From Oxalobacteraceae bacterium (GTDB lineage Bacteria; Pseudomonadota; Gammaproteobacteria; Burkholderiales; Burkholderiaceae_D): a stretch of 64,000 nt of DNA. Positions 1 to 64,000 of this stretch are shown here, piece by piece. Position 1 is the first letter of the stretch; each line of letters starts with the position of its first letter. Location: NCBI GenBank assembly GCA_025352145.1, contig JANXTY010000044.1:1-64000 (forward strand). The letters are read 5' to 3'. The position numbers and the translations under genes are program-made. The notes below the pieces were generated by a model that had not been told where the DNA came from, made no database searches, and worked only from the letters and a program-made list of their open reading frames with translations.

Positions 1-89
1 TAGGAGCCTTCGGCGGAAATCCGCAAAAAACCCAAATTCTGCGCCTCGACGTTCAAATCGAGACCAGACAAAAACATCAATTTATGCAT
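1..89 (-). CDS. possible N-terminal end of an unidentified protein, running off the window
   Basis: A minus-strand reading frame starting at ATG 87-89 (or 75-77) stays open for about 29 codons to the window edge. I see no Shine-Dalgarno sequence in front of either start and I recognise no family. The frame may be chance; a real gene would continue outside the window. Confidence 0.22.
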   Translation of the reverse strand, partial: MHKLMFLSGLDLNVEAQNLGFLRISAEGS

Positions 90-188
90 AAAAATCATTA
101 ACTTACGAAGCCCTGATGTGAGAACGTTGGGACACTACTGGGAATATACTTAATTTAATTTTCTCGGGATTGACTAACGGATATTGAA

Positions 189-713
189 TTATAAATTAAT
201 GAAAAGGCTATCCTCTTCTGTCCGTGATTGTGTCAGTATTGTGAAAAGAAAATCCGCGATTGGGTCAGGTGTATCTGCGACTGCGGCTATAACTTTATCT
301 GCCAATTTAGAGGATTCTTCATCACTAAAATCATTTTTTCGTGCAGCAAGAGTTGGCAACCGGAGTTTAAGTATGGGAAGGAGTTTCCCCATGTCTTTAA
401 CCTGATTAGCGCGATCCCAATCTCTTGTTTTGATCCACTCGTTAATTTCATCCTTGGTGTAGGTCAGCGATCTTGCAATGATTGATTCGATGGTGCTGAG
501 GTCGGAAATAACACTACCATTTTTCTTTTCGTCTATTTCACGAATAATTTTTTTAACGGACGCGTAATATGCTTTTTTAACGAACTCCTCTGCGTTAGGG
601 GCATTCTTAAAGTTTGTCCAATCAAAGTCAGGTATATCTTGAGTTAGTGTTTTGGCACTGGACGGGCCGCCCTTATCTCGAACGCGAAACGCAAATGAAA
701 TTCGATTTGTCAT
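189..713 (-). CDS. uncharacterised 174-residue protein
   Basis: This is a 174-residue protein, rich in Lys, Asp and Glu, with no signal peptide or membrane segment. It is probably cytoplasmic and mostly helical. The start at 713 is supported by a good GGGAGA ribosome binding site. I recognise no domain. The region is AT-richer than the housekeeping genes next to it and there is no functional partner nearby, which would fit an accessory or phage-derived gene, but nothing in the sequence proves that. The function is unknown. Confidence 0.55.
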   Translation of the reverse strand: MTNRISFAFRVRDKGGPSSAKTLTQDIPDFDWTNFKNAPNAEEFVKKAYYASVKKIIREIDEKKNGSVISDLSTIESIIARSLTYTKDEINEWIKTRDWDRANQVKDMGKLLPILKLRLPTLAARKNDFSDEESSKLADKVIAAVADTPDPIADFLFTILTQSRTEEDSLFINL

Positions 714-825
714 TACGATCTCCCAAACATTGATTAATTAAAGGCCGTGAGAACTCAGTGAAGTGTAATCGGTAGGGCATTGTCGTTCAATATATCAGTA
801 ACGTCATACAGTTAAGCAAAATCCA

Positions 826-3177
826 TCACCCCCGCAACTTAGCAAAAGCCGAAGCCATCGCACTATTCCCCGTCGCTATCTGCGGCTGCGGTTTCTGCTG
901 ATGCTGCGCCAACCGCTTACTATCATTGCGATCCCCTCGTTGCTCAGGCTTGGCGCCCGGCTGTGGCGCACTGTCCGTCAGGCGCATGGTTAGTGCAATG
1001 CGTTTGCGTTTTTCATCGACTTCCAGCACTTTGACTTTGACGACTTGCCCGGCTTTGACGACGGTATGCGGGTCTTTGACGAAGGTGTTGGAGAGCGCAG
1101 AGATGTGGACTAAGCCATCCTGATGCACGCCGATATCGACGAAGGCGCCGAAGGCGGCGACATTGGTGACGACGCCTTCCAGAATCATGTCCGGGCGCAA
1201 GTCTTTGATTTCTTCCACGCCGTCCTTGAAGGTGGCGGTAGTAAATTCTGGGCGCGGGTCGCGGCCTGGTTTTTCCAGTTCTTTGAGGATGTCGTTGATG
1301 GTGGGTACGCCGAATTTTTCGTCGGCATATTTGGCGGGATTCAAGGACTTGAGCAGCTTGCCGTCGCCGATGACGGACTTCATGTCTTTCTTGATGTCGG
1401 CCAGAATTTTTTCAACCAGCGGGTAGGATTCGGGATGCACGGCGGAGGCGTCGAGGGGGTTGTTGCCGCCCATGACGCGCAGGAATCCGGCGGCTTGTTC
1501 AAACGTTTTTTCTCCCAGACGTGGGACGGCTTTTAAATCGGCACGCGAGCTGAACATGCCTTTGAGGTCGCGGAAGGTGACGATGCTTTGCGCAACGCTC
1601 GACGACAGGCCTGATACGCGCGCGAGCAAAGGCGCTGAGGCAGTATTGACATCGACGCCGACGGCGTTCACGCAGTCTTCGACCACGGCATCGAGCGAGC
1701 GCGCCAATTGGGTTTGGCCGACATCGTGCTGATATTGGCCGACGCCGATCGACTTGGGATCGATCTTGACGAGTTCAGCCAGCGGGTCTTGCAGGCGGCG
1801 TGCGATCGAGACTGCGCCGCGCAGGGAGACATCCATGTCAGGCAATTCACGCGAGGCAAATTCCGAGGCGGAATAGACTGACGCGCCGGCTTCGGACACC
1901 ACGATTTTGGTGAGCTTTAATTCTGGGCACATCTTGATCAAATCCTGCGCCAGCTTGTCGGTCTCGCGCGAGGCGGTGCCGTTGCCAATCGAGATCAGCG
2001 CCACGTTGTGTTTGGCGGCCAGTTGCGCCAAACAATGCAGCGAGCTGTCCCAGTCGTTTCTGGGTTGATGCGGATAAATGACGGCGGTATCGACGACTTT
2101 GCCGGTGGCATCGACTACCGCGACCTTGACGCCAGTGCGCAGGCCGGGATCGAGCCCCATGGTGGCGCGCGGGCCTGCGGGGGCGGCCAGCAACAGGGCT
2201 TTGAGGTTGAGCGCAAAGACATTGATCGCTTCGATTTCTGCGCGTTCGCGCAGTGCGCCCATCAACTCGGTTTCCAGGTGCATGAAGCTCTTCACGCGCC
2301 ACGTCCAGCGCACGGTATCGGCCAGCCATTTGTCGGCGGCGCGGCCCAGATTTTTGATGTTGAAACGAGCGGCGATGCGGCCTTCGCAGGGATTGTGCGG
2401 CGCGTCCCATTTCGGTTTTTCTACTTCTGTGTCGAGCCGCAAGACGATGCCCAGCATTTCTTCGCGGCGGCCACGCAATAGTGCCAGGGCGCGGTGCGAT
2501 GGAATGGTGTTGATGGATTCGGAATAATCGAAATAGTCGGCAAATTTCTCGCCTGCATCTTGCTTGCCCTCAACCACTTTCGATTCGACGATGCCATGTT
2601 CCAGCAGGTATTCGCGCAGGCTTTGCAGCAGCGTCGCATCTTCGGAAAAATGCTCCATCAAAATCTGGCGCGCGCCGTCCAGGGCGGCTTTGGTATCAAG
2701 CACGCCGGGGTTTTCGCCTGCTTCGGTGGTGAAGGCGGGTTTGATAAATTTGGCCGCTTCAGCCTCGGGTTCGATAGCAGGATCGGCCAGCAGGGTATCA
2801 GCCAACACCTTCAAGCCCGCTTCGGCTGCGATCTGCGCTTTGGTGCGCCGCTTGAGTTTGTAGGGCAGGTATAAATCTTCGAGCCGCGTTTTGTCTTCGG
2901 CATGCACGATGGCGTCTAGCAATACCGGCGTCATTTTCTTTTGTTCTTCGATTGAGTTGATGATCGTGGCGCGCCGGTCTTCCAGCTCGCGCAGATAGCG
3001 CAGGCGTTCTTCCAGCAGGCGCAACTGGATGTCGTCCAGGCCGCCAGTGGCTTCCTTGCGGTAGCGGGCGATAAAGGGGACGGTGGCGCCTTCGTCAAGG
3101 AGGGCGATGGCGGCGGCAACTTGTGCGGGAGAAGCGGCGAGTTCGAGGGCGAGGCGTTGTTCGATGGAGGGGAGCAT
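826..3177 (-). CDS. tex: Tex-family RNA-binding transcription accessory protein
   Basis: At 783 residues this is a full-length Tex homologue, a conserved cytoplasmic nucleic-acid-binding protein related to eukaryotic Spt6 and linked to transcription and RNA metabolism. The order of domains is visible. An N-terminal helical region covers roughly the first 200 residues. A YqgF/RNase H-like fold follows around residues 340-450 ([17 protein letters not shown]). Helix-hairpin-helix motifs lie around 490-570 ([19 protein letters not shown]). A C-terminal S1 RNA-binding domain lies around 650-725 ([20 protein letters not shown]). The last 55 residues are a low-complexity Gln/Pro/Arg tail. The gene stands alone and is divergent from the helicase gene at 3521. 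Confidence 0.95.
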
Positions 3178-3520
3178 GAGAATTTGTTAGGAAGAAAATT
3201 AAGGCTGGATGATACCCAATTTGTGTGCATGTGCCTGACTTGGCATCAAAAAAATGAAATAGCCCGACCTCTGCCTGCGTTCGGTAGATAACTGCGCGGA
3301 ATTTATTTATTCTTGACTGATTCTGGTATCTACAGCCCAAAATTTGAAATTAAGCTGTTTCCCCCTCCCTATGATCCCCCTGCCTATGAAAGTGCCCAAA
3401 GAACGACGTAATCGCGATTTTTTCAAAAGACCATAAAAATGTAAAACAATGATTGGCGACTATCGTGGATAATATCCGCGCTTGCCATTTTTGTTTTGCA
3501 CACTAGGGAACCGGAAGCCT
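3178..3520. other. divergent promoter region between tex and the SNF2 helicase gene
   Basis: This 343-bp AT-rich stretch separates two divergently transcribed genes and must hold both promoters. I found no convincing palindrome, riboswitch or extra gene in it. Reading frames that enter it from tex are shadows. Confidence 0.5.
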
Positions 3521-6500
3521 ATGCATTTCACATTTGAAGACGTCGCTGCGTATTTTGAGCCTAATACCTACAAGCGCGGTGCTGACTACGCACGTAAAGG
3601 AAGCGTTCGCAAGGTCAAATCAGAAAAAGATTGGATTAAAGGTAGCGTGCAAGGCAGCGCGACCGGTGTCTATGAGCAACGTATTGCGTTGTTTTCGGAG
3701 CCGGCCGGGGTTGAATTTGAGGGCGATTGTTCTTGTCCTGTCGGCTATAACTGCAAACATATTGTCGCGGTATTGCTGGCATATTTGCAGCAGCACGAAA
3801 AGCCAGCGATTGCAGGGCAGTCCGCGCAACAGGGTGCCATGCCCCACGCTGTTGCAGCGTGGTTGCAGCGGGTGGAGGCCGCTGCACGTCCGACGCCAGT
3901 GATCGTTGACGACGGATCTGATGAGGCCAATAAAACGGCGTATCGTTTGTTGTATGTGCTTGCCCCTGACAGCGCAGCAGGCAAGCATGTGGCGCTTGGT
4001 CTTTGCAAAGCACGCTTGCGTGCCAATGGTGAGATTGCTTCTGCCAGTCCCGTAAGCGAGCTATACACTCTTCTATCGAATATGCCTGCGTATATCTCGG
4101 CTGAAGATGAGGACATGGTGCGCCTGTTTGTGGCGATGCGGAGTGGCGTGATTTCACACGGTGGGACTGCCGCCGAACCGAAGGGAAAGATCGGCGCGCA
4201 TCTGCTTAGCCTCCTGCTGGAGAAAAATAAATTATTGTGGGCGAACTCGTGGGCGGATGTGGCTAGTGGGCTGGTCTATCCGCTTCAGGCAGCACTTAAG
4301 CGCGCAGCTAATTTGGCGTGGCAGGAAGAAGGATCGGCCTTGCGTTTGATCTGGCAGTTTGCACCTTCCATCGATGAAATTCAGGCTGAAAAAGCAGCCG
4401 AAAAAGCAGCTGAAAAGTCGGATAGCCCGAAGGCCCATGTCAGTCGAAAAATCGATACTATTTTGCCCACCGATCCTCCCTGGTACTTGGATAATTTATC
4501 GTGCGGTGAGTTAGTCTTGATGCAAAGTGGCGGCGCAATGCCAATGCCAGCACAGACATTGCAAGCGTTGGTGGCTCAAGCCCCTTTGTTAGCAGTCAAA
4601 GATAAAATCGCAGTGTCGCAACTGCTACTGTCTCATGGATTGCAACAAATTGTTCCCTTGCCAGAACAGCTGAAACAGGTGGTACGCGATGATATCCAGG
4701 CACGGCCATTTCTCTTGCTCGGCAGCGTATCCGTTCCTCAGGCACCTCCTGCCAAACGGGGTGACACGCAATGGCTTGATTTTGCACAACTTGGGTTCGA
4801 TTACGATGGGCAGTCCATTTCGTTCGATCCTATGCAACAGGCTGTACGCCAGAGCGCGCAGGGAATAGAGATTATCCAGCGCGATAATACGGCCGAACAG
4901 GCGGCTTATCAAATGCTATGCGATATGGGATTTAAACCGGCGGAAAAGCTGGACTCCCCATTCAAAAAAATGGCGGGTGCAATGGAATTGGCAACCCAAT
5001 CCGATTGGTTGCGCTTCGTCAAAGATAATTTGCCGGTGCTACTTGATCAGGGCTGGCGCATAGAAAAATCCAAAGAATATCGCTATGAGGTCGCCGAGGT
5101 GGAGGATTGGTATGCAGAGATCGATGACCATTCCAAGGAACAAGGAACCGCATGGTTTGATCTCGCGCTTGGCATCGTCGTTAATCAAACGCGTATTTCG
5201 TTGTTACCAGTTTTGGTGCAACTGATTCGCAGCGCACCTCACGAATTCAATCCCAAGGCATTAGCTGCGCATGCGGATGCCGATCAATTGTTGGCGATTT
5301 TGCCTGGCGGCCTGCGCGTTGCGTTATCGTGGGGGCGTATCAAGCCGATACTCAATACGCTTGGCGAGCTTTATTTCAACGATAAAGTCGGCGACAGTAT
5401 ACGCTTGCCGACTTTGGACTCCGCGCGCTTGGCTGAGCTGGCCAAAGGCAATCAGTTGCGCTGGATGGGGGGTGAACGCTTGCGTGAAATCGGTAAGAAA
5501 TTAAATGAATTTGGTGGTGTTGAAAAAATCCCCGCGCCGCAAGGTTTGCAGGCAAAGCTGCGCGATTATCAAAGTGATGGTTTGGCCTGGATGCAGTTCC
5601 TGCGTGAGTATGATTTGGCCGGTATTTTGGCAGACGATATGGGCCTGGGGAAAACTATTCAAACATTGGCCCATATTCTGGTTGAGAAAGAAGCGGGCCG
5701 CTTGACTAATCCCGCGTTAGTCATTGCACCGACTAGTTTGATGAGTAACTGGCAGGAAGAAGCAGCACGTTTTGCTCCAGGTTTGCGCGTACTGCTGTTG
5801 CAAGGCAAGGAACGCTTGACGCACTTCGACCAGATCGACCAGTTTGACCTGGTGCTGACGACCTATGCGTTATTGCCGCGCGATGAAGACAAATTGCGCG
5901 AGCACGACTTTCACCTGATTATTCTGGATGAGTCGCAGTACATTAAGAATACTCGCTCCAAAGCTGCCCAAACGGCTGGCTTGTTGCGTGCACGGCATAG
6001 ACTTTGCTTGACTGGCACACCGTTAGAGAATCATCTTGGTGAGCTATGGTCGCAGTTTCATTTCCTGATTCCTGGTTTGCTCGGCGATGAAAAAATATTC
6101 AATAACGATTTCCGCAATCCGATAGAAAAGCAAGGCAATGCACTCCGTCGTGCATTGCTGTCGCGTCGTATAAAACCTTTCCTGCTGCGCCGAACTAAAG
6201 ATAAAGTGGCGAAAGAGCTGCCGCCAAAAACGGAGATGGTGCGCTATGTAGAGTTGACGGGAATCCAGCGCGATCTCTATGAAACGGTGCGACTGGCGAT
6301 GGACAAGAAAGTAAGGGACGAAATCGCCCAGAAAGGTGTCGCCCGCAGTCAGATCGTTATCCTTGAAGCGCTCCTTAAGCTGCGACAAGTTTGTTGTGAT
6401 CCGCGCCTGGTTAAGAGCAATACGCTTAAAAAATCTACTGCGCAATCCGCCAAGCTGGTCGATCTGATGCAAATGATTGAAGACTTACTCGATGAGGGAA

Positions 6501-6961
6501 GAAGAATTTTAGTATTCTCCCAATTTACTAGCATGTTGATGTTGATTCAGGATGAACTGGAAGAGCGCAATATCCGTTTCTCCCTGCTGACCGGCGATAC
6601 CAAAGATCGCGCCGCTGAGGTCAGCGCTTTTCAGCAAGGCGCAGTACCCGTGTTTTTGATCAGCCTCAAAGCCGGTGGCGTGGGGCTCAATTTGACTGCT
6701 GCCGATACGGTGATTCATTACGACCCGTGGTGGAATCCCGCTGCAGAAAATCAAGCCAGTGACCGTGCTTGGCGTATTGGCCAGGACAAACCGGTGTTTG
6801 TTTACAAGCTCATAGCCAAAGGTACGCTGGAAGAAAAAATCCAGGCATTGCAGCAGAAAAAAGCCGATCTGGCGCAGGCCATGCTGGCTGAGGGAGAGGG
6901 GTTGAATCTGAAGATTACCCAGGACGATTTACAGGCTATTTTTGCACCACTTGAAGGGTAA
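3521..6961 (+). CDS. SWIM zinc-finger SNF2-family DNA helicase/translocase
   Basis: This is a bacterial Snf2/Rad54-like ATPase of about 1146 residues, expected to translocate on DNA; its cellular role is not defined. A SWIM zinc finger of the form CxCx5CxH sits near the N-terminus (C70, C72, C78, H80 from the ATG at 3521). A long middle region follows. The SNF2 motor fills the C-terminal part: Walker A in DDMGLGKTIQT near residue 710, a DESQ Walker B near 803, motif III LCLTGTPLEN, and a helicase C domain ending in QASDRAWRIGQ near 1083. An upstream TTG at 3482 is in frame, but the ATG at 3521 has the better ribosome binding site (GGAAG at 3513-3517) and begins the conserved sequence. It is a single gene, followed by a terminator hairpin. 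Confidence 0.93.
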   Translation: MHFTFEDVAAYFEPNTYKRGADYARKGSVRKVKSEKDWIKGSVQGSATGVYEQRIALFSEPAGVEFEGDCSCPVGYNCKHIVAVLLAYLQQHEKPAIAGQSAQQGAMPHAVAAWLQRVEAAARPTPVIVDDGSDEANKTAYRLLYVLAPDSAAGKHVALGLCKARLRANGEIASASPVSELYTLLSNMPAYISAEDEDMVRLFVAMRSGVISHGGTAAEPKGKIGAHLLSLLLEKNKLLWANSWADVASGLVYPLQAALKRAANLAWQEEGSALRLIWQFAPSIDEIQAEKAAEKAAEKSDSPKAHVSRKIDTILPTDPPWYLDNLSCGELVLMQSGGAMPMPAQTLQALVAQAPLLAVKDKIAVSQLLLSHGLQQIVPLPEQLKQVVRDDIQARPFLLLGSVSVPQAPPAKRGDTQWLDFAQLGFDYDGQSISFDPMQQAVRQSAQGIEIIQRDNTAEQAAYQMLCDMGFKPAEKLDSPFKKMAGAMELATQSDWLRFVKDNLPVLLDQGWRIEKSKEYRYEVAEVEDWYAEIDDHSKEQGTAWFDLALGIVVNQTRISLLPVLVQLIRSAPHEFNPKALAAHADADQLLAILPGGLRVALSWGRIKPILNTLGELYFNDKVGDSIRLPTLDSARLAELAKGNQLRWMGGERLREIGKKLNEFGGVEKIPAPQGLQAKLRDYQSDGLAWMQFLREYDLAGILADDMGLGKTIQTLAHILVEKEAGRLTNPALVIAPTSLMSNWQEEAARFAPGLRVLLLQGKERLTHFDQIDQFDLVLTTYALLPRDEDKLREHDFHLIILDESQYIKNTRSKAAQTAGLLRARHRLCLTGTPLENHLGELWSQFHFLIPGLLGDEKIFNNDFRNPIEKQGNALRRALLSRRIKPFLLRRTKDKVAKELPPKTEMVRYVELTGIQRDLYETVRLAMDKKVRDEIAQKGVARSQIVILEALLKLRQVCCDPRLVKSNTLKKSTAQSAKLVDLMQMIEDLLDEGRRILVFSQFTSMLMLIQDELEERNIRFSLLTGDTKDRAAEVSAFQQGAVPVFLISLKAGGVGLNLTAADTVIHYDPWWNPAAENQASDRAWRIGQDKPVFVYKLIAKGTLEEKIQALQQKKADLAQAMLAEGEGLNLKITQDDLQAIFAPLEG

Positions 6962-7051
6962 GTTGATTGCTGCCGTACTCGAAGGTGTTTGTTGTGCGGA
7001 ATATCGCAACTAGAAAAAACGAGACCTCTGGAGGTTTACGCCGTTGATTTA

Positions 7052-7074
7052 GTCCCCCACAAAATCGGGGGGAC
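7052..7074. terminator. hairpin between convergent genes
   Basis: GTCCCCC (7052-7058) and GGGGGAC (7068-7074) form a strong stem between the convergent helicase and GH43 genes. It probably ends transcription from both sides. The following T-run is weak on the plus strand. Confidence 0.6.
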
Positions 7075-7086
7075 TTACTTTATCAA

Positions 7087-8466
7087 TTATTTCAAGCGAG
7101 TCATGCTCCATTGCTGATTGGTCGCCCCAGTAGCATTCCACTGAATAATTTTCGCATCGTTGGCGGTGCTTAAATTCAAGACGTCTAGCGGCAAACCACT
7201 CAAGTTAGATTTAATTAAATAGTAGCCCGCGCTATTGGTGAAATTCCATTTTTGACCATTACCTCCCAAGTAAGGCCACTGCCCAATATTTGTTCCGGCA
7301 GCGGGATTGTTACCAAAAACATCTAAGCTTTCCAGACTGTTTGCGTTGATCATACTGTAATAACCGGTGCCTTGATTAATGACATACCACTGTTGATTTT
7401 TTGCGCCGGAGTAAGCGTACTGCTCTGCAAGGTAAACCGAAATCCCATTGATTACGGAGGGGGCTGTATCAATGGCCAAATCTTTGGCGCTATGTCGCGC
7501 AGTGAAACGGTACAAGCCATCACTTACACCGCCGCAACTGGCGATAGAAAAATCACGTGTGAGTGTTGGCCAGCCTCCGCTATAAGTCATTTTTAAAATA
7601 GCTAACTTGGCGTTGCCACTGTCGCTCAGATCATAATAATGTGTTGAGACATAGTTACATCCATTGTCTTTTAGCACGGCGATATGGCCTGGTCCTTTGT
7701 ACTTACCATCGACGTTGGGCAAAATCGTTCGGGTGCCGGTATAAGGCCCCGTGACACTGCTAGAGCGTGAAACTTCAATGTAATAAGTGCTATTAACGTT
7801 GAGGCAGCACTTCCCGCGATTGACAAACAAATAGTAATAATCACCATTGCGAGTGATGTAGGGGGCTTCCATATCCTTACCGCTGCCGCCCATAATATTT
7901 GTTACGCCAGAGGCTCGTTTTCCGGTGCTTTGATTGATTTCAGCAACGCCAATACCGCCGAAAAAAGACCCGTAAGACATATAGACTTTACCGTTGTGAT
8001 CACGGAATAAAGCGGGATCTATTGCGTTGATTTCCGCACTGCCACCGTAGGACTCCATCACGATGCCGAGGTCTGTCCAGCTTGGATTTTTTAGAGAGGC
8101 GGAACGCGCTACTCCTATCGCGGAGGCCGATGTGCCAAAGGTCGAAACAGAATAATAAATGTAGTAGTAACCATTCATGTGAATCACATCGGGTGCCCAG
8201 AAGGCTCCACTGAAACTAGGCACCTTTTTGCTAATCCAGGTGGGGTAACTAGTGAATACAGGGCCTGCGCCGCCATTCCAAGTAATTAAATCTTTGGAGG
8301 TGGAATACCAAATGCCGGTACCTGTCGTAAAGTTGAAATAGGTATCGCCGTCCTTAGTGATGGTGCCGGGATCATGTGCATTTTGTACGCCCGAGAGGGT
8401 TATTGCAGAGGTTGATGCCGTGAAAAATACAAAATTTATTATAAATAAAATTATTTTGGAAGCCAT
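7087..8466 (-). CDS. secreted GH43 endo-arabinanase with C-terminal ricin-type lectin domain
   Basis: This 459-residue secreted enzyme is predicted to cleave alpha-1,5-arabinan side chains of pectin. A signal peptide ends around residue 21. The five-bladed GH43 catalytic domain shows the expected acidic triad: D32 in HDPGT (base), D150 in NAIDPA (pKa modulator) and E200 in DMEAP (acid). From about residue 318 to the end there is a CBM13/ricin B-like carbohydrate-binding domain with three QxW repeats (NQQW, GQKW, NQQW). A strong ribosome binding site (GGGTGAG) precedes the ATG. It faces the rhamnogalacturonan lyase at 9224 across a shared control region, so the two probably act together on rhamnogalacturonan I. 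Whether it acts endo or exo cannot be told from sequence alone. Confidence 0.88.
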   Translation of the reverse strand: MASKIILFIINFVFFTASTSAITLSGVQNAHDPGTITKDGDTYFNFTTGTGIWYSTSKDLITWNGGAGPVFTSYPTWISKKVPSFSGAFWAPDVIHMNGYYYIYYSVSTFGTSASAIGVARSASLKNPSWTDLGIVMESYGGSAEINAIDPALFRDHNGKVYMSYGSFFGGIGVAEINQSTGKRASGVTNIMGGSGKDMEAPYITRNGDYYYLFVNRGKCCLNVNSTYYIEVSRSSSVTGPYTGTRTILPNVDGKYKGPGHIAVLKDNGCNYVSTHYYDLSDSGNAKLAILKMTYSGGWPTLTRDFSIASCGGVSDGLYRFTARHSAKDLAIDTAPSVINGISVYLAEQYAYSGAKNQQWYVINQGTGYYSMINANSLESLDVFGNNPAAGTNIGQWPYLGGNGQKWNFTNSAGYYLIKSNLSGLPLDVLNLSTANDAKIIQWNATGATNQQWSMTRLK

Positions 8467-8626
8467 AGTCTCACCCTATTCATTTTTAATGGATTTTTAT
8501 GTGGGGAATAAATTCATCTTTCTTTGTGGAAGTTATGGCAATAATCTCCTTTGATGGATCCAGCAATGTGCTGTAATCATATTAGGCGCAGATAAAAATA
8601 TAACTAATGATTTTTTAAGCGGTTTC

Positions 8627-8644
8627 GATATCGTTACCGATATC
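8627..8644. promoter_or_regulatory. inverted repeat, candidate operator for pectinase genes
   Basis: GATATCG (8627-8633), a four-base spacer and CGATATC (8638-8644) form a perfect 7+4+7 inverted repeat. It lies about 160 bp upstream of the GH43 start, in the region shared with the PL11 gene. The shape fits a dimeric repressor such as a LacI-type sugar regulator, but no such regulator gene is in the window, so the role is inferred. Confidence 0.35.
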
Positions 8645-8832
8645 ATCTCCGCCATCATTTTGGGGCTTGCATGCCATAGATATTCATTTGGCGTTTTTGA
8701 TGATGCGAGCAGAATGAAAAACACCATGCTTAAGGGGAGAATATTCCCTTAATTCCAAGTTTTGAACCCGGAAGTGGATGCGAATAATAGATGTGGGGGA
8801 GAAGCGAAGATAACGAGCTGAACCCTATTACC

Positions 8833-8885
8833 GAGACCTCTGCATAACCTACTGCGTGGCGCAATCTTGAACCTGCGATGGCACA
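8833..8885 (+). repeat. dispersed repeat, copy 1 (partial)
   Basis: This stretch begins GAGACCTCTGCATAACC and aligns over about 50 bases with the repeat starting at 13660, sharing the block ACCTACTGCGTG and then TTGAACCTG. It lacks a clear right end. The start resembles terminal inverted repeats of IS5-like elements, so it may be a remnant of an insertion sequence end. Confidence 0.45.
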
Positions 8886-9223
8886 GCTCTTGCGGGCACG
8901 CTGCAACTAGTCCGAATTCCTCGCTCCAATAGTCGACCGGTTGCGCTTCTCCATTCATTATTACGTTGCGCGTTACGGCTATCCAGCGTCTCTTTCCTTC
9001 TGAATTGCTCAATAGCATGATTGTTTGGCTAGAAAGGTATACCTTTATTGCAATGGCGTTGACGTGAATTCTTATAGGTCATTGATTTTTAAAGTGTTTT
9101 GTTTAATTTTCTGAGGTCAAAGAAAAGCAACAACAGAAAATAATTGTAGACGTTTATGGCTCAGTATTTTACAGTCGACATCCGATTCGTGAATGTCTGT
9201 TATTTCCCAATAGGAGAATAAGA

Positions 9224-11074
9224 GTGAGGCAAAAATTACAATTAAAAATGCTGGTGAGTAGCGCGATAGTGTCTGCAATGCTGTACGTGCTACCCGGAGC
9301 AGCACAAGCGGCGGGCAGGCAAATGGAAAGACTTGATCGGGGCGTGGTGGCGATCAATACTGGTGGGGATGTATTCATCAGCTGGCGAGCCTTGGGGACT
9401 GACGCTAGTGGCATGACCTTCAACATTTACCGTGGCAGCACCAAGCTCAATAGTTCGCCGTTGAACGTAACGAATTTTTTGGATACCAATGGTACGAGCA
9501 GCAGCAGTTATACCGTACGACCGGTGGTCGGGGGTGTAGAACAAACAGCGGCAAGTGCGGGCGCAACGTGGGGATCAATCTTCAAATCAATTCCGATTCA
9601 GCGGCCTGCAGGAGGCACCACGCCAGATGGTGTCGCTTACACTTATGACGCAAACGATGGGGAACCAGCTGATCTCGATGGCGACGGGGATTATGAACTG
9701 ATCGTCAAATGGAGCCCGACTAACGCTAAGGACAACTCGCAATCCGGTTATACGGGTAACACCTATGTAGATGCCTATAAGTTGGATGGCACGCGTATGT
9801 GGCGGATCAATCTCGGCAAGAACATTCGTGCTGGCGCTCACTACACCACTTTCCTTGCTTACGATTTTGATGGCGACGGCAAGGCAGAAGTAATGATGAA
9901 AACCGCTGACGGCACTGTCGATGGCAAAGGTGTCATGATTGGCACGGGCGCCGATCACCGCACCAGCGCAGGCTATATCTTGTCTGGGCCGGAATACCTT
10001 ACGGTATTCAATGGCCTGACTGGTGCAGCAATGGCGACTACCAATTACCTTCCTGCTCGTGGTTCGGTGTCTTCATGGGGCGACAGCTACGGTAATCGGG
10101 TCGACCGGTTCTTGGGTGGCGTGGCTTATCTTGACGGCGCCCGCCCAAGTGCTATTTTCTCACGGGGCTATTACACCCGTGCTGTCATCGCTGCCTGGGA
10201 TTGGCGGGGTGGTAAATTGACTAGTCGCTGGGTTTTTGACAGTGACGTTGCTGGTGGTGCCGTGCATGGTCAAGGTTCGCACTGGCTATCTGTTGCCGAT
10301 GTCAATGGCGACGGGAAAGATGACATCATCTATGGCGCGGCGACAGTGGGCAGCGATGGCAAGATGCTCTACAGCACTGGCCTTTGCCACGGCGATGCTT
10401 TGCATGTCGGCAAGTTCGATCCGAACCGCTCGGGGCAGCAGATTTTCATGGTGCACGAAGAACCTAATTGCTATGGGAGTCGTGGCGTGGAAATGCACGA
10501 TGCCGCAACAGGAAAAATCTTGTGGAGCGTCAGCGGACAAGGCAACGACGTGGGTCGCGGTGTCTGTATGGACATCGATCCCGCGCATCTAGGTGAAGAG
10601 TGCTGGGGTTCTGTCGGGGCCTTGATGAGTGCCAGCGGCGTGAAGATATCCGATTCGCATCCTAATAAATTTAACTTTGCCGTCTGGTGGGATGGCGATC
10701 TGTTGCGCGAGTCGCTCGATAGTACTCTGATCGATAAGTGGAACCCAGACACATTTAGTTTTGACCGCCTGCTGAGTGGATATACCTACGGAGCTTCATC
10801 GAACAACGGAACCAAGGCTACACCAGTGCTCTCGGCCGACCTGTTTGGTGATTGGCGTGAAGAGATTGTCTGGCGCAATGCCGATAGTTCGGCATTGCTG
10901 GTCTTTAGTACTACAATCCCGACCACGCACCGGATGCCGACTTTGATGCATAACTCGCAGTACCGTGTCCAAGTTGCCGGGCAAAATGCTGCGTATAACC
11001 AACCTCCGCACCCTAGTTTTTATCTAGGCGATGGTATGGGTACAGTGAAGCAGGAGCCGATTTTCACACCTTGA
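9224..11074 (+). CDS. secreted rhamnogalacturonan lyase (PL11 family)
   Basis: This 616-residue secreted polysaccharide lyase is predicted to cut the rhamnogalacturonan I backbone by beta-elimination, like YesW/YesX. A signal peptide ends at about residue 31 (AAQA). Conserved N-terminal sequence (QMERLDRGVVAI) and repeated calcium-binding Asp-rich segments (DLDGDGDYELIVKW, DFDGDGKAEVMMKTADG, DVNGDGKDDIIYG) are typical of the PL11 eight-bladed propeller. The gene begins with GTG at 9224 behind an AGGAGA ribosome binding site (9212-9217) and is followed by a strong terminator. It is divergent from the GH43 arabinanase gene, which suggests coordinated pectin breakdown. Confidence 0.9.
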   Translation: MRQKLQLKMLVSSAIVSAMLYVLPGAAQAAGRQMERLDRGVVAINTGGDVFISWRALGTDASGMTFNIYRGSTKLNSSPLNVTNFLDTNGTSSSSYTVRPVVGGVEQTAASAGATWGSIFKSIPIQRPAGGTTPDGVAYTYDANDGEPADLDGDGDYELIVKWSPTNAKDNSQSGYTGNTYVDAYKLDGTRMWRINLGKNIRAGAHYTTFLAYDFDGDGKAEVMMKTADGTVDGKGVMIGTGADHRTSAGYILSGPEYLTVFNGLTGAAMATTNYLPARGSVSSWGDSYGNRVDRFLGGVAYLDGARPSAIFSRGYYTRAVIAAWDWRGGKLTSRWVFDSDVAGGAVHGQGSHWLSVADVNGDGKDDIIYGAATVGSDGKMLYSTGLCHGDALHVGKFDPNRSGQQIFMVHEEPNCYGSRGVEMHDAATGKILWSVSGQGNDVGRGVCMDIDPAHLGEECWGSVGALMSASGVKISDSHPNKFNFAVWWDGDLLRESLDSTLIDKWNPDTFSFDRLLSGYTYGASSNNGTKATPVLSADLFGDWREEIVWRNADSSALLVFSTTIPTTHRMPTLMHNSQYRVQVAGQNAAYNQPPHPSFYLGDGMGTVKQEPIFTP

Positions 11075-11104
11075 TGGGCTCTTAGTCTGGTTTTATGAAG
11101 TTGC

Positions 11105-11134
11105 AACGGGCTGTTCTCAGCCCGTTGTTTTTTT
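11105..11134 (+). terminator. Rho-independent terminator of the PL11 gene
   Basis: AACGGGCTG (11105-11113), a TTCT loop and CAGCCCGTT (11118-11126) make a perfect nine-base-pair stem followed by seven T residues at 11128-11134, 30 bp past the PL11 stop codon. Confidence 0.92.
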
Positions 11135-11156
11135 ATGTTGAGTGCCTGGAGTTTGC

Positions 11157-12239
11157 ATGTTTGTTCGATTGTTTTTCTTTGTGGCCTTAATTTTGCTGGC
11201 ACCTGCAACACAAGCACATGAACCATTTGAAATTACGACCAACGTACGAATCCTTGAAAATGGCACAACACTTAATGTCCTGATTACCGATAGCACGGCC
11301 GCTCAGCTTTGCTTAGTCGGATCGAATGTCACCAACAAACTACATAGAGAACAATTTACGGCGAACCACTTGCAGGTAGAGCGGTGTGCGGCCCAGCTCT
11401 ACGAAGTACGCGATGAAAAAGGTTTACTCAAGCCCCGCGCTGTGCAGGTTCATTTGACTGAAGAAGATGACCTGGATGCAACCATCACTTACCCCCCCGG
11501 AACTGGCGATGTTTTACAATTTACAGCGGTGCATCTGACACGCCTGGCTGAGCCGACGTATGGTGCGACTTTTACAGCGACGAGCGAGAAGCATTTCCTT
11601 GGACAGAAACTCCTGCGTGCCGACGACAATACCATGCTGGTCAAGCGCCACTCGGCTGCTGTTGCAACCTATTCCGGTTTCGTGGATTTTTTACGGCTGG
11701 GGATAGCGCATATTCTTACCGGCTACGATCACCTGCTGTTCTTGGCAGGTTTGCTGATCGTTTGCCGACGATTACATACGGCCTTGTTGATTATCACTAC
11801 ATTCACGCTGGCGCACTCAATCACCCTGGCACTGGCCGGCCTTGGTTTGCTTACCCTGCCAAGTCGCATTGTCGAACCAGTAATTGCGGCGACGATCATT
11901 TTTGTGGGGATCGAGAATCTTTTGCGTGCGCGGCATGGACGCGAACCTAGTGGGCGCTGGATGCTCACCTTTGTGTTTGGGTTACTGCATGGTTTCGGCT
12001 TTGCCAGTGCGCTTCAAGAGGCGGGCATGCCCCAAGGTGGCTGGGGCATCGTGGCATCTCTATTTTCCTTCAATCTTGGGATTGAGCTGGGGCAGCTCGT
12101 GGTGGCGGCTTGTTTTTTGCCATTGTTGTTCTGGTTGCGCCATTTTCCTGTGTTTGCACGATGTATCGTTCCTATCGCCTCGTTTGGCGTGAGCTTCGCG
12201 GGTATTTATTGGTTTCTGCAACGCACAGTTTTTTCCTGA
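11157..12239 (+). CDS. HupE/UreJ-family membrane protein
   Basis: This 360-residue membrane protein has a signal-like N-terminus, an extracytoplasmic domain to about residue 165, and then several membrane segments in the HupE/UreJ_2 pattern. The motif GIAHILTGYDHLLFLAGLL, with paired His and Asp, is characteristic of the family, as is the later FGLLHGFGFA. HupE homologues are proposed nickel or cobalt permeases; the role of this longer form is not established and there is no hydrogenase or urease gene nearby. The start at ATG 11157 is preferred over GTG 11142 because GGAG sits six bases upstream. Confidence 0.8.
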   Translation: MFVRLFFFVALILLAPATQAHEPFEITTNVRILENGTTLNVLITDSTAAQLCLVGSNVTNKLHREQFTANHLQVERCAAQLYEVRDEKGLLKPRAVQVHLTEEDDLDATITYPPGTGDVLQFTAVHLTRLAEPTYGATFTATSEKHFLGQKLLRADDNTMLVKRHSAAVATYSGFVDFLRLGIAHILTGYDHLLFLAGLLIVCRRLHTALLIITTFTLAHSITLALAGLGLLTLPSRIVEPVIAATIIFVGIENLLRARHGREPSGRWMLTFVFGLLHGFGFASALQEAGMPQGGWGIVASLFSFNLGIELGQLVVAACFLPLLFWLRHFPVFARCIVPIASFGVSFAGIYWFLQRTVFS

Positions 12240-12298
12240 GATCGGATTTAGGAAAGCAGCCTGTAGATTTTTTGATGGAGACTGCGAAGAGGAGGAAT

Positions 12299-12450
12299 AA
12301 AAAAAGCCCGCTGATTGCAGCGGGCTAATATCAATTTTCTTAAGGAGAAAGTAGATGCTTCAATTATGTGCGCTTCATGTAGGCGAGTAAATGCCATATC
12401 TATGGCATGTTGAATCAATATTTTTGTCTCCTGCATTGCAGCACGTACCC
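12299..12450 (-). ncRNA. candidate small RNA A of a tandem pair
   Basis: Read on the minus strand, this stretch ends in a classic terminator: stem AGCCCGCTG/CAGCGGGCT (12305-12326) followed by a U-run (12299-12305). Exactly 64 bases upstream of the stem is a second hairpin, ATGCCATA-N2-TATGGCAT (12391-12408). Both elements and the spacing recur in copy B 206 bp away. Between them lies a pyrimidine-rich UUUCUCCUUAAG segment, complementary to a Shine-Dalgarno sequence. The 5' end is not defined and I could not identify a promoter. No conserved peptide is encoded on either strand. Confidence 0.6.
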
Positions 12451-12504
12451 TTTCTCATAGTTTGGGACGAAAGGTGTTTGCCCATGTTTAACGGACAACC
12501 AGTC

Positions 12505-12650
12505 AAAAAAAAGCCCACTAATTTAGTGGGCTAATATCTATTTTCTTGGAGAGAAATTGGATAACTTCATTATGTCTTGCTCCAAGGCACAGGTAAATGC
12601 CATAAATATGGCATTTTGAAGAAATGATTTTCTTCCTCTCCTTTGATGGG
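12505..12650 (-). ncRNA. candidate small RNA B of a tandem pair
   Basis: This is homologous to copy A. The minus-strand terminator stem AGCCCACTA/TAGTGGGCT (12512-12532) is followed by eight U residues (12505-12512), and the inner hairpin ATGCCATA-N2-TATGGCAT lies at 12597-12614, again 64 bases away. The 64-base interval matches copy A at about 39 positions without gaps, while the terminator stem has compensating changes (CG pairs in A become AU pairs in B). It has a UUUCUCUCC anti-Shine-Dalgarno-like segment. It lies about 50 bp downstream of the response regulator stop, so it could be its own transcript or processed from that gene's 3' UTR. Confidence 0.6.
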
Positions 12651-12697
12651 ACGCATAACAGGGAACTACAACCACCAATAAATTAGTCCTGCGTTTG

Positions 12698-13408
12698 TCA
12701 GGAATCACCCCGTTCTATTTCTCTCCGTTCGGGTTGGAAATAACCTCGCCGCTGTGCTTCAAAAACTGCTTCACCACGTGAATGAACGGAAAGTTTACGG
12801 TAAATCGATTTAATGTGATTTTGCAAAGTGGCAACGGAAATGAAAAGCAAGCCAGCTATTTCAACATAGGAATTCCCACGTGCGATTAATTCTAAGACCT
12901 CGGTCTGACGCCGCGTAAGCACATCTTCGGTTGGAGTGATATTTCCAGGTGTTGTTTCAATTTTTTTCTCACCTCGAATCTGAGCCAGAACTTTACGGGC
13001 AATCTCCGGGCTCATGGGGGTTTCGCCTGCCATCACACGCAAAATATTGTCTGCTATGTCCATTGCTCTAGCGTCTTTTAGTAAGTAACCCAATGCACCA
13101 GCACGGAGGCAAGAAAAAACTGTATCGTCGTCCTTCGCTAAGGTGAGTACCAAGATGGCACATTCTGGATAACGTTGCGCACATGCGGAGATAATCTCCA
13201 GTCCTGAACCATCAGGTAAGCCTAAGTCGGTTAACAAGACATCGACCGAATTGGTTTCTAGCCAGGTTAATGCGGGTTGCACGCTGTCAAAAGCGGACAC
13301 TAGCTTTAATTTCGAATTTCGCTCAATGGCTAAGCTGAGAGATAACCGAGTTACTCTGTCGTCCTCAACAATTAATACACTGACTGGGGTGCTTTCATTT
13401 TCTTGCAA
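12698..13408 (-). CDS. NarL/FixJ-family response regulator (orphan)
   Basis: This 236-residue two-component response regulator binds DNA when phosphorylated. The receiver domain has the acidic pair E15/D16, phosphoacceptor D61 (VDVLLTDLGLPDG), T89 and K111. The LuxR-type helix-turn-helix lies around residues 165-230 (LTRRQTEVLELIARGNSYVEIAGLL). No histidine kinase gene is adjacent, so the partner is unknown. Immediately downstream on the same strand lie the two tandem candidate small RNAs, which could be its targets or its 3' UTR products. Confidence 0.92.
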   Translation of the reverse strand: MQENESTPVSVLIVEDDRVTRLSLSLAIERNSKLKLVSAFDSVQPALTWLETNSVDVLLTDLGLPDGSGLEIISACAQRYPECAILVLTLAKDDDTVFSCLRAGALGYLLKDARAMDIADNILRVMAGETPMSPEIARKVLAQIRGEKKIETTPGNITPTEDVLTRRQTEVLELIARGNSYVEIAGLLFISVATLQNHIKSIYRKLSVHSRGEAVFEAQRRGYFQPERREIERGDS

Positions 13409-13836
13409 CTTAAGCTCCCATGATTAAACAATTTTATGCAAAAGCATTATTTTAATCTTATGATTTTACGGAATATAGACAGAACACAGGAAAATGATTT
13501 GTTCGTAGTTTTAGTTTCAAAAGACCTTAGGATTGGGTAGCCACGCATACAGCTACTATTTTGATGGATGTCCGGCATAACTTAGCGTTAATTTTTTTAT
13601 AGTTGAGCAAAATAAATGGGTAGATATTCGAACTACCGTTGATCCCATACTCCTTGTTGGAGGCCTCTGCACAACCTACTGCGTGACGAATTTTTGAACC
13701 TGTGAGGCTCACCACCCTTGTAGGGCGCACACCTGTTGCAAGCATGTGTCGTTGCGCTGCTCGCTATGCGTGTGCAAGGTCTTTGTTGAGTTGATATGGC
13801 ATGTTCTCCGTGTGTTGGGTTGGATTTTGGTGGCAT
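13409..13836. other. non-coding region with a dispersed repeat
   Basis: This 428-bp stretch separates the response regulator from the copper chaperone gene. It holds the promoter of the regulator and a repeat element at 13660-13785. Reading frames here have no ribosome binding sites or recognisable products. Confidence 0.5.
13660..13785 (+). repeat. short element with terminal inverted repeats (MITE-like), copy 2
   Basis: The left end GAGGCCTCTGCACAAC (13660-13675) is an imperfect inverted match of the right end GTGTGCAAGGTCTTTG (13770-13785). The left 50 bases align with the repeat at 8833. The element carries no gene and is about 126 bp long, which fits a miniature inverted-repeat element or an insertion-sequence remnant. 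Confidence 0.45.
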
Positions 13837-14298
13837 TCACGGAAGAAATGGTTCGCGCACTTTCATCTTGAAGTCGATATTGCGGACCCTCTTGTCTTTG
13901 TCCTCAAATTTTAGTGAGAAAGGAATTTCTTCTCCGGCAATGAGTTTTTTCTTTACACCGTAAAGCATCAAATGTGAGGCGCCAGTTTTAAATTCTATGG
14001 ATTTTCCGGCATGCAGATCGACGTTATCGACAGCGCGCATTTTCATCACGTTGTTAGACATACTGGTCTCATGCATTTCGATAGCAGTCACAATTGGTGA
14101 AGAAAATCCTAGCAATTTCCCGCTTTCCTCGGCTGTAATTTTCATAAAAGCACCAGCCACATATTGGCCTGGGACCATATTGCGCATCCAAGCGTTTTCT
14201 ACTCTAACCTGCGCCGTTGCATTTGCTGCCAGGACTGCCATGGCGCACACCCATACAACGCGTTTTATAGCCATGCTCAAGGATGCTTTAGAGAACAT
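13837..14298 (-). CDS. periplasmic copper chaperone PCu(A)C (DUF461)
   Basis: This secreted or periplasmic copper-binding protein has about 153 residues from ATG 14298. PCu(A)C proteins deliver Cu(I), typically to cytochrome oxidase. The metal ligands are visible: Met-His in AIEMHETSM, Met residues in NNVMKMRAV, and His-Met in [10 protein letters not shown] signal peptide ([19 protein letters not shown]) follows the start. Three ATGs are possible (14316, 14298, 14274). I chose 14298 because it overlaps the hslU stop by 11 bases, but 14274 gives a cleaner signal peptide; none has a strong ribosome binding site. Sitting at the end of hslVU, it probably depends on read-through or translational coupling. 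Confidence 0.85.
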
Positions 14299-15637
14299 AG
14301 CGTGACAGATCTTCATTGACGGCCAATGCGTTGAGTCTTTCGTCGACATAGGCAGCGTCTATGCGAATGTTTTTTCCCGCATTTTCATTGGCTGAAAATG
14401 AGATTTCTTCTAACAGCTTTTCCATGACGGTGTATAGCCGTCTGGCGCCGATATTCTCAGTGCGTTCATTGACCGAGAAAGCAATTTCTGCCAAACGGGT
14501 GATACCCTCTTGTGCGAATGCAACAGTGACATTTTCTGTTGCCAGCAAGGCTTCATACTGTTTGGTCAAGCAAGCGTCCGTGCTGGTCAGGATACATTCA
14601 AAATCTGCAATTGATAAGGACTCCAGTTCCACCCGGATGGGAAACCGCCCTTGTAGTTCCGGGATGAGATCGGACGGCTTGGCAAGGTGAAAGGCACCTG
14701 ACGCAATGAAAAGAATATGGTCGGTCTTGATCATGCCGTACTTGGTATTGACCGTGGTACCTTCGACCAAGGGCAGTAAATCGCGCTGTACGCCAGCGCG
14801 CGAGACATCGGCACCACCGACGTCAGAGCGGGAGGCGATTTTGTCAATTTCATCGAGGAAAACAATGCCGTTTTGTTCCACGTTGGTGATTGCTTTCTGT
14901 TTCAGCTCCTCCTGATTAATTAGCTTGGAAGCTTCGTCATCAATCAAGAATCTTAACGCGTCCTTGATTTTCATTTTTCGTGCTTTTTTGCGGCCGCTAC
15001 CGACACCGGAAAACATCGATTTGATTTGTTCCGTCATTTCTTCCATGCCGGGAGGCGCCATGATTTCCATGTGCGGCCCGGCGTCGGCCACTTCAATTTC
15101 GATTTCCCGCTCGTCCAGCAAACCTTCCCGCAGGCGTTTACGAAAAGTTTGGCGTGCAGTGTGACCGCTTTCCGTTTCGCCATTGCTGGGTACTTTGTGA
15201 TCGACATTAAAGCCGAAATCGCGTGCCGGCGGTACAAGAATGTCGATAACACGGTCCTCGGCGGCATCTTCTGCTTGCAGTCTGACTTTGCGCATTTCCG
15301 CTTCGCGTGTTTGCTTGATTCCGATTTCGATCAGGTCACGGATAATCGTGTCCACGTCACGTCCGACATAGCCGACTTCGGTGAATTTGGTTGCCTCGAT
15401 TTTGATGAAGGGCGCATCGGCCAGTTTTGCCAGTCGTCTAGCTATTTCTGTTTTACCTACACCCGTCGGGCCGATCATAAGAATATTTTTTGGCGTAATT
15501 TCATGGCGCAAAGGTTCGGGAACTTGCTGTCGGCGCCAGCGATTACGCAATGCAATGGCTACGGCGCGTTTGGCCCGAGCTTGACCGACAACATGTTTGT
15601 CGAGTTCCGAGACGATCTCGTGTGGGGTCATGTTCAT
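14288..15637 (-). CDS. hslU: HslU, ATPase subunit of the HslVU protease
   Basis: This 449-residue AAA+ unfoldase feeds substrates into the HslV peptidase. The N-terminal signature [16 protein letters not shown] is followed by Walker A GPTGVGKT (residues 56-63), the inserted I-domain (about 110-240), Walker [11 protein letters not shown] near 255, and a C-terminal sensor region ending SRYVL, the tail that inserts into HslV. ATG 15637 is preferred over TTG 15640. It lies 82 bp downstream of hslV on the same strand. Confidence 0.97.
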
Positions 15638-15719
15638 CAATGTTTTACCTGGAGTTGGGGAAATAGTTGATGTGCCAGTTGGGGCCTTATCAAAACCAAT
15701 GAGCCCATTGTCGTAGGAG

Positions 15720-16256
15720 TTATTCCAACGACTCTATGGTGTGCGACATATTGGTATAGATGCACAATTCGGATGCGATGGTGAGCGCTTTCTTGACGAT
15801 ATCGGCAGGCATCAGATCAGTATTTTCCTGGAGCGCTTTGGCAGCAGATTGGGCATAGGTGCCGCCTGAGCCAATGGCACCTATGCCATCTTCAGGCTCG
15901 AGGACATCGCCGTTACCGGTAATGATCAATGTTGATTCACGGTCAGCGACCAGCAGCATTGCTTCCAGCCGACGCAATATGCGGTCGGTACGCCAGTCCT
16001 TAGCCAGTTCAACCGAGGAGCGCATCAGATTGCCTTGATGCTTTTCTAGCTTGGCTTCGAAGCGGTCGAGCAAGGTAAATGCATCTGCGGTGCCACCAGC
16101 AAATCCGACCAATACCTTGCCGTGATATAACTTGCGCACTTTGCGTGCGCTGCCTTTCATGACGATATTGCCGAGTGTTACTTGGCCATCACCTCCAATG
16201 GCAACCATATTGCCGCGCCGAACTGACAAGATCGTAGTGCCATGAAATTGTTCCAT
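15720..16256 (-). CDS. hslV: HslV, peptidase subunit of the HslVU protease
   Basis: This 178-residue threonine peptidase is related to proteasome beta subunits. The propeptide MEQFHG precedes the catalytic T7 of TTILSVRRG. Further conserved segments are [21 protein letters not shown] and [17 protein letters not shown] ribosome binding site lies upstream. It forms an operon with hslU. Confidence 0.97.
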
Positions 16257-16419
16257 GTTTTCCTCAAGGAAATGTGCCGCTTTGTGCTGCCAATTAAATT
16301 TTTATTGAGTGGAAAATGGGGGTGGAATAGGTTAATGCAAGTACGGCAAGCTGAAAGGGCGCTGTATGCCTCGCATCTTTGTCCGCATATCTGATTGCTC
16401 AAGTTTTTTTTGCTTAGTC

Positions 16420-17820
16420 TTAGTATTTGTGAGGAAAGATTTTTGCGATTGAATCAATGCTCATCACATGGAGAAGGGCAGCCACTAAATGGTTGACATC
16501 TTGAAATTCAATAGATTTTCCTGCAGTAGCCAAAGGCGCCAGGCCGTTTAATAGTTGACCTGCAGAAGTAAAATCAACGCGGGTCAGGCCCGCGCAATCG
16601 AGCACAACACGCTGGTGCATACCGGCAAATTCCGTAATTGAATGAATCAACGGACTGATACTTCCTTGAATGACGGACGGCATTACGAAACGATCCAGCA
16701 CTGTGATCGGCAGGGCGGTTTCGACTGCTGCAGTGGTAATTTTATTGGATTTTGGTGCTACAAAGGCAGGCGGTGACACCTCAAATGTGACACAGTAATC
16801 GATACTGGCTTCTTCAAATTCGTTTTCAAGATTAAGCAATTGCAAAATTTCCATTAGCAATAGCCAAGGTGCTTCAGATTCATCGCGTCGACCGACTTCG
16901 ATGATCCCGCGTATTTTTTGCGCGAGCTCGGATGCTCCTACTAGTACCATATTCCTCTCAGATTTCTGGAGTCCTTTGAGTGCTTCCAGTAATAGCGCAC
17001 ATCCGACTGGGTCAACTTCAGTTACGCGAGAAAATTCCAAGCGGAAAAGTTGATTTTTTTCGCTCAGCTTCTGGACTCGTTCCAGCTGTTTTGAAATGCT
17101 GTTGTCGAGCACGCCGGCAAAAGCGACTGAGGGGGTTGCGGCTCCCTGCTTGGAGGATGTTTTCTTCTCATCTGCGCGCAAGTTGGCGGCCCACGCTGGC
17201 GGTGATGTTTCGAATTTACTGGCGTAATCAATCGAGAGGCTATCGAATTGCAATTGCTTGCCTGTAATTTGGTATAAATCGAATAGCATCCACCAGGCAT
17301 TGCGGGTTGCGTTGCCTAGTTTGTCTTCCAAAATGGCATCTTGCAACATGTGTTCGACCAACGCAGCTTGGTCATTTGCATACAATACGGCGGCTTCTTC
17401 AATGGCTGCGCAGGTCTCTGAAGTGGATACTTGCACGTGCAGCAAAGGCCCGCCCGTGCTACCGTCGAGCAAGTAATCGGTCGATTGCATGTGCATCAAC
17501 GGTAGCGTACTTTCAAAAAGTTGCGCGGTGATTGGTGCGTCGCTCAGGCTGTCAGGGGCAGTTTGTTTTGTTTGACTATTGCGAGAAGGAGCCGGTTTGA
17601 GGATATCCAGAGTCATCTCCGACTCAATGGCGTCAATTTTCATCGACGTTGAGCGGGCAATATTGCGCTGAGATTGTTGGGCATTATTAGAGCGCTCAAT
17701 CTCATTACTTGCGGCTAGGCGAGCATCATCCTCATCACGCTTGCTGCGTAGTGCGGTTTTTTCATCGTCCGATGATATTTTCTGACGATCTTTTTTTCCG
17801 AAAACGGAGAAAATCCCCAC
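16420..17820 (-). CDS. STAS-domain protein with a duplicated helical module
   Basis: This 466-residue cytoplasmic protein has a charged, disordered N-terminus (about 1-90) and two copies of a helical module: one near residues 170-210 (LFDLYQITGKQLQFDSL then IDYASKFETSPPAW) and one near 320-355 (LMEILQLLNLENEFEEAS then IDYCVTFEVSPPAF). Each is linked to a STAS-like segment (FSRVTEVDPVGCALLLEALK near 270; LDCAGLTRVDFTSAGQLLNG near 405). STAS domains occur in anti-sigma antagonists and signalling scaffolds; the usual phosphorylatable Ser is replaced or ambiguous here. It starts with GTG 17820 behind AGGA. It lies upstream of hslV on the same strand; no functional link is proven. Confidence 0.75.
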   Translation of the reverse strand: MGIFSVFGKKDRQKISSDDEKTALRSKRDEDDARLAASNEIERSNNAQQSQRNIARSTSMKIDAIESEMTLDILKPAPSRNSQTKQTAPDSLSDAPITAQLFESTLPLMHMQSTDYLLDGSTGGPLLHVQVSTSETCAAIEEAAVLYANDQAALVEHMLQDAILEDKLGNATRNAWWMLFDLYQITGKQLQFDSLSIDYASKFETSPPAWAANLRADEKKTSSKQGAATPSVAFAGVLDNSISKQLERVQKLSEKNQLFRLEFSRVTEVDPVGCALLLEALKGLQKSERNMVLVGASELAQKIRGIIEVGRRDESEAPWLLLMEILQLLNLENEFEEASIDYCVTFEVSPPAFVAPKSNKITTAAVETALPITVLDRFVMPSVIQGSISPLIHSITEFAGMHQRVVLDCAGLTRVDFTSAGQLLNGLAPLATAGKSIEFQDVNHLVAALLHVMSIDSIAKIFPHKY

Positions 17821-17998
17821 AGTGTTCCTGAAATCTAGAGAATTAACTTACTATACTATAGGAGAAGGTTCAACGTACAAACCATGCGCCTATCGATTGC
17901 TTTCGTGCGGCTAAGGATAGCATGAGCGTTCCGCTAAATGAAGGCCTGTCGTGCTTTTCATGACGCCGAGAAATCCCTTTATTAAAACCTAATAGAGA

Positions 17999-18020
17999 GG
18001 GGGGAGGACTATTCCCCCCC
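17999..18020 (-). terminator. possible terminator after argB
   Basis: A G6/C6 stem with a short loop lies right after the argB stop codon. On the minus strand it is followed by TCTCTATTAGG rather than a T-run, so it may act more as an mRNA end stabiliser than as an intrinsic terminator. Confidence 0.35.
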
Positions 18021-18022
18021 AA

Positions 18023-18961
<939 letters not shown>

Positions 18962-19154
18962 TTAATTTTCAGAATTTTACAGGGAAAGTTCTTTTTCTTT
19001 TCTCAATTCTTGTAATGTATTGCTGGAACCTCCAAATTCTAATGGGCGGTCAATTGTACCAATACGCATATCAAGTCGGTAGGGAGTTGCTGGTTCCATG
19101 AGATTTCTAGTGATCCTTGTCAATATGAGTGCAATCAGCTAGTCTTTCCGCCAC

Positions 19155-19640
19155 ATGAGTACAACCAACGAATTTTATCAACAACTTGAAAGGATGCGTC
19201 CGGTGCTGGTACGTTTTGCGGGTCAATCGTCATTACGTACCTATGTCACGGGCATTTTTAAATATAAAATTATCGACACCCTCCGCTTGGCCAAACGAGA
19301 ATGTTCCAGCGTTAGCGAGAATGAGCAATCCGAAGACGATATGATGGATGCGCTCTTTCTTTCCAATGGACATACGCGCGATGTTCCGAGGGCGTGGGAA
19401 AATCCGGATGCAACCTTCGAGCAAAAGGATTTTTTCAAGGAGATGGAAATGTGTCTTGAAAAATTACCAGCAAAAACCCCGCGTATTTTTTGATGCGTGA
19501 GTGGCTTGAACTCGACACCGAGGAAATTTGTAAGGAATTCGATATCACTACGGCTAATGGCATTAGTTAATTTCTGGTAACAGCATGGCATCCGTGTTTT
19601 ATTTGGTCGGTTCGGCACCCCACATTGGGACGAGGCAGAA
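19155..19640 (+). pseudogene. decayed ECF-type sigma-70 factor gene
   Basis: The reading frame gives 112 residues: a sigma-factor N-terminus (LERMRPVLVRFA) fused directly to a later segment (GQSSLRTYVTGIFKYKIIDTLRLAKRE), so about 35 residues of sigma region 2 are missing. The frame stops after CLEKLPAKTPRIF, and the continuation MREWLELDTEEICKEFDITT, which matches sigma region 4, is found in another frame before a second break. The far end still resembles the family's C-terminus (VWFG-like). An internal deletion and at least one frameshift make a functional product unlikely. No anti-sigma gene follows. Confidence 0.8.
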
Positions 19641-19708
19641 ATACGCAATGGGCTCGTTATTGAGTCGCTTGCTGTGGCAGTCACGTGGGAGCGGAAATGT
19701 CAAATAGC

Positions 19709-20638
19709 TTACGATGAAATAGGGGCCAGATGTCGTTTAACCGAGAGCCATGCTCCAGCCAGGCCTAATAATCCACTGATTACCAGCAATAGAGACGAGG
19801 CAGCTATGCTTAATGGCACAAGCTGAAACTGTGAAGCATAGAGATGGGCAAAATCCGCAATTGTGGCGTTTAAAGGAGATAAGGCCAATGCTACGGCCCC
19901 TAAAGCGATAGTTCCTGAGCACAAGCCAAGGAGTGCGCCTGTATAAAAAAATGGCCTGCGGATAAAGACGTCGGTTGCGCCTAACAGGCGTGACACCGAA
20001 ATTTCATCAAGTTGGGTCATTACTTGCAGCCGTATGGTGTTAAACACAACTGCAATCACCACTACGCCAAGGGTCGTTGCGAGAAATAACAAAGTCATTC
20101 GCAAGATGTTCAATAGTGCAGCCAGGCGTTTAATCCAAGCTGAATCAAGCTGGGCTGATTCAACTCCGGGCAACGCCCTTAGCTCACCTGCAATCTCGTC
20201 GATGCGCATTGCATCAGCTGCATTCTTAAAACTATCGAGTTTGATAACATAGCCGTCAGGAAGAGGATTGCTACCCAGAGTAGCGATCACATCTGGTAGC
20301 CCATTTCTTTGCTTGAGAGCCTTGAGTGCTTTTTCACGGGAAACGAAACTGATCTTCGCGGATTTTTTATTTTTCTCTAAAATGTTCCGAATGGAGGGTT
20401 CTAAAGAAAGCGCATCCTCATGCGCCAGATTCATCTTTAGAAATAAACTGATCTCTGGATCGATAGTGAGGTGTTCCGACATGGGGCGCACGTTTTCGAG
20501 GATGGTTAGACCCGCGAGAGGAAGCGCCAAGGCAATTGCTACCACCACCCCATTCAACGTAAAACTAAAGGGTGTCCGGCGCACATGGCTAAGGGCGGAC
20601 TCTACTGCAAACGCGTGTTGTCTGAGCCAGTTTTTCAT
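19709..20638 (-). CDS. ftsX: FtsX, cell-division ABC transporter permease-like protein
   Basis: This 309-residue inner-membrane protein partners FtsE and links divisome assembly to peptidoglycan hydrolase activation. It has an N-terminal cytoplasmic tail, a membrane segment near residues 28-45 (LNGVVVAIALALPLAGLTI), a periplasmic domain (about 50-175) and three C-terminal membrane helices. It overlaps ftsE by four bases (ATGA), indicating translational coupling. Confidence 0.95.
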   Translation of the reverse strand: MKNWLRQHAFAVESALSHVRRTPFSFTLNGVVVAIALALPLAGLTILENVRPMSEHLTIDPEISLFLKMNLAHEDALSLEPSIRNILEKNKKSAKISFVSREKALKALKQRNGLPDVIATLGSNPLPDGYVIKLDSFKNAADAMRIDEIAGELRALPGVESAQLDSAWIKRLAALLNILRMTLLFLATTLGVVVIAVVFNTIRLQVMTQLDEISVSRLLGATDVFIRRPFFYTGALLGLCSGTIALGAVALALSPLNATIADFAHLYASQFQLVPLSIAASSLLLVISGLLGLAGAWLSVKRHLAPISS

Positions 20639-21318
20639 GCGGCACCCGCCAAAATTGGTTGCCCGATGCTGCCGACAAGCTGTCCTTGCTGCAGATGAAT
20701 CACGCGTCCGGAAATGTCGTTAGCCGGTTCATCATGGGTGGAAATAAGGAGGGTTACACCAGCGGTATGAAAAGCCTTGAGTGCGTTCAGCACTTGAGCG
20801 GCACTATTGCGATCCAAATTGGCAGTTGGTTCATCCGCCAGAATGATCTGCGGACGATTGACAATGGCACGGGCAATCAGAACGCGTTGTTGTTCTCCTC
20901 CAGATAATGCCAGCGGTTGTGATTTAGCCTTTCCGGTTAAGCCGATTAGGTCAAGCGCAGCGAAGGCGCGACTTTCGGCTTCAGTTTTGGATGCGCCAAT
21001 TACAAGCAGCGGCAACATGATATTGGCGAGAACCGACCGATCCAGCAGCAATTGTTGCTGTTGAAAAATCAGGCCGAGGTTGCGTCTTAAGAAGGGGATA
21101 CCTGTGGATTTTAGTTTTCCGATATCCTGGCCGCTGACTTTTACGCTGCCAGCAGTGGGACGTTCTATGGCGGCGATCATTTTCATCAGGGTCGACTTAC
21201 CCGCGCCGGAAGGACCCACCAAATAAATCAGTTCACCCTTAGCGACGGAAAAAGACACATCGTCCAGCGCAGTGGCATCGACGGAATACCGTTTGGAGAC
21301 ATGTTGAAATTGGATCAT
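20635..21318 (-). CDS. ftsE: FtsE, cell-division ATP-binding protein
   Basis: This 227-residue ABC ATPase forms the FtsEX complex. It has Walker A GPSGAGKST (residues 35-43), the signature LSGGEQQR, Walker B IILADEPTAN and the H-loop LISTHDEP. It lies eight bases downstream of ftsY and overlaps ftsX. Confidence 0.97.
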   Translation of the reverse strand: MIQFQHVSKRYSVDATALDDVSFSVAKGELIYLVGPSGAGKSTLMKMIAAIERPTAGSVKVSGQDIGKLKSTGIPFLRRNLGLIFQQQQLLLDRSVLANIMLPLLVIGASKTEAESRAFAALDLIGLTGKAKSQPLALSGGEQQRVLIARAIVNRPQIILADEPTANLDRNSAAQVLNALKAFHTAGVTLLISTHDEPANDISGRVIHLQQGQLVGSIGQPILAGAA

Positions 21319-21326
21319 AAGGGGGA

Positions 21327-22379
21327 CTAATCTAATAAAGCATCGACAAATTCTTGTGCTATGAAAGGTTGCAAGTCTTCAATTTGTTCACCCACACCGA
21401 TGAAATAGATGGGAATAGGCCGGGTCCGCGCAATGGCCGCAATCACGCCACCTTTGGCACTGCCATCGAGTTTGGTCACAATCAGGCCGGTTAGCCCGAG
21501 CGCATCGTCGAACGCCTTCACTTGGGCCAGCGCATTTTGGCCATTATTACCATCGATTACGAGCAAAATTTCGTGTGGCGCAGACGCCATGTCTTTGCCA
21601 ATTACGCGCTTGATTTTTTTGAGTTCTTCCATCAAGTGCAGTTGGGTTGGCAAGCGCCCGGCGGTATCGACCATTACGACATCAATTTTGCGTGCTTTAG
21701 CTGATTGTACCGCGTCAAAAGCGACGGCCGCCGGATCGCCGGACTCTTGCGAAATGACGGTAACGTTATTACGCTCACCCCAGATCGCCAACTGTTCACG
21801 GGCAGCAGCACGAAAGGTATCGCCTGCTGCTAGTAACACACTTTGGTTGTGCGCTTGCAGATGTTTGGCAAGCTTGCCGATGGTGGTGGTTTTCCCTGCG
21901 CCATTGACTCCAGCGATCATGCTTACCAGTGGTTGATGGCGACCTAGTTCGAGGGGTTTTTGTAGCGGCGTCAACAATGCAGTGAGAAGTGTTTTAAGCG
22001 CATTTTTGACCTGCTCGGCCTCAGTGAGTTTTTCTTCTTTAACCTTGGTTCTGAGCGCGTCGAGTAGAAACTGCGTTGCCTCTACACCGGTGTCCGCCAT
22101 TAGTAGGGCAGATTCCAGTTCTTCGTACAACGCATCGCCAATTTTTGCGCCGACAAACAATAAGCTCAGGTTGGATGAAGTTTTTGAAAGCCCTGTTTTT
22201 AAGCGCGCTATCCATGATTTCTTTTGTGGGGAATCTGTTTCTACTTGCGGCACCGCTGTCATCGACAAAGGCAAGGTCGATGTTATAGAAGAGACTGAAG
22301 GGTGTGCCAGGGAATCGGATGTGGTTTCCGGGGGAAAAGCAGTGTCGGCTTTTGGTTTTTTTTTGAAGAAACTAAACAT
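21327..22379 (-). CDS. ftsY: FtsY, signal recognition particle receptor
   Basis: This 350-residue SRP GTPase docks ribosome-SRP complexes at the membrane. A short variable acidic/Pro-rich N-terminal region (about 1-55) is followed by the helical N domain and the G domain: GVNGAGKTTTIGKLA (G1), DTFRAAAREQL (G2), VDTAGRL (G3), TKLDGSAKGG (G4). The A domain is much shorter than in E. coli. It is first in the ftsY-ftsE-ftsX operon. Confidence 0.97.
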   Translation of the reverse strand: MFSFFKKKPKADTAFPPETTSDSLAHPSVSSITSTLPLSMTAVPQVETDSPQKKSWIARLKTGLSKTSSNLSLLFVGAKIGDALYEELESALLMADTGVEATQFLLDALRTKVKEEKLTEAEQVKNALKTLLTALLTPLQKPLELGRHQPLVSMIAGVNGAGKTTTIGKLAKHLQAHNQSVLLAAGDTFRAAAREQLAIWGERNNVTVISQESGDPAAVAFDAVQSAKARKIDVVMVDTAGRLPTQLHLMEELKKIKRVIGKDMASAPHEILLVIDGNNGQNALAQVKAFDDALGLTGLIVTKLDGSAKGGVIAAIARTRPIPIYFIGVGEQIEDLQPFIAQEFVDALLD

Positions 22380-22600
22380 GAGGAATGAGGTTGGGCAAGC
22401 CGAAAAAAATGCAGCAATGCGGTCGGAGAAGATGGAAACGTAGGCATTTTAGCAGAGCATAACGTATCTAATTTATTCCCTCCGTCTTGGTGATGTGCGA
22501 CAAATATTCCGGTATCGATCAAGCCCTTTACAATGGAGGCTGGAAGTGGAATTCCTTAACTTGCTTACGTGACCCCAAACGTCGCCAAAAAATACCTGCC

Positions 22601-24100
<1,500 letters not shown>

Positions 24101-24165
24101 GTCCGGGTGCCTAGCACGCCTGCAAGCGTAGTGCCCCCAGGTTGAGAACCTGAGAGCAGCTTGGC

Positions 24166-27081
24166 TTAGAACTTATACCCAGCCGTCAACTTATAAGCGC
24201 GTCCAAGGATGTCTGCCGCACTGGTGATGTAGCCGGTATAGATCGAATTGGCGGTCACCATTGGGTTGACGTTGGTCACGTTGTTAACGGCTAAACCGAG
24301 GGTCAAACCCTTGAAGCCGGAGTACGACCCAGTCAGGTTGTATTGACTGTACGGTTTTACGTCGGTGTAGGTGGATCCGGCGCGTGGTGTGAGGTCGGTC
24401 AGCCCGGTGTTGTAGCGCTGAGAAACTTGCGCTTTCCACGAACCCATGCGCCAGCCGAGGGAGGCAGTATGTTTCCAGCGGAAGTTCATCTGAGGCATGC
24501 CGGCCAGGCCTGCATTCGAACCGGAACCACCGAAGCGGCCGTCGTTCGTGATGATGCCTACGTTCTGCAACCACACGCCGCCCTTTTCTGCGGTGAACTC
24601 GTATTTCTCATAGTAGCTGCCATCGAGCCGGGCATTAAAGATACCCATCTTGGTTGCAGGGAACTGGTAGGCCGCTGTCATATCGACACCGCGAATACGC
24701 ATTTGACCGCGGTTGGCCTGGCTGGCTACGATATGGTCGATAGTGCCGTCTGCTTTGCGGATAATCTGATCTACGTATTTAGCAGGATTTTGCTGGACTT
24801 CAGCAATGGCTACTGCGCCCAAAACGTCGGAGACAAGAATACCCCAGTAGTCGGCGGTGAGGGTCAGGTTCTTGAGGGGTTCAAGTGCGACACCAAACGA
24901 AAATCCCCTGGATTTCTCAGGCTTGAGGAAGCTGTTGTCTGGCGACTTAGTCCAGTAGTCCGTAGTGACGTTGCAAACCTGGGCGCTTGTGTAGCCGGCT
25001 ACTGGGGTACCGGTATTGGTTACCGTTGGCTGAGCGCTTGGACACAGGACGGGGTCGTCCATCATCTGGGTACGAACTTCAGGCGTAGGATTTTGAATGT
25101 CCATGATAGAGGGGGCGCGGAAGCCCGTGTTCGCCGAAGCGCGCAGCACCACTGATTTGGTGGGCTGAAGCCGGACTGATATTTTTGGATTCACCGTCGT
25201 GACCTTGAGATCGCTGTAATTGTCTGCACGGATCGCCGCATTCAATGTCAGCATTTTTGTCACCGGCGCTTCTATTTCCACGACGGCCGAGCTGATGTCA
25301 CGGTGTAGTCTTTTGGCTACGCCAATGGGGGATTCGCCCACTAAATCATGTTTGGTCACGATACCGAATTTGTCGATAGCCAGCGAGCCATCGGGGTTTT
25401 TTGCGATGTAGTCGGTTGGTGCGCCAAACACGCGAGCGGCGTCTCGGCGATATTCTGCCGAAGCTGCAAACGTCATCTCGCCTCCAGGAAGCGTCATCAC
25501 TTCACGGGAAAGGGTCGCGTCTATACCTTGGTTGAATGCTTGGTTGACGCGATAAGTGTAGTCGCTGGCCTCAATGCTTTTCAGGTAATCGAGTCCGGCG
25601 GCATCTTGCAGCCCGAATGGATTGAGGGTACCGTTGGTGAAACCTGCTTGTGCCTTGGAGTACAGGATGTAGCCGCCGCCTGCACGCGTGTTGCGCTCGG
25701 ACGCGCCATAGTTCAAACCCGCACGGTAATCCCAGCCTGCGACCGTACCTTCGGCTGCCAGCACGATGCGGTCATTGGATTGCTCATCGTTGCGATAGGC
25801 CGAGCCAAGTTCAGCCGGACCCCAGACAAAGAAAATGCTTCGGTTATTCATATTCAGGTTGCTGACCACACCGGGCGTTTTAGCCGGATCGATGAACATG
25901 GCTGGCGAGTTGGCACCCGTGTTGCTGCCTACTACCTGCACGGCTGGCGTGAGGCCATTGCCGGGGTAAAACTTGCTGGTCGATGGCATGTTGTAGGTGG
26001 TGGCGGGAGCCGTACTGCCCGGCGTCTGCATACCACGGTACTTTTGCACGATAAAATTCGAGTGTAGTACTTCCAAGCTGAGTTTATGGTTAGCAGATAA
26101 ATTCCAGCTCGCCTTGCCGAATACATTAGTGATCTCGCTGCCATCGGTTATGGCGTCAAAGAACAGTGGGTCGCGTTCGCAACCGGCATTGGAGTAGCTT
26201 GGAACGGCGCTGACGCTGCCAGCCCCCAGCGTTGCTAGTGAGTAAGGTGCGAGGCAACCTGTAGCGAACGTGGGATTGTAATTCGAGTTGGCGCTAGTCG
26301 AAAAACCGAAATTGGCTGTCGGGCTTTGGTTTTTGTTATCTGGGAGTAGGCCCACGCCCAGATTATTGAGAACCGAAGGACTGAAAAGTTTGGGGCGGTC
26401 ACCCTTAAATAGGGCCGACTTGGTCTGGTGATCAAATGAGGCATATGCGTTCCAGCCATCTTTTGCCAGATTGCCGAAGCCAGCGATGAAGCCGATAGCT
26501 TTAGTTTCTCCCCCTCCGCTGGCTTCAGGTTGGTTCAGTTCTGCTTTGATATCTACGCCTTTAAATGCGCGCTTGGTGTTGAAGTTCACCACACCGCCGA
26601 TAGCATCGGCACCGTAGATTGAGGAAGCGCCGTCGCGCAGGGTTTCGACGCGATCAAGGGCCATACGAGGAATGACCGATACGCTGACATACTGGTCTTG
26701 TAGCGGTTCGTTGGCTAAGCGGCGACCGTTCAGTAGCGTCAGTGTACGCATGGGCCCCAGGCCACGCAGGTTCACTACTGGGCCCGCTGCGCCGGAGTTT
26801 GTACCCAGCGATAAGGATTGCGGCATTTCCAAGACAAGATCTTTCAGTTCGGTATTGCCGCGTGCTTCCAGCTCAGTAGCTTTAATACTCGTGATCGGCA
26901 GCGCCCCCTCATTTGCCACTCGACGGATGAGCGAACCAGTGACTTCAATCAGTTCGATTTTTCCATTAGGACTGGCTGGCGGAGATAAGGATTGCGCTGA
27001 TACTTGATCCATTAAAACAAGGACCGCTACCGCGATGGCTGATGAAAGGCGTCTCGGTGGAAATTTGGTACGGGTATTCAT
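24166..27081 (-). CDS. TonB-dependent outer-membrane receptor
   Basis: This 971-residue outer-membrane receptor takes up large substrates with TonB energy. A signal peptide (to about residue 30) is followed by the plug domain (about 45-170: IEVTGSLIRRVANEG, MRTLTLLNGRR, VETLRDGASSIYGADAIGGVVNF) and a 22-strand beta-barrel ending in a C-terminal aromatic residue (LTAGYKF). The plug pattern is that of the OMR-type receptors often used for oligosaccharides or other polymers. It has a strong AGGAGA ribosome binding site and is divergent from the two DUF5060 hydrolases, with a perfect palindrome between them. I infer that it imports the oligosaccharide those enzymes act on. Confidence 0.93.
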   Translation of the reverse strand: MNTRTKFPPRRLSSAIAVAVLVLMDQVSAQSLSPPASPNGKIELIEVTGSLIRRVANEGALPITSIKATELEARGNTELKDLVLEMPQSLSLGTNSGAAGPVVNLRGLGPMRTLTLLNGRRLANEPLQDQYVSVSVIPRMALDRVETLRDGASSIYGADAIGGVVNFNTKRAFKGVDIKAELNQPEASGGGETKAIGFIAGFGNLAKDGWNAYASFDHQTKSALFKGDRPKLFSPSVLNNLGVGLLPDNKNQSPTANFGFSTSANSNYNPTFATGCLAPYSLATLGAGSVSAVPSYSNAGCERDPLFFDAITDGSEITNVFGKASWNLSANHKLSLEVLHSNFIVQKYRGMQTPGSTAPATTYNMPSTSKFYPGNGLTPAVQVVGSNTGANSPAMFIDPAKTPGVVSNLNMNNRSIFFVWGPAELGSAYRNDEQSNDRIVLAAEGTVAGWDYRAGLNYGASERNTRAGGGYILYSKAQAGFTNGTLNPFGLQDAAGLDYLKSIEASDYTYRVNQAFNQGIDATLSREVMTLPGGEMTFAASAEYRRDAARVFGAPTDYIAKNPDGSLAIDKFGIVTKHDLVGESPIGVAKRLHRDISSAVVEIEAPVTKMLTLNAAIRADNYSDLKVTTVNPKISVRLQPTKSVVLRASANTGFRAPSIMDIQNPTPEVRTQMMDDPVLCPSAQPTVTNTGTPVAGYTSAQVCNVTTDYWTKSPDNSFLKPEKSRGFSFGVALEPLKNLTLTADYWGILVSDVLGAVAIAEVQQNPAKYVDQIIRKADGTIDHIVASQANRGQMRIRGVDMTAAYQFPATKMGIFNARLDGSYYEKYEFTAEKGGVWLQNVGIITNDGRFGGSGSNAGLAGMPQMNFRWKHTASLGWRMGSWKAQVSQRYNTGLTDLTPRAGSTYTDVKPYSQYNLTGSYSGFKGLTLGLAVNNVTNVNPMVTANSIYTGYITSAADILGRAYKLTAGYKF

Positions 27082-27189
27082 AGTTCTTTCTCCTTTTGTA
27101 TTTGTAATAATCAGCTGGTGGAATGATCGCTTCGTACAACGGATTGCTGAGCCTAAATTCCCCCCTTGTCCAGCCCAAATGCCCAGCCA

Positions 27190-27220
27190 TTAAACTCATC
27201 ATATGAATTGATGAGTTTAA
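27190..27220. promoter_or_regulatory. perfect 12+7+12 palindrome between receptor and hydrolase genes
   Basis: TTAAACTCATCA (27190-27201) and TGATGAGTTTAA (27209-27220) are exact inverted copies around a seven-base spacer, halfway between the divergent starts at 27081 and 27326. It contains the ten-base core ACTCATCATA that also occurs inside the two GntR-type sites at 43185 and 43351, so it may be read by the same or a related regulator. Confidence 0.55.
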
Positions 27221-27325
27221 ATGTTCCGTTTGATTTCTTTGTTGTTTTGATGCGTAATCACGTCGCACTAATGTCTTGGGCTGCGGTTTTTGCATCATAA
27301 GTATTAATCGAATAAAAGGGGTGAT

Positions 27326-28951
27326 ATGTACAAATTATTTCGTCAGAAACTGCTACAGGCCCTTAGCATTGGTCTTTTGTCCCAACTCGCATGGAGTCAA
27401 CCGGCGATACCTCCATCAATAGAACCAATGGTTTCTACTTTCCCCTCGGGAAGCGGCAATGTTGAACGATGGGGAGCAATTGAGATAAAACTCATCGGAC
27501 CGGCAGAAGGTAATCCGTTTACCGAGGTCGTGTTATCTGGAAGGTTTAGCCAGGGAGGGCGTGTGGTCGAGGCTGCTGGCTTTTATGATGGTGAGGGAGT
27601 GTACAAGATTCGTTTCATGCCGGACATGGTAGGTACGTGGTACTTTGAAACGACAAGCAATCGGCCGGATTTAAGAGGAAAAAAAGGCTCCTTTAACGTT
27701 ATGGCACCCACTGCAGACAATCATGGTCCGGTCAGCGTGCGCAATATGTATCATTTCGCCTATGCCGATGGCACACCGTTCCGCCAGATTGGGACTACTA
27801 GTTATGCGTGGACACACCAGGGGGATGCGCTCGAAGAACAGACCTTACAGACAGTAGCCACCGCACCTTTCAACAAGTTACGGATGTGCATTTTCCCAAA
27901 GCACTATGAATGGAATAAAAACGAGCCGCTTCTGTATCCCTTTGAGGGGACGGCCCCAGCGAAGTGGGATTTCACCCGCTTTAATCCGGCGTACTTTCGC
28001 CACATAGAACAACGTATCGGCCAACTGCGAACGCTCGGCATCGAGGCCGACATTATCTTATTCCATCCCTACGATAAGGGACATTGGGGTTTTGATCGCA
28101 TGCCGTCAGGAGCGGATGATCGCTATCTGCGCTATGTCGTCGCTCGGCTGGCTGCTTATCGCAATATCTGGTGGTCCATGGGTAATGAGTTCGATTTCAT
28201 GACGGAGAAAATACCGACGGATTGGGATCGGTTTTTTCAAATAGTGCAAGCGGCAGATCCCTACCATCACTTGCGTTCCATCCATAACGGCTCAATTCTT
28301 TACAACCACACGAAACCGTGGGTGACTCATGTAAGCATCCAGAGCGGATCTGCCGCCGAAGATTTTGAACGCGCGGTGATCTACCGCGACATTTATCGTA
28401 AGCCAATCGTGTTTGATGAGGTCAAATACGAGGGTAACTTGCCACAGCGCTGGGGTAATCTTTCGGCTGAAGATATGGTACTGCGTTTCTGGCAGGGTAC
28501 GATCGCCGGCACTTACGTGGGACACAGTGAAAGCTATCTCGATCCCAACGAAATTATCTGGTGGGCCAAAGGCGGTGTGCTGCATGGACAAAGCGCAGCA
28601 CGGCTAGCATTCCTACGCAAAATCATGGAAGACGGTCCAGCCGACGGATTGGATCCTATTGATAAATGGCAGGATTACCCGTTTGCTGGCAAACGCGGGC
28701 AATATTATCTGGGCTACTTTGGGCGCGATGCACGCACTACATGGCCGTTTGAACTTTATAAAGCTGAACTTAAGGACGGCATGAAATTCAAGGCTGAGGT
28801 AATCGATACATGGAATATGACGATTACGTCGGTGGATGGGGTATTTGAAGTGAAGAAGCGCGGCAACTACCTGTTTGCCGATAAAGATGGCCGCAGCATT
28901 GCGCTGCCGGGAAGACCCTATATGGCGTTGAGAATTGTACGACTTCCGTGA
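27326..28951 (+). CDS. secreted DUF5060/DUF5605-type putative glycoside hydrolase 1
   Basis: This 541-residue secreted protein is predicted to be a glycosidase. A signal peptide (about 1-24) is followed by an Ig-like DUF5060 domain (about 40-130: [26 protein letters not shown]), then a TIM barrel with candidate catalytic acids E288 in [10 protein letters not shown] (acid/base) and E365 in [10 protein letters not shown] (nucleophile), the clan GH-A pattern, and a C-terminal beta-sandwich (DUF5605-like; [15 protein letters not shown]). The ribosome binding site is GGGG. It is paralogous to the next gene. Because the adjacent catabolic genes consume D-apiose, an apiosidase-like activity on apiose-bearing pectin is the best guess; it has not been shown for this family here. 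Confidence 0.75.
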
Positions 28952-28964
28952 GCAGACATCTAAT

Positions 28965-30605
28965 ATGATCATTTCTCTCTCGCGTCGCATACTCCTTATC
29001 TGCACAATACTTGTTGTGTCTGTGGCTTGGGGTCAGGCGCCTATTTTTGCCTCTACTGTTTCGGTACCAAAGATAGCCAGCACGTCTTCCGTTGTGTCTT
29101 CAGTGAAGTCAGCGCACACCAATGTTGAGCGATGGGATTTCTTTGAACTAAAGCTTGCCGGTCCTGTTGACGGTAATCCATTCACCGACGTCACGTTGTG
29201 GGCAACGTTTATGCATGGTCAGCGCACCGTACAGGCCACCGGTTTTTACGATGGTGACGGCATCTACAAAATTCGTTTCATGCCCGAGGTAGGTGGCGAG
29301 TGGCGCTATGAAACGACCAGCAATCGACCTGAGTTGCAAGGCAAGACCGGAATTTTCACAGTCACTGCTGCGAGCGCAGGCAACCACGGCCCAGTACGCG
29401 TGCGCAATACATTTCACTTTGCGTATGCGGACGACACGCCGTTCCGCCAGATTGGTACGACTAGTTACGCGTGGATGCATCATGGAGATGTGCTGCAAGA
29501 GCAGACACTGAAAACACTTGCTACAACACCTTTTAATAAATTACGAATGGCTATTTTCCCACAGCGACAAAATCATCCCGTCTCTTTTCCTTTTGCAGGA
29601 ACGCCGCCGACTAAGTGGGATTTCACCCGCTTTAACCCGGCGTACTTTCGTCATGTGGAACAGCGTATCGGTCAACTGCGCGCACTGGGTATCGAGGCTG
29701 ACATTATCCTGTTTCATCCTTACGACAAAGGGCAATGGGGTTTTGACCGCATGCCAGCAGAAGCCGATGATCGCTATCTACGCTATGTCGTCGCACGCCT
29801 GGCTGCTTATCGCAATGTCTGGTGGTCAATGGCTAACGAGTTCGATTTCATGACAGAGAAAACAGCGGCTGACTGGGATCGCTTTTTCCAAATTGTGCAA
29901 TCGTCGGATCCCTACGATCACTTGCGCTCCATTCATAACGGCATGACTTTCTATAATCAAACGCAGCCGTGGGTGACACACGCGAGCATCCAGAGTGGTT
30001 CGGCAGCTGAAGACTTTGGGCGGGCAGCGGTCTTTCGCGATGTCTATCGCAAACCAATCGTATTTGATGAGGTCAAGTATGAAGGGAATTTGCCGCAGCG
30101 CTGGGGTCAACTATCGGCCGAAGAAATGGTACTGCGCTTTTGGGAGGGCACCATTGCCGGTACTTATGTAGGGCATAGTGAAAGTTATCTCGATGCTAAA
30201 GATGGAAGCACATGGTTGGATAAGGGTGGCGTGTTGCGCGGTCAAAGCGTCGCAAGGATTGCATTTTTACGCAAGATCATGGAGGAGGGGCCAGCCGACG
30301 GACTCGATCCCATCGACCCGGGAATAGATTATCCATTTGCCGGAAAGCGCGGAACCTATTACCTCGCTTATTTTGGGCGCGAAAACCATACTACGTGGCC
30401 GTTTGCGCTTTACAAAGCCGAACTCAAGGACGGCATGAAATTTAAGGTAGAGGTTATCGACACATGGAACATGACGATTACTCCTGTAAACGATGTGTTT
30501 GAAGTGGAAAAAAAGGACAACTACATGTTTGTCGATAAAGAGGGGCGCAGCGTTACATTGCCAGACCGGCCGTATATGGCATTGCGGATTACACGGCAGC
30601 CATGA
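28965..30605 (+). CDS. secreted DUF5060/DUF5605-type putative glycoside hydrolase 2
   Basis: This 546-residue paralogue of the preceding gene has the same layout: signal peptide (to about residue 27), DUF5060 (about 50-140), TIM barrel with E292 in [10 protein letters not shown] and E369 in [10 protein letters not shown], and the C-terminal sandwich. Over most of its length it closely matches the first copy, but its N-terminal leader and a stretch after FNKLRM (shorter by several residues) differ. The Gly-to-Ala change next to the acid/base Glu may alter specificity. I chose ATG 28965, 13 bases past the previous stop, over TTG 28935. The pair is a tandem duplication in one operon. Confidence 0.75.
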
Positions 30606-30702
30606 CCCGACTGATTCAACGGAACTGATATTGCTCTTTCTGGCGTGAGGGGGAGCAAGCGCACAGAGTGATCACCATTTTAGAATGTGCATAAGAACGA
30701 AT

Positions 30703-31953
30703 TTATGGCACTTTATGAAGGGCACTATCAATCAACTCAATCCAATGTCTGACAGGGATGTCCGTGCCTGACTGCAAATGCGTCAGGCAACCAATATTGG
30801 CCGAAGCAATCACGTCCGGTTTTGTTGCTGCGAGATTGGCTATCTTGTTGTCCCTTAATCGATACGCTAAGGCGGGCTGCAAAACGGAATACGTTCCCGC
30901 TGAGCCGCAACATAAATGGCTATCCGCACACAGTTGTACATCGACCCCCGCCAGACGCAAAATTTTCTCGGTGTTGCCACGTATTTGTTGGCCATGCTGC
31001 AAAGTGCAAGGCGGATGATAAGCCACCCGCAGGCTTCTTTTTCCTGCCAATTTTTGTTGTAATTGGTTTTCGAAACCCGGCAGAATCTCGCTCAGGTCGC
31101 GTGTCAGCGCTGATACTTGCGCGGCCTTGCTGGCGTAGGTTTTATCGTGTGCCAGCAGATAACCGTACTCTTTCACCGTCGCGCCGCAACCCGATGCGGT
31201 CATGATGATGGCTTCGATATTTTTACCATCGGGGTTATCGAGATCGAGAATGGGCCACCAGGCATCGATATTGCGCCGCATGTCATCCAGCGCACTTTCA
31301 TGGTCATTGAGATGGTACCGGATCGCTCCGCAGCATCCCGCCTTGGGGGCAATCATCACTTGCACATCCAGCGCATCGAGTACGCGTGCGGTGGCGGCGT
31401 TGATGTTGGGTGACATTGCCGGTTGTACGCAGCCATCCAATAGCAGCATCTTGCGTCGATGCGGGGTCCGAGGCCACGTGCCGGCTTGTTCTCTGGCTGG
31501 TATTTTGCTTTTCAAAAATGGGGGGAGTAGCGGGCGTACCATTTGCCCTGCTCTCATGGCTGGCGTAAATAGCCATTTGCGCGTCATCAATTCTTTCAGG
31601 GTATTGCGCAACAATCGCTGCGCAAGAGAGCGCGGTACTTGTTCGTCAACGACCTTGCGACCGATATCGATGAGGCGGCCATATTGCACGCCGGAAGGGC
31701 AAGTCGTTTCGCAATTGCGGCAAGTCAGGCAGCGATCCAGATGGGTCTGCGTTTTGACCGTCGCAGTTTTTCCTTCGAGTACTTGCTTGATGAGGTAAAT
31801 GCGGCCTCGCGGACCGTCCAGTTCGTCGCCTGTCAATTGATAAGTCGGGCACGTCGCGGTGCAAAAGCCGCAATGGACGCAGCTGCGCAAAATGGCGTCG
31901 GCCTCTTGGCCTTCGCGTGTGTTCTTGATGAAATCGGCGAGATTGGTTTGCAT
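30703..31953 (-). CDS. glcF: GlcF, iron-sulfur subunit of glycolate oxidase
   Basis: This 416-residue electron-transfer subunit of glycolate dehydrogenase carries two ferredoxin-like motifs (CVHCGFCTATCP and CLTCRNCETTCP) and two CCG domains (AGCCGAIRYH and HLCCGSAGTY). It lies two bases after glcE. Glycolate oxidation to glyoxylate feeds electrons to the membrane quinone pool. On this strand it follows the apiose genes, whose predicted products include glycolate. Confidence 0.95.
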   Translation of the reverse strand: MQTNLADFIKNTREGQEADAILRSCVHCGFCTATCPTYQLTGDELDGPRGRIYLIKQVLEGKTATVKTQTHLDRCLTCRNCETTCPSGVQYGRLIDIGRKVVDEQVPRSLAQRLLRNTLKELMTRKWLFTPAMRAGQMVRPLLPPFLKSKIPAREQAGTWPRTPHRRKMLLLDGCVQPAMSPNINAATARVLDALDVQVMIAPKAGCCGAIRYHLNDHESALDDMRRNIDAWWPILDLDNPDGKNIEAIIMTASGCGATVKEYGYLLAHDKTYASKAAQVSALTRDLSEILPGFENQLQQKLAGKRSLRVAYHPPCTLQHGQQIRGNTEKILRLAGVDVQLCADSHLCCGSAGTYSVLQPALAYRLRDNKIANLAATKPDVIASANIGCLTHLQSGTDIPVRHWIELIDSALHKVP

Positions 31954-31955
31954 CG

Positions 31956-33038
31956 TCAGCTTTTGTTATGCGTTCTATACATGCGGCCTGCATTGAAAAT
32001 CCCGGCGGGATCAAATGCCACTTTCAGGCGTTGATGGATGGTGGCGAGCGTGGGTGGAAGCGGCTGGAATACATAGACGTTTTTATCGCCGCCTTTGAAT
32101 AAGGTCGCGTGCCCGCCATGCTCAATTGCAGCAGCGCGGACAGTGGCGTGATCGGCGTTGCTATACAGCCAGCGCTGGGCACCACCCCATTCAACCAACT
32201 GTTGGCCTGGCAAGAGGATGGGCTGGGTGGTGCTCGGTAGCGATAGACGCCACAGACCACTCTCATGATTGTTCGTAAAAAAATGATGGCCTTGTTCGCG
32301 CAGCTTGTGCCAGAACGATTCGGCCCCGGACAATTCTTCACCGCCTAACTGAATGCGGGCAATCTTCACTGCTGCAGCAGCGCCGGACAAACGGAGGGTC
32401 AAAATGTCGTCATGCCAGGCACTGGCTGAAATCGGCAATGCCTGGCCGCCCCATGTGTTCAGTCGTGTCAGCGCATCGGTTTGATTGAGTTGGAAGCGTA
32501 GCGAGGTTTCAAAGAATGGCTTAGGCAATACTTTGAGCGACACTTGCAGTATCAGACCGAGCGTGCCGAGTGAACCCGCCAACAGGCGTGAGACATCGTA
32601 ACCGGCGACGTTTTTCATGACGCTCCCGCCGAAATGCAGGATATCTCCCTTACCGTCGAGCAGGTTCGCGCCGAGTACGAAATCGCGCACTGCACCGACG
32701 CTTTGACGACGCGGGCCGGACAATCCGCTGGCGACCATTCCGCCTACGGTGGCGGCACCGAAGTGCGGCGGCTCGAAAGCGAGCATCTGGTTTTGCTCCG
32801 CCAATACTTGTTCCAGCTCGAACAATGGCGTGCCGCAACGTGCGGTGATCACGAGCTCGGATGGATCATAGTCAACGATGCCGCGATAGACGCGCGTATC
32901 GAATAATTCGCCGCATAATTCCTGTCCGTACCAGTCTTTGCTGCGGCCACCGTGCAAGCGCAGCGGTGTGCGGGTACGCGCGGCAGTGGCGATACGCTCC
33001 TGGAATTGTTGTAGTACTTGTTTCATAACTTGTTCCAT
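31956..33038 (-). CDS. glcE: GlcE, FAD-binding subunit of glycolate oxidase
   Basis: This 360-residue subunit has a PCMH-type FAD-binding domain (PLRLHGGRSKDWYG, FEPPHFGAATVGGMVASGLSGP, GSVMKNVAGYDVSRLLAGSLG). It is the shorter, GlcD-related flavin subunit. ATG 33038 is used; an in-frame ATG at 33026 is also possible. It sits between glcD (25 bp upstream) and glcF. Confidence 0.94.
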   Translation of the reverse strand: MEQVMKQVLQQFQERIATAARTRTPLRLHGGRSKDWYGQELCGELFDTRVYRGIVDYDPSELVITARCGTPLFELEQVLAEQNQMLAFEPPHFGAATVGGMVASGLSGPRRQSVGAVRDFVLGANLLDGKGDILHFGGSVMKNVAGYDVSRLLAGSLGTLGLILQVSLKVLPKPFFETSLRFQLNQTDALTRLNTWGGQALPISASAWHDDILTLRLSGAAAAVKIARIQLGGEELSGAESFWHKLREQGHHFFTNNHESGLWRLSLPSTTQPILLPGQQLVEWGGAQRWLYSNADHATVRAAAIEHGGHATLFKGGDKNVYVFQPLPPTLATIHQRLKVAFDPAGIFNAGRMYRTHNKS

Positions 33039-33063
33039 CGTGTACTTCTATTCTGTACCGCGC

Positions 33064-34599
33064 TTAGAAACGCGGTAAATCGGCGAACTTCAGCTGACCT
33101 TGATGTACATGCATTTTTCCGTATTCCGCACAGCGTTGCAAAGTGGGGATTGCCTTGTCTGGATTAAGCAGAGATGTATTGTCGAACGCTTTTTTGACCG
33201 CAAAAAATGCATCGCACTCTTGTCTGGAAAATTGCACGCACATGGAATTTATTTTTTCAATGCCGACGCCATGTTCGCCAGTAATCGTGCCGCCGACTGC
33301 CACGCAAAGTTCCAGTATGTCGGCGCCGAATAATTCGGCGCGCTCGAATTCGCCGGGTTGGTTGGCGTCGAACAGGATCAAGGGATGCAAGTTGCCGTCG
33401 CCGGCATGAAAGACATTGGCGCAGCGCAGGCTGTATTTTTTCTCCATCGCAGTAATGCCCAGCAATACCTGTCCCAGATGCTTGCGGGGAATGGTGCCGT
33501 CCATGCAGTAGTAGTCGGGCGAAATACGGCCCGCTGCCGGGAAGGCATTTTTCCGACCCGACCAAAATTTCATGCGTTCGGCATCCGATTGCGACACGGC
33601 AATGGCGCTCGCGCCCGATTGCTGGAGCACCGCGCTCATGCGCCCGATTTCTTCTTCGACTTCTTCGATGGTGCCATCGGATTCGCACAACAATATGGCT
33701 GCGGCGTCCAGATCGTAACCTGCCTTAACGAAAGGCTCAACCATGCGCGACGAGGTTTGATCCATCATCTCTAGCCCGGCGGGGATGATGCCGGCAGCAA
33801 TGATGTTGGCGACCGCATTACCACCTTTGACCACGTCGTCGAATGAGGCCATGATCACGCGCGCCGTTTGTGGCTTGGGGATTAGTTTGACAGTGACTTC
33901 AGTGACGATGCCGAGCATGCCTTCGGAACCGATAAACACGGCAAGCAGATCGAGCCCGGGTGCGTCGAGCGCCTCGCTGCCGAGTTCAACGATGTCGCCT
34001 TCCATCGTGATCATCCGCACCCGCAGTACGTTGTGGATGGTCAGTCCATATTTCAGGCAATGCACGCCGCCGGAATTCTCGGCAACGTTGCCGCCAATGG
34101 TGCAGGCGATCTGGGACGATGGATCGGGCGCGTAATAGAGTCCGTGGGGCGCTGCCGCTTCTGAAATGGCGAGGTTGCGCACCCCCGGCTGTACCACGGC
34201 GGTCCTGGCGTAGGCATCGACGCGAACGATGCGATTCAGGCGTGCGGTCGACAACACTACGCCATCGGCAAGCGGACGTGCACCGCCGGACAGGCCGGTA
34301 CCGGCGCCACGCGGCACGATCGGTATTTTCAATGCAAAACAGATTTGTAAAATGGCGACGACTTGATTCTCGGTTTCCGGCAGTGCGACGACCATCGGCA
34401 ATTGCCGATAGGCCGACAAGCCATCGCACTCGTAAGGGCGTGTGTCTTCCTCATTAAACAGCACGCTGCGTAATGGCAGTACGGCGCGCAACGCAGCAAC
34501 CACTTTGCGCTGCCGTGCATGTCTCTGTGCGTGCATCTGCGGCTGCGACTGCGACTGTATTTGTGTGGGTGCCTGAGCCGGGTCAAGAAGCGGTTTCAT
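33064..34599 (-). CDS. glcD: GlcD, catalytic FAD subunit of glycolate oxidase
   Basis: This 511-residue subunit oxidises glycolate to glyoxylate. The FAD-binding segment VPRGAGTGLSGGA lies near residue 100, followed by SQIACTIGGNVAENSGG, IGSEGMLGIVTEV and the C-terminal HAGDGNLHPL and GTITGEHGVGI motifs. The first 25 residues are Gln-rich and may be over-called; the ribosome binding site is weak. It follows glcG by 16 bases. Confidence 0.95.
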   Translation of the reverse strand: MKPLLDPAQAPTQIQSQSQPQMHAQRHARQRKVVAALRAVLPLRSVLFNEEDTRPYECDGLSAYRQLPMVVALPETENQVVAILQICFALKIPIVPRGAGTGLSGGARPLADGVVLSTARLNRIVRVDAYARTAVVQPGVRNLAISEAAAPHGLYYAPDPSSQIACTIGGNVAENSGGVHCLKYGLTIHNVLRVRMITMEGDIVELGSEALDAPGLDLLAVFIGSEGMLGIVTEVTVKLIPKPQTARVIMASFDDVVKGGNAVANIIAAGIIPAGLEMMDQTSSRMVEPFVKAGYDLDAAAILLCESDGTIEEVEEEIGRMSAVLQQSGASAIAVSQSDAERMKFWSGRKNAFPAAGRISPDYYCMDGTIPRKHLGQVLLGITAMEKKYSLRCANVFHAGDGNLHPLILFDANQPGEFERAELFGADILELCVAVGGTITGEHGVGIEKINSMCVQFSRQECDAFFAVKKAFDNTSLLNPDKAIPTLQRCAEYGKMHVHQGQLKFADLPRF

Positions 34600-34615
34600 T
34601 CGTATTTATTTTTTC

Positions 34616-35041
34616 TTAGGTGGGTATGTTGCCAGCGATTGCTGCAACACCTGCAAAGGCAACTTGCGCGTCTTCAACCGCTTGCACACCGGATACGCCT
34701 ACTGCACCGAGACATTGACCATTGAACATAATAGGCACATCGCCTTCCAGCATGCCATCGAGTTTGGGCGCACTAAGGAATGCAAAACGTCCTTTGTTGA
34801 TCATGTCTTCATAGCCCTTGGTTTCGCGTCGGCCAAGTGCAGCGCTATGTGCTTTTGCCTGGGCCACATAGGCAGAGATCGGTGTTGCACCTTCCAGGCG
34901 TTTGAGCCACAGCGGATTGCCGCCATCATCGACTATCGCGATGGAGACTTTCCAACCCTGTGTGTTGGCTTTGGCAGCTGTCGCGATTTTCATTAGGCCA
35001 TCCATTGTCAGTACTTGTTTCGCTTGCATCATCGTTTGCAT
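34616..35041 (-). CDS. glcG: GlcG/HbpS-like protein (DUF336)
   Basis: This 141-residue small protein of the GlcG/HbpS family is often encoded with glycolate oxidase and bound to haem or cobalamin in some relatives; its exact job is unknown. It shows KANTQGWKVSIAIVDDGGNPLWL and GAVGVSGVQAVEDAQVA. A good AGGAAG ribosome binding site precedes it. It leads the glcGDEF run. Confidence 0.85.
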   Translation of the reverse strand: MQTMMQAKQVLTMDGLMKIATAAKANTQGWKVSIAIVDDGGNPLWLKRLEGATPISAYVAQAKAHSAALGRRETKGYEDMINKGRFAFLSAPKLDGMLEGDVPIMFNGQCLGAVGVSGVQAVEDAQVAFAGVAAIAGNIPT

Positions 35042-35214
35042 ATTGCTTCCTTTTGGTTTAAAAAATGGCTTCGAAAAAATAACTTCCTTGTAATCTGATC
35101 GTATTGGAACATAGGATCAACCTTGTTAATTTTTTTCATGGCAGGACGGAGGCCATCCCTTGACAGTAAGGTGCGCGCTTTGCACATCAGTACTCGCACG
35201 ACTGTACCGAACCT

Positions 35215-35231
35215 GGTGCGCGAGGCGCACC
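35215..35231. repeat. GC-rich hairpin after apnL
   Basis: GGTGCGC (35215-35221), a GAG loop and GCGCACC (35225-35231) form a perfect stem just past the apnL stop, in the 220-bp gap before glcG. It has no T-run. It may stabilise mRNA ends or partly separate the apn and glc segments. Confidence 0.4.
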
Positions 35232-35261
35232 CTATGTGTTCGCTTTGCGTAAGTTATCGGA

Positions 35262-37250
35262 TCATTCCAATCGTGCTGTCCATATAAAATTAATGCAGGA
35301 ATACGGTAGCAACTCCAACCTATCAATGGCATGTCGATTGCTTGCGGGAAAGATAAATTTTTCTGATGCCGGAGATATTTGTCGATAGCCTTGTTCGTCG
35401 AGAACAAAGACCAGTGGCTGGGTGTTCGGAATATTGCCATCGAGTTGGCATGATTGTGACACTGCGCTCAGGTTGGCGATCCACATCGAGGTCTGCCCCA
35501 ATTGATCAATTCCGGCGAGGGCAAGTATTTTTCCTGGCTGCGAACTGCAACATTCCAGCAGGGTGGTCCCGGCAAGCTTCGCCAGTCCTGCGATCACGTG
35601 AAAAATTGGGGTGCACCGCAATTGTTTGTCCGGCATTGGTGCGTTTTGGCTAGACTCCAGCACGCCGCGTGGCCCCCCGAGTCCGCCCAAGATGAATACT
35701 TCTATCCCAGCACTCGCAATCTGCGCGGCATAACCTGCCAGCCATGCTGCGCCGAACAGGCCACCTTGCCGTGGGTCGCTGCTAGCCATAGGAATACGTT
35801 GCCCGTTAAGGTTGGGCATGGTGCGGCTGCCATACGGATTTTGGCGCATGCCCAGCGTGATCGGGCCTATCCAGTAGGGTTTATCGGCGCCTATTATGGC
35901 GCGGCAGGATCGTGTGATATGAGGTATGGCTTCCAGTGTTTGCATCACGCTCATATCGTCGGCTGCATGCACGATGGGATTGGTGGCGTGGGTAATCCAG
36001 TCCAGTTGTTCGCATGGCGGGCGCTTGCGATTGAGTTCTGTAAAGTAACTGAACATTCCACCGCCTAGTCGCTGATCCGGGAAGGCATGACGCGCCGCGC
36101 GATAAACCTGCTCCAGCGGTGGACAAGGCGGCCATGGGCTGCCCGGTGGAACCGATTGGCGATCAATTGCGGGGCATAGGGCGATGCCCTCCGGCTTGAA
36201 TGTGGATGTCTTCAGTTGTGCGGCAATTGCCGTTAATTCGATGCTGGGATCGTTCAGTCCAGGGAGTACGCATTCGAGGATGTATTCGCCACGATATTGG
36301 TTTGCGATAGCCGCAAAACCGGCAAGCGCCTCGACGCCGTGGCCATTGGTCGGGTCGAAGTGACACAGCATGACTTGCGGCGCGAGTGCATGCAGATGGG
36401 CGATATTGGTCAAGCTTGTTTCGACATCCTCAGGCGCGATGGAAAGACCAATTTTTGGCAGGTACTTTGTCGATGGCCGAACCGTGATAATGGTGTGATG
36501 CGTGGAAACCGGCTGCAGTGATATCGTGGAGCGAGCTGCAGTGTCTTGCATGTCCAGGCAGACCGATTGCGTGCCGGTTTCTCCTTGTGGGATCAGATAA
36601 GGCCAAGGACGTGCGAGTGGTCGCACATAAGTTTTGTACGACGCATCGGACCAGTTGCGCTGGTCTTCCATTTCAAACACATCGCCTTCCAACCGGCACG
36701 TCGCCTGCAAGCCTTCAATGACTTGATGAGATATCGCTTGGATGTCCTTGAAGGGTTGCCAGGGTGCGATCAATGCAGGGAAGACCGATACCTCATTGCT
36801 GCCATCGGTATGCCTGATCGTGACCGCTTTTCCTGCAACACCGCCAATCGGATGCAGTACGCAAAAGCCGTTACGGCAGGTCAGGAAATGGGTCGCGGTT
36901 TTGTAATGCGCATCAAATCGCAATGTACCGGTGGAGGCGCCGATAATGCTGACCGCGTAGTGCAGCAATTGCCCGTTCACATCACGACAACAAGCGGCAT
37001 ACGTCACGCTAAAGCCGGATGTCTGTTGCGTGATTTTTAGTTGACTGATTTCGGGCGCATACGTTCCCCAATCTTTATCGCGTACTACATAGTTGATGGC
37101 ACGCAGTACTTCGTGTCCGGCATAGCAGATATTGCGTAGCCCGCCATCGATAAAATCCAGTGTCAACAAGCCAGCGGATAATCGTTGCCCTGTGTTGGAG
37201 GCATGGTCCGTTCCATAGTAAAGCAGACATCGTTCTGGCGCGGATATCAT
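35262..37250 (-). CDS. apnL: probable D-apionolactonase
   Basis: This 662-residue protein is probably cytoplasmic. Its size, its position next to an apsD-like dehydrogenase gene and its place in a set with apnO, a RuBisCO-like gene and a DUF1537 kinase match ApnL, which opens D-apionolactone to D-apionate. I cannot name catalytic residues with confidence; conserved-looking segments include CRNGFCVLHPIGGVAG, an early stretch with WGTYAPE, and HVIAGLAKLAG near the end. It starts three bases after the apsD stop, so the two are co-transcribed. Confidence 0.75.
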   Translation of the reverse strand: MISAPERCLLYYGTDHASNTGQRLSAGLLTLDFIDGGLRNICYAGHEVLRAINYVVRDKDWGTYAPEISQLKITQQTSGFSVTYAACCRDVNGQLLHYAVSIIGASTGTLRFDAHYKTATHFLTCRNGFCVLHPIGGVAGKAVTIRHTDGSNEVSVFPALIAPWQPFKDIQAISHQVIEGLQATCRLEGDVFEMEDQRNWSDASYKTYVRPLARPWPYLIPQGETGTQSVCLDMQDTAARSTISLQPVSTHHTIITVRPSTKYLPKIGLSIAPEDVETSLTNIAHLHALAPQVMLCHFDPTNGHGVEALAGFAAIANQYRGEYILECVLPGLNDPSIELTAIAAQLKTSTFKPEGIALCPAIDRQSVPPGSPWPPCPPLEQVYRAARHAFPDQRLGGGMFSYFTELNRKRPPCEQLDWITHATNPIVHAADDMSVMQTLEAIPHITRSCRAIIGADKPYWIGPITLGMRQNPYGSRTMPNLNGQRIPMASSDPRQGGLFGAAWLAGYAAQIASAGIEVFILGGLGGPRGVLESSQNAPMPDKQLRCTPIFHVIAGLAKLAGTTLLECCSSQPGKILALAGIDQLGQTSMWIANLSAVSQSCQLDGNIPNTQPLVFVLDEQGYRQISPASEKFIFPASNRHAIDRLELLPYSCINFIWTARLE

Positions 37251-37253
37251 GAT

Positions 37254-38288
37254 TCAGGGTGCGATGGCGATCGTGGCTTGTTGCCGGCTGGCAGATTGAT
37301 AAGCGGCCTCTACTAATGCCAGCGTCTGTAAATTATCACGCCCTGAGGTGGCCGGTTCATGCCCTTGCCGCAGGCATTCAACCCAGTGTTGCTGGATGTT
37401 GAAAACGCTGCCTTGGATATTGTGCCAGGGATATTCAGCCCAGGGCAGTAGCGGCGGTTGGCAATCGATCGTGGTGGTGCCGGATTGGTTATGAATCTGT
37501 AGTCGATAACCGGGAAGTAGTCTTAATGTGCCCTCGGCGCCATCAATTTCAACCAGCGTTTGAGGAAACGGATCTTGTGCCAGCTGGGTCGCGTAGCTGC
37601 AATCGACCACGCTGGTGATGCCATTGCGATGGGTCGACAATATTGTCGCGACATCTTCACCGGCGATCTTGGGATTGACGCGCCGCGTGGTCGCACTGAG
37701 CTGCGCGACATCGCCGAACAGACACCGCGCGATGTCCAAAATATGGATGCCCAAGTCTTGAATAATGAAGCGCTCGTCAGTTGCCAGATACGGCTGGCCG
37801 CTATACACATCGTAGGCCGAGCGGAACGACACGCGCCCCCAAAATGCTTGCCCGATTACTCTCTCTTCCAATGCTGAGCGCAGGGCCAGAATGGGAGTCT
37901 GCCACCGGAAATTCTCATGCACCATTAGCGGAACACCAGCCCGCGCGCAGCAAGCGGCCATGGCATGGGCTTCTGCCAGCGATGCGGCAAACGGCTTTTG
38001 ACAAATGACGCCGACACCGGCTTGAGCGGCCATCTCCACCAATACCCGATGGCTGTTGACAGTGGTGGCGATATCAACGAAGTCAAGTCGCTCATACGCC
38101 AGCATGGTGGCGGCATCGCTATACAAATGGCTGATGCCAAATGCTTTACCACTGAGGTCTAGGCGCTCCGCATCGGCATCGCATAGTGCGACAATCTCGA
38201 CACCCTCCAGATCTCTCCAGGCATGCAGATGATTTTGAGCAAAAAAGCCACAGCCGATCAAGGCGCCTCTTAAGATTTTATCTGCCAT
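37254..38288 (-). CDS. apsD: probable D-apiose dehydrogenase (Gfo/Idh/MocA family)
   Basis: This 344-residue NAD(P)-dependent oxidoreductase is predicted to oxidise D-apiose to D-apionolactone. The Rossmann motif GALIGCGFFAQNHLHAW is at the N-terminus. The catalytic Lys lies in QKPFA (usually EKP in the family), and the family His/Asp in DLGIHILDIA. It starts two bases after the permease stop. The general family is secure; the substrate is inferred from the neighbouring pathway genes. Confidence 0.8.
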   Translation of the reverse strand: MADKILRGALIGCGFFAQNHLHAWRDLEGVEIVALCDADAERLDLSGKAFGISHLYSDAATMLAYERLDFVDIATTVNSHRVLVEMAAQAGVGVICQKPFAASLAEAHAMAACCARAGVPLMVHENFRWQTPILALRSALEERVIGQAFWGRVSFRSAYDVYSGQPYLATDERFIIQDLGIHILDIARCLFGDVAQLSATTRRVNPKIAGEDVATILSTHRNGITSVVDCSYATQLAQDPFPQTLVEIDGAEGTLRLLPGYRLQIHNQSGTTTIDCQPPLLPWAEYPWHNIQGSVFNIQQHWVECLRQGHEPATSGRDNLQTLALVEAAYQSASRQQATIAIAP

Positions 38289-38290
38289 CG

Positions 38291-39361
38291 TCAGCTTCCA
38301 ATGAGTGCTTGTTGGCGAAGTGCGAAGCGTTGCTGCATGCGGTGCTGCATTTGGTCAATCACGACGGCAGTGATGATGACCAAGCCCTTGATCACCGTTT
38401 GCCAAAATGCGCTCACGCCCATCATCACCATACCGTCCGATAAGATTCCAATGACAAAGGCGCCGATAATCGTACCAGCGATTTTGCCGCGCCCGCCCGA
38501 CATCGATGTGCCACCCAAGACTGCCGCAGCAATGGCATTAAGTTCAAACGTTTCACCCGTTAGCGGATGGGATGCTACCAATTGAGAGGCGATCACCAGC
38601 CCGACCAATGCCGCGCAAAAACCTGAAAACATATACACAAACATTTTGACGCGATTGACCTTGACGCCGGATAGCGTTGCGGCGCGTTCATTGCCGCCGA
38701 CCGCATAAATGTGACGCCCCAATGGTGTTTTCGCGGCCAGATAGGCGGCTCCGCAACCAACGATGATCAGCAACCAGATCAGCAAGGGAATGCCGAGAAA
38801 ACTGGCAGAACCCAATAGAGGGAAACCGGTGGTGCCATAGGCTTCATTGCCGACCAGGTTCGGGAAAGTAGCGCCATCCGACGACAACAGCGCGGCACCG
38901 CGCGCAATGTACAGCGTTCCCAGCGTAGCGATGAACGGCGCAACATTCAAGCGCGTAATCAGGAAGCCGTTCACCGCGCCGATGGCAATGCCGATCAATA
39001 ATGTAAGGCAGATGATGCCAGGCACATTCAGGAAAAGCGTGTACGTCCCGAGATTGATGCCATGCAAAATCAATCCACCCGCCACCATGCCGCTTAGACC
39101 TGCGATTGAGCCGACCGACAAATCAATCCCGCCGGAAATAATGACATATGTCATGCCAATGGCCAGCAATGCGTTCAGCGCTACGTGTTTAGAGAGGATA
39201 AGTATGTTGGCCAGATTCAAAAAATCCGGAATGGCCACGGAAAAGAAAATAAGAACGGCAAATAACGCAATGAGTGTGCGCAGTTTAAGAACGAGTAAGA
39301 CCGGCGCTCCTTGCATTTTTTTGGGATTCGGCATGGTTGCGCTGATGGAAGGGGTGTTCAT
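38291..39361 (-). CDS. sugar ABC transporter permease (RbsC type)
   Basis: This 356-residue inner-membrane permease has eight to ten hydrophobic segments and the family stretch GGIDLSVGSIAGLSGM, plus GGTSMSGGRGKIAGTIIGA near the C-terminus (coupling helix). It overlaps the ATPase gene by four bases. It belongs to a CUT2-type uptake system, predicted here to carry D-apiose. Confidence 0.92.
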   Translation of the reverse strand: MNTPSISATMPNPKKMQGAPVLLVLKLRTLIALFAVLIFFSVAIPDFLNLANILILSKHVALNALLAIGMTYVIISGGIDLSVGSIAGLSGMVAGGLILHGINLGTYTLFLNVPGIICLTLLIGIAIGAVNGFLITRLNVAPFIATLGTLYIARGAALLSSDGATFPNLVGNEAYGTTGFPLLGSASFLGIPLLIWLLIIVGCGAAYLAAKTPLGRHIYAVGGNERAATLSGVKVNRVKMFVYMFSGFCAALVGLVIASQLVASHPLTGETFELNAIAAAVLGGTSMSGGRGKIAGTIIGAFVIGILSDGMVMMGVSAFWQTVIKGLVIITAVVIDQMQHRMQQRFALRQQALIGS

Positions 39362-40998
39362 TGCCTGACAGTCTCCTGAAATGTTAATGCGGCGTGGCTG
39401 TGATCGCTGTGCGTATTCTGGGTATTTTGCATATTCTGATTAAGGTGGCCAACAGCCGACGCACTAACCAGCGCATTCTCGGTCGCTTCTTCACGATCAA
39501 ATTCTGCGGTAATGCGACCATTGGACATGACGATGATGCGGTCGGAGAGTGCCATCACTTCTTCCAGATCGGAGGTGACGAACAAAATGCCTAAACCCTG
39601 AAAGGCGAGATCGCGCATGACCTTGAACACATCAGCTTTTGCACCCACGTCAATGCCACGGCTCGGCTCGTCCATCAGTAGTACTTTGGGCTTGGTCATC
39701 AGCGCCCGGCCGATCACGACTTTTTGCTGATTGCCGCCGCTTAATGCGCTTACTTCGAGTTCTGGATTGGCCACCTTAATTGCCAATTCCCGGATAAAAG
39801 ACCGGATGGTCGTTTGTTCCTTGGTGGCATGGATATGAAATCCGGACGCTAGGTCATTCAGGCTCGATAGAGTTAGATTGCTGCTGATCGACAGGATGGA
39901 AACAAGTCCTTCCGCTTTGCGGTCTTCCGGGATCAGTGCCATGCCATGTTCGATGCGCTGGGCAACCGTTTTTCCTTCGAGCGCATGACCATTGAGCACG
40001 ATGCTGCCGTGTGCATGCTCGTGTAATCCAAAGAGGCATTCAAACAATTCCGTGCGGCCCGCCCCCATCAAGCCGTAAATCCCCACGATTTCACCAGCAC
40101 GCAAGGACAGCGAAACATGATCTACCAGATAGCCCTGCGTATCCCGGCTGAGACATACATCCTTGACATTGAGAATTTCTTCTCCCCATGTGTGGTTCAT
40201 CGCTCTGGAAAAATCCTTGGTTTCAGCACCGACCATTTGCTTGACGATCCACTTTACATCGACATTGTTCATGCTCTGGCTGCCAGTGATACGGCCGTCG
40301 CGTAGCACAGTAATATAGTCACCGATTCGGATCAGTTCTTCCAGCCTGTGTGAGATATAAACAATCGCCACACCTTGCAACTTTAATTCACTGATGACAC
40401 GAAACAGAATATCGACTTCGGTCGCGCTCAGCGCCGAGGTTGGCTCATCCATGATCAAGACGCGCGCATTTTTCGATAGGGCCTTGGCAATTTCGACGAT
40501 TTGCTGCTGGCCGATGCGCAGATCGCCAACCAGGGTTGCCGGATCGATAGGATGTTCTAGGCGCGCCATCAGTTCGGCGGCCCGGCGTTTGTGCTCTGCC
40601 ACATCAATCTTGAATCCGGCGCCGGTGATTTCATTGGCGATAAAAATGTTTTCGGCAATCGACAGATTGGGGAATAAATTCAATTCCTGAAACACCATCC
40701 CGATGCCGTGCGCAATAGCATCGTCTGTACTATTGAGATGGACTTCGGTGTCGCCAATCATCACGCGACCCGTAGTCGGCTGTTCTACACCGGCAATGAT
40801 TTTCATCAGGGTGGATTTGCCCGCACCATTTTCTCCGACCAGTACGTTGACTGCACCTTTACGCACTGCAAAGGCAACATTTTTCAACGCGATTGTGCCT
40901 GGATAGACTTTGGTGACATCCTCTACGCGCAGTACGATTTTGTGCTGATCGTCGTCATCCCCAGTTGTGTGGAATGCCAGCGCTTCCGTGGCGATCAT
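39358..40998 (-). CDS. sugar ABC transporter ATP-binding protein (RbsA type)
   Basis: This 546-residue protein has two fused ABC domains. The first has Walker A GENGAGKSTLMK and Walker B VLIMDEPTSAL. The second has a degenerate P-loop (GLMGAGRTELFE), signature LSGGNQQKVVIGRAL and Walker B VLLMDEPSRGIDVGA. This asymmetry is normal for CUT2 ATPases. It overlaps both neighbours by four bases, so the transporter genes form a tightly coupled operon. Confidence 0.94.
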   Translation of the reverse strand: MIATEALAFHTTGDDDDQHKIVLRVEDVTKVYPGTIALKNVAFAVRKGAVNVLVGENGAGKSTLMKIIAGVEQPTTGRVMIGDTEVHLNSTDDAIAHGIGMVFQELNLFPNLSIAENIFIANEITGAGFKIDVAEHKRRAAELMARLEHPIDPATLVGDLRIGQQQIVEIAKALSKNARVLIMDEPTSALSATEVDILFRVISELKLQGVAIVYISHRLEELIRIGDYITVLRDGRITGSQSMNNVDVKWIVKQMVGAETKDFSRAMNHTWGEEILNVKDVCLSRDTQGYLVDHVSLSLRAGEIVGIYGLMGAGRTELFECLFGLHEHAHGSIVLNGHALEGKTVAQRIEHGMALIPEDRKAEGLVSILSISSNLTLSSLNDLASGFHIHATKEQTTIRSFIRELAIKVANPELEVSALSGGNQQKVVIGRALMTKPKVLLMDEPSRGIDVGAKADVFKVMRDLAFQGLGILFVTSDLEEVMALSDRIIVMSNGRITAEFDREEATENALVSASAVGHLNQNMQNTQNTHSDHSHAALTFQETVRQ

Positions 40999-41669
40999 TT
41001 GGAGGTCTTCCAGGCAAAATCGACGGGCACTACCGAGGGCATGTCCGCTGCGCTGTCATAGGTAAATGTGCCGGTGACTTTCACTTGACGACCTTTCGTG
41101 TCGCCAGTAATTTTATTGCTGAGGACAGTAGCATACACATGATCGTTGAGCGCTGAAGCAAATTTGGCAAAATCGATTTGATTGTCGAATCTGGTGAACG
41201 AGATGAAATCAAGTGAATCGCGTAGCGATGTGCCAGTGAAAATTGGCCCGATTTGTATTTCGACATCGGCTTTACCATCCCCATTGGTATCGATACGCAA
41301 AGCGGGAGCGACGCCATCGGGGGCGGTTTCCAGGATAGGTCCCTCGATGATTGTGACAAAATTCCACGCCGCATCTTCGCCTTTTTCGTGATAGCCGTAT
41401 TGCTTTCCGGCGACATCGGCATCCTTTTGTATTGCCGGTAGCAAAACGGTGAAATCGATCGCTTTTTTATTGATGTAGGGCAGGATTTTTGGTGTCCATA
41501 GTTGCTTCACCATGGAGGCGGGATCAAAGGAATGATTGGCGAATGAGGAGTCGCTGGATTTTTTTGATGCGTTTTCTATGTCGCTATTCTTGACGAGCTT
41601 ACAGCCGCCAAGCAAAGTGGTGATAGTGAAGGCAAGCATGGTCAGCGCGCGTAGAGGTCGTTTTTTCAT
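40995..41669 (-). CDS. DUF2291 periplasmic lipoprotein
   Basis: This 224-residue protein has a lipoprotein signal peptide with the lipobox LLGGC (Cys at about residue 23). DUF2291 proteins are of unknown function and recur in sugar ABC operons. A calcium-loop-like segment, RIDTNGDGKADVEI, lies near residue 130. It overlaps the ATPase gene by four bases. Its conserved place suggests an accessory role in sugar uptake or delivery to the transporter. Confidence 0.85.
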   Translation of the reverse strand: MKKRPLRALTMLAFTITTLLGGCKLVKNSDIENASKKSSDSSFANHSFDPASMVKQLWTPKILPYINKKAIDFTVLLPAIQKDADVAGKQYGYHEKGEDAAWNFVTIIEGPILETAPDGVAPALRIDTNGDGKADVEIQIGPIFTGTSLRDSLDFISFTRFDNQIDFAKFASALNDHVYATVLSNKITGDTKGRQVKVTGTFTYDSAADMPSVVPVDFAWKTSK

Positions 41670-41750
41670 ATCTGGATTCTGGGCTGAGCTGTCTGCTGAT
41701 AATCGAACCTGTCAAATGACCGATGCGTGTTTGATGTAGCTAGTACGCTC

Positions 41751-41837
41751 AGATAAGAAATGATGAATGTCTGCGGCGCACCGGCCGCCTTGCACCGTCC
41801 CCGGCCAACACCACATCCATTTCACCATTTCTTATCT
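41751..41837 (-). repeat. large stem-loop between binding-protein gene and the rest of the transporter operon
   Basis: AGATAAGAAATG (41751-41762) and CATTTCTTATCT (41826-41837) are perfect 12-base inverted copies around a 63-base GC-rich loop. The structure lies in the 258-bp gap after the binding-protein gene. Such structures often protect the upstream mRNA and lower expression of the downstream genes, giving more binding protein than permease. Confidence 0.5.
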
Positions 41838-41927
41838 TAAGTATGATGTCACTAAGTGCCCGGCTATTCTCTGTTACTTCATTTTCGGCGACTATACCTT
41901 ATAGTGGCTAGGCAACTGATGAGCAGC

Positions 41928-42944
<1,017 letters not shown>

Positions 42945-43184
42945 TCAGTGCGGCTTACCCGTCCTGGCTGACTTTACCGTGTGCTGCTAATCCGATGTCT
43001 CAACTTAACCTCATGGAGGATGGTCGTATCAACCACGATTTGTAGTGGGCCCCATGTTTTTTGACTGCCAATAAAGCCGCCGAGATGCTGGTACTGCCAT
43101 TGCTAGCGTATGGCACTTCAAATTAACGTACCCGCTTCTGTATCAGGGAGCTGCTTTATAGACGGGGTTGTTTGTATATGCTAA

Positions 43185-43203
43185 TGGTATGATGAGTATA
43201 TGA
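43185..43203 (+). promoter_or_regulatory. candidate GntR operator, transporter side
   Basis: TGGTATGATGAGTATATGA fits TGRTAT-N7-ATAYSA and is nearly the reverse complement of the site at 43351. It is the nearer of the two to the binding-protein gene (start 42869). The last base pair of the right arm departs from the other sites. Confidence 0.6.
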
Positions 43204-43350
43204 GTGTGTCAATAATCTTGATTATAATTTTGTTGTTGCCGCTTGTTTGGGCGCACATTTGTTCATGGCAATAGTGAATTAAGAGCGCGAAAAGAAGGTG
43301 GGGAAAAAAACCTAGCCAAACCAGGAATCTTGCCTTGATAGAAAATACGG

Positions 43351-43369
43351 TGATATACTCATCATACCA
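43351..43369 (+). promoter_or_regulatory. candidate GntR operator, apnO side
   Basis: TGATATACTCATCATACCA is a pseudopalindrome, TGATAT-N7-ATACCA, 117 bp before the apnO start. It shares the same arms as the site in front of the gntR gene (47917). Confidence 0.65.
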
Positions 43370-43486
43370 GTTACATGATAAAAATATTTGATTGATCAGA
43401 GTGGCGCCAATGATGCATAGGCTACCCAATCAAGTATTTTAAATACGTCATGCCGCATAATTTTTTTAAACTAATTGGAGATGGTA

Positions 43487-44317
43487 ATGAATGAAAAAAT
43501 CGCCTTGTTCGGCGCAGGTGGAAAAATGGGTGTGCGTCTTGCCAAGAATCTGCAGAAATCAGATTACCGGGTGGCGCACGTTGAAGTGAGTAGGGTCGGA
43601 CAGCAGCGTTTGAAAGACGAGCTTGGAATCAATTGCATAGGCGTGGATGTGGCGCTTGACGGTGTTGACGTGGTGATTCTGGCTGTTCCTGATACCCTCA
43701 TCGGAAAAATTGCAGCGGAGATTTCACCGCGTTTGCGCGCCGGTGTCATGGTGATTACCTTGGATGCGGCAGCACCGTTTGCCGGTCACTTGCCGGACCG
43801 TCCTGATCTGGTCTATTTTGTCGCGCATCCTTGCCACCCACCTATTTTCAATGATGAAACGACGCCAGAAGGGCGCAAAGATTATTTTGGTGGCGGCGCC
43901 GCAAAACAATCGATCACTAGCGCACTTATGCAAGGCCCAGAAGAAGCGTTTGATCTGGGAGAGGCGGTCGCCAAGGTCATTTATGCGCCGATCATGCGTT
44001 CCTACCGCCTCACCGTCGAACAGATGGCATTACTTGAGCCAGGCCTGTCAGAAACCGTTTGCGCTACCTTGCTGGCAGTCATGCGCGAAGCCATGGACGA
44101 GACGATACGGCGCGGTGTCCCTGCAGAAGCGGCACGGGATTTCTTGCTCGGACATATGAATATTTTGGGCGCGGTTATCTTCAATGAAATTCCCGGCGCA
44201 TTCTCGGATGCGTGCAACAAGGCTATCGAATTTGGCAAGCCGCGCCTGATGCGTGACGACTGGCTGAAGGTGTTTGACCGTGATGAGATCGCCGAAAGCA
44301 TTCGTAGAATTACCTAA
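43487..44317 (+). CDS. apnO: probable D-apionate oxidoisomerase
   Basis: This 276-residue NAD(P)-binding enzyme is predicted to convert D-apionate to 3-oxo-isoapionate. The N-terminal Rossmann motif is LFGAGGKMGVRLAKNL. Further segments are VVILAVPDTLIGKIA and HPCHPPIFND. A C-terminal helical domain follows. The start at ATG 43487 follows GGAG; two upstream in-frame starts are less well placed. It is the first gene of the plus-strand apnO-RLP-oiaK operon. Confidence 0.8.
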   Translation: MNEKIALFGAGGKMGVRLAKNLQKSDYRVAHVEVSRVGQQRLKDELGINCIGVDVALDGVDVVILAVPDTLIGKIAAEISPRLRAGVMVITLDAAAPFAGHLPDRPDLVYFVAHPCHPPIFNDETTPEGRKDYFGGGAAKQSITSALMQGPEEAFDLGEAVAKVIYAPIMRSYRLTVEQMALLEPGLSETVCATLLAVMREAMDETIRRGVPAEAARDFLLGHMNILGAVIFNEIPGAFSDACNKAIEFGKPRLMRDDWLKVFDRDEIAESIRRIT

Positions 44318-44429
44318 GACGATCATCCAAAATTAATCTGAAACGACAAACAGGAATTTACGGCTGCGGCGATGCGCGTTTATGCGTTTAGAGCGGCAGC
44401 CCAGGTCAAGCAAATGGGGAGGAAATAGA

Positions 44430-45671
44430 GTGAGTGAACGGATACACGCAACTTACTGGCTTGAAACCGGGGACGACCCGGCGCGTGCAGCCCAGGTCAT
44501 TGCCGGGGAACAGTCAAGCGGCACTTTTGTAGCGCTTCCCACCGAAACGCCCGCGCTCAAGGAGCGCTCGGGTGCCCGCGTCGAACGACTGGAAACATTA
44601 GATGAAGTCGCTTCACCCAGTCTATTGGGTGGAATGAGTTCAACAACATACCGGCGCTGTTTGCTTGAGTTGTCGTGGCCGTTGGAAAATATCGGTGCGT
44701 CGCTACCGAACTTGCTTTCAACTATCGCAGGTAATTTGTTCGAACTGCGTCAAGTCTCGGGATTGCGATTGACTGGCATCACTCTTCCTGCTGCCTTTGT
44801 TGCAGCGTATCCGGGGCCCGCTTTTGGGATCGCCGGCACACGCAAGCTGGCGAACGTCACGACCGGCCCCTTGATCGGTACCATCATCAAGCCCAGCGTC
44901 GGTCTTTCTGTCGAAGAGACGGCGCAGCAAGTGCGGCAACTGGTCGCCGGTGGAATAGATTTCATCAAGGATGACGAGCTACAAGCTGACGGCACCTATT
45001 GTCCGTTCGACCAGCGGGTGCGTGCTGTCATGCGCGTGGTCAATGAAGAAGCCCAACGCTGCGGCAAGAAGGCCATGGTGGCTTTTAATTTGACAGGCGA
45101 CCTCGACGAGATGCGCCGTCGTCATGACCTGGTGCTGGCTGAAGGCGGTACTTGCGTGATGGTGTGCCTGAATTCTGTCGGCCTCGTTGGTTTGCGCGAA
45201 TTACGTCGGCATTCACAATTGCCTATTCACGCGCATCGTGCCGGATGGGGCTACTTGAGCCGCTGTCCTCAGTTGGGATGGGATTACGCACCTTGGCAAA
45301 TGATTTGGCGTTTGGCTGGTGCCGATCATTTGCATGTCAACGGTTTACGTAACAAATTTAGCGAGCCTGACGAGACTGTTATAGCTGCGGCGCGTTCGGT
45401 ACTGGCCCCAGTAAGGCCGGAGGCTGCCATGCAAGCGATGCCGGTGTTTAGCTCAGGACAAACGGGTTTGCAAGCTGCAGAAACCTATGCGGCGCTTGGG
45501 TGCGCCGACCTGATTCATGCAGCGGGCGGCGGCATCTTCGGCCACCCTGGCGGTGTTGCGGCCGGTGTCACGGCGTTACGTGAGGCATGGGTGGCAGCGA
45601 TAGCGGGCGTGCCCTTGGCACAGCATGCGGAACGTAGTCCGGCACTGCGCGACGCGCTGGGTTTTTGGTAA
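44430..45671 (+). CDS. oiaT: RuBisCO-like protein, probable 3-oxo-isoapionate-4-phosphate transcarboxylase/hydrolase
   Basis: This 413-residue member of the RuBisCO superfamily is not a CO2-fixing enzyme. Metal-binding residues are kept: the carbamylated Lys K180 with D182 and E183 in FIKDDE, K154 in GTIIKPSVGLS and His in PIHAHRA. The second Lys of RuBisCO's KPK loop is Ser (S156). In apiose clusters this family either releases glycolate and 3-phosphoglycerate (OiaT) or decarboxylates (OiaX). The glycolate oxidase genes nearby favour OiaT. It starts at GTG 44430 behind a perfect GGGGAGG. Its stop overlaps the kinase start (TAATG). Confidence 0.65.
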   Translation: MSERIHATYWLETGDDPARAAQVIAGEQSSGTFVALPTETPALKERSGARVERLETLDEVASPSLLGGMSSTTYRRCLLELSWPLENIGASLPNLLSTIAGNLFELRQVSGLRLTGITLPAAFVAAYPGPAFGIAGTRKLANVTTGPLIGTIIKPSVGLSVEETAQQVRQLVAGGIDFIKDDELQADGTYCPFDQRVRAVMRVVNEEAQRCGKKAMVAFNLTGDLDEMRRRHDLVLAEGGTCVMVCLNSVGLVGLRELRRHSQLPIHAHRAGWGYLSRCPQLGWDYAPWQMIWRLAGADHLHVNGLRNKFSEPDETVIAAARSVLAPVRPEAAMQAMPVFSSGQTGLQAAETYAALGCADLIHAAGGGIFGHPGGVAAGVTALREAWVAAIAGVPLAQHAERSPALRDALGFW

Positions 45672-47062
45672 TGACTGCTCCGCTGCAAAAGCCCGCCGCA
45701 TGGCCGGATGGCTTGCTGCTCACTTATTACGGCGATGATTTCACCGGTTCAACCGACGCCATGGATGCCTTGAGTGTTGCTGGGGTAGCGACTGTATTGT
45801 TTCTGGAAACGCCGAACCAAGCGATGTTGGCGCGCTTTCCTAATGTGCGCTGCGTTGGGCTGGCTGGTTCCTCGCGCGGCCGCAATCCTGCATGGATGAA
45901 ATCGGAATTATCAGCAGCATTGGCCAGCTTGGCTGCGCTCGGTGCGCCTATTCTCCAATACAAAGTTTGCTCGACCTTTGATTCATCGGCTGAGACCGGT
46001 TCAATCGGCTGCGCCATCGATATTGGCGTGGAGCAGATGCGCGGTCGCTGGTCACCCATGATTATTGGCGCACCACGTTTGAAGCGCTATCAGGCCTTTG
46101 GAAACTTGTTTGCCGCAGTGGATGGTGTTGGTTATCGTATCGACCGGCATCCCACCATGGCGCGTCATCCGGTCACGCCAATGAAAGAGGCCGACCTGCG
46201 TGTGCATCTGCGGGGGCAAACCAGTCGGCGCATCGAATTGCTTGATATCGTGCAATTAAGGCAGGGTAGTGCGGATCAACGTTTGCAGGCATTGGCCGGT
46301 GATGACGTGCCGGTAGTGATGTGTGATGTACTAGATGAAGAGACCCTGTTAGCTGCGGGCCGCTTGGTTTGGCAGCAGCGTGGCGAAGGGGTGTTTACTG
46401 CCTCTTCATCCGGCCTTCAATATGCACTGGTTTCTCACTGGCGTGAGTTGGGTTTGCTGCCCGCGCAAGTCTCCTTCCCGGTCGCCGAACGTGTCCCGGC
46501 GATTGCGGTAGTGAGCGGAAGTTGCTCGCCGGTGACCGCGCAACAAATTGCTTGGGCTCGTGCTAACGGCTTTCATACGGAACGTCTGGATTTAGAGCGC
46601 GCGTTGAATCGGCAAACAACGGAAGATGAGATCAAGCGTGTCGTTGTCGCTGCTGCTGCTGCGATCGAACGTGGTGTTAGCGCATTGGTGTATAGCGCGG
46701 AAGGACCGGACGACCCGAGTGTCGTCCACTTCGACGCGATTGCAGTCAAGGCAGGCTTGAGTCGCGCCGATGCTGCCCGTCGTATCGGAACTGCGCTTGC
46801 TGCAGTCATGTGTCGGCTGCTCGATCAAGTCGATCTACAGCGCATTGTTGTAGCCGGTGGTGATAGCTCGGGTGAAGTCGCCAGCGCCCTGGGAATATCC
46901 GCACTCAGCGTATTGGCTCCGATGGCACCGGGAGCGCCTTTGTGTCGTGCCTGGTCCGAGCAGGTGCGACGCGATGGATTGCAAATTGTGCTCAAAGGGG
47001 GCCAGATCGGCGGGCAGTCTTTCTTTTGTGATGTGGTTGCCGGGACGAGCACCACAGCATGA
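45671..47062 (+). CDS. oiaK: probable 3-oxo-isoapionate kinase (DUF1537 family)
   Basis: This 463-residue four-carbon acid sugar kinase family member is predicted to phosphorylate 3-oxo-isoapionate. The N-terminal domain begins LTYYGDDFTGSTDAMDAL; the C-terminal nucleotide-binding domain has VVAGGDSSGEVASALG and KGGQIGG. The ATG overlaps the preceding stop by one base, so the two are translated together. Confidence 0.8.
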   Translation: MTAPLQKPAAWPDGLLLTYYGDDFTGSTDAMDALSVAGVATVLFLETPNQAMLARFPNVRCVGLAGSSRGRNPAWMKSELSAALASLAALGAPILQYKVCSTFDSSAETGSIGCAIDIGVEQMRGRWSPMIIGAPRLKRYQAFGNLFAAVDGVGYRIDRHPTMARHPVTPMKEADLRVHLRGQTSRRIELLDIVQLRQGSADQRLQALAGDDVPVVMCDVLDEETLLAAGRLVWQQRGEGVFTASSSGLQYALVSHWRELGLLPAQVSFPVAERVPAIAVVSGSCSPVTAQQIAWARANGFHTERLDLERALNRQTTEDEIKRVVVAAAAAIERGVSALVYSAEGPDDPSVVHFDAIAVKAGLSRADAARRIGTALAAVMCRLLDQVDLQRIVVAGGDSSGEVASALGISALSVLAPMAPGAPLCRAWSEQVRRDGLQIVLKGGQIGGQSFFCDVVAGTSTTA

Positions 47063-47183
47063 GAACGGGAGAGTTGCATGTAGTGCCGCAGCTTGAACGA
47101 CTATTACTTATTGGATCAGATGGCGCTTTGCGGGGCACACAAATCAAGGTTGTGCTATCTCAATGATTTTTGACCAGCGTGGT

Positions 47184-47891
47184 TTAAGTTGGCGTAAGCT
47201 GCCGATACAGTGCGTTAACACGGTTCAAGTGGCGCGCCATCGCTTCTGCGGCCCCATTGCTGTCATGCTTAGCAATGGCATCAACGATCGATTGATGCTC
47301 GATTAAGGTTAGTTCTTCAACGCCAGGTGCGCGTACCATCGGTTCATAGTATTCACTGGCCCAGCGGAATAAGGATTGGACAATCGCAGGGAAGATCGGA
47401 TTGCCGCTAATTTCTGCAATGGCACGGTGAAACTCCATGTCGCGATCGACAAAAACTGCCCGGTCTATGATCGATTCACGTTGTTGCGTAATCGTGAGTT
47501 GTAATTGCGCGATCTGTTCATTTGTGGCGCGCTCGGCGGCTATTCTCGCAGTGTTGGTTTCTAAAAACACGCGCGCTTCTATTAAGTGTTTCAACATGTC
47601 GGGCTGAGCCCGCAACAGATGCGCTGCCCCCCCAGCAATCTGTCCGATTAAGTCTTCTGCTGTGGGAACCACGACGCGGGCACGTTCACCGTGCGCAATT
47701 TCGACAATCCCAGAACGCTCCATGGCTTGCAGCGCTTCTCTCACGGCAGGACGTCCGACGCCATACATTTCCATGAGGTCCCGTTCGGAAGGTAGATGGC
47801 TCCCCGGAGGCATCTCTCCTGAGCGAATGCGTACCATCAACCGGTCTAGTACCTCTTCGTAGAGTTTGCGGCGCTGAATGATTTGGGACAT
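47184..47891 (-). CDS. GntR-family (FadR/FCD) transcriptional regulator
   Basis: This 235-residue repressor-type regulator has an N-terminal winged helix (about 8-75: GSHLPSERDLMEMYGVGRPA) and a C-terminal FCD ligand-binding domain with the metal-ligand pattern D/H/H (DMEFHRAIAE, EHQSIVDAI). It is convergent with oiaK. A candidate operator at 47917-47935, just upstream of its own start, matches the two in the apiose control region, so it is probably autoregulated and controls the pathway in response to an intermediate. Confidence 0.88.
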   Translation of the reverse strand: MSQIIQRRKLYEEVLDRLMVRIRSGEMPPGSHLPSERDLMEMYGVGRPAVREALQAMERSGIVEIAHGERARVVVPTAEDLIGQIAGGAAHLLRAQPDMLKHLIEARVFLETNTARIAAERATNEQIAQLQLTITQQRESIIDRAVFVDRDMEFHRAIAEISGNPIFPAIVQSLFRWASEYYEPMVRAPGVEELTLIEHQSIVDAIAKHDSNGAAEAMARHLNRVNALYRQLTPT

Positions 47892-47916
47892 GGGCAGGCA
47901 GATCTACTCGTTGAGG

Positions 47917-47935
47917 TGATATGTTGACTATACCA
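47917..47935 (+). promoter_or_regulatory. candidate GntR operator, autoregulatory
   Basis: TGATATGTTGACTATACCA has the same TGATAT-N7-ATACCA arms as the site at 43351. It is 25 bp upstream of the gntR start codon, where bound protein would block transcription. Confidence 0.65.
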
Positions 47936-48030
47936 TGCCAACTTTTTTGACAAGAAAAACAGTCACGTATCGCCCCAACGCTTCTTTAAAAGTGGTCGCC
48001 ACGGGGGGGAGTACTCTGTGACCGTCACTA

Positions 48031-48071
48031 AAAGCGCATCGAGCAGACGTGACGTCTGCTCGATGCGCTTT
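48031..48071. repeat. perfect 19-bp inverted repeat
   Basis: AAAGCGCATCGAGCAGACG (48031-48049) and its exact reverse complement (48053-48071) flank a three-base loop. The A-rich left flank and T-rich right flank give a terminator-like appearance on both strands, and it may act as a bidirectional terminator or a protein-binding site. Confidence 0.5.
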
Positions 48072-48201
48072 AGGATATGCCAACAGCTCTGGCGTTGGAC
48101 CTCGCTTAAACAAACTGCCTATACGCCTATACGTAAAAAAGAAGGTATGCGCATGTTGGGTGGCGGCCAAAGCGATACGTGAGTCGAGTGGAGTGGATAA
48201 T

Positions 48202-48234
48202 AAAAAAGGGCTACGTTTTTTACGTAACCCTTTA
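48202..48234 (-). terminator. terminator of tRNA-Lys
   Basis: AAAGGGTTACG and CGTAGCCCTTT pair (one G-U) on the minus strand about 20 bases after the tRNA, followed by a T-run, giving an intrinsic terminator. Confidence 0.85.
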
Positions 48235-48252
48235 ATGTTCTTGCTGGTTTTC

Positions 48253-48328
48253 TGGTAGGCCGTGCGGGATTCGAACCTGCGACCAACGGATTAAAAGTCC
48301 GCTGCTCTACCAGCTGAGCTAACGACCC
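48253..48328 (-). tRNA. tRNA-Lys (TTT anticodon)
   Basis: The 76-base minus-strand sequence folds as a tRNA: acceptor GGGTCGT/ACGGCCT, D-arm GCTCAGCTGGTAGAGC, anticodon arm GCGGA-CTTTTAA-TCCGT with anticodon TTT, T-arm GCAGG-TTCGAAT-CCCGC, and an encoded ACCA end. It reads AAA and AAG codons. Confidence 0.97.
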
Positions 48329-48583
48329 GAAAGGAGAGCATTATAGGCAGCTTAAGGGGCCTTGTCAAATACTTGTCACGCTTGAAGATACTAATTACGT
48401 GGCTATATTTGAAGAGTGCCGCGCCAATCTGGGGTGGGTCGTTTCTTCAGGGCTCAAACAAAATACCAGCGCTGATTAAATACAAATTTGTACGCCTGCT
48501 TAAATATCACTCTCCTTTTCTGGAACGAAAAAGACCGGCGCATGATCAATTGCGGCGGTAACTATCTACGGTAAAATCACGGC

Positions 48584-50506
48584 ATGTCTTATCAAGTCCT
48601 CGCCCGTAAATACCGCCCCAAAAATTTTGGCACGCTCGTTGGTCAAGAGCATGTCGTGCGCGCATTAACGCATGCGCTTAACAGCAAGCGCTTGCATCAT
48701 GCTTATTTGTTTACCGGTACGCGCGGTGTTGGAAAAACGACGCTCTCGCGTATTTTGGCAAAATCTCTTAATTGCATCGGCCCCGATGGCAATGGCGACA
48801 TCACCTCGCAACCATGTGGGATATGCGATGCATGCAGTGCGATTGATGCCGGGCGGTTTGTCGATTACATCGAGATGGATGCGGCGTCCAATCGGGGTGT
48901 GGATGAAATGGCGCAATTATTGGAGCAAGCGGTGTATGCACCGTCGAATGCGCGCTTCAAGGTCTATATGATCGACGAAGTTCACATGCTTACCAACCAT
49001 GCTTTTAATGCGATGCTGAAGACGTTAGAAGAGCCGCCGGAACACGTTAAATTTATTCTCGCCACTACTGATCCGCAAAAAATCCCGGTCACTGTATTGT
49101 CGCGTTGTTTGCAATTTAATTTGAAGCAAATGCCGCCGAGTCAGATCATCGATCATCTCGACAATATTCTCGGACAAGAAGGCATTGAATTTGAACAACC
49201 GGCGTTGCGGTTGCTCGCACAAGGTGCGCATGGTTCGATGCGGGACGGTTTATCGCTGACCGATCAAGCCATCGCTTATGCAGCCGGTAAGGTTACGCTG
49301 GAAGCGGTGCAAGGGATGCTGGGCGCGTTGGATCAATCGTATTTGATCCGCGTGCTTGATGCGCTCGCTAATAAAGATGGCGCAGAATTAATGGTTATCG
49401 CTGATGAAATGGTCGCGCGCAGTCTGTCTTACAACACGGCATTACAAGATTTGGCAACGTTGCTACACCGAATTGCGCTAGCGCAAACCGTGCCTTCGGC
49501 GGTGCCAGAAGATCTGCCTGAACGTGAAGACATCATGCGCTTAGCGGGTATTTTCGACGGTGAAGAAATCCAGCTGTTTTATCAAATAACAGTACATGGT
49601 CGCAACGAATTGGGATTGGCACCGGATGAATATGCAGGCTTCTCGATGACTCTGCTGAGGATGCTGGCTTTTTGTCCCGGCATAGGAGGGGCAGAAGCGC
49701 CGCCGTCAAGTCTCAACGCATCCACGGCAGTCAGGCCAACTGTGAGCAGCGCGCCTGTTCCCGTAGCACGTTTAAGTGCCGCGCCACAAGTTGCCACTAA
49801 CTCTATTCCCGCAGTACGTCCTGTTGGTATGAGTCCGGGCCAAGCGGCGCTGGCGGCAGCACGCAGTGGTAAAACGCGATCGTTCGAATCAACCCCCGTT
49901 GTTGCTGTTAATAACAACGTCGCGAAATCAGCGTCGCCGTGGGATGAAGCACCACCACAAAAACGGCCTCAGCCAGCGGATTTTTCTGACATGGTTCAAG
50001 AAAAAACTGAATCGATTCGTGCCGTTGCAGGAGCAACTGCCGCACCCCCAACCATCGCTTCTGCAAGCCAGGTTCTTGAAGTGGTAGCCGCTCCGCCCGT
50101 ATTGACAGCCATTCCGGCGCTGAACTGGGACGGCAATTGGCCGCGCTTGGCGACAGAATTGCCGATACGTGGCGTCGTACAACAACTTGCCCTGCAGGCA
50201 GAATTAATCACATGCGAATGCGATAACAACAGTACGCAGTTCCATTTGCGGGTACCGATTGAAACGCTGCGCTCCAGCACTAACATGGAAAAATTAGCTG
50301 CTGCGCTCAGTGAATTTTTTGGGAAGCCAATGCGCGTTACAAGCGAAGCGGGTGCCGTCACTCAGACCGCTAGCAATCATGCGCAAGAAGAACGGGGGGA
50401 GCGCCAGCATCGGGCCGAACAAACGATTCAAAACGATCCTTTCGTACAAAGTATCTTGCGTGACTTCGGGGCAGTTGTCGTACCCGGATCAATCAAACCT
50501 ATCTGA
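48584..50506 (+). CDS. dnaX: DnaX, DNA polymerase III subunit gamma/tau
   Basis: This 640-residue clamp-loader ATPase shows Walker A GTRGVGKT (residues 45-52), a zinc module (C64, C78, C81, C84), Walker [11 protein letters not shown] and sensor [12 protein letters not shown] long Pro/Ala-rich linker (about 380-510) leads to the tau-specific C-terminus. I looked for the A-AAA-AAG slippery site that makes the short gamma form in E. coli and did not find it in frame. It heads dnaX-ybaB-recR. Confidence 0.96.
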
Positions 50507-50561
50507 CACATTTCAGAATTGGCATTTAACGCACCTATTTATTGATGGAGAATTTATCTTG

Positions 50562-50885
50562 ATGAAGAACCAAATAGCAGGGCTGATGAAACAAGCCCAA
50601 GCGATGCAAGACAATATGAAGAAAATGCAGGAACAGCTGGCAACGATAGAAGTTGAAGGCGAATCCGGCGCAGGGTTGGTGAAGGTCGTCATGACGTGTA
50701 AAAATATGGTCAAACGCATCACCATCGATCCATCGCTGCTGGCCGACGATAAAGACATGCTGGAAGATCTGGTTGCAGCCGCATTCAACGATGCTGCGCG
50801 CAAAGCAGAAGCTACCTCATCGGAAAAAATGGGCGGCCTGACCGCCGGTATGCCAATGCCTCCTGGTTTTAAGCTGCCGTTCTAA
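50562..50885 (+). CDS. ybaB: YbaB/EbfC nucleoid-associated protein
   Basis: This 107-residue DNA-binding dimer has [20 protein letters not shown] at the N-terminus and [23 protein letters not shown] in the core. The longer reading frame upstream is discarded because ATG 50562 begins the family consensus. It lies between dnaX and the ABM gene. Confidence 0.95.
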
Positions 50886-50887
50886 AC

Positions 50888-51199
50888 ATGATTTTAGAAG
50901 TCGCCGAACTCAATATCATCGCAGGGCAAGAGGCTTTGTTTGAAGCCGCATTTGAACAGGCGCAAAAAATCATCTCCTCCAGTGATGGTTATTTGTCGCA
51001 TCAATTGCAACGTTGCCTGGAACATCCCAATCGTTATGTGTTGTTGGTGCATTGGAAAACGTTGGAACACCATACGATAGGATTTCGACGTTCGCCCGAA
51101 TATCAGGAATGGCGTAAGCTCCTGCATCATTTTTACGATCCCTTCCCGATGGTATTGCATTACGCATCCGTATTTGACGGCACACAGGTTGACCAATGA
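50888..51199 (+). CDS. ABM-domain protein (antibiotic biosynthesis monooxygenase-like)
   Basis: This 103-residue dimeric alpha-beta barrel protein has the ABM pattern ([20 protein letters not shown] then [22 protein letters not shown]). Members include quinol monooxygenases, haem-degrading enzymes and proteins of unknown function; no catalytic residue can be assigned. It starts two bases after ybaB and overlaps recR by four, splitting the usual ybaB-recR pair. Confidence 0.82.
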
Positions 51200-51792
51200 A
51201 ACCGCATTCCAGTCTCGACCTGCTCACCGAAGCCTTGCGCCGCCTTCCTGGGATTGGGCCAAAATCCGCGCAGCGCATGGCTTTCCACCTGTTACAGCAT
51301 GACCGTGAAGGCGCAGCATTGCTAGGCCGTGCGCTCTCCCAGGCAGTTGAAAAAATCCATCACTGTAGCCTGTGTAATACCTTCACCGAACATGCCATTT
51401 GCGATACCTGTCAGGACAGTGGCCGCGACATTGCGATGCTATGTGTGGTCGAAACACCCGCCGACCAACTGATGATCGAGCAGACACTCACATTCAGGGG
51501 CCTGTATTTCATCTTGATGGGCCGCTTGTCCCCGCTTGACGGCATCGGCCCCAAAGATATCCATCTCGAAAAACTGCTTACCCGCGCCACCGACGGGCAT
51601 GTGACAGAAGTAGTATTGGCCACTAACTTTACCAACGAAGGCGAAGCCACCGCGCACTATATCAGCGAGATGCTGAAAGTACGCGGTTTGAAAGTAAGCC
51701 GCCTCGCACGTGGTGTGCCGGTCGGTGGTGAGTTGGAGCATGTTGATGCAGGTACCATTGCGCGAGCGATGTTGGACCGGCATGCGACCTGA
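51196..51792 (+). CDS. recR: RecR, recombination mediator protein
   Basis: This 198-residue protein helps load RecA in the RecFOR pathway. It has an N-terminal helix-hairpin-helix ([20 protein letters not shown]), a zinc finger ([18 protein letters not shown]), a Toprim domain ([17 protein letters not shown]) and a C-terminal Walker-like region. It is translationally coupled to the gene before it. Confidence 0.97.
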
Positions 51793-51945
51793 TTCCAGTT
51801 GGCATTGCATATGACGCAAAACGAATACTATTCGCGCGATATTGAATTGATACGGATACGCCGAAATGACAGTAGATAATGTGCACCACAAAATTTTTAA
51901 TGCGAATTAAATTTATCTCACCCCACATCCAACGCCCCTGTTGAC

Positions 51946-53190
51946 ATGACCACAAACAAATCCCCAGGCCCATTAGCAGGCATCAAAGTCCTCGAACTCG
52001 GCACCCTGATCGCCGGCCCTTTCTGCTCGCGTATGCTGGCCGAATTCGACGCCGATGTCATCAAGATCGAAGCGCCCGACGGCGGTGACCCGATCCGTCA
52101 ATGGCGCGTGCTGAAAGACGGCACTTCGCTATGGTGGTCGGTGCAGGCACGCAATAAAAAAAGCATCACGCTCAACATGAAAGATCCGCGCGGCCAGGCC
52201 ATCGCCAAACAGCTCGCGTTGGAAGCCGACATCATCATTGAAAACTATCGCCCCGGTGTGCTCGAAAAATGGCACATCGGCTACGACCAGCTCAAAGCCG
52301 ACAACCCCGCCACCATCATGGTGCGCCTGTCCGGTTACGGCCAGACCGGCCCCATGAAAGACCTACCCGGCTTCGGTGCCATCGGCGAATCGATGGGCGG
52401 CCTGCGCTATGTTTCCGGCCATCCTGACCGACCGCCCATGCGCGTCGGCATTTCCATCGGCGACTCGGTAGCTGCTTTGCACGGCGTGATCGGTGCCATG
52501 ATGGCGCTGCGCCACCGCGACGTGACAGGCGGGCGCTGGAACGGCAAAAGCGGCGAGCAATGCCGCGCCGGGCAAGGCCAGATGGTCGATGTCGCACTCT
52601 ACGAATCGGTCTTCAATATGATGGAATCGCTGGTGCCGGAATTCGACTACGCCGGTGTCGTGCGCGAACGCACCGGCGGCGCCCTGCCCGGCATCGTGCC
52701 CTCGAATACTTACACCACCGCCGACGGTGAAAACATCGTCATCGCCGGCAACGGCGACGCCATCTTTAAACGCTTGATGCAAGCTATTGGACGCACCGAC
52801 ATGGCCAACGATCCGCAACTGGCACGCAACGACGGCCGCGTGCCCAGAACGTTGGAAATCGACGGCGCGATTCAAGCCTGGTGCGATACCCAAACCATCG
52901 CCGACGCGCTGGCGGGGCTGCAACAAGCCGATGTCCCCGTGAGTAAAATTTATTCGGTGCGCGACATGATGAGCGACCCGCAATTTTTAGCCCGCAATAT
53001 GTTTGAACAACATACGTTTGCCGATGGTTCGCCAGTGAAATTACCGGCTATTTCTCCCAAGATGTCGGAGACGCCGGGGGAGACGAAATGGCTGGGGCCA
53101 ACGCTGGGTCAGCACAATGAGGAAGTGTTGAAAGGGCTGGGGTATGACGAAGGGCAGATTGCCCAGTTGCGGAGTGAGAAGGTGATTTAG
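51946..53190 (+). CDS. CaiB/BaiF family CoA-transferase
   Basis: This 414-residue class III CoA-transferase moves CoA between carboxylic acids. It has the N-terminal GIKVLELGTLIAGPFCSRMLAE, then RLSGYGQTGPMKDLPGFGAIGE and the catalytic Asp region VGISIGDSVAALHGVIGAM. It has slightly higher GC than its neighbours. No enoyl-CoA or acyl-CoA genes are adjacent, so the substrate is unknown. Confidence 0.9.
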   Translation: MTTNKSPGPLAGIKVLELGTLIAGPFCSRMLAEFDADVIKIEAPDGGDPIRQWRVLKDGTSLWWSVQARNKKSITLNMKDPRGQAIAKQLALEADIIIENYRPGVLEKWHIGYDQLKADNPATIMVRLSGYGQTGPMKDLPGFGAIGESMGGLRYVSGHPDRPPMRVGISIGDSVAALHGVIGAMMALRHRDVTGGRWNGKSGEQCRAGQGQMVDVALYESVFNMMESLVPEFDYAGVVRERTGGALPGIVPSNTYTTADGENIVIAGNGDAIFKRLMQAIGRTDMANDPQLARNDGRVPRTLEIDGAIQAWCDTQTIADALAGLQQADVPVSKIYSVRDMMSDPQFLARNMFEQHTFADGSPVKLPAISPKMSETPGETKWLGPTLGQHNEEVLKGLGYDEGQIAQLRSEKVI

Positions 53191-53297
53191 TGCTGGGATG
53201 TTGGATTTGCCCCCATGTTTATACAATACGCTGTACTTGGCACCCTGTAATTTATACATACTCATGACTTTGCCCTTTTATCGACGAAAAGCAAGCA

Positions 53298-54602
53298 TCA
53301 AACCAATCCCTCAAACACCACCACCTCCACAGTCTCACCCGCACTCACATTTCCCTGTTCATGCTGCAACACCACGATGCAATTAGCTTCCGACATAGAC
53401 CGCAAAATCCCTGATCCCTGCGATCCGGTGATGCGTACCTGTAATTGTCCGGCTTCATCTTTACTTAAAATCCCGCGTTGATATTCGGTGCGGCCTGCCT
53501 TTTTTCGAATCGTTGTTTGTGAGATCGCGCGTACCAGCGGCAGTGGTGATTGTTCTGCGCCCATCATGCGCAGCAAGGCGTCGCGGGCGAAAAAATAGAA
53601 GGTGATCATCACGGCCACGGGGTTGCCAGGCAGGCCGAACAGGTAGGTACTTTTTCCGTTGGAGGCGATCTTGCCGAAGGCCAGAGGGCGGCCGGGGCGC
53701 ATGCCGATTTTCCAGAAACTGACGTCGCCCAGTTTTGCCATGATCTGTTTGGTGTAGTCGGCGGCGCCGACCGATACGCCGCCGGAGGTAATGATGGCGT
53801 CGGCATTTTCGCAGGCGTTGCAGAGTGCCGCTTCAAGCGAAGCCGGGTCATCTTGAACCACGCCCATGTCGATGATGTCGCAGCCGAGGCGGGTCAGCAT
53901 GCCGTAGAGGGTGTAGCGATTGCTGTCGTACACGCAGCCTTCGTCCAACGGTTCGCCGATGGAGCGCAGTTCGTCGCCGGTGGAGAAAAAAGCGACGCGC
54001 AGGCGGCGATGCACCGGGACTTCGCCGATGCCCAGCGATGCCAGCAGGCCGAGGTCGGCTGGACGCAGGATTTTTCCTTTGGACAGCGCCGGTTTTCCTG
54101 CGGTCAGGTCTTCGCCTTTGCAGCGGCGGTTGTCGCCTGCTTTGACGCTGCCTGCGGGGATGCTGATCGACGTATCGCTGGCTTGCTGAGTGAATTCTTG
54201 CGGGATGACGGTGTCGCAGCCAAGCGGCATCACGCCGCCGGTCATGATCTGCACGCATTCTCCGTGTGCCACTATGCCGTTGTAGGCACGACCTGCGTAG
54301 GCGGTGCCAATGATCCTGAACGTTAGGGATTCATCGGGCCGGAGGCTGTTTGAGGGGAAGGCATAACCATCCATTGCGGAATTGTCGTGAGCGGGGACAT
54401 CAATGGGAGAGATGATATCGATGGCTAACACTCTACCTAATGCTGAATGCAGTGAGATGTTTTCAGACGCAGTGATCGGTTGGATAAATTCGCGGATGAT
54501 TTGTTGCGCGTGAGCTACCGGAAGTGCATTGGGATCGTAAGCGGACAGGCAGCTGGCAACGTGGGATAAAGTGGGCTGAACTGTAGGGGACGTGTTATGC
54601 AT
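53298..54602 (-). CDS. moeA: MoeA, molybdopterin molybdenumtransferase
   Basis: This 434-residue enzyme inserts molybdate into adenylated molybdopterin. It shows ALGRVLAIDIISPIDVPAHDNSAMDGYAF, MTGGVMPLGCDTVIPQE, YDSNRYTLYGML, ITSGGVSVGAADYTK and GLPGNPVAVMITFY. I chose ATG 54602, which overlaps the mobA stop (ATGCATAA), over the longer frame from 54623. Confidence 0.95.
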   Translation of the reverse strand: MHNTSPTVQPTLSHVASCLSAYDPNALPVAHAQQIIREFIQPITASENISLHSALGRVLAIDIISPIDVPAHDNSAMDGYAFPSNSLRPDESLTFRIIGTAYAGRAYNGIVAHGECVQIMTGGVMPLGCDTVIPQEFTQQASDTSISIPAGSVKAGDNRRCKGEDLTAGKPALSKGKILRPADLGLLASLGIGEVPVHRRLRVAFFSTGDELRSIGEPLDEGCVYDSNRYTLYGMLTRLGCDIIDMGVVQDDPASLEAALCNACENADAIITSGGVSVGAADYTKQIMAKLGDVSFWKIGMRPGRPLAFGKIASNGKSTYLFGLPGNPVAVMITFYFFARDALLRMMGAEQSPLPLVRAISQTTIRKKAGRTEYQRGILSKDEAGQLQVRITGSQGSGILRSMSEANCIVVLQHEQGNVSAGETVEVVVFEGLV

Positions 54603-55191
54603 TTTCAAATTTTTCCAGATCATCTAAAGTGTTGATATTGCGAAATGCACGCTCATCTGAAAAAAACACTTCTACCGTTTTCAGGGCTCCAAACCAGGCA
54701 TCCACCTTGCGCCCGCCACTTTGAAGATAGGCGGTCAGAGGGGGTAATAAGGTGGCTTTGAACAGGCAAAACACGGGATGTATTTGTTGCGCATTATTCT
54801 CCCCGGTGACGGCCACTGCGAGCTCGGTGTCGTTGTTCTGCAAAGCCATACTCAAACGCGCTACTAAATCAGTCGGAAGGAAGGGGGAGTCGCAAGGTGC
54901 GGTCACCAGATACGGGGTAGTGCAATGAAGTAATCCAGCCTGCATGCCTGCGAGCGGCCCCGCAAATCCGCTTAGTGCATCCGGCCAAACCGGTACGCCA
55001 AAACTTTCATAGGTTGCCTGATTTTGATTGGCATTGATGAGTACTTGACTTACTTGTGGCGAGAGTCTGTTCAAGACGTGCGAGACCATTGGTGTGCCGC
55101 GAAAATCTTGCAGACCTTTATCTATGTTGCCCATGCGGGAACCGCGACCACCTGCCAAAATAAGGCCCGTAATATTTTTTTTGTCGATCAT
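54595..55191 (-). CDS. mobA: MobA, molybdenum cofactor guanylyltransferase
   Basis: This 198-residue nucleotidyltransferase makes the guanine dinucleotide form of the cofactor. The GTP-binding motif LILAGGRGSRMGNIDKGL is at the N-terminus, followed by WPDALSGFAGPLAGM and VTAPCDSPFLP. It sits between moaA and moeA in one operon. Confidence 0.95.
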   Translation of the reverse strand: MIDKKNITGLILAGGRGSRMGNIDKGLQDFRGTPMVSHVLNRLSPQVSQVLINANQNQATYESFGVPVWPDALSGFAGPLAGMQAGLLHCTTPYLVTAPCDSPFLPTDLVARLSMALQNNDTELAVAVTGENNAQQIHPVFCLFKATLLPPLTAYLQSGGRKVDAWFGALKTVEVFFSDERAFRNINTLDDLEKFENA

Positions 55192-55226
55192 TTGGATTGC
55201 TTTCGTTGCTGCTTATCAAGTTGAGG

Positions 55227-56333
55227 CTATCCGCCAATATAGGACATTTCTACTTTCTTTTTATCCTGCTGTATATTGGCTGTATCAGCTGTACGCAGTA
55301 CAGAATAACGATCCGTACGCGCACGCCACAGATGGGCGATAGCAGTGGAGATTTCTGCATCGGAGCGACCATCGCGCATCAAGGCACGCAGGTCATATCC
55401 GCTGGTGGCAAACAGGCAGGTGTAGAGTTTTCCTTCAGTGGACAATCGGATGCGTGTGCAATCGTGGCAGAAGGCTTGGGTCACGCTGGAGATGACGCCG
55501 ATTTCGCCGCTGCCGTCTTGGTAGCGCCAGCGGCCAGCGGTTTCACCACTATAGTTGGCCTGCACAGCTTCGATCGGTAGATGTGCGTTGATGCGCTGTA
55601 TGACTTCGTAGGACGTGATGACTTCGTCCATCTTCCAGCCATTCGATGCACCGACATCCATGTATTCGATAAAGCGCAGGATGAAAGGTGTGTCTTTAAA
55701 GTGGTACGCCATCGGGACGATTTCCTGATCGTTCATGCCGCCTTTGACGACCATATTAATTTTGATCGGGCCGAGACCTACCTGATGCGCCACATCGATG
55801 CCTTGCAATACGTCAGACACGGGAAAAGCGACATCGTTCATCTGTTTGAAAATGGCATCATCGAGAGCATCGAGCGAAACGGTGATGCGTTTCAAGCCCG
55901 CATCTTTTAATGCACGTGCTTTTTTTGCCAGCAAGGCCCCGTTGGTAGTGAGCGCCACATCGAGATCGCGCCCACTGATGGTTTGAATGACGCTTAACAT
56001 GGCGATCAACTTCTCGATATTTTTTCGTAATAGAGGCTCACCGCCGGTTAGACGAATTTTTTCAACGCCGTGTGCGACAAACAGTTTAGCTATGCGGGTG
56101 ATTTCCTCAAATGACAACAAAGATGTTTGCGGCAGGAAGGCGTAGCCCTTGTCGAATACGGCTTTCGGCATGCAATACACACAGCGAAAATTACAGCGAT
56201 CCGTAACGGAAATACGCAGGTCGCGTAATGGGCGGTTCATTGTATCGGTGACCAAACCTGCGGGGGACTCCAAGATAGGTGGAATTGCTTGCAAGTTGCG
56301 TTGATCAATAATGGAAATGACTTTTTCTGTCAT
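55227..56333 (-). CDS. moaA: MoaA, GTP 3',8-cyclase
   Basis: This 368-residue radical-SAM enzyme performs the first step of molybdenum cofactor biosynthesis. It has the SAM cluster motif [24 protein letters not shown], and the C-terminal cluster ligands in [21 protein letters not shown]. The normal C-terminal GG motif is present (SYIGG). ATG 56333 is preferred over a TTG at 56357. It is first in moaA-mobA-moeA. Confidence 0.95.
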
Positions 56334-56413
56334 GGTGTTTGTGTACGGTAGATTCAATGCGGTTAGGTCTGATTACATGGGAGGCTATGTGAGGTGGTCA
56401 ACTTCTATGCGAC

Positions 56414-57766
56414 CTATCCCATTGGGTGCAGATACGATAGCACGAGGCCTAGCACGGCGCAGATGCCGATCAATTGGATTGTGCCGACCTTGTAACGGAA
56501 TACGGCGATGCACGCAGCCAGCATGATGCTCATTGCAACAAAATCCCAATGCGGGGTCGGCGTGGAAATTTGAAAAACATGTTGCGCAAAGAAGAGGGCC
56601 AGACTGACGATCACACCCACTACCGCGGCTGAAATCGCGGTCAGGGGTGCTGTCATTTTGATGTTGTTGCGGGTTGATTCAACCAGCGGGCCACCTGCCA
56701 AAATAAATACAAACGAGGGTAAAAAAGTGAAGAAGGTAGCGACGCTCGCGCCGATTGCACCCGCCAAAAATAAACTTCCCCCACCGAACAACGCTTTGCT
56801 CCAGCCGCCGATAAAGCCGACAAAGGCGACGATCATAATCAATGGCCCGGGCGTGGTTTCACCTAGCGCCAAGCCATCGATCATTTGGCTTGCGCTGACC
56901 CAATGGTAAGTTTCAACCCCACCTTGGTAGACATAAGGCAGTACCGCATAAGCCCCTCCAAAGGTGAGCAAAGCCGCTTTGGTAAAGAACCAGCCCATCT
57001 GTGTTAATGGATTATTCACACCGAACAGTGCGGCAATGAGCAGCCAGACGGCCAGTCCCATACTACTTCCTAATAACGTGATGCTCGTCAATCTTCTCCA
57101 CGAGAAACGTGCGTGTTCTGGTGTTGGGGTGTCGTCGTCGATGAGAGCTGCGCCATAAGATTTTTTTGACGCTGCATGGGCGTCACCGATCTGAAATTTG
57201 TTTGGTTGCACAAAACCACCGATTAATCCCAAAGTCGCTGCAATGAGGACGATCAAAGGAAACGGCGCATGAAAAGCGACTATCGCAACCAATGCACCAA
57301 GCGCGATACCAATCAACCAGCTATTTTTGAGTGTTCTCGATCCGATACGCCAAGCAGCGGCTAGTACGATGGCGACTACCGCTGGTTTGATGCCATAGAG
57401 CACTCCAACTACGATGGGCAGATTACCGTAAGCGATGTAAATCCATGTCAGGCTGATCAGAATCGCCAGTGAGGGAAGGACGAATAGAATGCCTGCGGTG
57501 ATACCCCCGATAGTGCGATGCATTAACCAGCCAATATATATGGCAAGTTGAGTCGCCTCAGGACCGGGCAGTACCATGCAATAGTTAAGCGCGTGCAAAA
57601 AGCGTTGCTCTGAAATCCAGCGTCGCTTTTCTACCAGTTCGGTATGCATCAGGGCGATTTGTCCTGCAGGGCCACCGAAGCTAATGAAACCGAGTTTCAA
57701 CCAGTACCAGATTGCCTCCCGGAAGCGCACCGTAGGGGGAGGCTGATTGTTTGGCATTGCGCTCAT
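56414..57766 (-). CDS. chrA: ChrA-type chromate transporter
   Basis: This 450-residue membrane protein is made of two CHR domains with about ten to twelve membrane segments. The first domain has KLGFISFGGPAGQIALMHTE and LPGPEATQLAIYIGW. The second has KAALLTFGGAYAVLPYVYQG and GLALGETTPGPLIMI. Family members export chromate, giving resistance. It lies upstream of moaA on the same strand, but without close coupling. Confidence 0.92.
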   Translation of the reverse strand: MSAMPNNQPPPTVRFREAIWYWLKLGFISFGGPAGQIALMHTELVEKRRWISEQRFLHALNYCMVLPGPEATQLAIYIGWLMHRTIGGITAGILFVLPSLAILISLTWIYIAYGNLPIVVGVLYGIKPAVVAIVLAAAWRIGSRTLKNSWLIGIALGALVAIVAFHAPFPLIVLIAATLGLIGGFVQPNKFQIGDAHAASKKSYGAALIDDDTPTPEHARFSWRRLTSITLLGSSMGLAVWLLIAALFGVNNPLTQMGWFFTKAALLTFGGAYAVLPYVYQGGVETYHWVSASQMIDGLALGETTPGPLIMIVAFVGFIGGWSKALFGGGSLFLAGAIGASVATFFTFLPSFVFILAGGPLVESTRNNIKMTAPLTAISAAVVGVIVSLALFFAQHVFQISTPTPHWDFVAMSIMLAACIAVFRYKVGTIQLIGICAVLGLVLSYLHPMG

Positions 57767-57840
57767 GATGTTGATAATTGTGTTGGAAATATTTTATTGT
57801 AGATGCAGATGGTCTCCAATATCAATCTGATTAACCCAAT

Positions 57841-57872
57841 AAAAAAGGAGAGCTTTCGCTCCCCTTTTTTTA
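57841..57872 (-). terminator. terminator after rne
   Basis: AAAAAAGGAGAGC and GCTCCCCTTTTTT pair around a TTTC loop with one mismatch, with A-runs and T-runs on both sides, so it can stop transcripts from either direction. It lies about 40 bp after the rne stop. Confidence 0.85.
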
Positions 57873-57912
57873 TTGGTAAGACTAGGCCCTCGTTTTACTG
57901 AGAAGGATAGAT

Positions 57913-60795
57913 TTACCCACGAGTGGTATCGACCTGAATCAAAGGCTCGTCTATTTGCGGTGGGAACGATTTTCTTTGGCGCGGCACTCGTGCCGGAGTC
58001 ACCATGGCCGCTGCCGCTTCGCGGGCTGCACGCAGCTTTTCTGGATCTGTTCCCGCAAGCACTAAACCAGCGGAGCCGAGTAACTCACTCAAATCCTCCA
58101 CCTTCATCGGTGCTGGTTCAGCCAAGGCAAGCACTTGCTGAACTTGCTGGCTTGGCGTTACAACAGGAGCTGGAATCGGTGCAATTGCTGGTGCCGGAGC
58201 AAGGACGATTTCAGCGTTTGGCATGGTGGTTCCAGCGACGACTTCTTGCGCAACAACTGACGTTGGCTCGAGCACCGTCGATGCCGCAGCAACTGGTTGG
58301 GCAAGGACGGCCGGTACGGTTATCGTAACTTCATTTTCTGCGGGCGATGGTGCAGCCATATGCCCTGGTGTTTCGTCGTGGGACACAACTACATGCAAAG
58401 GCGTGCGCGCACCAATTTCTGCTTGCGATGCAGCCTCCACTTGCTTTGCCTCCCCCGCTGGTGCGGTAACAGCGAGGCTAAAATCAGTGCCAGAATCAGC
58501 GCCAGCCGCCTCTTCGTTGATCGACATTACTTCGTGTTTACTACCGCCGTTTTCGTTTCCTTCCACACCTTCGCGATCACGACGATTGCGGTTACGACCA
58601 CCACGGCGGCGGCGGCGGCGCGGTTCGTCGTCCCTTGTTTCGGAGTCGGCTTGAGGCTCATGGTGACCTGCTGTTGGCAGATCGTCTCTTGACGTAGCGA
58701 TTTGTGCCGACGCCACATTGTCCGTCGCAGGGCCGCCATTGGCATGCTGCACGCCATTCTTTAGCAATTCATCGCTTGCTTTGATACCAGCACTAGCAAT
58801 TTCTTTATTTTCTTCGCGCACACGCGGTGGACGCTGGTTACGGCCGTTTTCGGTCGTATCACGTGGTGGGCGCGGCTGTCTTGGCGGGCGTTGAGGTTTG
58901 TTTTCCGATGCTTCTGCCAATGTTGGCGGAGTTGCAGTTTCTTGCAACGCAGGGCGCCCGGTTTCTCGATCACGCCCGTTACGGCCACCACGGTTACGAC
59001 CACGCGGACTACGACCATTGCGATCCCCGCTATGTTGAGATTTCGTGTCTTTTGATGTTACGGGTGCCGTAACTGAGGCGACAGGTTTCTGGCGGAAAAA
59101 TCCGAAAATTTTACTGAGGAAGCCATTTCCCGATGCTAGTAAGGCGGGCTTAGCAGGTTCAACGGGCTTGCGCTCAACCAAAGGTGCTGGTTGATCCGGG
59201 GTGATACTTTTCACCATGGCCTCTTGACGTGGTTTAATTTCTTCCTTGTGGCGTTGGCTGTAACCGATATCGGTTTCTGCTGTTTCAGCCATCGTATAGC
59301 TCGCGTGTGTTTCTTCAAGACGGGGATCGTCATGCTTGATACGCTCAAGTTTGTAATGCGGCGTTTCAAGATGCTTGTTCGGAATCAGGATAATGGTGAC
59401 GCGATGGCGAGTCTCAATTTTCAGGACTTCACCGCGTTTTTCATTCAACAAAAATGCCGCAACATCGACCGGCACCTGCACATGAATCGTGGCCGAGTTT
59501 TCTTTCATCGCCTCTTCCTGGATGATGCGCAGGACTTGTAAAGCAGAGGATTCAGTATCCCGGATGTGACCGGTTCCGCTACAGCGTGGGCAAGTTACAT
59601 GACTGCCTTCCGATAGGGAGGGACGCAGGCGTTGACGTGACAGCTCCATCAAGCCGAAACGTGAAATCTTACCCATCTGAACGCGCGCTCGATCGTAATG
59701 TAAAGCATCTTTCAGACGTGTTTCGACTTCACGCTGGTTCTTGGCCACTTCCATGTCAATGAAGTCGATAACGATCAAGCCACCTAAATCGCGCAAACGC
59801 AATTGACGTGCTACTTCGTCCGCTGCTTCGCAGTTGGTATTGAAAGCGGTTGTTTCAATGTCGGCACCACGTGTTGCGCGGGCCGAGTTGACGTCCACCG
59901 ACACCAGTGCTTCAGTATGGTCGATAACAATCGCACCGCCCGATGGCAAGGGCACGGTACGCGAATATGCCGTTTCAATCTGATGTTCAATCTGAAAGCG
60001 CGAAAATAAGGGGACATCGTCGCTGTAGCGTTTGACCCGATGCACCATATCCGGCATAACGTGGCTCATGAACTGATGCGCTTGTTCATAGATGTCGTCC
60101 GTGTCGATCAAAATCTCGCCGATATCGGGTTGGAAATAATCGCGGATGGCGCGAATGACGAGGGAAGATTCCTGATAAATAAGGAATGCACCTGCCGATG
60201 ATTTACCTGCCCCTTCAATCGCACGCCAGAGCTGCATGAGATAGTTTAAATCCCACTGTAGTTCATCAACATTGCGACCGATGCCGGCAGTGCGGGCAAT
60301 CACTGACATGCCGCCGGGCAGGTCAAGTTGATCCATCGTTTCACGCAGTTCTTGACGTTCTTCACCTTCCACCCGGCGAGAAACACCACCGCCGCGCGGA
60401 TTGTTCGGCATCAATACCAGGTAGCGACCCGCTAAAGAAACGAAGGAAGTGAGCGCAGCCCCTTTATTGCCGCGTTCTTCTTTTTCGACCTGGACCATAA
60501 TTTCCTGGCCTTCGCGGAGCGCTTCCTTGATGGAAGCATTGCGAACATCGACACCTTCTTTAAAGTAAGTGCGGGCAACTTCTTTAAAAGGCAAAAAGCC
60601 GTGGCGTTCTTCCCCGTAATTGACGAAGCATGCTTCGAGCGATGGTTCGATGCGAGTAATCACCCCTTTGTAAATATTGGACTTGCGCTGCTCACGTCCC
60701 GTAGTTTCTATATCGATGTCAATCAGTTTTTGCCCATTGACGATCGCTACGCGCAATTCTTCTTGCTGCGTAGCATTAAACAACATGCGTTTCAT
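57913..60795 (-). CDS. rne: RNase E
   Basis: This 960-residue endoribonuclease is the core of the RNA degradosome. It starts MKRMLFNATQQEELRVAIV, has an S1 domain (about 35-120), catalytic metal-binding Asp residues in VSVDVNSAR and VIDFIDM, and the zinc-link CPRCSGTGH near residue 400. The C-terminal half is disordered, Arg- and Pro-rich (RNRGGRNGRDR, RRRRRRGGRNRNRR), the usual scaffold region. The frame is open to 60918, but ATG 60795 has a GGAG site seven bases away. Expression is likely autoregulated through the long 5' leader. Confidence 0.96.
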   Translation of the reverse strand: MKRMLFNATQQEELRVAIVNGQKLIDIDIETTGREQRKSNIYKGVITRIEPSLEACFVNYGEERHGFLPFKEVARTYFKEGVDVRNASIKEALREGQEIMVQVEKEERGNKGAALTSFVSLAGRYLVLMPNNPRGGGVSRRVEGEERQELRETMDQLDLPGGMSVIARTAGIGRNVDELQWDLNYLMQLWRAIEGAGKSSAGAFLIYQESSLVIRAIRDYFQPDIGEILIDTDDIYEQAHQFMSHVMPDMVHRVKRYSDDVPLFSRFQIEHQIETAYSRTVPLPSGGAIVIDHTEALVSVDVNSARATRGADIETTAFNTNCEAADEVARQLRLRDLGGLIVIDFIDMEVAKNQREVETRLKDALHYDRARVQMGKISRFGLMELSRQRLRPSLSEGSHVTCPRCSGTGHIRDTESSALQVLRIIQEEAMKENSATIHVQVPVDVAAFLLNEKRGEVLKIETRHRVTIILIPNKHLETPHYKLERIKHDDPRLEETHASYTMAETAETDIGYSQRHKEEIKPRQEAMVKSITPDQPAPLVERKPVEPAKPALLASGNGFLSKIFGFFRQKPVASVTAPVTSKDTKSQHSGDRNGRSPRGRNRGGRNGRDRETGRPALQETATPPTLAEASENKPQRPPRQPRPPRDTTENGRNQRPPRVREENKEIASAGIKASDELLKNGVQHANGGPATDNVASAQIATSRDDLPTAGHHEPQADSETRDDEPRRRRRRGGRNRNRRDREGVEGNENGGSKHEVMSINEEAAGADSGTDFSLAVTAPAGEAKQVEAASQAEIGARTPLHVVVSHDETPGHMAAPSPAENEVTITVPAVLAQPVAAASTVLEPTSVVAQEVVAGTTMPNAEIVLAPAPAIAPIPAPVVTPSQQVQQVLALAEPAPMKVEDLSELLGSAGLVLAGTDPEKLRAAREAAAAMVTPARVPRQRKSFPPQIDEPLIQVDTTRG

Positions 60796-61374
60796 TTTTT
60801 TACTCCGTGCCTTGATGGCATTTTTAGTGCCGCTTTTTGGAAGGGGCGGCAACAGTACAGGGATGTACGCGCGGTCGGAGTGTTTGAGGGAGAATTGCCT
60901 TGGTGTGCAACGAAGCAACGCGGATACGGTGCGGTTACAACGGGCGCAGATGACGTTTGTCAGATGCCGAGTGCATGTTTTACCTTCAACGTGTCTACAT
61001 GCAGCTTAGCAATTTAAGCGTAGAGTACACACGGGTGGTAAGCATTGATGCAGAGCTGGCCGCTGTAATACGACGCAACAGGCTCAGCCACACGACACAT
61101 ATTTCAACACCATCCAACCAACGAGCTCACCCCTACTCAGGCTTGCTCGTCAGATTTATCCTTACAATTCAAACAGTCTTGTCCAACATCCTTGCGCGCT
61201 ATCCGATTACAACAACGGTGCAACCTTGACTCGCACAGGATGAGTACGTACACATCATTTCCATTAAATTTGCAAATTGGCGAGGCTGATGGAGACGCCC
61301 CTGTGTAAAATGGTCTTTTTTTCTTACACTTGCTGCGTTTTTATAATCCACAGCGAAACAATTATATATTCAAA
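60796..61374. other. divergent region with the rne 5' leader and rluC promoter
   Basis: This 579-bp gap separates rne from rluC. Long leaders that fold and are cut by RNase E itself are known for rne in other bacteria; the length here fits, though I did not identify a specific fold. A TAAAAT-like -10 for rluC lies near 61303. I see no gene. Confidence 0.5.
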
Positions 61375-62391
61375 ATGAAGGACTTAGAGAGATTTTCTGG
61401 GAAATCAGGTGAATTGGATGCTGAAAAGTCACCATCCCCCCACTCGTCACAAGTCCTGCCCCAAGTCCGGCTCGTCACGATTTCCGAGGAAGAGGCTGGT
61501 CAGCGGATCGATAATTTCTTATTGCGTATTCTTAAAGGTGTCCCTAAAAGCCATATTTACCGCGTGCTGCGCTCTGGGGAAGTGCGGGTTAACAAGGGGC
61601 GAATTGATCAAACCTATCGATTGGAGGCGGGCGATACCGTGCGCATTCCACCGGTCAGAATTGCTGAAAAATTAACGGCCGTAGCTCCTGCCTCAGAGTT
61701 CAACGTATTGTTTGAGGATAATCATTTGCTAATTATCAATAAACCTGCAGGCGTTGCAGTGCATGGTGGGTCCGGCGTTAGCTTTGGTGTTATTGAACAA
61801 TTGCGTTCCTCCAGGCCAGATGCCAAATTTCTGGAATTAGTACATCGTTTGGACCGCGATACTTCAGGCATTTTATTATTGGCGAAAAAACGGTCTGCAT
61901 TAACCCATCTTCATGAGCAAATGCGCGAGGGCCAATTCGATAAACGTTATCTAGTATTGGTTTACGGCGATTGGAAAAATACGCGCCAGCATATCAAGTT
62001 GCCCTTGCATAAATACACGACGCCTGAGGGGGAACGGCGTGTCAGGGTTCAAGCCGATGGCATGGAATCGCACACGGTGTTTAGTCTGCTGCGCAAGTAT
62101 GATCGTTTCGCGCTGCTGGAAGCGGAACTGAAAACAGGGCGCACGCATCAAATCCGGGTGCATCTGGCGTCAAGTGGATTTGCCATTGCTGGAGATGACA
62201 AATATGGTGATTTCGCACTCAACCGTGAGTTACTTAAATCCAATGGTACGCGCGGCACCTTGAAAAGAATGTTTTTGCACGCACATCAGATTACTTTTAC
62301 CCATCCGGAAACCGGAAAACCCATTATGCTCAACGCCCCCCTTGCATCGGAATGTGAAAGATTTCTACACACGTTGGGCAAGCCTAGTTGA
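61375..62391 (+). CDS. rluC: RluC-type 23S rRNA pseudouridine synthase
   Basis: This 338-residue enzyme makes pseudouridines in 23S rRNA. It has an S4 domain (about 40-100: GQRIDNFLLRIL, SGEVRVNKGRIDQ), and a catalytic core with the Asp of VHRLDRDTSGILLLAKK and RTHQIRVHLAS. The ATG at 61375 is in the expected place; the upstream frame lacks a ribosome binding site. Confidence 0.95.
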   Translation: MKDLERFSGKSGELDAEKSPSPHSSQVLPQVRLVTISEEEAGQRIDNFLLRILKGVPKSHIYRVLRSGEVRVNKGRIDQTYRLEAGDTVRIPPVRIAEKLTAVAPASEFNVLFEDNHLLIINKPAGVAVHGGSGVSFGVIEQLRSSRPDAKFLELVHRLDRDTSGILLLAKKRSALTHLHEQMREGQFDKRYLVLVYGDWKNTRQHIKLPLHKYTTPEGERRVRVQADGMESHTVFSLLRKYDRFALLEAELKTGRTHQIRVHLASSGFAIAGDDKYGDFALNRELLKSNGTRGTLKRMFLHAHQITFTHPETGKPIMLNAPLASECERFLHTLGKPS

Positions 62392-62455
62392 TGTTGAGGC
62401 GGCATATTAAATTTAACGCTACATAAAGGAGCCGGCTGCATAGCTGTCGGAGGAC

Positions 62456-63115
62456 ATGGCAAGAACACGTTTCGATTTAATTGTATTTGACTGGGATGGC
62501 ACGCTGATGGATAGCACCGCCACTATCGTCAAGTGCATTCAAGCTGCAGCTAAAGACCTTGGGCTGCCTGTGCCCGACAATAAAACGGCATCGTATGTCA
62601 TCGGCTTAGGGTTGCACGAAGCCATGCAAGCGGCGATTCCCGGCCTCGATCCCAAATTGTATCCGCGCATGGTTGAACGCTATCGCATTCATTATTTGTC
62701 TCAAGATTATGACATTACGTTATTTGACGGTGTGCGTGAGATGCTTACTGAGTTATCACAAGATGGATATTTTCTGGCTGTCGCGACCGGGAAAAGCCGC
62801 GTCGGTCTGAATCGCGCATTGGATGCGGCCAAGCTATTATCTTTGTTCGATGCCACACGCTGTGCAGACGAGACTTTTTCCAAGCCGCATCCTGCCATGT
62901 TGCAAGAACTTACCCGTGAGTTGGGGCAGGACATGAGCCGCACAGTGATGATTGGAGATACAACACACGACTTGCAATTAGCAATCAATGCGGGTGCAGC
63001 TGGGGTTGCCGTGCAATATGGCGCGCATCCTTACCATGAACTGATGGCGCTGCAACCACTCTATGCAGCCAACTCAGTCACTGATTTACATACCTGGCTA
63101 AAGCAAAACGGATAA
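62456..63115 (+). CDS. HAD-superfamily hydrolase (Gph-like phosphatase)
   Basis: This 219-residue phosphatase has HAD motif I FDWDGTLMDST (nucleophile Asp and following Asp), motif II Thr/Ser in VATGKS, and motifs III/IV with SKPHPAM and MIGDTTHDL. It resembles phosphoglycolate phosphatase (Gph) but the substrate is not proven. A strong GGAGG site lies upstream. It is co-directional with rluC and the Rieske gene. Confidence 0.9.
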   Translation: MARTRFDLIVFDWDGTLMDSTATIVKCIQAAAKDLGLPVPDNKTASYVIGLGLHEAMQAAIPGLDPKLYPRMVERYRIHYLSQDYDITLFDGVREMLTELSQDGYFLAVATGKSRVGLNRALDAAKLLSLFDATRCADETFSKPHPAMLQELTRELGQDMSRTVMIGDTTHDLQLAINAGAAGVAVQYGAHPYHELMALQPLYAANSVTDLHTWLKQNG

Positions 63116-63126
63116 TTTCGACGGCT

Positions 63127-63498
63127 ATGAGCAAAGAAGAAATCTACATTTGCACATCCGGTCTGCTTATAGATGGAGGGAGGGGAATCCGTTTTCCCCT
63201 TACGGCCGGGGGGGAGGCAGGTACTGGATTTGTTGTACGGCATAACGGACAAGTGTATGCCTACCTGAATCGTTGCGCGCACATTCCCATCGAGCTTGAT
63301 TGGAATGAAGGCGATTTTTTCGAGTCGAGCGGTCTTTATCTGATGTGTTCAACGCATGGTGCACTTTACGTTCCCAATACCGGGTATTGTGTCGGCGGAC
63401 CATGTCGTGGGGGGCGGCTGCGTATTATTGCCGTCACCGAAAAAGACCAGGAATTATTTTGGCATCCAGATGATTATTTACAAGCAGCACGCGCTTAA
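63127..63498 (+). CDS. Rieske [2Fe-2S] protein
   Basis: This 123-residue ferredoxin-like protein has the Rieske ligands in RCAHIP (Cys, His) and MCSTHGALY (Cys, His). It starts 11 bases after the phosphatase gene. It is small and soluble, probably an electron carrier; the partner is unknown. Confidence 0.88.
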   Translation: MSKEEIYICTSGLLIDGGRGIRFPLTAGGEAGTGFVVRHNGQVYAYLNRCAHIPIELDWNEGDFFESSGLYLMCSTHGALYVPNTGYCVGGPCRGGRLRIIAVTEKDQELFWHPDDYLQAARA

Positions 63499-63534
63499 AA
63501 AACGGTACCTTCTCTTCCTCATCTCACAAAAAAT

Positions 63535-64000
63535 ATGAATGATAATAACCAAGATAGCGGTGCTGTTCCAGCACCGGAAATCCCTTCCAAGGCAATGGCA
63601 GCATCACAGATTTCTCCTGCTTCGACGACACCGGCGCCTACAGGTTGGGAGCGCGAGGTCCTTGAAAAATTGGTATTCGCGACGCTGGCTGAGCAGCGTG
63701 CCACCCGACGTTGGAATATTTTTTTCAAGCTGACGGTATTTACCATTGTTCTTCTTGGTGGATTGGCGTTCTATCATTTTGATAATCTGGATACTGACGC
63801 CGCAGGTCCGCATACTGCATTAATTGAGATCGACGGTACCATTGAGGCGGGTAGCCCCGGCGGCGCAGACGTCGTTGTTCCCGCGCTCAACAAGGCCTAT
63901 TCCGACAAAGGTTCACTCGGCATCATCTTGCACATCAACAGTCCGGGCGGCAGCCCTGTACAAGCAGGCATTATTAACGACGAAATAGGGCGTCTGCGCA
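63535..64000 (+). CDS. SppA-type signal peptide peptidase (S49), 5' part only
   Basis: The first 155 residues are in the window. An N-terminal Pro/Ala-rich cytoplasmic tail (1-50) is followed by one membrane segment (about 62-82: FFKLTVFTIVLLGGLAFYHF) and the start of the S49 domain (ALIEIDGTIEAGS, LGIILHINSPGGSPVQAG). The catalytic Ser and Lys lie beyond the window end. ATG 63535. Confidence 0.88.
   Translation, partial: MNDNNQDSGAVPAPEIPSKAMAASQISPASTTPAPTGWEREVLEKLVFATLAEQRATRRWNIFFKLTVFTIVLLGGLAFYHFDNLDTDAAGPHTALIEIDGTIEAGSPGGADVVVPALNKAYSDKGSLGIILHINSPGGSPVQAGIINDEIGRLR

Follow-up and report, generated by a model that had tools for sequence, protein, structure and literature searches.

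A putative response-regulator switch for two predicted tandem sibling small RNAs resembling RF02278 in an Oxalobacteraceae bacterium

The window, a stretch of 64,000 nucleotides from an Oxalobacteraceae bacterium, carries two related elements, each made up of a palindrome, a promoter-like site and a predicted double hairpin, next to the gene of an orphan response regulator (Table 1). The reading we consider fairly probable is a response-regulator switch producing two sibling RNAs of approximately 58 nt, which would act in trans by blocking Shine-Dalgarno sequences and which resemble the Rfam family RF02278 (Betaproteobacteria toxic sRNA). It builds on the sequence parts, the promoter layout, the predicted fold, the similarity to RF02278 and the rarity of the layout. 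To these the model adds transcription, its starts, activation, phosphorylation, target pairing and the order of evolutionary events. The phosphorylated LuxR/NarL-type regulator would bind a 7-2-7 palindrome abutting each -35 and would activate a weak sigma-70 promoter from a class II position, at approximately -43.5. One double-hairpin RNA would be made from each promoter and would end at its own intrinsic terminator. By analogy with known relatives, the first hairpin would offer CUCC or CUCCUU to purine-rich Shine-Dalgarno sequences, whereby translation initiation would be blocked. As for the origin, an RF02278-type RNA may have been duplicated, may then have lost the 5' UGUCUCC site together with the upstream box, and may have gained new operators, presumably in this order.

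Table 1. Positions of the operators, promoters, predicted RNAs and regulator gene in the window
Feature	Position	Strand	Description
Operator, copy A	12597..12614	-	ATGCCATA-TT-TATGGCAT, palindrome of 7-2-7 type
Operator, copy B	12391..12408	-	ATGCCATA-GA-TATGGCAT
Promoter, copy A	12569..12597	-	TTTACC-N17-CATAAT
Promoter, copy B	12363..12391	-	TTTACT-N17-CATAAT
sRNA copy A, predicted 58 nt	12505..12562	-	hairpin UUUCU-CUCCA-AGAAA, then terminator 12532-12512
sRNA copy B, predicted 59 nt	12298..12356	-	hairpin UUUCU-CCUUA-AGAAA, then terminator 12326-12305
Orphan response regulator	12698..13408	-	receiver PF00072 + GerE PF00196 (LuxR/NarL-type HTH)

The original prediction described two minus-strand copies 206 bp apart, and the positions of the palindromes agree with this. 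The interval from palindrome to terminator is indeed 64 bases long in either copy, and 39 of the 64 bases are identical without gaps, compared with a mean of 17.6 and a maximum of 32 in 5000 shuffles. The pairwise likeness of the copies is thus real and beyond chance. In the immediate flanks 21/60 bases are identical upstream and 17/60 downstream. The likeness was proposed for the interval as a whole, and while the total holds, its distribution is uneven, with 14 identical bases among the first 29 (-35, spacer and -10) versus 25 among the last 35. Within the first 29 bases identity is concentrated in the two promoter hexamers; the spacer between them is the least conserved stretch, and the hexamers and the later part are the most conserved. 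A reading of the interval as a single structured RNA is not supported, since its first half is the predicted promoter. The terminators, AGCCCACTA-AAT-TAGTGGGCT and AGCCCGCTG-CAAT-CAGCGGGCT, are each followed by a T run, and in two of the nine stem pairs A-U has given way to G-C through changes in both strands of the stem, in agreement with the co-variation noticed earlier.

In both copies the final T of the operator is the first T of the -35. The operator core TGCCATANNTATGGCA, an inverted repeat of dimer type, abuts the -35 and stands at an activating position, with its centre in either copy at approximately -43.5 relative to the predicted start, the presumed RNA start being set 7 nt after the -10 in each. 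At 0-1 mismatches the core occurs in the 3.48-Mb assembly in this pair only, and a pattern combining operator half and promoter gave two matches in the window and none in 100 shuffles. Each promoter match is just 9/12, and 2.8 such matches are expected by chance in the surrounding 1.5-kb region, so that weight attaches to the repeated placement and little to any single match. The arms of the palindrome are identical between the copies, whilst the two central bases differ and no compensatory change is seen. Since the arms are fixed and the centre varies, with the -35 and -10 abutting, the palindrome is read as a protein-binding DNA site. It had been taken for the 5' hairpin of the RNA, but it lies upstream of the -35 and -10 and is most likely a DNA operator absent from the RNA.

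The exact operator-promoter pattern matched the own genome only, among 195 genomes of the family. A looser form, applied to 392 family genomes in which the own genus is represented once, matched the own genome three times and one other genome (G037) once, this last match lying in an AT-rich stretch and perhaps being due to chance. No match was found in viral contigs with one pattern or in plasmids with one query. A mobile repeat was considered and rejected: with one mismatch allowed the core is found nowhere else, the operator-promoter layout recurs in the genome only at contig C42, and the next hit of the structure model described below (C5:63573) looks like chance.

A response regulator with a receiver and a LuxR/NarL-type HTH adjoins the pair, as originally noted, and no kinase was seen beside it when the listed ORFs were inspected by eye. 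The palindromes lie 84 and 290 bases from its stop codon, and predicted RNA A begins 136 bases past the stop. A 7-2-7 symmetry suits a dimer of LuxR/NarL type; against this, the arms differ from the NarL heptamer consensus. Sites of the form CCATANNTATGG number seven in the genome, and three of them have CATAAT at the identical distance, namely the pair and C42:12962. Downstream of the latter, at approximately 390 nt from its predicted start, follows the gene of a hybrid histidine kinase (HisKA, HATPase_c and receiver, with Hpt just under cut-off), and between this site and the kinase gene no terminator-like RNA was found, save for a weak match inside the kinase reading frame.

For a comparison across genomes, 36 genomes of the same family were split by their best match to the regulator at E<=1e-50 into 13 with and 22 without a homolog. 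G007, which has a partial homolog (1.2e-44) and one site, was excluded from the split, as were 24 genomes of the order that belong to other families (five sites in total). There were 41 SCCATANNTATGGS sites in the genomes with a homolog and 11 in those without (Mann-Whitney p 0.001, phylogeny ignored), and with the own genome excluded 37 sites remained in 12 homolog-bearing genomes (p 0.002, phylogeny again ignored). The reversed pattern, used as control, gave 20 and 41, respectively, which is no difference. Three of the 13 homolog-bearing genomes (G017, G023 and G031) are without a site, and in G030 a site is found approximately 170 nt upstream of the homolog's own gene. These homologs may not be orthologs: by eye, many of them appear to adjoin MscL-like or petA-like genes, and the tree leaves the window regulator unplaced. 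When 38 regulator loci, many of them with distant regulators, were scanned by pattern with flanks to approximately 1.5 kb, such an RNA was found at the window locus and at 0 of the 37 others. A search for the regulator in the genome-contig collection gave five distant matches only.

Position, symmetry and the cross-genome correlation, in which phylogeny is ignored, point to the neighbouring NarL/LuxR-type regulator as the likely controller. The strongest alternative retains the small RNAs and the operators and assigns the palindrome to another protein, be it a repressor, the C20 paralog or an unrelated factor, with the neighbour as a bystander. A second regulator of the family is present in the genome (G000:C20, 52% identical), CCCATAAATATGGG sites in relatives sit away from the regulator homologs that were found, and no close homolog accompanies the 3 sites of G006 or the 2 of G005; against this stand the closeness of two exact palindromes to the regulator stop codon, the rise of site counts with the presence of the regulator family, and a 7-2-7 symmetry of the kind bound by LuxR/NarL-type dimers. 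We regard the assignment to another protein as unlikely, though worth keeping in mind. Palindromes resembling ATCCCATAAATATGGGAT recur in intergenic-looking sequence of G024, G022, G016, G030 and G037, and in G022 eight SCCATANNTATGGS sites were counted versus none for the reversed pattern. This looks like the regulon of some factor.

Each predicted RNA is a double hairpin, in which a weak 5-bp stem with the loop CUCCA (A) or CCUUA (B) is followed by the intrinsic terminator. Folded from the chosen starts, copy A reaches -15.7 kcal/mol (z -4.3) and copy B -19.4 kcal/mol (z -4.2), with 0/200 shuffles as good in either case, and the predicted dot-brackets are the same save for one base in the terminator loop. 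The central proposal, that two homologous small RNAs with anti-Shine-Dalgarno segments lie in tandem, gains from this, both RNAs folding far better than shuffles. No AUG was seen by eye in either of them. Two sRNAs of approximately 58 nt are probably encoded at the locus, as judged from these predictions.

The elements could also be terminators or attenuators only, belonging to the regulator mRNA or being of leader type, without any trans-acting RNA. Operator A starts 84 bases and predicted RNA A 136 bases past the regulator stop, and Rfam models of amino-acid leaders score 16-29 bits, all under cut-off; this reading is nevertheless improbable, as no leader peptide was seen, no co-directional gene follows the pair, there are two separate promoter-like sites, and the likeness to known trans-acting RNAs reaches into the part before the terminator. 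The next gene past the pair is HupE/UreJ-like and convergent, with its end at 12239. An amino-acid leader or attenuator was rejected on this arrangement and on the scores, the best for Trp_leader being 28.9 versus a cut-off of 41, and for Phe_leader 26.3 versus 55.

No Rfam family reaches its own cut-off at the pair. RF02278 scores 27.6 bits on copy B and 22.6 bits on copy A, where the gathering cut-off is 50. Ranked over the genome, a true member at contig C41 comes first with 54.8 bits, copy B second and copy A third, and the next place scores 21.1. The E-values of the pair are 0.0025 and 0.045, and among 14 control genomes chance matches to RF02278 turned up in 13 at E<=10 and in at least 5 at E<=0.1. 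With lax thresholds RF02278 is the best Rfam match of copy B, while on copy A its 22.6 bits are exceeded by Trp_leader (28.9), MicA (27.0), Phe_leader (25.9) and JA04 (25.9), all under their own cut-offs. The terminator therefore contributes much of the score. When the 30 bases before the terminator were aligned with 27 canonical 5' halves, the best local scores were 36 (A) and 30 (B), the shuffle means being 18.3 and 18.1, and 0/150 shuffles reached either score. A sequence-only model (R1) of the same 27 halves, which are of mixed subtypes, found no match in the window, and for this reason the likeness to RF02278 before the terminator is, by these alignments, real but modest. A structure model (R2) of seven sequences scored 81.3, 62.1 and 53.8 bits on the own-genome RNAs, the window copies being the latter two, and 29.7 on the next; this separation is not independent, because all three own-genome RNAs went into the model. 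The match at 29.7 bits, C5:63573, was rejected, as it lies behind a tRNA-like sequence and by eye looks like a chance terminator match. The pair had been described as matching no nameable family. We revise this, the copies being diverged relatives of RF02278, though under its cut-off, and probably cousins of the known betaproteobacterial double-hairpin sRNA type rather than an unknown class.

The 5' single-stranded UGUCUCCUC site is absent from both copies, and AUCCAAUUU / AUCUACUUU are found in its place. All 27 aligned RF02278 sequences, which were picked as canonical, have GUCUCCUC, beginning [UC]GUCUCCUC. The C41 member keeps both the 5' tail UGUCUCC and the upstream box, whereas the window pair has neither, and the palindrome stands instead.

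Members of RF02278 above the cut-off were present in at least 54 of the 80 Burkholderiales genomes examined. Out of 31 loci with a member 28 were read, two being omitted as too short and L051 likewise omitted, and these comprised 16 of a non-CCACC-loop subtype and 12 of CCACC type. In 15/16 non-CCACC loci and in 1/12 of CCACC type, a -10-like hexamer is present whose end is 5-6 bases ahead of position 1 in the Rfam model. To count the box ATATCTGATAT...AATTGG ahead of the -10, a loose pattern was used that had been devised with the sequences already in view; it matched 10/16 non-CCACC loci (the C41 member included), 1/12 CCACC loci and neither window copy. Among the loci L050-L079 and L085-L093, boxes of this kind often lie upstream of non-CCACC members of RF02278, and one was seen in the own genome in L043 at approximately 1566-1665 (minus). 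The box may be the 'common upstream motif' which excerpts of PMC5688073 give for Burkholderia.

It is very improbable that the palindrome forms the 5' hairpin of an RNA of approximately 105 nt that includes the 64-base interval and the terminator, for although an RNA fold of -7.3 kcal/mol is predicted for the 18-mer and the terminators co-vary, the -35 and -10 stand at a fixed distance past the palindrome in both copies, the third site has CATAAT at equal distance with no terminator close behind, conservation is lowest in the promoter spacer, the arms are identical with differing central bases and no compensatory change, as a DNA site predicts, and 15 of the 16 non-CCACC relatives have their -10 just before model position 1. 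There is a general trap here, in that a promoter operator beside a small RNA can mimic an RNA hairpin.

Of the 80 genomes, at least 5 (G014, G022, G028, G032 and G037) have tandem copies of RF02278 on the same strand, with spacings of 185-378 bp, and among the matches listed G015 has two copies on opposite strands. The double-hairpin RNAs of Burkholderia are stated to be non-tandem in PMC5688073. Dispersed clusters of RF02278-like copies, one per 0.7 to 6 kb, were seen by pattern, with six copies in G005:C113:124000-143000 (L092) and four in G047:C1:4196000-4207000 (L093). A guanidine-II riboswitch is located at L085 2583-2629 (G022), no more than 300 bp from two tandem RF02278 members.

Excerpts of PMC5688073 and PMC7011215 name as double-hairpin RNAs ncS03, ncS05, ncS27 and ncS62 of Burkholderia cenocepacia and Hsnc059, 063, 086 and 107 of Herbaspirillum seropedicae, with lengths of 59 (ncS03), 67 (ncS05) and 57 nt (ncS62), and 92 nt for ncS27, which is processed. 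As far as these excerpts describe them, RF02278 RNAs share with the window pair a short length, two hairpins of which the second is an intrinsic terminator, CU-rich anti-RBS segments, and several copies per genome. The window pair differs in that the 5' UGUCUCC(UC) tail is absent, so that there is one CU-rich site rather than two, in that the loop is reduced to CUCCA/CCUUA, and in having a palindromic operator instead of the upstream box. In the excerpted text of PMC5688073 the CU-rich segments of RF02278 members are predicted to cover ribosome-binding sites and NcS27 overexpression slows growth, and excerpts of PMC10987360 assign NcS27 a role in metabolism shutdown upon nutrient deprivation. 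According to PMC11722255, S17 of Bordetella pertussis directly represses BP2158, and without S17 92 genes rise, of which 70 have complementary sequence at or near the ribosome-binding site. The short form of S17 is 67 nt long, has two anti-RBS sites and bears strong similarity to the RF02278 RNA bdhR1; its level depends on the response-regulator system BvgAS, which is comparable to the control proposed for the window pair (same source). The same paper has S17 arising by processing of a 190-nt precursor, and its promoter is unresponsive to BvgA in vitro, whereas the window RNAs have their own predicted promoters with adjacent operators. The literature, searched by title or abstract with most subscription journals outside the scope, returned no response-regulator-controlled tandem pair of RF02278-like RNAs.

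Response regulators driving redundant sibling sRNAs are known from GacA-RsmY/Z and LuxO-Qrr. The Rsm RNAs sequester CsrA via GGA motifs and the Qrr promoters use sigma-54, and neither GGA-motif CsrA sequestration nor sigma-54 promoter features were seen in the window pair. The NmsR sRNAs of Neisseria meningitidis are longer than the window RNAs and are not known to lie beside a response regulator. Like the window pair they are homologous to one another, stand in tandem and have unpaired CU-rich stretches complementary to RBSs, a likeness drawn from their description in excerpts of PMC5688073, where Qrr1 is also said to adjoin luxO.

In the excerpted text of PMC5688073 the authors state that what controls the accumulation of their observed sRNAs is not known. 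A pair with a private operator beside a response regulator is a testable case of a brake RNA placed under a signal, and also shows what remains of an RF02278-type RNA once the 5' site is lost. A dedicated switch controlling the pair is plausible. In a bolder and rather doubtful extension, a duplicated anti-Shine-Dalgarno growth-brake RNA would have been trimmed until one loop seed was left and would have been taken over by a two-component switch; the regulator, driving the two truncated RNAs and, through the matching promoter layout, the hybrid kinase, would complete a single translational brake that responds to a signal and is so far known from one genome. If there is such a single brake, the different loop seeds CUCCA and CCUUA would imply split target sets.

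If they act as their relatives do, the window RNAs would be expected to repress mRNAs whose Shine-Dalgarno sequences are of GGAGA type. All of AAGGAGAAA, which precedes the gene of a TonB-dependent receptor (24166-27081, minus), is complementary to UUUCUCCUU of copy B, a duplex that ranks fourth among 46 window ORFs after simple gene picking with no shuffle control; the best predicted duplex of this uncontrolled ranking falls on an internal GTG of a RuBisCO-like ORF. The receptor, which adjoins apiosidase-like enzymes, is a candidate target and a lead only. Plant cell-wall utilisation fits the window genes at 24166-30605, 9224-11074, 7087-8466 and 44382-45671, which comprise the TonB receptor, two apiosidase-like proteins, a rhamnogalacturonan lyase, a GH43 with a ricin-type lectin, and a RuBisCO-large-chain-like protein. 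The last of these possibly belongs to apiose catabolism.
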